The position numbers were made by a program, and so were the translations under genes. Shown in pieces: positions 1-32,152 of a stretch of 32,152 bases of DNA. The stretch comes from Planctomycetota bacterium. Lineage in GTDB: Bacteria; Planctomycetota; Phycisphaerae; UBA1845. The notes below the pieces were generated by a model. That model was given only the letters and a program-made list of their open reading frames with translations, did no database searches and was not told the origin of the DNA. The stretch lies in assembly GCA_013151185.1 (NCBI GenBank), contig JAADIU010000271.1:1-32152 (forward strand). The letters are read 5' to 3'. The first letter of the stretch is position 1. Every line of letters begins with the position of its first letter.

Positions 1-48
1 TCGTGAACCCTCCATGAATCAACATGAAGCATTTTACACGCGAATACG

Positions 49-325
49 ATGTTTGATATCGCTAAACTGAGTTCTTTAGCAGCCTGCTAGACGATCTGCG
101 CAAGCGGACTGCCCGCTTTCGCCGAGTTGTGCTGCATCTCCACTCCCCAGACAGCCACGATTGGGCAAAGACCCGGCCTTGCGACGCGGATCTCAACGAC
201 AAGCAGCAGTACCTTGGAGATGGTGGAGTCTCAGCATTTGCGCAGAAGCTCGAACCGCATTTTGATCTTGCGGCGATGACTGACCACATGAAGTGCTCGT
301 TCGCCAGCGAGGTGTCGAAGGCCAC
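49..325 (+). pseudogene. PHP-domain protein remnant (5' fragment, frameshifted)
   Basis: The reading frame open from 66 gives a helical lead-in (FFSSLLDDLRKRTARFRR) followed by HLHSPDSHDW, and later HFDLAAMTDHMK. HxH followed by a TDH motif is the metal-binding signature of the PHP phosphoesterase fold, and this arrangement resembles the N-terminus of PHP/ATPase proteins. The best upstream start, ATG at 49, lies in a different frame (MFDIAKLS, then a stop at 88). One lost base near 70-73 would join MFDIAKLS to FFSSLL. The frame then runs straight into transposase sequence near 320. It is therefore broken at both ends and I infer it is non-functional. The PHP assignment rests on two motifs only. 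Confidence 0.55.
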
Positions 326-494
326 GATGGGAAAGGAAAAGACGATGCGGATGGTCATCGATTACATCCATCGCAATCCGATCCGGAGAAAGCTGGTCGA
401 TCAACCGTCGGAGTGGAAATGGTCGAGTTGGCACGCCTACGAAGGGGAAATGTCGAATGCACCGCCTCAGTCGAACGTAAACGTGTGGTCGTGA
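318..494 (+). pseudogene. REP-associated (Y1-type) transposase, 3' remnant
   Basis: The C-terminal part of the open frame ending at 494 contains MRMVIDYIHRNPIRRKLV followed by PSEWKWSSW. The pattern YIHxNPxRRxLV...P.xWxWSS is the standard C-terminal signature of the REP-associated tyrosine transposase (Y1_Tnp/RAYT) family. The HUH and catalytic Tyr part is absent, since the frame upstream is PHP-domain sequence instead. This is a truncated element end and part of a chimeric 121-residue ORF. REP-like palindromes occur at the other end of this window (29960 and 31054), but nothing here shows that this particular element mobilised them. Confidence 0.6.
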
Positions 495-589
495 GATTCA
501 CGCCACGGCCTGAACACTGGCGGACAAGCCGACCAGTGGCACCCAACAACGCCACCCGCCGCATGATCGAAGTATATAATGACATTTAT

Positions 590-621
590 TTGACTAACTT
601 CACCGCATTTCCGGGTATAAT
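590..621 (+). promoter_or_regulatory. candidate sigma-70-type promoter for the 660 gene
   Basis: A perfect TATAAT hexamer lies at 616-621 with TTGACT at 590-595. The 20-nt spacer is longer than the usual 16-18, so the -35 assignment is doubtful. The surrounding stretch 571-621 is distinctly AT-rich compared with its neighbours. It sits about 40 nt before the Shine-Dalgarno of the 660 gene. Confidence 0.3.
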
Positions 622-659
622 CGACGACATGGCAAATAACTATGCCGGAGGACAAAAAG

Positions 660-1493
660 ATGAAAAGTTACCATCGAGTTGATTGCCGGGCGAGAATCGC
701 AGGGCTTGCAGTGATTGGGTTGGTCGGCTTGGCGATCGCCGGACAAGCTTCGGCCGAACCAATCCCTTTGATTCGCTGGGGATTCGATGTTGTCATCATT
801 GAACCATTTCCGGAAAAGGGGAGTGGAATTAGCTCCCCCCCTTCGGAAAATCAGCCCGGGGTGCTTGGATGTGATATATCTGCAGTAATAGGATCTTTTG
901 ATATGACTCTGGAATTTGCACTGGGTACGGGCTATCCTAGTGATCGCATCTTGAGAACAAGGTTCGTGCCTGGAAGCGATGTGACGAGCTTGCCGTTGGC
1001 TCTGGCTTCTTACATTGATGTCGCGATCGTTCCTACCGTCGGTCAGACGATAAACATTAAAAGGTTGGAGTTTAAGGCAGGTCGCACAGGTCCTGGTGGG
1101 GCACCTGCCGGTTTTGCCGTCAGGTCCAACAACGATGCGTTCAGCACAGATTTGTTTGTGGGCTCAATTAATGCGTTCGAGCCAAATCAAGATCATTTTA
1201 CTGTTGACTTTGCGCCAGGAGTATTCTTGACGAGCGGCAATACAATTTTCTTCAGGTTTTTCTTTTATGGTCCGACGCTGGAGTCGACCATCGATATTGA
1301 TGACATCGAATTCTTTGGTTGCGTGGCACCTCTGGGGGGCCTGGACTCGGATGACTACACGAACCTTGAAGCGTGCCTGGACGGTCCCGGTGGCGGACTC
1401 GGCACCGGCTGCGAGTGCTTCGACTTCGACAACGACGGTGACAACGATCTGGGCGACTTTGCGGCGTTCCAGATCTTGCTCTCCGGGCCGTAG
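660..1493 (+). CDS. secreted protein with dockerin-like C-terminal tail
   Basis: A 277-residue exported protein of unknown role. ATG 660 is preferred over ATG 642 because GGAGG at 647-651 sits 8 nt before it. Residues 1-33 are a signal peptide: a basic start, the hydrophobic stretch IAGLAVIGLVGLAIAG, and ASA at the cleavage site. The middle is beta-rich, with VDFAPGVFLTSGNTIFFRF. The last 50 residues contain LDSDDYTNLEACLDGPGGG and DFDNDGDNDLGDFAAFQ. This is the Ca-binding dockerin-like tail very common in Planctomycetota/Phycisphaerae exported proteins, where it is thought to be an anchoring or sorting element; no cohesin is visible here. The gene stands alone. Export and tail are well supported, the function is unknown. 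Confidence 0.8.
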   Translation: MKSYHRVDCRARIAGLAVIGLVGLAIAGQASAEPIPLIRWGFDVVIIEPFPEKGSGISSPPSENQPGVLGCDISAVIGSFDMTLEFALGTGYPSDRILRTRFVPGSDVTSLPLALASYIDVAIVPTVGQTINIKRLEFKAGRTGPGGAPAGFAVRSNNDAFSTDLFVGSINAFEPNQDHFTVDFAPGVFLTSGNTIFFRFFFYGPTLESTIDIDDIEFFGCVAPLGGLDSDDYTNLEACLDGPGGGLGTGCECFDFDNDGDNDLGDFAAFQILLSGP

Positions 1494-1639
1494 GGATTTA
1501 GCAAAACGTGATCACAGTCGTCCACACGCGCGGTGGAACGGTATCAACCGACGACCGTTGGCTGTTTCCGCCAGAAAACCGCTAGTAGCAGTTTCGTAAG
1601 TTTCGACTTAACAAGTTGTTACATGCAACGGAGTTGCTT

Positions 1640-1669
1640 GCTGGCATTCTACCACTGAATTACGCCCGC
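1640..1669 (-). pseudogene. tRNA-Gly 5' half (truncated tRNA gene)
   Basis: Read on the minus strand, 1669-1640 gives GCGGGCG (acceptor 5' strand), TA, an ATTC/GAAT D-stem around the loop AGTGGTA, G, then CCAGC (5' side of the anticodon stem). This matches the 5' half of a bacterial tRNA-Gly. After CCAGC the sequence no longer pairs: there is no GCTGG, no T-arm with GGTTCGA, and no CGCCCGC acceptor return. The gene stops at the anticodon stem and is followed by a small palindrome (GCAAC/GTTGC). It is non-functional as written. Isoacceptor identity is inferred from the acceptor and D-arm only. Confidence 0.55.
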
Positions 1670-1679
1670 ATTTACGAAA

Positions 1680-1853
1680 ATGACTGGCCAACGCTATTAT
1701 CCGAGCGTGCGCTTTTGGGTTAAGCCGATCAGCGTCTTGTTGGATACACCGCTTCGCGAACTTCTCGACGGGGGCCGCTGTGGTCACGATGAGGTGATCC
1801 ATCTGGCTTCGCCTCTGGAAAAAAGCTTTGCCGATGTTGGGGCGAGGTCTTGA
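1680..1853 (+). CDS. possible 57-residue small protein upstream of rtcB
   Basis: ATG 1680 opens a 57-codon frame ending at 1853, 32 nt before the rtcB start. It begins MTGQRYYPSVRFWVKP and continues with LLDTPLRELLDGG and DEVIHLASPLEKSFADVGA, a composition that looks protein-like rather than random, with alternating hydrophobic and charged residues. I do not recognise the family. No clear Shine-Dalgarno precedes it (TTTACGAAA). It could be a real small gene co-transcribed with rtcB, or the 3' remnant of a larger lost gene, because the adjoining tRNA fragment shows this interval has been rearranged. Confidence 0.3.
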   Translation: MTGQRYYPSVRFWVKPISVLLDTPLRELLDGGRCGHDEVIHLASPLEKSFADVGARS

Positions 1854-1885
1854 GTTTCCCCGTCCGCGCTGGCGGAGGTTGCGCT

Positions 1886-2863
1886 ATGTCGATGGCCGAT
1901 GTTCTCACGAATCTATCGAGCCAGCCGGATCAGGTGATTTTCGGTTGGCTCCAGAAGGCCAACGCACTCTCTGTTGCGAAGCGCGTTGTCAGCCTGCCCG
2001 ATACCTGCCCCGGAAGAAGCCCCCTTCCGACCGGTACCGGTTTCTTGACCGAGTCGCCTGACTGGCGAAAGTTTGCACTCTCCGATGTTGGATGTGGTAT
2101 GGCCGTGGTTCGCACGGCGCTGTCGCACGCAGACACGACCTCGTCATCCTTCCGCGCATCGTGGGACGCACTGACCAACGAACTGTCGATGCGAAGGAAC
2201 AAGGGGCTTGGCGACCTGGGATCCGGCAATCATTTTCTTGATGCGGTTGTTTCTTACGAAAACGAATCTGTGTGCCTCATCGTTCACACCGGATCGCGCC
2301 GGGAGAGCGGACTTGTTGACGACTTGGTTGATAAGTCGGCTGCCTTCGATCGTGAGTTTCAACGTATCAAAGAATGGGCGAAGAACAATCGGGCTGCCGT
2401 CCTGGAAATTGCAGAGCGACACCTGGGCCGATTTGTTGATCTATATCCCGAAGTCGAAGTCCTGGACCGCGATCACAACCACTACGAAGAAACGGGCGTT
2501 GGTATGCTCATTCGCAAGGGGGCACAGCGTGTTGAAGCCGGGCAACTCGCGGTGATTCCATCCAATCTGATGGATGACGTTGTCATCGTGCGCGCCACCG
2601 AGAATGTTGAACAAACGATGAATTGCCTTCCGCACGGGACGGGGCGAACGATGTCCCGATCCGATGCCAAGCGGGCTACCGAATCCTACGACTTCGAGGG
2701 CATGCGCAGAACCGTCTACATACCCGAACAGATTGCAAACGCTTCCATACGCACTGAGGCTCCGATTTGTTACCGCAATCTTGACGAAGGGCTCGCCATG
2801 ATCGAGCCGTACATCGAGGTCATCGAACGTTTCGTGCCGGTCGCATACATCGGACAGTTGTGA
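1886..2863 (+). CDS. rtcB: RtcB-family RNA ligase, short and divergent
   Basis: RtcB joins 2',3'-cyclic-phosphate and 5'-OH RNA ends using GTP and Mn2+. The 325-residue protein shows the family motifs in order: DVGCG (67-71), GSGNHF (112-117), VHTGSR (133-138), DHNHYEE (196-202), and LPHGTGR (249-254), whose His is the residue guanylylated in known RtcB enzymes. Start ATG 1886 is chosen because GGAGG at 1874-1878 lies 7 nt upstream; an in-frame TTG at 1850 lacks this. It is shorter than typical RtcB (about 400-480 residues), and the C-terminus reads FVPVAYIGQL without the usual terminal Lys-Gly that contacts GTP. It is probably an RtcB paralogue, and activity is uncertain. No rtcA or rtcR is adjacent; a tRNA half lies upstream. 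Confidence 0.85.
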   Translation: MSMADVLTNLSSQPDQVIFGWLQKANALSVAKRVVSLPDTCPGRSPLPTGTGFLTESPDWRKFALSDVGCGMAVVRTALSHADTTSSSFRASWDALTNELSMRRNKGLGDLGSGNHFLDAVVSYENESVCLIVHTGSRRESGLVDDLVDKSAAFDREFQRIKEWAKNNRAAVLEIAERHLGRFVDLYPEVEVLDRDHNHYEETGVGMLIRKGAQRVEAGQLAVIPSNLMDDVVIVRATENVEQTMNCLPHGTGRTMSRSDAKRATESYDFEGMRRTVYIPEQIANASIRTEAPICYRNLDEGLAMIEPYIEVIERFVPVAYIGQL

Positions 2864-3066
2864 CGGAGTGCAGTCGTCGGCTGTTCGCCCCACCCCGTTC
2901 AGCGCATGGCATGGCGAAGCATCACACCTGCGGCTTCCAATCGCACACAAACGGGCGAGACTTAAACTTTTCTAAGAATATTGGTTGCCAAGAGAGCATT
3001 GTTCTAGCCTGCGCAAGACTGGAACGGCCAGCTTTCACGAAAGTTTATTTTAGGAAAGGAATCGTC

Positions 3067-4152
3067 ATGAGAAGAGGAATCAGACTGAGCACAGTCATCG
3101 CTGTGTTCTGCATGATCGGGTCAAGCGCGATGGCACAGGTGCTGCTGGAGGTGAATCGAAATCCGATCGATCAACCGGAAACACCAGTTATGGTAGGGGA
3201 ACAGGACCCCACGATTATTACAATCGATGGCGCATCGGGCGCCGCGTATTCGCTTACCTTCTCATTCGCAAAATTTCCCAAAAGGTTCACACCCAAAAGT
3301 AAGAACGAGTTTATAGACCTTTCCCCGGTGTCGCGCCCCATCGAATCTTCCTCAGCTGTTGCGGGAGGGTTGATACAGCCCGGCGCGATGCCAGGCCCTA
3401 GAGTGATCACCGTCGATGGAATGTCGACCGGCGGGACACAGGTGGTAGCCAGCGGAATCCTGGATAGTACCGGTCATGCTGAGATCATGTTGTCGCCAGG
3501 AATATTTACGCAGGATGAAACATTCACCGCAGTCGCGAGGACCGTCGACCAAGGCTCGACATCAGTCAGCAACTCCGCCCGCGTTGATGTTGTGCTCACG
3601 ATGTCTGCCAACATCGCATTCATTATGGCACCGGGGAGCATCGCTGATATTCGCGGCCCTGTCATGGAAATTGGAGCAAATTCGGTCAATATCGGTAACC
3701 TCGTCTTCAACGTGACGCCCGCGACCCAGTACGGTAATTCGTTGACATTCGCTGACTTGTCCGTCGGCGATTGGTTGGTCATCAAAGGCGAGTTCGGAGT
3801 CACTGATTTCATCGCCAACGAAGTCGACCGAGAAGACACCGAACCCAATGTGAGGTTGACCGGGCGGGTTCAGGGCATCGGGCCAGCCGGCATGGCGATG
3901 CTCAACGCGTCGGTCTTCGTCGGTGTCGACACGCAATACTTCGACTATACAACGGGCGTACCGATGTCGTTCTCAGACGTTCAAGAAACGATGCCGATCG
4001 AGGTGCTCATCGGAAGCGGTGAGGTATTCCCGCATGTGACTCAGGTGCTTCTTAACAGCCCCATCGAGCCGGAACCAGAGCCCGAGCCGGAACCAGAACC
4101 GGAAGATGAGAACGAAGACCCTCCTCCTCCTCCCCGGCCATTTTGCTCGTAG
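3067..4152 (+). CDS. exported DUF5666-type protein with Glu-Pro tail
   Basis: A 361-residue secreted protein of unknown role. Start ATG 3067 follows AGGAAAGGA at 3052-3060. The ORF stays open upstream to 2860, but that extension has no signal peptide. Residues 1-27 form a signal peptide (IRLSTVIAVFCMIGSSAMAQ). Residues about 185-310 carry two copies of a small beta-barrel-like unit. The first includes VNIGNLVFNVTPATQYG and LSVGDWLVIKGEF, the second RLTGRVQGIGPAGMAMLNASVFVGVDTQY, matching the DUF5666 pattern. The tail is an (EP)n run, then acidic residues, five prolines and a final Cys-Ser. The acidic/proline tail could be a cell-wall spacer or a metal-binding segment, but that is speculation. 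A strong terminator follows. Confidence 0.75.
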   Translation: MRRGIRLSTVIAVFCMIGSSAMAQVLLEVNRNPIDQPETPVMVGEQDPTIITIDGASGAAYSLTFSFAKFPKRFTPKSKNEFIDLSPVSRPIESSSAVAGGLIQPGAMPGPRVITVDGMSTGGTQVVASGILDSTGHAEIMLSPGIFTQDETFTAVARTVDQGSTSVSNSARVDVVLTMSANIAFIMAPGSIADIRGPVMEIGANSVNIGNLVFNVTPATQYGNSLTFADLSVGDWLVIKGEFGVTDFIANEVDREDTEPNVRLTGRVQGIGPAGMAMLNASVFVGVDTQYFDYTTGVPMSFSDVQETMPIEVLIGSGEVFPHVTQVLLNSPIEPEPEPEPEPEPEDENEDPPPPPRPFCS

Positions 4153-4177
4153 CGATCAACCAACCACGGTCCTATCC

Positions 4178-4216
4178 GCAGGCGTGCCCATCCCGGGCGC
4201 GCCTGCTTTTCTGTTT
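4178..4216 (+). terminator. intrinsic terminator after the DUF5666 gene
   Basis: A 12-bp GC-rich stem (4178-4189 with 4195-4206, one G-U pair) closes the 5-nt loop ATCCC and is followed by TTTTCTGTTT. It ends the 3067-4152 unit 26 nt past the stop. The rest of the interval to 4562 holds no convincing gene. TTGACA at 4302-4307 is present without a good -10, so no promoter is called for the downstream cluster. Confidence 0.8.
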
Positions 4217-4562
4217 CGTTGCAAATCGATTCCAGGTCGCACCAAGTCGATCCCGCATCCTCTGGAATCGTGGAACAGGAATATGTCTATTCCATTGCGT
4301 CTTGACATCGTGCAATACAAATTGATTTTCGTTTGTGTTCTGGCAGTTCTGAGAAGATGAATGGCACAGATCAACCACCGCCAATGCCGCTTCTGCAACT
4401 CGCAAATCACTCGGAATGCCAAAACACCAGCGACACCCTATGATCCCTTGGACGATGATGATCGTTGCAGGTACGATTTTGGATCGTGATTTTTTGGGTC
4501 GCTCCTCGTAGCGCGACGCCAAGACACTGAAGGAATGGGACACCGAAGCAATGGAGGGCCTC

Positions 4563-5201
4563 ATGGATCACACGGATGTACGGCGTTGGAATGCCATTCG
4601 ATTGCGACGAACTGTCGCGTTGGTCTTGCTGCTTCTCTTATTGCAAAGTTGTGCCGGTCCACAATCGCTGCGCGTGGCGATCATCCCTCAAGATGAAACC
4701 GATTACGTCGCGTTTGTGAACGACGCTGATTTCGATGGTCGGCAGGCGTTCGCAAACTGGATGTCGCAAGAGCGCGGTATTTCCCTCGAAGAGTTCTTCC
4801 GTCTCGATGCTGAATTATGCAATAACCGCAACCCGTTTGACGCATACAAGGATATGCAAGCAGTAAGCCGCGGTGCGGTGATCTATAAATTCCACTGCAT
4901 GAGATGCCATGGCAGTGATGCGAGGGGGCGCGGGCCTGCTGCTTTGGCAAGCTACCCTGCCAATGACTTCAAAACTTTTGGAAGCAGATTCGCGGCGACA
5001 CTGCACCGAGGTGCTCCGCGAAAATGGTTCCGCGTCATTCGCGACGGTGCAGGCGACGTTGTTGAGTATCCGGAAGAAGAGACAACAGCAATGCCTCCGT
5101 TTGGTGACAAACTCGCCCGCGAACAGATTTGGCTGACGATCGCATACCTACAAAGTCTCGATGTCCACGCTACGCAGGACGTAGCAGAACAGGACCGATG
5201 A
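4563..5201 (+). CDS. monohaem cytochrome c lipoprotein
   Basis: A 212-residue c-type cytochrome, probably anchored in a membrane facing the periplasm. ATG 4563 is favoured: GGAGGG at 4553-4558 precedes it, and the alternative ATG 4551 overlaps that site. Residues 14-30 are a lipoprotein signal (VALVLLLLLLQSC, lipobox Cys30). The haem site CMRCH is at 112-116, and Met177 in AMPPFGDKL is the likely sixth ligand, as in class I cytochromes. IWLTIAYLQSLD is the usual C-terminal helix. An N-terminal extension of about 80 residues before the haem domain is not recognised. The gene overlaps the next start (ATGA), so it heads the 4563-15615 gene run and may supply electron transfer to it. Confidence 0.85.
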   Translation: MDHTDVRRWNAIRLRRTVALVLLLLLLQSCAGPQSLRVAIIPQDETDYVAFVNDADFDGRQAFANWMSQERGISLEEFFRLDAELCNNRNPFDAYKDMQAVSRGAVIYKFHCMRCHGSDARGRGPAALASYPANDFKTFGSRFAATLHRGAPRKWFRVIRDGAGDVVEYPEEETTAMPPFGDKLAREQIWLTIAYLQSLDVHATQDVAEQDR

Positions 5202-6598
5202 TGCACCGCCCCCGCAACGGTCAGGATTTCGCCACTCTGTCACTCGTCCGCCCGGCACACTTGGATGTCGCGGACACGGTTCGATTGGTGCTCGAAAGTC
5301 AGCCGATGCGCGCTCTTGCTGCTCTGCTCAGCCGCAATGGGCTGGAAGTTGAAATACAGCCCATCGTCTACAAAGATCTTTCTGGTACATTGACACGTCT
5401 TATGTTTCCGGTGACCGGCGGCCCCATTGTTGACGGCGCCGTTGTGTCGGTCGTGTGCCTGTTCGACCGCAAATCCCGCGAAACCCTCTACGCCCATCCA
5501 ATGCACGCGGGCCCGGGCGTCAACCCTCTTGTTCGCCATCTTGATGGGCCGTTGGCTGCGCCCAAATCCCAAAGCGGTGCAGACGGAGATCGCGCAAGCC
5601 GGCGAATTATCGAGCATAAACAGGCTCTGTGGGATCGCTTCATTCATGAGTTGCCTATTCTTGGGAAAGAGGAAGCCGATCAACGTTGGCGCGAAGGATA
5701 CTACTGGTCGTTGCAACGTCTCTACTTCTGCTCGGGATGCACGCAGTGTAAATGGGGCAGCCCCTTCTTTGACGGCCCCGATCCGCTAGTGTCATCTGCA
5801 TCCACCGTTGCTACTGTTTCTACCAATGGCGACATCAGCCCGAAATTGCATGATCAGTACAGTGAAATCGTTGCGGACATTCTTTCCAGTGATGCCTGGC
5901 GCGTTGAAACGACCTACGCAGCGCGGGGTGGATTCTCCTTGATTGATTCTCCGCGGCTACTCAAAGAATTGGACAGCGAATTCGTCCAGGTGATTTTTTC
6001 TACAAACGCGGTCCTGCTACAGGCGGGCACGCTCGTCGCTGTTGCGTTTACATACCAAATTCGGTCGCAGGAAGTGGTGCTCTCTCACTGCCTCTGTGCA
6101 GGACCGGAGTCGGAAATCCAGTTTCAAAAAGGCGACGTAGCGTTCGGGTTGCCGCTACCGCAATCGGGTCATCTTGGCAAGGATGCGCGCTCGGCCTATC
6201 GGTCGTGGCGCCGCCGCGCTTGGTCGCAATTCTGGCTAAACGATCTCGATAACGGAACGGCTGTCGCAAGCGGGCGATGGCTCGAAGCATTCTGGGCCGC
6301 CATCGAAGCACTCTTCGGCGGGAATGATCTTTCCTATGGTAGTCAACCCGTCCGCCGATCGCCTGAGTTGGATATGCCGGACGCTATCAACACAACTCGT
6401 AGGAAACCGATCGTGCCGCCACAGGCTCTTGAAAACATCGGAGGACGTTGCTTCACCGGGCATGCAACCAACCGTAGCCGCTCCGAACTTCGTGCCCTAG
6501 GCCTGTCCACCCTCATGGTTAACGTGGGGCTGCAATCAGGCGTGCCACCATTGCCATGTCGAGTCGGGGCCCAATCGCACGGAAGAAATGACCCGTGA
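5198..6598 (+). CDS. unrecognised protein with internal duplication, merged with ArsS N-terminus
   Basis: ATG 5198 overlaps the cytochrome stop. I do not recognise the family. Residues about 30-177 and 227-374 are two copies of one domain at a constant 197-residue offset: VVSVVCLF (82-89) with LVAVAFTY (279-286), HAGP (103-106) with CAGP (300-303), W145xxF with W342xxF, and RW (163-164) with RW (360-361). Only copy 1 ends in a Cys cluster, FCSGCTQCKWG, which could bind metal. Residues about 393-445 differ: LSTLMVNVGL is the start of an ArsS-type radical SAM domain, whose remainder lies in another frame (see 6588). The last 20 residues are out-of-frame read-through. The true C-terminus of the duplicated protein is probably near residue 390, with either a fusion to ArsS or a lost stop. 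Confidence 0.6.
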   Translation: MMHRPRNGQDFATLSLVRPAHLDVADTVRLVLESQPMRALAALLSRNGLEVEIQPIVYKDLSGTLTRLMFPVTGGPIVDGAVVSVVCLFDRKSRETLYAHPMHAGPGVNPLVRHLDGPLAAPKSQSGADGDRASRRIIEHKQALWDRFIHELPILGKEEADQRWREGYYWSLQRLYFCSGCTQCKWGSPFFDGPDPLVSSASTVATVSTNGDISPKLHDQYSEIVADILSSDAWRVETTYAARGGFSLIDSPRLLKELDSEFVQVIFSTNAVLLQAGTLVAVAFTYQIRSQEVVLSHCLCAGPESEIQFQKGDVAFGLPLPQSGHLGKDARSAYRSWRRRAWSQFWLNDLDNGTAVASGRWLEAFWAAIEALFGGNDLSYGSQPVRRSPELDMPDAINTTRRKPIVPPQALENIGGRCFTGHATNRSRSELRALGLSTLMVNVGLQSGVPPLPCRVGAQSHGRNDP

Positions 6599-7466
6599 AA
6601 CGATCGATCTCGTACTCCTCGCGGTGCGACGCCTTGGTATTGAAACGCTTGATATCACCGGTGGCGCTCCGGAAATGAATCCGCATTTTCGGTACATGGC
6701 GAGAGAGGCAACGCGGCTTGGATGCCGAGTTGTTGATCGCTGCAACCTCACAATCTTCTTCGAGCCGGGATACGAATACTTGCCCGAGTTCCTGGCTGAG
6801 CATCATATTCAAATCACAGCTTCGCTTCCATCTGAACAAGGGGACATCGCCGATCGCCAGAGGGGAATAGGTAGCTTTAAGAAGAGTATCGCTGCGCTGC
6901 AAAAACTCAACAGCCTGGGATACGGAAAACCGAACTCCGGGCTGATCCTGAATCTGGTATCCAACCCTTCTAATACAGATCTAGCCGCACCTCAGGATTC
7001 ATTGGAACGACACTTCAAAGAGGAACTGCACAATCTCCACGGTATCACGTTCAACCGCCTTTTTGCCATGAACAATATGCCGATCAAACGGTTTGAACAT
7101 TACCTAAAGCGCGAAGACCGATGGGCAGAATATATGAATCGCCTCGTGTCGGAGTTCAATGCGGATACAGTGGATGGCCTCATGTGCCGCCGCACGCTTT
7201 CCGTCGGGTACGATGGCCGGTTGTACGACTGCGATTTCAACCAGGCCTTGGGACTACCGCTTAGTCCAGGCCTTCCCGAACACATCCGCGACCTTGACGA
7301 TTCAGTGTTAGAATCCCGCGCGATCAAAACGGGGGCTCACTGTTTCGGATGTTCAGCCGGGGCGGGCTCGTCGTGCAATGGCGCGCTCGTGGCAATTTCC
7401 TGTGGCGTGTCCGCGAGTCAGAACGGACACCCGACAAGAACCTTGTTGGGCGAGGCAGCTCCATGA
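6588..7466 (+). CDS. arsS: ArsS-type radical SAM protein, N-terminus out of frame
   Basis: This is the arsenosugar-biosynthesis radical SAM family, ArsS, which in known cases links an arsenic group to the 5'-deoxyadenosyl moiety of SAM. Supporting motifs are LDITGGAPEMNPHFR near the start, MCRRTLSVGYDGRLYDCDFNQALG, and the C-terminal Cys-rich box HCFGCSAGAGSSCNGAL. The [4Fe-4S] motif CNQACHHCHVESGPNRTEEM is present at 6531-6590 in this frame, but a TAG at 6498 and the absence of any start codon cut it off. The preceding LSTLMVNVGL is in the frame of the 5198 ORF. Joining the two needs about 5 nt more at 6530-6533 (see findings). From ATG 6588 the protein lacks its cluster and would be inactive. 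The gene overlaps the next one by ATGA. No arsM is visible. Confidence 0.75.
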   Translation: MTRETIDLVLLAVRRLGIETLDITGGAPEMNPHFRYMAREATRLGCRVVDRCNLTIFFEPGYEYLPEFLAEHHIQITASLPSEQGDIADRQRGIGSFKKSIAALQKLNSLGYGKPNSGLILNLVSNPSNTDLAAPQDSLERHFKEELHNLHGITFNRLFAMNNMPIKRFEHYLKREDRWAEYMNRLVSEFNADTVDGLMCRRTLSVGYDGRLYDCDFNQALGLPLSPGLPEHIRDLDDSVLESRAIKTGAHCFGCSAGAGSSCNGALVAISCGVSASQNGHPTRTLLGEAAP

Positions 7467-8992
7467 ACCATAAACCTATCGATATACTTCTCACGGGCGC
7501 GAGCGGGTTCCTTGGTCACTACATCCTCGCTGAATTGTTGGTGCATCCGCACGTTCGCTGCCGAGTACTGCTTCGCAATCCGGTTGCAGAGAACCTCGCT
7601 CGCTTGGAGCGGCTTCTCATAGACGTGGGTGTGAATCTTCCTGCAATGATGGCCAACAAACGCGTCACCGTAGTACAGGGAGAACTACCGAACTCACTTG
7701 GTTCGCTTGACGTTGACGGTGTGGATCTGATCATACATAGCGCAGGAAATACAGCCTTTAATGCCACCGGATCAGGCGAGCCGTCCAGAACAAATGTCGA
7801 TGGCACCCGGGCCATGTTGTCGCTGGCTACAAACGCGGGCATTCGTCGTTTCGTTTATGTCAGCACAGCCTACGTTTGCGGCGAGCAAGTCGGCCACCTG
7901 CCCGAAGCATTTTACCCGACCATGCCACCGGTACGCAATAACTACGAACGATCCAAGTGGGAGGCTGAAGCGCTTGTTTGGAATTGGAGCACATCAACGC
8001 GCACCGCTACAATCTGCCGACCTTCGATCCTCTTTGGCGATAGCCAAACCGGGCGCGCGACGACCGCAAAGGGCTTGCATCTTGTAGCAAAGGCAACCGA
8101 GATTCTTGCCCGGGCTGCGAACGATGGAAGCGAGGCTCACCGTCATCATATTCCGCTGCGAATCCTCGGGCGCAGTGACGCCACCTGCAATGTCGTACCC
8201 GTCGACTGGGCCGCCCGCCAAATCGCGACGATCACTTTGACGTCAACCACCGAACCATCAGTGCATCACATTACCAACCCCGACCCCCCAACCCATCAGG
8301 AAGTCAAAGAGTGGCTGGAGAAGTACTTCGACATCGCCGGCGGTCAATTCAGCGACGCGAGTTGGCCGCTAAGAGATTCCAACCACTACGAAGATTTGTT
8401 CTATTCATTGGGCAATATATGTCTCGACTATTTTCGTAATGGTCTCACATTTGAATCCCAATGCTCGGCGAACATACCAGCGGGCAAGCGTCTAATTGAC
8501 CAAGAAGCATTCTTCCAATCAATTAGCTACGCACAAGCAACAAACTGGTTCCGGTCACCCTACAAAATGAACAAAGCGGATGATCTCGAACAACGCTCCG
8601 ATGCGTTCAGCTCCAAATGGTACTTCGAGAGCTTCTTGCCCCGAGTTGTCCCCCGTTCTGCGATCACGAGAGTTAGTGAGCTAACGACGATCGTGCGGTA
8701 CACAATCACGGGGCCTGAGGGTGGTAGCTGGATATGCCGTTTTGACTCTGGCCAACTCAAAGAAACCCAAGCCGCACCTTCGGCATTGAAGCCCGAGTTT
8801 GAGTTTCGCTTGTCACACGAAGACTTGGTCGAGATCGCGGCTGGTCGAAAACCGATGCAAGACATATTCTTAAGTGGATGTGCGGAAATCTTAGGCAATG
8901 TAGAACAGGCGATGAAAATGGTTCCGATTATTGGCGCTCTCCTCAAGGAGTTCCCTGTGACCGACGTAGAGAATTCGGCTGTGAAATGCTGA
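7463..8992 (+). CDS. NAD(P)-dependent thioester-reductase-like protein with SCP2-like C-terminus
   Basis: A 509-residue protein starting at ATG 7463, overlapping the arsS stop (ATGA). Residues 8-20 hold the Rossmann motif TGASGFLG. NVDGTRAML, FVYVSTAYVCG (131-140) and Y161xxxK165 are the extended-SDR catalytic signatures, arranged as in thioester-reductase/fatty-acyl-CoA reductase (NAD_binding_4) domains. These reduce acyl thioesters to aldehydes or alcohols. Residues about 405-505 (FEFRLSHEDLVEIAAGRKPMQDIFLSG...) resemble an SCP2 lipid-binding domain, suggesting a lipophilic substrate. A 3'-beta-HSD or epimerase role is the alternative. Lipid substrate and reductase activity are inferred. 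It overlaps the hydrolase gene by 7 nt, so the two are probably translationally coupled. Confidence 0.7.
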   Translation: MNHKPIDILLTGASGFLGHYILAELLVHPHVRCRVLLRNPVAENLARLERLLIDVGVNLPAMMANKRVTVVQGELPNSLGSLDVDGVDLIIHSAGNTAFNATGSGEPSRTNVDGTRAMLSLATNAGIRRFVYVSTAYVCGEQVGHLPEAFYPTMPPVRNNYERSKWEAEALVWNWSTSTRTATICRPSILFGDSQTGRATTAKGLHLVAKATEILARAANDGSEAHRHHIPLRILGRSDATCNVVPVDWAARQIATITLTSTTEPSVHHITNPDPPTHQEVKEWLEKYFDIAGGQFSDASWPLRDSNHYEDLFYSLGNICLDYFRNGLTFESQCSANIPAGKRLIDQEAFFQSISYAQATNWFRSPYKMNKADDLEQRSDAFSSKWYFESFLPRVVPRSAITRVSELTTIVRYTITGPEGGSWICRFDSGQLKETQAAPSALKPEFEFRLSHEDLVEIAAGRKPMQDIFLSGCAEILGNVEQAMKMVPIIGALLKEFPVTDVENSAVKC

Positions 8993-9702
8993 CTGAAACG
9001 CTGACCACTGAAGAGAATGTTATTGAAGAGCGAGTCCGCATCCTGGGACGGAATCGCACGCTGGAAGGTGTGCTAACCTATCCCACTGGAAGGGCGACTT
9101 GCAGTGTGCTAATTGCCGGCCCTCATCCGTTTCTCGGCGGGGACATTCGCAACAATGTCGTTGCTACACTATCTAAATCGTTGGCATCACAAGGCGCGGT
9201 CGTACTCACATTTAATTACGGCGGTGTCGGAAGAAGTGAAGGTGGGCCCACAGATTGGCCTGCCGTGATGTCGGAATTTTGGAAGCATGGAACATTCAAA
9301 GAGGAACAGGGATGGGCGGAAGATACTGATTCTGCGATTTTTGCATTACGACAATGGTGCGCATCACCGCCAGTATTGGTCGGGTACAGTTTCGGTTGCT
9401 GGACGATAGTCAATTGTTTGCGAAAAGAGAAATTCCAGTCAATCGTCCTGATATCACCCAATCACAAACAACATATGTTCACACCGCTCTGCATATGCTC
9501 AGCCCCCTTGCTCTTGATTCACAGCGACAACGACTTCACCTGCAGTGAATGCGAGACTAAAGCATGGTTTGATTCTGTCCGCGAGCCGAAAACACGAATC
9601 CAGTTACCCGCCGGTGAACATTTCTTCCGCGGACATGAAGCGGAAGTTGCAAGTACCGTTGCGAAATTTCTTTGGCCGCAAGACGCCAATTCGGAGGCAT
9701 AG
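8986..9702 (+). CDS. alpha/beta hydrolase
   Basis: A 238-residue hydrolase. ATG 8986 overlaps the upstream stop by 7 nt; the longer open frame to 8878 is a shadow. The fold signs are AGPHPFLGG (oxyanion region, 44-52), TFNYGGVGRS, the nucleophile elbow GYSFG (Ser135), an acid in SDNDF (Asp181 or Asp183), and catalytic His212 in GEHFF. This resembles small COG2945-like hydrolases. Placed between a thioester-reductase-like protein and a LuxE/PaaK-like synthetase, it could act as an acyl-thioesterase or acyl-transferase that supplies the acid, as LuxD does. That role is inferred from context only. No signal peptide is seen, so it should be cytoplasmic. Confidence 0.8.
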   Translation: MLTETLTTEENVIEERVRILGRNRTLEGVLTYPTGRATCSVLIAGPHPFLGGDIRNNVVATLSKSLASQGAVVLTFNYGGVGRSEGGPTDWPAVMSEFWKHGTFKEEQGWAEDTDSAIFALRQWCASPPVLVGYSFGCWTIVNCLRKEKFQSIVLISPNHKQHMFTPLCICSAPLLLIHSDNDFTCSECETKAWFDSVREPKTRIQLPAGEHFFRGHEAEVASTVAKFLWPQDANSEA

Positions 9703-9708
9703 CTGGTT

Positions 9709-10791
9709 ATGTCTATGACAAGCACTGGGATCGAGGAGCGACTCCGCAGAGTCCTCGCGATCCATTTCGATCCGGAACTCGGTGCCCCGTACTGGATCAG
9801 ACGAGCCAAGGAATTCGGCTTCGATCCGCGAACCGAAATTAACTGCGTCGCCGACCTCGGTAAAATGGGCTCGATGGATCCGAAAAATCTTCCTATGTAT
9901 AAACTCGAGGAGTTTCTGCCGCGAACGCTGTTCGATCGTAAACATGAGTTGATTGTAGCTCAAACCGGTGGGACGCTGGGAAAACCGCTGTGGACGACGT
10001 ATTTGGAAAGGGAGTTTCGTGAAGCGTTTGTTGATCCCTTCACAGTTGCAGCAAGCGCACTCGGTTTCCCGATCGGTGGAACGTGGCTATATGTTGGGCC
10101 CTCCGGACCGCACGTTATCGCACGGGCGGCGGATGCGATCGCACGAACATCAGGATCCATCGCCCCATTTAGTGTGGATTTCGATTCCCGCTGGGCTCAA
10201 AAACTCTCTGCTGGTAGTTTCGCAGCAAAACGTTATCTCCAACACGTCGTCGACCAGGCTCTCGCGGTTTTGAATTCTCAGGAGATCACAGTACTCTTTT
10301 CGACACCGGTTGTCCTCCGGGCTCTAGCAGATGCGATGGACACCAAGCAACGCGCATGCATTTGTGGCGTACACTATGGCGGAATGGCTATCCAACCGGA
10401 AGACCTGGAAGAAATGCAGTCGGATATCTTTCCGAACGCCGTCCACCTGTGCGGATACGGCAACACGCTCTTTGGCTGCTGCCTCGAACTAAGCGCCATG
10501 GTAGGACGGGAATTAAGTTACTATCCCTATGGCGATCGCATTCTCTTTGGAGTTTTCGAAGAGAATGGCGAAAATACGGGTCGCCCGATTTATGATCGCG
10601 CTGGGGTTCATGGGGATTTGGTATTCTCCCGATTGGACGAAACGATTCTACTAATCAATGTTCTCGAACGAGACCATGTTCAACTGTGCAAGCCACCCGC
10701 TGATGCACCAAAGGAATTTCGGCACATGGGCGTGGCGTCACCTGTACCGCACGTCGAATACCGGAATGTTTCCGCAGTTTCACTCTATTAA
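9709..10791 (+). CDS. LuxE/PaaK-like adenylate-forming acyl synthetase
   Basis: A 360-residue protein of the ANL superfamily, nearest in size and layout to LuxE acyl-protein synthetase or a short phenylacetate-CoA ligase. The P-loop-like motif is TGGTLGKP (about residues 86-93), CGYGNTLFG stands where YGSTE-type motifs occur, and GVHGDLVFSRLDETILLINV resembles the PaaK/LuxE adenylate-binding region. The large PaaK C-terminal domain is missing. LuxE carries an acylated Cys near its C-terminus; here the last Cys is 327. GGAGG at 9693-9697 lies 11 nt before ATG 9709, and ATG 9715 is an alternative. It follows the hydrolase by 6 nt. Substrate is unknown; activation of a fatty or aryl acid is likely. 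Confidence 0.65.
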   Translation: MSMTSTGIEERLRRVLAIHFDPELGAPYWIRRAKEFGFDPRTEINCVADLGKMGSMDPKNLPMYKLEEFLPRTLFDRKHELIVAQTGGTLGKPLWTTYLEREFREAFVDPFTVAASALGFPIGGTWLYVGPSGPHVIARAADAIARTSGSIAPFSVDFDSRWAQKLSAGSFAAKRYLQHVVDQALAVLNSQEITVLFSTPVVLRALADAMDTKQRACICGVHYGGMAIQPEDLEEMQSDIFPNAVHLCGYGNTLFGCCLELSAMVGRELSYYPYGDRILFGVFEENGENTGRPIYDRAGVHGDLVFSRLDETILLINVLERDHVQLCKPPADAPKEFRHMGVASPVPHVEYRNVSAVSLY

Positions 10792-10806
10792 AGGCTTGGA
10801 TAATTC

Positions 10807-12333
10807 ATGATACGACCAATCGGCACGCAGACGTATCGAGCATCATTGTTCGGAATTTTAACCTTGGTATCACTGGCGGGCGGATGTGCTCCGTCACAAT
10901 TCAGCCCGGCAATCGCGTTCTATGCGGAGCAGTCGGCAGTGACCGACGCAGCCTCTCGTCATACTTCCACCTCCCCATACTACCGATTCAACTCGGCCAT
11001 ACTGAGCGACCTCGACGACGCTCTAAAACTGCGGGAAATAGCCGCACAGCGCACGTTGGCTGCCACAGTCTTACGCGACGCGAACGCACTCGCTTTGACA
11101 TCTACGACTAACGAGATTGAACGGATGCCTCCTCGTTTGCGGAAAACACTGGCGAACCCCGCCAAACTTGAGCCATCTGTCAGCAGGCTGAAACAACACT
11201 ATGCACAGCTTGCGAGCGAAGCGCTCAAAAACGACCTGCGCGATGTTGAAGAATTATCTTCGTCAGAACTAACGAATAAGTTGTGGGGAATGCGCTTAGG
11301 AGTTCAACTTCTTACGGATGATCGGGGACGCGCGGGTCGCCAAATCCTATATTCGTGGGCGGTTGTTGCTACCGCCGTCGGAATGGTGCAGGAAGAAGCA
11401 AGCCTACCAGAAAAGAACCGCGAGAAGACAAAGAAAGTATTCAGGCGTGTTGCGGTTTGGCGACCGTCCACATCCGGTGATGATTCGCTTCTCGCCAGGT
11501 ATGCCCCCGTGTTTGCGGTGGAGTGGCCCGAGAAACGTTCCTATGATGTAGACGACGATCGAATCGGTGCCGTCAAGTTGTCTGGCAACAGGCAGCGGAT
11601 AGAAGTACGCATCGATCCCTCTGAACCTACCGTATATTCATACAACACGACCGCTAAGATTGATGGACAACGTCTGCGACAGTTAAATTACGTTTGGTGG
11701 TTTCCCGAACGTCCGGAGATGGTGCAAGATGATCCGGCAGCGGGCCACATCGACGGGGCGATGCTGCGAATCACGCTTGATGGTAGCGGGAATCCGATTA
11801 TTGTTGAGTCGTCGTTGAACTGCGGCTGCGGACATGTTGTTTTCGTTTCCAACAGCTTAGAGTCTTCCGCGCGCGAGGCATTCGGTTCGCCGCTTCCCGG
11901 TAAACGTTTTTCTGTTGAGAAGAATGTGTTCGTGAAGAAGAACGTTTTCGTCATCGGTACGTTCGATGAGAGTGGGTCGGAAGTTCGCCCAATCATACTG
12001 TCAGCCGCAGGCTACCACGAAGTTTGTCAAGTCAGGTTTAATGCAACGGAATCGCTCCGAGCTTTGAGCATAGCGGAAGATGATTCGTATCGACTTGCGG
12101 AATACAACACACTCGACCGCCTGCCTTTCGGTGACGGCATCGCCAGCATGTTCGGTCCGGATGGTCTCGTTCACTATGCTGGGCGTCCTGAGGGTTATTT
12201 GTTTGCGCCGTCAGGAATCCTAAGTGCTGGTCAACCACGAAAGCGTGGCACACAGCGAATTCGCTGGGATGATTATCTGCACGACGATCCATGCCTATTG
12301 GAAAAAACACTGCGTATTCCGCCACTCAATTGA
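10807..12333 (+). CDS. large lipoprotein of unknown function
   Basis: A 508-residue protein starting at ATG 10807, 15 nt after the synthetase gene. A lipoprotein signal covers residues 1-27 (FGILTLVSLAGGC), so it is likely membrane-anchored outside the cytoplasm. I do not recognise any domain. The N-terminal third is helical with many Leu, Ala and Glu residues. The C-terminal half is beta-rich and includes LNYVWWFPERPEMV, HIDGAMLRITLDGSG and SSLNCGCGHVVFVSNS. The CGCGH motif is a possible metal or haem-like site but does not fit CxxCH. A short duplication gives VEKNVFVKKNVFV. Its place in the gene run suggests an envelope partner of the pathway. Confidence 0.65.
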   Translation: MIRPIGTQTYRASLFGILTLVSLAGGCAPSQFSPAIAFYAEQSAVTDAASRHTSTSPYYRFNSAILSDLDDALKLREIAAQRTLAATVLRDANALALTSTTNEIERMPPRLRKTLANPAKLEPSVSRLKQHYAQLASEALKNDLRDVEELSSSELTNKLWGMRLGVQLLTDDRGRAGRQILYSWAVVATAVGMVQEEASLPEKNREKTKKVFRRVAVWRPSTSGDDSLLARYAPVFAVEWPEKRSYDVDDDRIGAVKLSGNRQRIEVRIDPSEPTVYSYNTTAKIDGQRLRQLNYVWWFPERPEMVQDDPAAGHIDGAMLRITLDGSGNPIIVESSLNCGCGHVVFVSNSLESSAREAFGSPLPGKRFSVEKNVFVKKNVFVIGTFDESGSEVRPIILSAAGYHEVCQVRFNATESLRALSIAEDDSYRLAEYNTLDRLPFGDGIASMFGPDGLVHYAGRPEGYLFAPSGILSAGQPRKRGTQRIRWDDYLHDDPCLLEKTLRIPPLN

Positions 12334-12342
12334 AAGTGCCGC

Positions 12343-13569
12343 ATGTCCAGTGTGACTATCATACTCCTGGCTGGGTGGGGCGCTATTTGCAGTGTTTGGT
12401 TCGGGCTGATCGTCGCTCAAAACCGGGCAAAGCGCGACGGGTTGTTCCTCGAAGTCGCTTCGACGGCAGGCGCAGAAACGATTCCGCGCGAAACCCTCCC
12501 CAACGTCTGCGTGGTTATCGCCGCAAGAAACGAAGCTGCGGGGTTGGTTGACTGCCTTCGCAATATACTACAACAAGACTATCCGAAACTATCAATCCGA
12601 GTGATTGATGATCGTAGCGAAGATGACACCTTCGCCATCGCTCAGGAGATCGCGCGCACTGATCCCCGGATTCGCGTCGATCGTATCGACCAGCTACCAC
12701 CCGGTTGGATGGGAAAGTCGCACGCGCTGTGGCGAGGCACGCGAAATGTTTCCTGCGACCGGTTCCTCTTTACGGACGTTGATTGCAAACTCGCACCCCA
12801 AGCCATTTCTCGGGCGATCCAGGAAGCCGACAAGAGAAACGTGGAACTCCTGACGCTCTGGCCACAGCAGTCAGCCGGCGGATTCTGGGAGCATACGATC
12901 ATTCCTTTGTGCGGTGGGATCATTGCACTTTGGTTCGGGTCGCAGCGAGTCAACAGCCCGCACAGCTCGCTCGCATTCGCCAATGGCCAGTTCCTACTAT
13001 TTGAACGGGAGGCCTACGAACGTATTGGCGGCCATGAAGCTGTTCGCTCAGCACTCATCGAAGATATTCCGCTGGCTGAGCAGGCCAAGAAATCGAATGT
13101 GCGGTGCTGGGTCGCCTCCGGACGCGATCTCGTCTCGGTGCGCATGTATGATAACTACAACGCAATCATAAACGGCTGGGCAAGGATATATGTCGGGGCG
13201 TTGCGTAGTGGTAGCAAGATTGCAATCAGTATCATCTGGTTGCTATTCGGTTCACTGCTTCCATACGTCGCGGGAATCTATTTGATAGTAAGGTTTCTCG
13301 CGATGCAGGAGGCAGGTGAAACGATCAGTATGGACTTCATCGGGTTTGCGGTCATGTGCGTCAACCACTTAACACTGATGATGATCGCCAGCTATCGTTT
13401 CTGGGGAATGGGAGGGTGCCGCCGCCTCGATCTACTTTGGTACCCGCTATCCGTCTGCGTCGTGATAGGAATCCTGATCCGATCCTGGTGGTGGCTGATC
13501 GTCCGCCGAAGCATCCCGTGGCGAAACACACGATATGTCATCGACCGTCAGGCAACAATCGTGGAGTGA
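12343..13569 (+). CDS. family 2 glycosyltransferase, HpnB/CrtQ-like, membrane-bound
   Basis: A 408-residue GT2 protein starting 9 nt after the lipoprotein gene. An N-terminal membrane helix (SSVTIILLAGWGAICSVWFG) precedes the GT-A domain: VVIAARNEAAGL, YPKLSIRVIDDRSEDDT (nucleotide-binding Asp pair), LPPGWMGKSHAL, LFTDVDCKLAP (DxD), and IEDIPLAEQAK as the acceptor-side acidic motif. Three or four membrane helices follow (IIWLLFGSLLPYVAGIYLIV and others). PPGW(M/T)GK and this topology are typical of hopanoid-associated HpnB and carotenoid glycosyltransferase CrtQ relatives. The acceptor is therefore probably a membrane lipid, and the sugar is unknown. No squalene or hopene cyclase gene is present in the window, so the hpnB name is not given. 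Confidence 0.8.
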   Translation: MSSVTIILLAGWGAICSVWFGLIVAQNRAKRDGLFLEVASTAGAETIPRETLPNVCVVIAARNEAAGLVDCLRNILQQDYPKLSIRVIDDRSEDDTFAIAQEIARTDPRIRVDRIDQLPPGWMGKSHALWRGTRNVSCDRFLFTDVDCKLAPQAISRAIQEADKRNVELLTLWPQQSAGGFWEHTIIPLCGGIIALWFGSQRVNSPHSSLAFANGQFLLFEREAYERIGGHEAVRSALIEDIPLAEQAKKSNVRCWVASGRDLVSVRMYDNYNAIINGWARIYVGALRSGSKIAISIIWLLFGSLLPYVAGIYLIVRFLAMQEAGETISMDFIGFAVMCVNHLTLMMIASYRFWGMGGCRRLDLLWYPLSVCVVIGILIRSWWWLIVRRSIPWRNTRYVIDRQATIVE

Positions 13570-13689
13570 CTGGACAGGAACGAAGAGCCGCCAAAACTCC
13601 GCCGTGCAAAACGGTGTATGTCACTGACTGGATTCTCTCACCGGCCTTCTTCTATGCCGTTCGCGTTCGATCGAGTAGAATTCGTTGAA

Positions 13690-15615
13690 ATGGATATTTC
13701 ACCACCACCCGCTTCTGATCCAGCGATCGGTACCACGATTGAATCCTCAGGTGCGGTGCGGCGGCACTTGCTTTCGCCATTCCGTGTAATCGACTGGTTG
13801 TCGTCGAAACTTGCAAGCCACCACACACCTTTGTACGCAGCGATTCTCACAGTCATCTTAACGTTGCCTGGACTGTGGTTGGGATGGCAGACGGATGATC
13901 ACTTGCATCGCGCGACGCTGACCGATGAGTTTCCACGATTAGCCGATGCGCGGCGACCGTTTCCGGACCTGTTCGCTTTTGTCAAAGACGGGTTGGTTGC
14001 GGAGGGCAGTGTGATTGATCGTGGCGAGTTGCCTTGGTGGTCACCGCCGAATCTCAGGTTGGCGTTCTTTCGTCCGGTCGCCGGCTTGTCGCATTGGATT
14101 GACTACCAACTTTGGCCGCACACCCCCGCGTTGATGCACGCGCAGTCCATCGCCTGGTATGCCCTCACTGTTGCGCTGGCGGCTCTTCTGTTTCGCAGAT
14201 TCTCGGTGTCACCATACGCAGCCGGACTCGCAGCATTGATCTACACCATGAGCGACGGACACGGGCTGCCCGCAGTATGGCTGGCCAATCGCAACGCAGT
14301 GCTCGCCGCTTGTTTCGGGATCTGCACAATCCTCTTGTATGATCGATGGCGTCGCGACGGTTCGAGGTTGGGCGCATTCCTTGCGCCGATCACCCTATTA
14401 GCCGCAGTCCTATCAAACGAAGGCGCTGTGGCTGTCGGAGCGTACCTTCTGGCATACGCGCTGTTCATCGACGTGGATCGCACATGGCGGCGATTCGCGG
14501 CATTGGTACCTTCAATTGTCGTGGGAGTGGCTTGGTGGTCGATGTACAAACTCGGGGGATACGGTGCGGTTGGGTCCGGTGTCTATATCGATCCTGCCGG
14601 CGACCCTGGGCGGTTCATGCTTTCCTTTGTGGAGCGTGCCCCAATACTCTTTAACGGTCTATTCTCTATACCCCCGTCAGATGCCCACATCATCCTTTCG
14701 CAACCGGCAGTTCGCATTCTTTGGATTGTCGGCATTTGCATTTTCGGGTTGATCGTCTGGTATGCTATGCCTCATATTCGATCCGACAAGTACATTCGTT
14801 TCGCTACGTTCGGCATGATACTTTCGATCGTGCCGGCGTGCGCCACGTTTGCATCGGATCGATTGCTCATGCTCGCCGGTCTGGGAGCCTCCTTGATCGT
14901 CGCTCAGTTAATCGTTGGCGTGTGGCGACCGATCGCGTTGGTTCCACAACTCCGAGGTGCGCGGTATGTCGCGGGGGTGCTCGTTGTTATCCATTTGATT
15001 CTCGCACCCATCGGTTTGCTCACCGCTGCCCACAACGTCCGGGGTTTTGGAACGCATTTTGAGCAAGCGGGTTTGAATTTGCCGAACGATGATCGCATTG
15101 ACGGGCAACGATTGGTGATTGTAAGCACGCCGTCGGCATTCGTCTCCAGCTTCGCGTCGATCTATGCGGCGACCCTGCACCGAAACGTGCCACAAAAATC
15201 GCTCGTTTTGGGTTCGGGTGTGTACGAAGTTACGGTCGAGCGAACGGATGAGCGGACACTGGTAGTTTCGCAGGCGGGCGGCTGGCTGCTGCTGCCCGGT
15301 CGTTGGCCAACCGACGCACCGGACCAGTTCAAATGGGTCAGCTTTCAATACCTGTTCCAGACATTCGACGCGTTGTTTCGCGACGATCAACCGTTCATGG
15401 CAGGCGAGCGCATCGAACTTTCAGATTGCACCATTGAAATCGTAGAGATCACCACAGACCACCGACCGGCAACAGTCTGCTTCCGATTCGACAAGCCGCT
15501 CGAAGATGAGGCGCTCCGCTGGGTCTACTGGAAGACCGATCGATTTTCGCCATTCGATTTACCCAACGTCGGAGAAACAGTCACCCTACCCGCGCCGCGC
15601 CCGTCGAGTCCATGA
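13690..15615 (+). CDS. polytopic membrane protein, GT-C-like
   Basis: About 641 residues if started at ATG 13690 (MDISPPPAS); the frame extends to ATG 13618 without a better ribosome site, so the start is uncertain. After a cytoplasmic lead of about 50 residues there are ten or so hydrophobic helices (YAAILTVILTLPGLWLGW, ALTVALAALLF, LAAVLSNEGAVAVGAYLLAYALF, IVGICIFGLIVWYAM and more), then a soluble C-terminal domain of about 170 residues. The first loop after helix 1 has WQTDDHLHRATL, an acidic pair placed as in GT-C fold glycosyltransferases, which use Asp/Glu in the first periplasmic loop. The family is not recognised with certainty. Following a GT2 gene, a second sugar-transfer or export step is plausible. 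Confidence 0.6.
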   Translation: MDISPPPASDPAIGTTIESSGAVRRHLLSPFRVIDWLSSKLASHHTPLYAAILTVILTLPGLWLGWQTDDHLHRATLTDEFPRLADARRPFPDLFAFVKDGLVAEGSVIDRGELPWWSPPNLRLAFFRPVAGLSHWIDYQLWPHTPALMHAQSIAWYALTVALAALLFRRFSVSPYAAGLAALIYTMSDGHGLPAVWLANRNAVLAACFGICTILLYDRWRRDGSRLGAFLAPITLLAAVLSNEGAVAVGAYLLAYALFIDVDRTWRRFAALVPSIVVGVAWWSMYKLGGYGAVGSGVYIDPAGDPGRFMLSFVERAPILFNGLFSIPPSDAHIILSQPAVRILWIVGICIFGLIVWYAMPHIRSDKYIRFATFGMILSIVPACATFASDRLLMLAGLGASLIVAQLIVGVWRPIALVPQLRGARYVAGVLVVIHLILAPIGLLTAAHNVRGFGTHFEQAGLNLPNDDRIDGQRLVIVSTPSAFVSSFASIYAATLHRNVPQKSLVLGSGVYEVTVERTDERTLVVSQAGGWLLLPGRWPTDAPDQFKWVSFQYLFQTFDALFRDDQPFMAGERIELSDCTIEIVEITTDHRPATVCFRFDKPLEDEALRWVYWKTDRFSPFDLPNVGETVTLPAPRPSSP

Positions 15616-15645
15616 TAACTACGGGTAGGCGTGAAACCATCGTCT

Positions 15646-15786
15646 ATGTGCGTTGGCACCGTGTTCGATTCCAGCGATCATCCCTATCCTGCCGAAGAAG
15701 TGAATGTTTGGCGGCAAGTCAGACTCGCTCTTCTTACGAGGGCGCGTGTTCGCGAAGAAGAGGGCTGGATGAATGACATTGGTTGA
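15646..15786 (+). CDS. possible 46-residue ORF
   Basis: ATG 15646 to stop 15786, overlapping the next gene start by 14 nt. It begins MCVGTVFDSSDHPYPAEEV and continues with VWRQVRLALLTRARVREEEG, and has no recognisable family. It fills most of the gap between the membrane protein and the small lipoprotein. No strong ribosome site is visible, so coding is doubtful. Confidence 0.2.
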   Translation: MCVGTVFDSSDHPYPAEEVNVWRQVRLALLTRARVREEEGWMNDIG

Positions 15787-16207
15787 TTCATGTGTGCGCC
15801 GTCATCCTGTTTTCACCGCACGGTCTGTGCGCTGGGTCTTTGTGGTTGCGGCGATGGTCATTTTTCTTGGCGGTTGCGGTACGGAATTAGAAAACCTGCT
15901 CTCAGGTATTCGCGTGCTGCCTGATCCGGACACCATATCGCTGGACGTTCGCGAAAGTTGCGAGGGCGTCATGTCTGAGGACGACATCCTCGCGGGAATT
16001 CTGGCGGCTCGCATAGACCGAGCCAATGGTTTTACGAGTGCAGAGGAACGCTCGACCGTTTTGCGCAACTGCGCCGTAGATGCACTTTTCAATGGCGTCA
16101 GCCCCGACGGCTGCAATCGGTGCAAACTGGCGATCCTCGACCAAGTGTTCGGCGAAGTAGGTCTTCCTGCCAGCGTGCGGCCGACATTCCCGGTCGTGGC
16201 CCAGTGA
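15773..16207 (+). CDS. small Cys-containing lipoprotein
   Basis: A 144-residue protein. GAGGG lies 9 nt before ATG 15773. The hydrophobic segment WVFVVAAMVIFLGGC ends in a lipobox Cys at about residue 35, so it should be lipid-anchored. The mature part has four Cys residues (RESCEGV, RNCAVD, and DGCNRCKLAILDQVFG); the last group, CNRC, could bind metal or form disulphides. No family recognised. It may be the last member of the preceding gene run, or a separate gene. Confidence 0.65.
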   Translation: MTLVDSCVRRHPVFTARSVRWVFVVAAMVIFLGGCGTELENLLSGIRVLPDPDTISLDVRESCEGVMSEDDILAGILAARIDRANGFTSAEERSTVLRNCAVDALFNGVSPDGCNRCKLAILDQVFGEVGLPASVRPTFPVVAQ

Positions 16208-16637
16208 ACGTCGATAGAATTGCCCTTGCCGGTACCGTGAGCAGGGGAAAGGGATGGCTGTAGCGAATTAAAGTGTCTCTGTGTTGTCGGAACAAAAATC
16301 ACAGGAAGTGTGCGATATTCCCTTGAAATGCTCTGCCGGCTCGGGTACCGTGATTAGTAGAGAGAAATATGGGAGGGAATCCACGAGAGAGAAGGCGGAT
16401 TTGCCCGATTGTAGTTGGGGTGCATCTGCAATAACAAACCGGTTCTGTGTCAGGGCGGCTAAGTACAGGGCGGCCTAAGTCAGAGCAATCTGAATTGTTC
16501 GCGTTGACTGTTTGGCCATGACCGGCGGATTCCCAAAAAGAAAACTGAATAACGGAAACTTGGACAGGTGAGTGCCTGTTCGTCATCGATTCATGCGTAG
16601 CGGTTGCGCTGCGCGCTTCTCTTGGGAGGGAGATGGG
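16208..16637. other. 430-nt intergenic interval with short tandem repeat
   Basis: No gene is supported here. It holds two tandem near-copies of a 15-nt unit beginning CAGGGCGGC (16451-16465 and 16466-16480), and two occurrences of GGTACCGTGA (about 16230 and 16344). It presumably includes the promoter of the PEP-CTERM pair, but no convincing -35/-10 was found. Confidence 0.45.
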
Positions 16638-17270
16638 ATGACACATTGCGCGGGTACTGCGCGTCTGGCGATCTTGATCGCCGCGATCGCAGGTACAGTG
16701 GGTATCAATCAGGTTCAAGCCAGCTCGTTCACAGTGGCAACCTTCGCCGATCCGTCACCCGGGTCGGAGATGCCTTTGTTTGAATTCTCTGCCGACGTGC
16801 TGTCGGGGGGATGGTCCGGAACGGGCTTGACGCTTGAAACGCTGGTTGGCGACTTCGACGACGTCACGTTCACCATGACCGACACGACGGTGGTGCCAGT
16901 TGGCGGGGGTGTTCTGCAATTCTTTGATTCGATGTCCGATCTGCTGTTGAAGATCGAATTCGATTCATCTTCGTTTTCCCCCATCGGTTTCGGTTCCAGC
17001 GATCCCACAGGTGTGGTTACCATGTCTGGCCCGGTGATCGAAGTCGGGTTCGGTGTGCTCAGCATTGGCGGTGAAGAGACCTTCAGCTTTGCGTTCGCCA
17101 ATCAAGTTGGGACACCGGCAGATTTTACGACCACGGCTGCTTTCACATCTTCGACGACGAGCACTCCGATTCCTGAACCCGTGAGCCTGATGTTGCTCGC
17201 AGGTGGTGCAGGGTTTGTGATGTTGCGTCGTCGCCAAATCAAAATCAAGGGGGGGAAGAACAATGGGTAG
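16638..17270 (+). CDS. PEP-CTERM exported protein, copy 1
   Basis: A 210-residue exported protein. ATG 16638 is chosen for GGGAGGG at 16624-16630, 7 nt upstream. Residues 1-31 are a signal peptide ending QVQAS. The body is beta-rich: FTVATFADPSPGSEMPLFEF, LSGGWSGTGLTLET, then FTMTDTTV. The C-terminus is a textbook PEP-CTERM tail: PEPVSLMLL, a hydrophobic stretch (AGGAGFVML), and RRRQ. Such tails direct proteins to an exosortase for cleavage and surface attachment. No exosortase is in the window. The stop overlaps the start of the next, paralogous gene by 8 nt, so they are translationally coupled. Surface or matrix function is inferred. Confidence 0.85.
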   Translation: MTHCAGTARLAILIAAIAGTVGINQVQASSFTVATFADPSPGSEMPLFEFSADVLSGGWSGTGLTLETLVGDFDDVTFTMTDTTVVPVGGGVLQFFDSMSDLLLKIEFDSSSFSPIGFGSSDPTGVVTMSGPVIEVGFGVLSIGGEETFSFAFANQVGTPADFTTTAAFTSSTTSTPIPEPVSLMLLAGGAGFVMLRRRQIKIKGGKNNG

Positions 17271-17862
17271 GTTGTTTTCAATTAGAGGCGGCGCCTCAGC
17301 GCTGTTTATTGTCGCATGTGGTTTTGCCTTCGCGGCAACGCCAGCTTTGGCAGTCCCATTTACGGTGGCTACCTTTGCAGATCCGGCGACTTCTTCTGCG
17401 ACACCGTTGTTTGAGATGGTCGGTGATAAGCTATCGGGCGGTTGGTCAGGCGCTGGCTTGACTCTTCAAACACCGGGTTTGCCGAACATAGATTACACAG
17501 ACGCGAAATTCACGATGACAGAGATCACCGTCAACATGGACGAGACGACAACCGGTGGGATGGTTTCATTTTTCGCGTCAAACGATGACCCCCTGTTCAC
17601 CATTACATTCGCCAGTGGCGAGGTCAACGGTGACCTGGGTTTTGGAGCGGCTGACTTTGTGGGTAACGACGTCACGATCACCGTGCCGGGTTTTCCGTTC
17701 ACATTGTTCGATGAGGCGTTCTCATTCAGCTTCGCAAATAAAGTGACGACGCCCAATGGTTTTACGGTGACCGCGGGCTTTACATCCTCCGCAACCCCCG
17801 AGCCAGCCAGCATGACCCTGATCGCAATCGGTGCTGCGTTCGTGCTGCGACGACGCAGGTAG
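17263..17862 (+). CDS. PEP-CTERM exported protein, copy 2
   Basis: A 199-residue paralogue of the preceding gene. GGGGGGAAG precedes ATG 17263. The signal peptide ends ATPALAVP. The mature start, FTVATFADPATSSATPLFEM, then LSGGWSGAGLTLQT, FTMTEITV and FSFSFANKVTTPNGFTVTAGFTSS align line by line with copy 1, so this is a tandem duplication with divergence. The tail is PEPASMTLIAIGAAFVL followed by RRRR. The shared FTVATFADP and SGGWSG motifs define the family better than the sorting tail. A bidirectional terminator follows at 17901. Confidence 0.85.
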   Translation: MGRLFSIRGGASALFIVACGFAFAATPALAVPFTVATFADPATSSATPLFEMVGDKLSGGWSGAGLTLQTPGLPNIDYTDAKFTMTEITVNMDETTTGGMVSFFASNDDPLFTITFASGEVNGDLGFGAADFVGNDVTITVPGFPFTLFDEAFSFSFANKVTTPNGFTVTAGFTSSATPEPASMTLIAIGAAFVLRRRR

Positions 17863-17900
17863 CTCGCATAAGATTTTCGTTCAAGAGTGATCAAAGAAAA

Positions 17901-17931
17901 GCCCGCACCAATTTGGCGCGGGCTTTTTTTG
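17901..17931. terminator. bidirectional terminator between PEP-CTERM pair and tadC
   Basis: The arms AGCCCGCACC (17901-17910) and GGCGCGGGCT (17916-17925) close the loop AATTT. TTTTTTT follows on the plus side, and the minus side reads TTTTCTTT. The one imperfect pair is a G-U wobble on the minus strand and an A-C mismatch on the plus strand, so it should work slightly better for tadC. Confidence 0.85.
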
Positions 17932-17959
17932 TCTCGACGTGTATCGACCTTCTCGCGGA

Positions 17960-18886
17960 TCAGAAACCCGATTCCATAAACGCCAAAGCAGCCGGTCCCG
18001 CCAGGACCACAAAAATCGCCGGGAAAATGAACAGAATCAGCGGAAGCATCAGCTTCACCGCACATTGCTGCGCCTTTTCCTCTGCGGCTTGTCGCCGTTT
18101 CATCCGAAGCGAATCGGCTTGATTTCGCAGAGCGCGGGCGATGCTCGTACCGAATCGTTCGGCTTGGTTGATCATCGCCACCAGGGCGCGTATTTCATCG
18201 ACCATGGTTCGGTTGGCGAGGTTGTCGAGCGATTCGGAACGCGGGATACCCATCTGCGTTTCGAGCACGGCAATCTGAAACTCCTCGCTCAGTTCCCCGT
18301 GAACGTTCTTGAGTTCATCCCCCACACGTTGAATAGCCGCATCCAACCCGAGACCGGCTTCGACACCGACCACCATGAGATCCAGCGCGTCGGCGAGTCC
18401 GTGGCGGACCTTTTCTTTACGCTTGCTCGCTACGGATGCGAGCCAGATGTTGGGTGCCAGGAAACCGAGGGCGATTCCGAGTACGACGACACCAATCGCG
18501 TCGTTGAAAGAATACCCCTTCATCCACGAGAAGAGGACCCCGCCGAGCAAGCCCGCAAGTCCGATGATGGTCTTGCTCGCCAGAAACAATTGAGCCGCAT
18601 TGTCGCGCCGAAATCCGGCGCTGCACAACTTTTGGCGCAGCTTCGACATTTCGGCGGAGTTCTTCGGCATCACGGGTTTGACCGCGATCGGAGCCACCTT
18701 CTGCATCACCCTCTGGGCGACCGACTCGTGCGCTTGTTTGCGCAAATCGCCAAGCGTGTCCCCGCGCTTTCGCCCCGTCATGCGGCGCTTGACGCGATCT
18801 TCATCGTCGTTGCCCGCGGGCATCAACGCATAAACGACCAGCGCCACACTAATGACCGCCAAGACGGGAATGATATAAATTGGCAT
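17960..18886 (-). CDS. tadC: Tad pilus inner-membrane protein TadC
   Basis: A 308-residue polytopic protein of the GspF/T2SSF family, one of two platform proteins of the Flp pilus machine. Start at 18886 (MPIYIIPVLAVISVALVVYAL) has GAGGA upstream; the longer frame from 18907 does not. After the first helix there is a cytoplasmic region, the helix pair IIGLAGLLGGVLFSWMKG and VVLGIALGFLAPNIWLA, then the T2SSF domain with DLMVVGVEAGLGLDAAIQRVG, QIAVLETQMGIPRSESLDNLANR and MINQAERFGTSIARALRNQAD. The final helix is LPLILFIFPAIFVVLAGPAAL. Last gene of the locus, 101 nt after tadB. Confidence 0.9.
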   Translation of the reverse strand: MPIYIIPVLAVISVALVVYALMPAGNDDEDRVKRRMTGRKRGDTLGDLRKQAHESVAQRVMQKVAPIAVKPVMPKNSAEMSKLRQKLCSAGFRRDNAAQLFLASKTIIGLAGLLGGVLFSWMKGYSFNDAIGVVVLGIALGFLAPNIWLASVASKRKEKVRHGLADALDLMVVGVEAGLGLDAAIQRVGDELKNVHGELSEEFQIAVLETQMGIPRSESLDNLANRTMVDEIRALVAMINQAERFGTSIARALRNQADSLRMKRRQAAEEKAQQCAVKLMLPLILFIFPAIFVVLAGPAALAFMESGF

Positions 18887-18987
18887 AACATTTGTCCTCA
18901 GTACCAACCCAACTCGCCAGTTCCAGTATCAACCGGCGAACCCACTGTCGGTAGGTTCGTGTTCTCTGCCGTCGGTTTGATCGGGCC

Positions 18988-19980
18988 TCACACCTTGATG
19001 TTGACGATCCATCGAATCATCGCCAAACCCATCAGTTCCATACCACACGCCGTCGCGAGCATGATCTTCCCGGTGGGGTGCGTCCACAGCAGACTCGCGT
19101 ATTCATAATTTAATTTGATCGTTGCCATGAACACGATGATCGGAAGGGCAAAGAGCACCCACCCCGACAATCGGCCTTCGGAGGTGAGACCTTGTACCAT
19201 CCCAAACAGCTCAATTCGTCCGCGAATCACCGCACCGATCTTGTCGAGAATTTCCGCGAGATCACCACCTGTGGTTCTCTGAATCAGAACCGCCGTGACG
19301 AACATGCGAACGTCGAGCGAGTCCACGCGGTCGGCCATCCCCAGCAGGGCATCTTCGATTTTGATACCCAGGTTTTGCTCGTGGAATACGCGGCCAAACT
19401 CGAGGCTGATGGGGTCGGGCAACTGCTCATGCACCAGTTGAATGGCACTGGCGAGAGAGTGTCCCGCCCGCAGCGCCTGCGACATCATCTCGAACACATC
19501 GGGAAGCTGATTGACCAGCTTCTTCATTCGCCGCTTGCGACGCATTGACACATACCCGATCGGTGCAAAGAACACCGACGCGCCAATACCACACGCAGCC
19601 AGGACGCTGAAGTTCAGCATGACCAAGCCAGCCGACAGGATTAGCCCTGCGCTGAACAGGTGCGCGATCATCTTGGTCGCCGACCAATCCAGGTTCGCTT
19701 GATCCAGCAGGTTTTGCAGCCTGGGGATGAACGCGAGCTTCCCGAACGTCTTGTTGATGATGTTGCCCGCGTCTTCCGTGAGCGTGTTGCGTTTCAGAAT
19801 AGAGGCAGCCGCAGCATCCTTGGCCCGCGTCGATTCACCGCGCAAACGATCGAGCACTTTCTTGCGCTCGCCGTTTCGGCTTTCGACGATGACCTGAAAG
19901 ATACCGTAGCTGAGCATGATCGCGCCAACGAGTGGCAGCACGATTTGCACCAGGTCTATTTCAGCCAACAGCAAGGTCAT
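18988..19980 (-). CDS. tadB: Tad pilus inner-membrane protein TadB
   Basis: A 330-residue T2SSF-family platform protein, partner of TadC. An N-terminal helix (LVQIVLPLVGAIMLSYGIFQVI) is followed by a basic cytoplasmic segment, two central helices (IAHLFSAGLILSAGLVML and the next), then the T2SSF domain: NQLPDVFEMMSQALRAGHSL, LVHEQLPDPISLEFGRVFHE, GMADRVDSLDVRMFVTAVLI and GGDLAEILDKIG. C-terminal helices are WVLFALPIIVFMATIKL and GKIMLATACGMELMGLAMIRW. The separation from tadA is 50 nt. The order tadA-tadB-tadC is the conserved core of Tad loci. Confidence 0.9.
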   Translation of the reverse strand: MTLLLAEIDLVQIVLPLVGAIMLSYGIFQVIVESRNGERKKVLDRLRGESTRAKDAAAASILKRNTLTEDAGNIINKTFGKLAFIPRLQNLLDQANLDWSATKMIAHLFSAGLILSAGLVMLNFSVLAACGIGASVFFAPIGYVSMRRKRRMKKLVNQLPDVFEMMSQALRAGHSLASAIQLVHEQLPDPISLEFGRVFHEQNLGIKIEDALLGMADRVDSLDVRMFVTAVLIQRTTGGDLAEILDKIGAVIRGRIELFGMVQGLTSEGRLSGWVLFALPIIVFMATIKLNYEYASLLWTHPTGKIMLATACGMELMGLAMIRWIVNIKV

Positions 19981-20030
19981 GACGTATTTACCTCATTTCG
20001 AACCAAGCGAATCACATTCGTTCTAATCAT

Positions 20031-21425
20031 CTAATCAATTTCATCGCGGACCAGTGTCCGTCGTTCAAACATAGCTGTGTCAACGTGGCAGCCGGCAGCC
20101 TGGAGTCGCTCCAAACACATAGGCCGCAGGCCCGTCGAAACGAGTTGTCCATAGGCTTTACCTTTGGACGAGGTGCCCAGTTGCTCAAATTTGAAGATGT
20201 CCTGCATCGTGACAATGTCGCCTTCCATGCCTTGCACTTCGGTGACGGTCGTGATTTTTCGTAGACCTCCCGGAAGCCGTTGCGCCTGCACCAACAGGTG
20301 AATCGCCGATGCAAACTGCTGCCGGATCGCCCGAAGGGGCAACTCGAAACCGGCCATCATCACCATCGTCTCGACACGCTGTACCGCGTCGCGCGTGCTG
20401 TTTGCGTGAACCGTCGTCAGCGAGCCGTCGTGTCCGGTGTTCATCGCCTGGAGCATGTCGAGCGTTTCCGCCCCACGACACTCACCCACTACAATACGAT
20501 CCGGACGCATACGAAGGCTGTTGATTAACAAATCTCGAATGGAAACCCGCCCCTTCCCCTCAATATTGGGGGGGCGCGATTCGAGGCGAACCACATGCGG
20601 CTGGCGTAGGCGAAGCTCTGCTGCGTCCTCCATCGTGACGATCCGCTCGGTCTCCGGGATGAACGACGACAGGTTGTTGAGCAGGGTCGTTTTTCCCGAT
20701 CCCGTTCCCCCCACGATCAAAATATTCATGTGGGAGACGACGCACGCTTCGAGGAAGTCGCGGATTTCCGGCGTACACGATTTGAAGCGGATATAGTCGT
20801 CCCATGTCAGTGGGTCGGCACCGAATCGCCGAATCGACATACTCGGACCATCAAGGGCCAATGGCGGAATCACCGCGTTGACACGCGAGCCATCCTGCAA
20901 ACGCGCATCGACCATGGGCGATGTTTCATCGCACCGACGACCCACCGAACTGACGATCTTGTCGATGACGTGCAGCAGGTGGCCGTTGTCTCGAAACTTC
21001 ACTTCAGTCAGTTCAAGAATTCCGCCGCGTTCCACATACACCTGCTTCGGGCCGTTGATCAAAATGTCGCTGATGCTGTTGTCCGAAAGCAATACCTCCA
21101 GCGGTCCCAATCCGAACGTCTCGTCCAGAACTTCGCTGATGAGTCTCTGCCGCTCGTTGTAATTGAGCAGCGTGTTCTCCTGTTCACAAAGACCTTCAAC
21201 GATTTCTCGGACCTGACTGCGAAGCTCTTCCTCGTCGCCAACCAATCGCGTCATGTCGATTTGATCAACAAGATTTCGGTGCAGGCGTTGCTTTAGTTCG
21301 CTGAACTGATCCTGCTTCTCGGCGCTCGGTTTGGAATTGTCCCGCGCTGCAGGCGCAGAATCCGGAGGCCGGTCTGACTTACCCGGTGCCGGTGGCAATT
21401 GCACGGTGTTTCTTTTTCCAAACAA
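20031..21425 (-). CDS. tadA: Tad pilus assembly ATPase TadA/CpaF
   Basis: A 464-residue secretion ATPase that drives Flp pilus assembly. The start is TTG at 21425, supported by GGGAG 6 nt upstream. An N-terminal proline-rich linker (residues 1-40) precedes the helical domain. DETFGLGPLEVLLSD and the MSIRRF segment are CpaF signatures. Walker A GGTGSGKTT is at 239-247, Walker B IVVGECRG at 311-318 and the His box GHDGSLTTVHAN at 331-342; all key residues are present. It lies in the tadZ-tadA-tadB-tadC block, 90 nt after tadZ. Confidence 0.95.
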   Translation of the reverse strand: MFGKRNTVQLPPAPGKSDRPPDSAPAARDNSKPSAEKQDQFSELKQRLHRNLVDQIDMTRLVGDEEELRSQVREIVEGLCEQENTLLNYNERQRLISEVLDETFGLGPLEVLLSDNSISDILINGPKQVYVERGGILELTEVKFRDNGHLLHVIDKIVSSVGRRCDETSPMVDARLQDGSRVNAVIPPLALDGPSMSIRRFGADPLTWDDYIRFKSCTPEIRDFLEACVVSHMNILIVGGTGSGKTTLLNNLSSFIPETERIVTMEDAAELRLRQPHVVRLESRPPNIEGKGRVSIRDLLINSLRMRPDRIVVGECRGAETLDMLQAMNTGHDGSLTTVHANSTRDAVQRVETMVMMAGFELPLRAIRQQFASAIHLLVQAQRLPGGLRKITTVTEVQGMEGDIVTMQDIFKFEQLGTSSKGKAYGQLVSTGLRPMCLERLQAAGCHVDTAMFERRTLVRDEID

Positions 21426-21514
21426 AGCTGACTCCCATTCACTGACGAAGTACGATCGCCGATCGGGGTTGTGACCCCGGAGAAGGCGGTCTCTTATGAA
21501 CGATCGCTGTCACG

Positions 21515-22696
21515 TCAAAAAATCTTGCTGAGTATCCCGCCCTTTTTCGTCTCTTTGACTTCCTCGTATCCTTTGCCCGTTGGGTCGTGCACACGCAATG
21601 CCATACCACGAATCGACTGGCGCACTTTGCTCTTCGCCGAACTGACCGAAAGTGGTTCGCCGATGTTGATGGCTGCGTTCACCGAGTTCCAGTCGTCCGG
21701 TACTTCACCAAACACATCCATGTTGAGCGTGTCGCGGACGTCCTCCGTTGTGATCCCGCCGCTCTCGCCCCCCACGCGGTTGCATACGAGCTTCATCCGG
21801 TCGAGGTTGAATCCAACCTCGGTCATTCCCTCCAGCATCCGATGCACACTTCGCACGGTGGGGACGACCAGTTGCAGAACGAGCATGTTGAAGTCCGAAA
21901 TATCCAACACCGCTTTTGTGCCAAAGTCGAAGCGAGTCGGACCGTCAACCACGACATAGTCGTTGCTCGCCATCAACGCCGACAGAACCCCAACGCAGTG
22001 GGCGGCTGTGATGTTGTCGGCCTGCATAAACTGATTGGGCCGACTCAACACATTCACCCCCGAATGATGTTTCACGAGCGCCCGATCGATCATCTGTTGC
22101 TCGAGCTGCGTCGTACTCTCGCACAGGTCAGCCATCGTGTAGGTCGGATCGACATCAAGATGCGTGGCGACCTGACCGAAACGGTGATCCAAATCAACGA
22201 CGGTTACATTTCCCTGCGTCAACGCTTTCAATTCGACGGCAAGGTTCACCGCGATCGTCGTTGCTCCGACACCACCTGCCCCTCCGATGACCGTGATCAG
22301 CGTTCCTTGTTTCGCATCATCGCTGTGCCTGACAGCCACCTTCCCGAGGGCGCTGCCCAATACTTCGTCGTCGATCGGTTTTGTCAAAAACTCGCGGATG
22401 CCATGTCGCATCGCAGCCAGGATCAGTTGCCCATCCGTCGAGTTCGACACCGCGAACACTTCGACCCCGCGATTCGTCTGAGCCACCTCTTCCAGCATCG
22501 GGAGGATGGCTTCGGGCATCGGGTCGAGATTCGCGACCAAAACTTCAGCGGGAAACTGGGTCAGCGCCTGGGCCATCAGCGCAGGCTCATCAACCTCCGC
22601 GACGATCTTCACGCCCTCGAACGAGAGAAGCGTTGACCGAAGCGTGGCTGTGTACTCCTCTTCTGCGTTGAAGACCAGTACCCGAACTGCCGCCAT
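21515..22696 (-). CDS. tadZ: TadZ/CpaE, receiver-like plus MinD/ParA-type ATPase
   Basis: A 393-residue protein that localises the Tad machine at the cell pole in studied species. Start 22696 is supported by GGGGAG 7 nt upstream. Residues 1-120 form an atypical receiver-like domain (VRVLVFN, EVLVANLDPM, FLTKPIDDEVLG), and 132-380 a deviant Walker A ATPase. The P-loop reads GGAGGVGATT (138-147): both the signature Lys and the Walker Lys found in MinD (KGGxGKT) are Ala here. VVDLDHRFGQVATHLDVDP and DYVVVDGPT remain. Loss of the second Lys is common in CpaE/TadZ; loss of both suggests little hydrolysis. It is first gene of the ATPase/platform block. Confidence 0.9.
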   Translation of the reverse strand: MAAVRVLVFNAEEEYTATLRSTLLSFEGVKIVAEVDEPALMAQALTQFPAEVLVANLDPMPEAILPMLEEVAQTNRGVEVFAVSNSTDGQLILAAMRHGIREFLTKPIDDEVLGSALGKVAVRHSDDAKQGTLITVIGGAGGVGATTIAVNLAVELKALTQGNVTVVDLDHRFGQVATHLDVDPTYTMADLCESTTQLEQQMIDRALVKHHSGVNVLSRPNQFMQADNITAAHCVGVLSALMASNDYVVVDGPTRFDFGTKAVLDISDFNMLVLQLVVPTVRSVHRMLEGMTEVGFNLDRMKLVCNRVGGESGGITTEDVRDTLNMDVFGEVPDDWNSVNAAINIGEPLSVSSAKSKVRQSIRGMALRVHDPTGKGYEEVKETKKGGILSKIF

Positions 22697-22943
22697 GGAT
22701 GACTCCCCGTCTCTTTGATGGTCACGCAGAGCGCGATGTTCACGTTACTCGTAAGACCATGCAGCCCCGTCTTAGAGATTGCATGTATTGACTAATTCGT
22801 ACGCTTCATCGCGCGTCGAGTCGCGACGCCTATGTTGACATCGACACTTTCGCGGAGTGATTCTCACTCGACCAACTCAATGTCGGTCTTCCAACTGCGC
22901 CCGATAATGGCCGACGCGAGGCTCCATGTTAGGAGGTTCGCGC

Positions 22944-22976
22944 AAAGAGGCGGCCCGCACGTTTGCGCGAGCCGCC
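22944..22976 (-). terminator. terminator-like hairpin after the TadG-like gene
   Basis: On the minus strand GGCGGC (22976-22971) pairs with GCCGCC (22954-22949), extended by CGC/GCG inside, and is followed by TCTTT. It lies about 45 nt past the 23019 stop. The remaining 250 nt to tadZ hold no gene and probably the tadZ promoter; nothing convincing was identified. Confidence 0.5.
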
Positions 22977-23018
22977 GGTCCGAAAACCATGCAAGGTGAC
23001 CGATCAGTATGAACGAAC

Positions 23019-24884
23019 CTATCGAATCAATTCGACCGGTCGGGCACCGCCCAGCTTCTGAAAGATCTCAGCCAACTGAGCACTGTAGTTCGTGATGGAA
23101 CCTTCTGCCTGGAAGTGATCGCCACCACCGACGTCAGCAAGGTAGTCCATCAAATCGATATCAGCCTCTGAGCCAACGCTGACTGAGAAAATTCGGATAC
23201 CCATCGCGGCAGCATTGTCGCTCATGTTGCGGGCATGGAGTTCCCCATTCTCATAGTCGCCAACGGCACCATCCGCCGTGACGTTTGCCCGGCCATCGGT
23301 GAGGACGATCATCACCTTTCGTGAGTTGGGGCGGGCGCGTGAACTGCTTAGCTCCTCAATTCCTCGCTGGATCCCACCGCCCATGTTCGTCCATCCGTCG
23401 TAGTAGCTGGCCTGCATTTCGGAGAGGCGATTGCTGACCAACTCGTAGTTCGCGGTCAGGTCGACTTCGTGTCTGGCGGTTTCGCCATAGATTTCGAGCG
23501 ACAACCGGTCGTCGGTATCCAACGTCGCAAGCTCCGCCGTCATGAACTCGACCGCATCCTTCACAGCTTGCATCGGCTGCTGCCGGGTCGCTGCCAGCTC
23601 TGGCGTCTTGGCGTTGGTTGATCGACGCTCCAGTACATAGTTGACAAACGTCTTGACTCCGAATTGATACTGGAAGTCGTTATTAGCGCGATACATCCGC
23701 GTCCAGGTCTTGTTCATGTAATTGTTGATATAGTCCTTCCAGATGGTACTGGACGTTGCGGCGCTGCGATCACCGAACGTCTCGGTCCACTGTAGTTCGC
23801 TTGATCCAACCCAATTGTTACCGTTTCCGGAGGCTCCACTTGCAAGTAGATTTGCTCCAGCTTGTTGTCCGATATTGTTGGCTTGATTGGCGTTCTGCGA
23901 GTTGGCCTCCCACCTACCACCCGGAATACCACTATTCCAATCCGCCAGCCCGAGAGCAACCGCCGTCCTCTCGTCCCACGCGTTGTTCCCGTCGTAGGTA
24001 GCCGCAGTGATTGCATCAATCTCTTGAGAACTGTAGCCACGCGCCGCAAGACTGTCATCGATGGCCGCGTCATCCCAGGTCACGTTCTTTGGTAGGTAGA
24101 CGAGGCCGGGGTCAACCGTGGGATCGTAGTTGGCGTCGAGGTTTTGCTCGCCATACCCAAGTTGTTTCATGTAGCCCCATGCAGGACCGGCCATCTGGGG
24201 ACTGTATCCGTCTCCGTCCAGCGCGAATTCCGTCCCTTCCCATCCCGACCCGACGTCGTTGATCCCCCCAGGGAGATCATCCCAAACCTCGAACAGATTG
24301 ATGTCGGTGGTTTTGTAGCGGCGTAGTTCGCTGTCTTCTTTGTGAGACCCGGAAAGGTCTGCGACGATGGCAATATCGCGAGGGACAAGCATCGCGATCG
24401 CTTCGGCATCGATGTCTGCGGTGTCATATCCAAAGATGCGGGCGAAGTAGAGCGAGAGCGCGCCGTTTGAGGAGCCCTCCGTCAGACGAACCCGAACCCG
24501 AACAGCATCCGGATTGACCGACGTGGGTTCAAAATCGTAACCGCCTCCAGGAACGAGGACGGCTCGCCCGAATTCAACGTCTGATCCGTCGAGCGTGACG
24601 CTTCTTCCGAAGACATCATTCTGTTCCGCGTACAGCAACGCCTCCGCGCGGGCGAGTGTGGTCGGGTTCCCCTCGTCGAACGCCGAGAGCTTGGAAGCAG
24701 CAGCCAAGGCGGCCGCGTCGGCTGTCCTTTGCAGGTCCCCTTTCGCGTTGTACATCGAACCCACGTCAACGCTCAACGCGGCAAAGCCAATGATAGCAGT
24801 CATACTAACAGCGACCTGGATAGCCACTGCGGCGCGTCGGCGACTGCGCACCAAGCCCCTCTGGATTAGTACATTTCGACCCAT
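23019..24884 (-). CDS. tadG: TadG-like pilus-associated protein with vWA domain
   Basis: A 621-residue protein. The N-terminal segment RRRAAVAIQVAVSMTAIIGFAALSVDVG with QRTADAAALAAAS (residues 15-64) is the TadG/Flp-associated anchor (one membrane helix, pseudopilin-like). A von Willebrand factor A domain follows: MIDAS DLSGS at 176-180, the TDG motif in VMIVLTDGRAN (524-534), and GIRIFSVSVGSEADIDLM. About 240 residues, rich in Asn, Trp and Tyr, are inserted between the first and later vWA strands (about 185-425). In the Tad system TadG is envelope-located and poorly understood; adhesion through the vWA domain is plausible. GGGGGG precedes the start. It follows cpaC by 60 nt. Confidence 0.85.
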   Translation of the reverse strand: MGRNVLIQRGLVRSRRRAAVAIQVAVSMTAIIGFAALSVDVGSMYNAKGDLQRTADAAALAAASKLSAFDEGNPTTLARAEALLYAEQNDVFGRSVTLDGSDVEFGRAVLVPGGGYDFEPTSVNPDAVRVRVRLTEGSSNGALSLYFARIFGYDTADIDAEAIAMLVPRDIAIVADLSGSHKEDSELRRYKTTDINLFEVWDDLPGGINDVGSGWEGTEFALDGDGYSPQMAGPAWGYMKQLGYGEQNLDANYDPTVDPGLVYLPKNVTWDDAAIDDSLAARGYSSQEIDAITAATYDGNNAWDERTAVALGLADWNSGIPGGRWEANSQNANQANNIGQQAGANLLASGASGNGNNWVGSSELQWTETFGDRSAATSSTIWKDYINNYMNKTWTRMYRANNDFQYQFGVKTFVNYVLERRSTNAKTPELAATRQQPMQAVKDAVEFMTAELATLDTDDRLSLEIYGETARHEVDLTANYELVSNRLSEMQASYYDGWTNMGGGIQRGIEELSSSRARPNSRKVMIVLTDGRANVTADGAVGDYENGELHARNMSDNAAAMGIRIFSVSVGSEADIDLMDYLADVGGGDHFQAEGSITNYSAQLAEIFQKLGGARPVELIR

Positions 24885-24944
24885 GATTTTCCCCCCCTGG
24901 CTGGAACATCAACAAGACTGTGTATAACTTATGAAAAAGGTTTC

Positions 24945-26561
24945 CTACCCGTCATCATTCGTCGAATAACCCCACGGGCCTTTGATCGATGACATGTCAT
25001 CGGATTGGCCTCTGAACGGAGCGACTTTTGGTTCGCCGTGCGTGCGATACGGGCTGCGCGTGTCCTCCAGGACTTCCCCTTCTTCGTCTGGAATTTCGCC
25101 TTCAAGTTGCCCCAAAGCATACAATTCATAATCGTTGGGCGGCAAGTAATCGTGACCTGGAACATCCGGTACCTGATGCGGATTCATGGGTGCGATAATT
25201 TCCGGCGTGACCAGGATAACCAGCTCGCTTTCGCGCCGACGGTAGGACGTTGAGCGGAACAAAGCCCCCAATACCGGGACATCACCCAAACCAGGCAGTG
25301 CGCTCGCCAAACCCCGGACCTCTTCACTCAGCAAGCCCGCAATGGCAAGCGTCTGTCCGTTGCCAACTTCGACGGTCGTTTCAACACGTCTCTGCGTCAA
25401 ACCCGGGACGACGAATCCTTGAATTTGAATCGCATTCGAGAAGTCCGTTTCGGAAACCTCCGGCGCGACTCTCATGCGAATGCGCTGATGCGCCAGCACG
25501 ACCGGCGTGAAGTCGACTTTGATACCAAACTCGCGAAACTGAATCGTGACGGAGCCAGCGGCTGACCCGGACTGCGGAACCGGAATCGGAAATTCGCCAC
25601 CCGCAAGGAACGAAGCCGTTTCACCACTGATCGCAACAAGATTCGGTTCTGCCAGGATCTTCAAGAGCGAATTGTCTGCCATCGCCTTGAGGAATACCTG
25701 CATCTGCACACGCGGAAAACCGAACGAAAGCGTCGACGTTGGCGCGAGCGGAATGCCTTGGTTACCCGTCAGGAAAGGTATCGTACCCGTGATCGCAGTG
25801 TCGGCAGCCGCTCCGATGTTGATCGGATTGAACCCACCAATCTGACTGACGGTGAACATATCCCGAAGGTTCTCACCTCCGAGAAACCCGTTGATGCCCA
25901 GTTCGCGGGCAGCCGATCGGCTTACTTCCGCGACGGTGCAGCGCAATAACACCTGCTGTTGCCCTGCCACCTGCAAGTGGTTCTGGATGAGCGTTTCCGG
26001 CGACTGGGCGTCGGGTGACACGAATAGCGCAGCAAAACGCTCCATGCGTTCTGCCGACGCAGCACCACTGACCGTGCCGGTCAACACGATATTGCCCATG
26101 ATCGACGTAGCCACCGCGTCGGCTTGTGGATCGAGATCGCGCAGCTTTTCGTTGAGCAGGCGAACGTCAAGCTCGACCTGCACATCAATCAGCTTTCGCT
26201 CGCCGGACTCCGACCAGACGATCATCTGCGTCATGCCGTAACCGACCCCGGTCACCAGGTACTGCTTGGGACTGAGGGACTCGACTTTCGCGATCGCCGA
26301 TTCAATAATCTGAACACGACTCGCGGGTTCTGTTGTTTCGACAACCATGCTACCGCGCAAAGGCACGATGATGTGCGCCGCGCTTTCTTCAACTTCACGA
26401 ACCGTGATGTCGAACCCACCTGCGTACGCGATGGGAGCACCCACCATCACGCCAACAGCCATCAACACACTCAGCAAATTGCTTTTCATCCTAGCACCCG
26501 CTTTCAATCGCCCGCTCCGTCGGGCGCCGTGTCGAAAATCGTCCATGATCGTGGCCTTCAT
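24945..26561 (-). CDS. cpaC: Tad pilus outer-membrane secretin CpaC/RcpA
   Basis: A 538-residue secretin that forms the outer-membrane pore. ATG 26561 overlaps the cpaB stop (TAATG), which argues for coupling; but the signal peptide (KSNLLSVLMAVGVMVGAPIAYAG) begins at the in-frame ATG 26489, so the mature start may derive from either. Domains: pilus N domain (ESAAHIIVPLRGSMVVETTEP...YGMTQMIVW), a BON-like region (DLDPQADAVATSIMGNIVLTG), and the secretin domain with KILAEPNLVAISGETASFLAGG, FPIPVPQ, and VPVLGALFRSTSYRRRESELV. The acidic C-terminal tail (LEGEIPDEEGEV) is not part of the family core. Confidence 0.93.
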   Translation of the reverse strand: MKATIMDDFRHGARRSGRLKAGARMKSNLLSVLMAVGVMVGAPIAYAGGFDITVREVEESAAHIIVPLRGSMVVETTEPASRVQIIESAIAKVESLSPKQYLVTGVGYGMTQMIVWSESGERKLIDVQVELDVRLLNEKLRDLDPQADAVATSIMGNIVLTGTVSGAASAERMERFAALFVSPDAQSPETLIQNHLQVAGQQQVLLRCTVAEVSRSAARELGINGFLGGENLRDMFTVSQIGGFNPINIGAAADTAITGTIPFLTGNQGIPLAPTSTLSFGFPRVQMQVFLKAMADNSLLKILAEPNLVAISGETASFLAGGEFPIPVPQSGSAAGSVTIQFREFGIKVDFTPVVLAHQRIRMRVAPEVSETDFSNAIQIQGFVVPGLTQRRVETTVEVGNGQTLAIAGLLSEEVRGLASALPGLGDVPVLGALFRSTSYRRRESELVILVTPEIIAPMNPHQVPDVPGHDYLPPNDYELYALGQLEGEIPDEEGEVLEDTRSPYRTHGEPKVAPFRGQSDDMSSIKGPWGYSTNDDG

Positions 26562-27679
26562 TATTCCGTGTCCTCGCTAGGGTCTGACGTGTCGTGGTTT
26601 TCCTCGGCTGCTTCTTCTTCTGTCGGAGCAGGCGAGCGTCGTTCGATAACCGGTGCTGCACGGCGACGCGAACCCCGACGACGCTTGCGTGTGCGGGGTC
26701 TGTCTCCCTCGTTGATTTCCAAGACTTCCATCGAGTTTTCATCACGAAAGGTGACATGAAGCGCGGCGTCCTGGCTGTCCTTGTCTGCACTGCTATTGAT
26801 GACCGAAACGGTCTTGGGTTCGGGCTGCTCAACAGGCTCAACTACCGGTTGGGGCGTGGCGGTTGCCGGCTGATTCTTCTTCGCGTTCATCGCCGCAAAC
26901 ATAGCCGCCAGCGCGGAATTGTCGGGCCCTGCATTCTTTTTCTGAGCGTCTGCTTCCAAGTCGTCGTTTCCAAACACCTCCGAACCCGTAGTCTCAGCCG
27001 GAGTATTCATCGCCAAGTCCTCCGCGCCGCGCATCGCCAGCGTGATGCGGCCCCTTGATTGTGCGAGGTGCAACTTGGGAACGTCCTCTTCCTTCACGAT
27101 GAGCGTGACCGTTTGGGCCACGCGATTTCCGTTGTCTTCGGAGTGGCGCTGATTGAGGAGCTGACCAACAGCCCCAACCTGCACGCGCTGCAAGATCACG
27201 CGGCTTATGGTTTCGGATCGCGAGCGACGCTTGACGTCCATGACCACAATCACGTCCACCCAGTCGCCCGGATGAATGAGGTAACCCACGCCCGAAGACT
27301 CGCTGATCTTCACACCAACGGCTCGAAATCCCTCTTTGACGCGAACAATCAACCCCGGCAATGTGCCTTCGGGTGCGATCATTGACATCGTGATCGGCAC
27401 GCCCTGCGGGATCGATTTGAGCGCAATACGGTTGATGATTTCTTCGGTACTCGACACCGTGTCCATCGCTAGGAGCGGTGTCTTGACCGTTTCTGTGACG
27501 ATCAAAACGTCCGGTGTGATCTGGACTGTCGAGGGGATGTCGGATCTGGCCATCACCACGGAGATCAGGTTCGTGTCCTTTGCGCCATTGGCGGCATTTA
27601 CGGTGTCCATGGTGTATTTGATCGCGATAACTCCAACGACCAAACCAACCACCAGTGGAATCAATGCCTTGCTTTTCAT
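26561..27679 (-). CDS. cpaB: Tad pilus assembly protein CpaB/RcpC
   Basis: A 372-residue periplasmic protein with one N-terminal helix (ALIPLVVGLVVGVIAIKYTM). ATG 27679 has AAAGG 7 nt upstream and is preferred to 27697. The SAF domain (ISVVMARSDIPSTVQITPDVLIV) and the RcpC region (VRVKEGFRAVGVKISESSGVGYLIHPGDWVDVIVV, then LNQRHSEDNGNRVAQTVTLIV) are classic. Beyond residue 235 there is a low-complexity tail of about 130 residues, rich in Asp, Glu, Gln and Pro, with a KRRRGSRRR patch and an acidic end. That tail is longer than usual. CpaB is thought to gate or stabilise the secretin. It stops in TAATG overlap with cpaC. Confidence 0.9.
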   Translation of the reverse strand: MKSKALIPLVVGLVVGVIAIKYTMDTVNAANGAKDTNLISVVMARSDIPSTVQITPDVLIVTETVKTPLLAMDTVSSTEEIINRIALKSIPQGVPITMSMIAPEGTLPGLIVRVKEGFRAVGVKISESSGVGYLIHPGDWVDVIVVMDVKRRSRSETISRVILQRVQVGAVGQLLNQRHSEDNGNRVAQTVTLIVKEEDVPKLHLAQSRGRITLAMRGAEDLAMNTPAETTGSEVFGNDDLEADAQKKNAGPDNSALAAMFAAMNAKKNQPATATPQPVVEPVEQPEPKTVSVINSSADKDSQDAALHVTFRDENSMEVLEINEGDRPRTRKRRRGSRRRAAPVIERRSPAPTEEEAAEENHDTSDPSEDTE

Positions 27680-27885
27680 GGTCAACCTTTCGCCCAAACC
27701 CCAAGCTCATTGCAGGCAAGCGTGTCCCTCACGCTGCGCCCAGACGGCATCCCGCGCCGGCGATGCGCGAAGATGAACAACTGATTTATCGGATCGGATT
27801 TGCTTCGGGCGAACCTAAGCACGAATTTGTGCGAATTCGCCGCGATCAGGCTGTCGTGTGTCCCTGAACAGTTCGTCCAGGCAAT

Positions 27886-28191
27886 AGCCGAGTCGCATTA
27901 TCGGACTCGGCTGACCTTGCGGGTTGTTGGGTGCCGTCCCCGGTGACGCCCAACGCCTCAAAATATTTGCCGCGTGCTTGTTGGCGGCGGGTTTTGCGGT
28001 TGAACAAACTTCAAGCTGCATTCGGTTTCGCGCCCGATGCGATGATCATCGGGGTTCCGCCTTCTGCAAATATCAGTGCCGTCTTGCACCAGCCGACCCG
28101 TGCGCGATGAACGGGCAGCGATGTTCCTGGGTATCGAGATGTTCCCGAGTGCCCGTCACCGCCAGGCGGCTTGTTGAATCCACCTGGCGGT
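27886..28191. repeat. three hairpins between tadE and cpaB
   Basis: The 554-nt gap between the tadE stop and the cpaB start contains no supported gene. It holds three inverted repeats: 9 bp perfect arms at 28158-28166/28183-28191 (ACCGCCAGG), 8 bp at 27926-27933/27947-27954 (GTTGGG core), and 9 bp perfect at 27886-27894/27904-27912 (AGCCGAGTC). None has a U-tract on the minus strand. They may end or stabilise the flp-tadV-tadE transcript, and a cpaB promoter is expected here. Confidence 0.5.
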
Positions 28192-28233
28192 CCGCGCTGC
28201 GTGGTGCCCTCACCCGAGGCGGAGCATCATGCG

Positions 28234-28692
28234 CTACACACCTTCTTTACGCATCGAACAGGTGCCCGAAACGTCGTCTGTGATCCGTCCGATGAAACCC
28301 GTGACTGAGATGTCATCATATGGCACCGTGATCGTCACGGAAATCGTCGGGTTGCCGGGCGTGTCTTCCGTGATGGATAACATGCCACCACTGAACGTCA
28401 CCCCGCCTGCCGTCATGATTTCCTCGATCCGCTGATACACCGCACTGCCCGATGCACTGTATGGCTTTGCGCTCGATTGAAGCACCGCGATTCGGGCACC
28501 TTCACGAGCGGCATGCTGCGCCGTCTGGCGAACCCGAAACAACTGGCCGAACTCCATGATCCCAAACAGGATCGCAAGCAGGACCGGTGTCACCACTGCA
28601 AACTCAACAAGGGCAGCCGCCCGTCGCTGCGAAGTAGAACCCGACCGCTTCCAACCCATCACCGACCTGTTCAAACCAATCAATCGTCGCAT
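28234..28692 (-). CDS. tadE: TadE-family minor pseudopilin
   Basis: A 152-residue protein. Start ATG 28692 overlaps the prepilin peptidase stop (TAATG), so translation is coupled. After a basic leader (MRRLIGLNRSVMGWKRSGS) comes RRAAALVEFAVVTPVLLAILFGIMEFGQLF, the TadE signature. A is followed by LVEF, with Glu at the +5-type position of a type IV pilin-like segment and one membrane helix. RQTAQHAAREGARIAVLQ continues the family pattern. The C-terminal half (about 80 residues) is extracellular, with ITVPYDDISVTGFIG. TadE is a minor pseudopilin processed by the Tad prepilin peptidase. Only one TadE-like gene is present here. Confidence 0.88.
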   Translation of the reverse strand: MRRLIGLNRSVMGWKRSGSTSQRRAAALVEFAVVTPVLLAILFGIMEFGQLFRVRQTAQHAAREGARIAVLQSSAKPYSASGSAVYQRIEEIMTAGGVTFSGGMLSITEDTPGNPTISVTITVPYDDISVTGFIGRITDDVSGTCSMRKEGV

Positions 28693-29243
28693 TAGATCAC
28701 CCACCAATCGAAGACATGGCCCGCCAGAATAATGAGCGAGCCTGCCGTCAAAGGTACCCCATACGGGAGCAACTGTGACGAGTCGCCAAAGCTCTTCGCC
28801 GAACCGAATTCACCAAACATCGTGTCGGTCGATTGCATCTTCGCCCAGATCACGTTCATGTTCGCCAGAGCGTGCTGCGTGCGTCCGGTTGACATGATCA
28901 TCACCATCGCGACCGCCCCACCAATCATCGCACCCAAGGCAAACGAAACCAGCGTCATGTAAGGCCCGAACCAAACTCCGATTGCGGCCATCAATTTGAC
29001 GTCGCCCGCACCCATACCGTGCATCAGCCAAGGTACAATCAGAACCCCGAACCCAACCAACAAACCAAGGGCGCCGTTTCCGACCCCCACTGCTCCATAG
29101 AACCAACCTTGTACGCCAAAACCGACCAATATGAGTGCCAGGTTTAACCAGTTTGGTACCTTGCGCTTGGCATAATCAATCCACGACGCCAAAAGCACGC
29201 CGGGAACGAGCACCAAACATGTCACAAGCCAAAAGGGTTCCAT
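28692..29243 (-). CDS. tadV: A24 prepilin peptidase TadV/CpaA
   Basis: A 183-residue membrane aspartyl peptidase that cleaves the Flp pilin and pseudopilin leaders. ATG 29243 (AAAGG 7 nt upstream) is chosen over 29261. Catalytic Asp23 is in SWIDYAKRKVPNWLN and Asp81 in GMGAGDVKLM, the GxGD motif, matching family A24A without the N-terminal methylase domain. There are about six hydrophobic helices. A loop of about 40 residues near 120-155 (TGRTQHALANMNVIWAKMQS...) is longer than in small CpaA proteins but typical of TadV. It lies 208 nt downstream of flp with hairpins between, and its stop overlaps tadE. Confidence 0.92.
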   Translation of the reverse strand: MEPFWLVTCLVLVPGVLLASWIDYAKRKVPNWLNLALILVGFGVQGWFYGAVGVGNGALGLLVGFGVLIVPWLMHGMGAGDVKLMAAIGVWFGPYMTLVSFALGAMIGGAVAMVMIMSTGRTQHALANMNVIWAKMQSTDTMFGEFGSAKSFGDSSQLLPYGVPLTAGSLIILAGHVFDWWVI

Positions 29244-29355
29244 GGTGAGACCTTTCTTCAAAAACTGTCGTTTCTAATCGCTCGAATGTCGAGTGACATT
29301 CACATGGCATCCGGTCCAATCTTGTCCCCTCCGGACTCCATGGCAAACAGGGTTG

Positions 29356-29436
29356 CGGGCATCGCCATATTGGCAGATGCCCGGAACTCCCCCCTGTTCG
29401 ACGCGACTGCCCCCGGTAGCATGAACCACCGGGGGC
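29356..29436 (-). promoter_or_regulatory. paired hairpins downstream of flp
   Basis: Two strong inverted repeats follow the flp stop on the minus strand. The first has 9 bp perfect arms GCCCCCGGT/ACCGGGGGC (29409-29417/29428-29436). The second has an 8 bp outer stem CGGGCATC/GATGCCCG plus inner GCC/GGC around ATATT (29356-29366/29372-29383). No U-tract follows either. Such structures commonly stop or protect the abundant flp mRNA while letting some transcription continue to tadV. Confidence 0.6.
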
Positions 29437-29451
29437 CCCCGCGAGGTTTGA

Positions 29452-29625
29452 CTACATGGCGTTTCCGACCGCCGTGAACGCAGCCGAAGCCTTTGTACCA
29501 ATGGCCTTCACCGCCGTAATACATACGACAATAATGAGGGCCAACATCACCGCGTACTCAGTGGCTGTCGGACCATCTTCACTACGCAGGAAGTCTTTTG
29601 CACGACGCATGATTGCTTTCTTCAT
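29452..29625 (-). CDS. flp: Flp-family type IVb pilin
   Basis: A 57-residue major pilin. ATG 29625 (MKKAIMRRAKDFL) has GGGAG 8-9 nt upstream; the frame to 29712 is upstream non-coding sequence. The leader ends in SEDG and the mature protein begins PTATEYAVMLALIIVV. Cleavage after Gly18 and Glu23 at mature +5 fit the Flp rule, though Pro at +1 is less usual. One hydrophobic helix is followed by VKAIGTKASAAFTAVGNAM, the Flp tail. It is the first gene of the locus and the single flp copy in the window. The 400 nt upstream hold its promoter, not identified. Confidence 0.93.
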   Translation of the reverse strand: MKKAIMRRAKDFLRSEDGPTATEYAVMLALIIVVCITAVKAIGTKASAAFTAVGNAM

Positions 29626-29712
29626 ACCGATTTCTCCCATTCGTACGGCTTGCCGACCCTGCCTTTGCAGCAACCGGCAACTGGTTCGCGCTGTGGCCCG
29701 TCCGTTTGCCAA

Positions 29713-30031
29713 AGCACATTATTAGTCCGACCGAACCTCCCAGGGTCTCGGTAATCCGACCATCCGTAGCCGGCGAAGTCTCCTTCTTGCCGTCAGATGC
29801 CGAGGCGTTTCCACTCCCACATCCCGACGACAAGCCAAATCTAAGAAACAGAAGGGTCAGGAGCAAACGACTTGCAAAGTAATTTTTGAGGCGCTGTGTT
29901 GCATCAAAGCGTGCATAACTATTGGACCGTAGTACGATTGCGCCCAATGTTATCGGTATCCGTAGGGTGCGCCCCGGACGCACCGAACAAATACCAAGAC
30001 GGCGCATTCAAAACGAACACAACAAACGCCG
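29713..30031. other. intergenic region upstream of flp
   Basis: No gene is supported between the PAP2 stop at 30032 and flp. The flp promoter should be here, but neither a sigma-70 nor a clear -24/-12 sigma-54 site was found by eye. It contains one REP-like copy (29960-29987). Confidence 0.4.
29960..29987 (+). repeat. REP-like palindrome, left copy
   Basis: A 28-nt element starting CCGTAGGGTGCG and ending GGACGCACCGAA. Its core GGTGCG...CGCACC is self-complementary. It matches the reverse complement of the element at 31053-31080 at 27 of 28 positions. GTAGGGTGCG-type palindromes are the usual look of REP/BIME sequences tied to RAYT transposases. Confidence 0.75.
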
Positions 30032-30982
30032 CTACGTTGCGTGCTTACTCGGATGCGGACAAAGCAAAACCGCCACCCCTCCCACAACACCCGCAAGGAT
30101 GATGCCACCAAGAAGGTCCGATAGGTAGTGCCACCCCGTGGTAAGCGTAGCCAAAACAATGAGCGCATTGACAACAATACCAAACGCAAACCAGCCTTTA
30201 TGTCGCCAAAGCGCACAAGCCAAAAGAATAGCCCATGTCGTGTGAAACGATGGGAACGTAACCAAACCGGTAGGAACAGCCACATGCAGGGGCCCAGCCC
30301 CCCGAAGCGCCTCCAATTGACCCAGGTACAGGCCCTGCATCGGAGTGGCATCGTACGCATAGTAGTCAAAAGGACCGGCGGCTGGCATTAGCGCGAAGAA
30401 CACTAGCAATGCGGGCTCACACAACATGAACCCGATGACAAAGCGATTCAAGGAAACGCGATCCCGCTTTAGCGAGAGCAGGAAGAGAACGAGGAACGTC
30501 TCGACAATGATCCCGTCATACAAAACCGCAAGAACGTTTCGCAGGTAGGGCAGACTGTCAGCCCAAGCCTTCACGTCGGCGACGCAGAATCCAAGACTCG
30601 CATCGATGCCCGCAAGCCAACTGTCTGCCAGTGGGCTTCCGAAGGTGGCGACGGCATATAGGGCGTGGATCTCGCTCACCCCTGCCGACGCAACCCATGC
30701 GAGCGCACAGAAAAAAAGGCCCGTCCGGGTCCACTTTTGATAAGTGCAGATCAACCCCGCACCGGCGAGAATCAGAATAGTAGGCAGCGGTGCCCACCAT
30801 CCTGTGGCGAAACTGATCCGCTCAGGCAGTTGAAACATCGCCCAGACATTGAGCCCCATCGCCACCGCCAGAACGATGGCCTTCGCTCGCGTCGCACGTT
30901 CGACCCTTGCGAGCAGGTGCGGGCGGAGACCGTCCGTCTCGCGGGCTACCGAAGGAATGAATGGGGCGTGGATTTTGGTCAC
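30032..30982 (-). CDS. PAP2-superfamily integral membrane phosphatase
   Basis: A 316-residue membrane protein with about six helices. The phosphatase motifs are PSFHTTWA (C2, catalytic-type His) and GWHYLSDLLGG (C3, His/Asp pair), near residues 245-290. The C1 motif (KxxxxxxRP) is not obvious; PAAGPFDYY lies before C2, a pattern typical of the PAP2_3/inositol-phosphorylceramide-synthase-like branch. Members dephosphorylate lipid phosphates or transfer phospho-head groups. Start ATG 30982 is the only good candidate. It lies upstream of flp in the same orientation, but a REP element and 400 nt intervene, so I see no functional link to the pilus. Confidence 0.82.
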   Translation of the reverse strand: MTKIHAPFIPSVARETDGLRPHLLARVERATRAKAIVLAVAMGLNVWAMFQLPERISFATGWWAPLPTILILAGAGLICTYQKWTRTGLFFCALAWVASAGVSEIHALYAVATFGSPLADSWLAGIDASLGFCVADVKAWADSLPYLRNVLAVLYDGIIVETFLVLFLLSLKRDRVSLNRFVIGFMLCEPALLVFFALMPAAGPFDYYAYDATPMQGLYLGQLEALRGAGPLHVAVPTGLVTFPSFHTTWAILLACALWRHKGWFAFGIVVNALIVLATLTTGWHYLSDLLGGIILAGVVGGVAVLLCPHPSKHAT

Positions 30983-31013
30983 ATTGAATCTACCATCACA
31001 TTACTGAGCATCT

Positions 31014-31080
31014 GTAGGGTACGGCTTTGCCGCACCGTCTTGCAGATTCATATTCGGTGCGTCCGGGACGCACCCTACGG
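31014..31080. repeat. REP pair (BIME-like), right copy
   Basis: Two head-to-head palindromic units separated by about 15 nt. The first is GTAGGGTACGG...GCCGCACC (31014-31036), the second the inverted GGTGCGTCC/GGGACGCACC unit ending in CCTACGG (31053-31080). The outer ends GTAGGGT and ACCCTAC can also pair over the whole element. The second unit is the near-identical inverted partner of 29960-29987. Confidence 0.75.
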
Positions 31081-31217
31081 AGAACCTCAATAACGGTGCG
31101 CGGGCGCAGAGGCACCGCTTGCCCCGCGTCCAAGCATACGTTGTGATCGGTGGGGAGACGGTTGAATGCTACTTCTCAGACTCAGAATCGACAGCCAGCA
31201 GCGTCGAACGTCCTGTA

Positions 31218-31241
31218 ACGAACGCACGTCGGCGCGTTCGT
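31218..31241 (-). terminator. hairpin at the metH stop
   Basis: Perfect 8-bp arms ACGAACGC (31218-31225) and GCGTTCGT (31234-31241) with an 8-nt loop begin at the metH stop codon. No U-tract follows, so this is a weak or Rho-assisted terminator at best. Confidence 0.35.
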
Positions 31242-32152
31242 CAACGGACGTTGAAATACTTCGCTTCGGGATGATGGCATACCAGCGCGGTCGTCGTCTG
31301 TTCCGGTTCGAGTTGGAACTCGCTGGAGATTGAAACGCCGATTTGCTCCGGGTTGAGGAGCGGCCAAAGTTTCAACTGGTCGTCAAGCCGCGGACACGCG
31401 GGGTATCCAAAACTGTAGCGGCTTCCTTGATACTTCTGCTGGAATAGACGGGCGATATCGCGTGCGTCGTGCGTGTCGATGCCAAGTTTGACGCGGATTT
31501 GTTTGTGTACATATTCCGCCAGCGCTTCGGCTGTTTCGACGCCCAGTCCGTGAAGATGCAGATAGTCGCGGTAGCGATCATCGTTGAACCATTCGAGTGC
31601 GATGTCGGTGACTTGCGGACCCACGGTGACTACCGAAAACGCCACCACATCCATCTCACCGCTGGAGGTCGGCCGGAAGAAATCGCTCAGACACCAAAAC
31701 GGACGCTTGCGCTGGCGTGGGAATTCGTACCGTGAAAGCTCGCGTTTGTGGTTGTTCGGATCGAAGACGATCAACGAGTCACCCTCAGCCATACAGGGCC
31801 AAAAACCGTAGACAGCTTTTGGGCCGAGGATCTTCTCGGTTTCGCATTTCGCGACCAGCTCACGATAGATCGATCGCACTTCGGTCCTGATGAATTGTTC
31901 GTGTTCCTCGGTCGATAGTTTTCCGCGTTTGTATTGCCACTGAACACCAAAGAGCATTTTCTCATTCATGTAAGACAATACTGTTTTGAGCGGGATATGC
32001 TCGACCAGTTTCGCCCCCCAGAACGGCGGGATAGGGATGGGGACATCCCGCGCGATTGTCGAGTGGGCAGGCGTCGCAACATCAACCTCAACTTGCGGCT
32101 TTGCAGCGACGGGCGCCGCGGTTGAAGCACCCGAGGACGCAGTTAACTCACC
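31241..32152 (-). CDS. metH: cobalamin-dependent methionine synthase MetH, C-terminal part (runs off edge)
   Basis: 303 residues of the 3' end; the frame is open to the window edge, so the TTG at 31978 is not a start. Read from the edge, an Ala/Thr/Pro-rich linker precedes PPFWGAKLVE and IPLKTVLSYMNEKMLFGVQWQ, then the AdoMet-binding activation domain. That domain shows AVYGFWPCMAEGDSLIVF, then PFWCLSDFF, LHLHGLGVETAEALAEYVHKQ, YSFGYPACPRLDDQLKLWPLL and LEPEQTTTALVCHHPEAKYF. This domain reductively re-methylates the oxidised cobalamin of MetH. YSFGYPACP is the family's SAM-binding RxxxGY-type loop. The catalytic and B12 domains lie outside. Confidence 0.95.
   Translation of the reverse strand, partial: GELTASSGASTAAPVAAKPQVEVDVATPAHSTIARDVPIPIPPFWGAKLVEHIPLKTVLSYMNEKMLFGVQWQYKRGKLSTEEHEQFIRTEVRSIYRELVAKCETEKILGPKAVYGFWPCMAEGDSLIVFDPNNHKRELSRYEFPRQRKRPFWCLSDFFRPTSSGEMDVVAFSVVTVGPQVTDIALEWFNDDRYRDYLHLHGLGVETAEALAEYVHKQIRVKLGIDTHDARDIARLFQQKYQGSRYSFGYPACPRLDDQLKLWPLLNPEQIGVSISSEFQLEPEQTTTALVCHHPEAKYFNVR

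Follow-up and report, generated by a model that had tools for sequence, protein, structure and literature searches.

A conserved trio of SCP2-tailed SDR, alpha/beta hydrolase and EhpF-like adenylase genes in Planctomycetota as a possible carboxylate-activation and reduction module

Three adjoining genes of a Planctomycetota operon, encoding an SCP2-tailed SDR, an alpha/beta hydrolase and an EhpF-like adenylase, form a real and strongly conserved unit. From the gene content and order, protein families, conserved active-site residues and co-occurrence that were observed, we infer a module for carboxylate activation and reduction, a reading that, with its reactions, substrate and product, we regard as evenly balanced between right and wrong. 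Briefly, the EhpF-like enzyme would adenylate a carboxylic acid using ATP, the SDR would hold the hydrophobic acyl or aryl part of the substrate and, with NAD(P)H, reduce the activated acyl group, as acyl-adenylate or as a thioester derived from this, to an aldehyde or alcohol, and the serine hydrolase would remove or transfer acyl groups, either for editing or for thioester or ester release. A biosynthetic cluster common to several phyla would have the module as its invariant core; many of its members also encode c-type cytochromes, an exporter of the MMPL type, proteins resembling MqnD and/or UbiU/V, and a class-III aminotransferase, which could take the aldehyde. If this is true, an acid-to-aldehyde module pairs a lid-less EhpF-like adenylase with a reductase bearing its own lipid-binding tail. 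The cluster around it is found in deep-sea Planctomycetota as well as in anammox bacteria and Desulfobulbaceae, organisms with a central part in nitrogen and sulfur cycling. Its product would then be a compound of which no description was found, and no account of the cluster was retrieved by a literature search of open papers.

The window, that is, the whole stretch of DNA analysed (32,152 nucleotides), is contig C125 of a host assembly of 3.7 Mb in 357 contigs, the closest named relatives of which are Planctomycetota metagenome-assembled genomes, many with the label Phycisphaerae. On the plus strand between 4551 and 13569, neighbouring genes overlap or lie at most 16 bases apart, in the order cytochrome c, F5N-ArsS fusion, SDR, alpha/beta hydrolase, adenylase, F2 lipoprotein and GT2. 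The features are as follows.

4551..5201, plus strand: cytochrome c gene, the first of the operon (Pfam Cytochrome_CBB3/Cytochrom_C); its place 5' of the trio is conserved in many relatives (tblastn)
5198..6598, plus strand: F5N, the N-terminal half of the F5N-ArsS fusion gene, read to the frameshift and then past it to a stop
6500..6560, plus strand: site of a 5-base loss that throws the halves of the fusion gene into different frames (DNA alignment with locus L032 and three-frame translation)
6531..7466, plus strand: ArsS-like radical SAM half of the fusion gene, without a start codon of its own before 6588 (TIGR04167)
7463..8992, plus strand: SDR of predicted thioester/acyl-reductase type with SCP2 tail, 509 aa (NAD_binding_4, SCP2, MxaA R domain, YxxxK)
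7490..8224, plus strand: NAD_binding_4 domain of the SDR, residues 10-254, with YxxxK at residues 161-165
8657..8929, plus strand: SCP2 domain of the SDR, residues 399-489 (Pfam E 9.9e-9; SCP2 structures in the PDB search)
8986..9702, plus strand: predicted COG2945-type alpha/beta hydrolase with Ser135, Asp183 and His212 (PDB matches, invariant triad)
9709..10791, plus strand: predicted EhpF-like adenylate-forming enzyme without the C-terminal lid domain (PDB profile match to 3l2k/3hgu)
10807..12333, plus strand: F2, a predicted lipoprotein outside the known sequence families (kept in 19 trio loci; confident structure model)
12343..13569, plus strand: GT2 glycosyltransferase, HpnB/CruG-like below cut-off (conserved in 13 loci)

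The SDR start codon overlaps the ArsS stop codon as ATGA, the hydrolase ATG overlaps the SDR stop codon, and the gap between hydrolase and adenylase is 6 bases. An earlier sequence-only reading of this DNA had placed three overlapping or abutting genes at 7463-10791, and its genes and coordinates proved correct; all three are on the same strand. It had interpreted them as a LuxCDE-like module beside ArsS and had named a neighbourhood survey beforehand as one of the checks. This survey covered 101 genomes (the window's own genome and 100 relatives), scoring the SCP2-tailed SDR, the hydrolase at E<=1e-10 and the type-A adenylase, for which identity was 46-70%. The three families are conserved together, being found in the identical 18 of the 101 genomes and adjoining on one contig. 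For two genes placed at random, the chance of full agreement is 1/C(101,18) = 2.7e-20, a value that ignores relatedness and, given shared ancestry, is too strong as a p-value; the coupling is nonetheless clear, because the distribution is patchy within families. Among the 18, one SDR is cut off at a contig end (G088) and one is split over two frames (G017), and a further genome outside them (G029) has a partial SDR carrying a stop. The remaining SDR matches in the 101 genomes, 33-41% identical, cover the dehydrogenase part only. In a scan of GTDB contigs, a single adenylase sequence as query returned no matches, whereas the adenylase alignment recovered 56 loci, over which family clustering assigned the SDR to 42, the adenylase to 42 and the hydrolase to 40. 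The three families occur close together in anammox bacteria (Brocadia, Jettenia, Anammoxibacter), Desulfobulbaceae, other Planctomycetota and others, often with changed gene order, and a version of the cluster is present in the cultured Desulfopila aestuarii DSM 18488. Fusions between any two of the trio enzymes were sought and none was found, and the Pfam scan of the operon proteins gave no carrier protein or domain.

The description of the first enzyme as a thioester-reductase-type SDR with an SCP2 tail was borne out. It matches NAD_binding_4 (PF07993) with 117 bits against a cut-off of 20.1 and SCP2 with 35.9 bits, also over the Pfam cut-off, while the Epimerase (73 bits) and 3Beta_HSD (50 bits) models score lower; the grouping with sterol dehydrogenases or epimerases that would have spoken against the module was thus not seen. 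Its best NCBIfam model is the thioester-reductase TIGR01746 (109 bits, not reaching the cut-off of 213), followed by PRK07201 (95 bits), with HpnA (58 bits) and OleD (32 bits) weaker than the reductase models. When the alignment profile (A2) was run against the PDB, the MxaA R domain came top (6e-35), other NRPS/PKS R domains came next, and the tail was matched by SCP2 structures. Across 16 SDR homologues, YxxxK is invariant and the nucleotide-binding glycines and an S-T pair are conserved. The OleD and hopanoid-epimerase identities are disfavoured, since their scores fall below those of the reductase models, and by sequence comparison the SDR is nearest to thioester-reductase domains, not to LuxC, epimerases or sterol dehydrogenases. 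Not every NAD_binding_4 protein is an acyl reductase, which counts against the reduction reading, as do the score short of the TIGR01746 cut-off and the lack of a carrier protein or of any fusion in the searches above. It is conceivable, if fairly unlikely, that no acyl reduction takes place and that the adenylase primes an acid that then enters an ester or amide, the SDR acts as a dehydrogenase or epimerase on an SCP2-carried sugar, sterol or hopanoid-like lipid, and the MMPL protein exports the decorated membrane lipid. The weaker SDR matches to HpnA and Epimerase would fit, as would the likeness of the GT2 (Glycos_transf_2, 70.8 bits) to HpnB and the MMPL and class-III aminotransferase among the cluster neighbours, which recall HpnN and HpnO of hopanoid clusters. 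However, the SDR scores higher with NAD_binding_4 and TIGR01746 throughout, R domains top its PDB ranking, and the GT2 and MMPL matches to hopanoid families lie far under cut-off (for HpnB, 167 bits against 379).

The hydrolase does have the full triad that had been claimed for it: S135, D183 and H212 (numbering from the ATG at 8986) are invariant in 17/17 aligned rows. Its profile retrieved 3trd (1e-33), 2i3d and 2fuk from the PDB (E range 1e-33 to 1e-17), which we take to be COG2945 structures, and on these matches it is assigned to the COG2945 type, not to LuxD. The family is functionally broad, which counts against the reading of activation and reduction.

For the third enzyme, the label "LuxE/PaaK-like" had to be given up. 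The phosphate-binding loop TGGTLGKP and the ERD motif are present and the PF00501 match is weak (E 0.012). In the profile search (A1) against the PDB, the only strong relative is EhpF (3l2k/3hgu, 2e-51), aligned over residues 6-328 of 360 and along the EhpF length; with A4, the aligned stretch is residues 6 to 324. Given this full-length homology and the absence of the C-terminal lid domain, the enzyme is classed from its sequence as an EhpF-like adenylase and not as LuxE. EhpF belongs to phenazine biosynthesis and, reportedly (in the 2010 work of Bera et al.), is without the usual C-terminal domain; in the same work, EhpF and EhpG are said to have been proposed to reduce a phenazine dicarboxylate through an acyl-adenylate, from carboxylate to aldehyde. 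The host genome has a second EhpF-like gene (type-B, L049), followed by aldehyde-dehydrogenase and Fe-alcohol-dehydrogenase genes, which speaks for the reading of activation and reduction.

Several known systems can be set beside the trio. With EhpF/EhpG of D-alanylgriseoluteic acid biosynthesis (3l2k, 3hgu) it shares an adenylase that is homologous along its length and lid-less in both, and presumably also the proposed acid-to-aldehyde route through an acyl-adenylate. EhpG, however, is of the aldehyde-dehydrogenase type, whereas the partners here are the SCP2-tailed SDR and the hydrolase; an aldehyde-dehydrogenase partner as in EhpF/EhpG accompanies the type-B paralogue and not the trio adenylase. 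The reductase part of the SDR is homologous to NRPS/PKS R domains (MxaA), but CAR is a single chain of adenylation, carrier and reductase parts, whereas the trio consists of separate genes, with no carrier domain found and an SCP2 tail added. LuxCDE likewise divides the presumed reductase, hydrolase/transferase and acyl-activating roles among three separate proteins, yet LuxC is of a different fold family from the SDR. The Pfam models LuxC PF05893, LuxD PF02273 and LuxE PF04443 gave no match at E<=1 for the three trio proteins, a threshold at which very remote homology is possible, and for lack of such a match Lux-family membership was rejected. Of the proposed LuxCDE-like module, the functional part is retained, activation and reduction being the best functional reading, and the family relationship is not; luxAB had been noted as missing, and the operon indeed holds no luciferase genes. 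The module plausibly works like LuxCDE, CAR or EhpF/EhpG without being a Lux complex. That it is a functional LuxCDE analogue, turning a fatty acid into the long-chain aldehyde or alcohol from which an ether lipid, wax or hydrocarbon is built, we consider unlikely. The same three activities are present by family, the SCP2 tail fits a lipid, and MMPL genes are neighbours, but the only strong solved relative of the adenylase belongs to phenazine biosynthesis, neighbours of the MqnD-like and UbiU/V-like kinds point to aromatic chemistry, and no ether-lipid or luciferase gene occurs among the operon genes scanned.

Returning to carboxylate activation and reduction, the preferred reading, the wider cluster bears on the kind of acid used. 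In the 56-locus set, the recurrent partners are the class-III aminotransferase (25 loci), the MMPL transporter (24) and F2 (19), followed by multihaem cytochromes (14), GT2 (13), PF02621 proteins (13) and U32 proteins (12). The U32 protein of locus L083 has UbiU-like and UbiV-like regions, both below curated cut-offs. The PF02621 protein of locus L107 matches Thermus TTHA1568 (2czl/3a3u, 9e-38), which we take to be MqnD, and the serine, threonine and histidine that we assume to form the MqnD active site align in it. L107 holds the SDR, hydrolase, adenylase, MqnD-like protein, aminotransferase, F2, GT2, MMPL, cytochrome c and a two-component pair, a content that ties the window's operon to the wider cluster family. 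The aminotransferase, MMPL exporter, MqnD-like, UbiU/V-like and cytochrome neighbours suggest an exported, possibly aromatic, metabolite, and an aromatic acid is as likely as a fatty acid, because MqnD-like and UbiU/V-like genes adjoin the trio in several clusters. A more elaborate proposal, which we hold to be decidedly unlikely, is that the cluster makes an undescribed, exported redox-active aromatic lipid, naphthoate- or phenazine-like, with its acid branch swapped for the ArsS-like enzyme in the window's clade. The futalosine-type MqnD-like enzyme and the UbiU/V-like proteins would supply an aromatic acid, the trio would reduce its carboxyl, the aminotransferase and MMPL pump would finish and export the lipid, and periplasmic cytochromes would exchange electrons with it. 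As for F2, its predicted model gave no Foldseek match at E<1; the second half aligns with an NLP-like beta-sandwich by VIA-align (Z 9.7, rmsd 3.8, 178 aligned), a likeness that, on this model, is one of fold only.

ArsS had been reported as the neighbour of the trio, and an ArsS-like gene does adjoin the SDR, although it is frameshifted in the window. Relatives have a single gene of ~750 aa in which F5N forms the N-terminal half and the ArsS-like domain the C-terminal part; F5N has no Pfam or PDB match and consists of two related repeats, with a structure model of low confidence. In the window, 5 bases are gone near 6528, immediately ahead of the first cysteine in the radical SAM motif, perhaps through a genuine mutation, perhaps through an error of assembly. 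TIGR04167 (ArsS; cut-off 300) scores 352.7 bits over 6588-7463, 398.7 bits over 6525-7388 and 422 in L032, so that by score the gene belongs to the ArsS family despite the frameshift. Fused copies group apart from stand-alone ArsS (tree support 97/93); several of the fusion-bearing genomes also carry a stand-alone copy, and the host genome has an intact one on C29. The fusion lies directly 5' of the SDR in 10 loci and most trio loci are without an adjacent ArsS, making it a lineage-specific addition of one subclade, a fused paralogue.

An above-cut-off ArsS match is shared with the ArsM-ArsS arsenosugar operon, but here ArsS shares its gene with a domain of no known family and, with no ArsM among the operon genes, the locus does not belong to that operon type. 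ArsM above cut-off occurs irrespective of the fusion, and the 100% complete genome G037 has the fusion, while its top ArsM match scores 96 bits, where the cut-off is 263. The proposed joining of the trio product to an ArsS product thus fails as a general feature. Arsenolipid synthesis by coupling the trio aldehyde or alcohol to such a product would agree with a fused ArsS over its cut-off directly before the SDR; it is nevertheless highly improbable, considering the minority of loci concerned, the separate grouping of the fused copies, the ArsM distribution and a GT2 that does not reach the TIGR04283 cut-off in NCBIfam model scoring. Annotation as "ArsS" next to genes of this kind is not in itself a sign of arsenic chemistry. 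In the window's clade, the cluster has the fused ArsS-like radical SAM gene and no aminotransferase or MqnD-like gene of its own. Cluster-type copies of these two (58-66% identity to L107) occur in 4 fusion-less trio genomes and in 0/11 with the fusion (Fisher p 0.011 over the 18 trio genomes, relatedness ignored), and this is also the difference between G033 and G043, which are assigned to a single genus. This hints, as a lead only, that the upstream branch of the cluster was swapped in the fusion clade.

In relatives of the contig's bacterium, the gene lying 5' of the dehydrogenase, hydrolase and adenylase trio is unbroken and encodes a protein of about 750 aa, in which F5N, an N-terminal half of no known family, is fused to an ArsS-like radical SAM half. 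In the window, the loss of five bases within 6500-6560 shifts the frame of this gene, with the CxxxCxxC motif still present in the downstream frame. Both halves of F5N match the single domain encoded by an F5N-like gene at L041:3072-3605, one of the related loci compared, and F5N therefore looks like a tandem duplication. This L041 gene is without ArsS and lies immediately 5' of F2, the predicted lipoprotein gene; a similar stretch also precedes F2 in L048. Of two genomes of the same genus (G033 and G043), one has the fused ArsS without the MqnD-like and aminotransferase genes that neighbour the trio in other loci, and the other shows the opposite.

F2 itself (window 10807-12333) belongs to a family with an invariant CGC motif and gave a confident structure model (pLDDT 89.5), with which a Foldseek search returned no match at E<1. 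The modelled second half resembles an NLP-type beta-sandwich (VIA-align Z 9.7, rmsd 3.8, 178 aligned), which is a likeness of predicted fold only.

Members of the adenylase family have a conserved C-terminal tyrosine, in most cases as LY (window 10780-10788), which is also found in the type-B paralogues (second EhpF-like adenylases) and in the distant loci L099 and L100. One such second gene, in L049 (G000:C281:8500-19686), has 30% identity to the window adenylase and near relatives that are common across the order. Next after it come genes of the aldehyde-dehydrogenase type and for iron alcohol dehydrogenase, an arrangement like that of EhpF/EhpG.

In the window's close clade (window 8987-8989; L032-L039), each of the nine dehydrogenase (SDR) proteins has cysteine as its final residue, although the preceding positions are variable; this does not hold for more distant loci.

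Upstream of the operon, many relatives carry a divergent pair made up of a histidine kinase and a Fis-type response regulator (L032:2204-4359); this pair was not found in the window. Two related genes stand in tandem at window 16572-17862 and, judged by eye from their translations, look like PEP-CTERM-type exported proteins.
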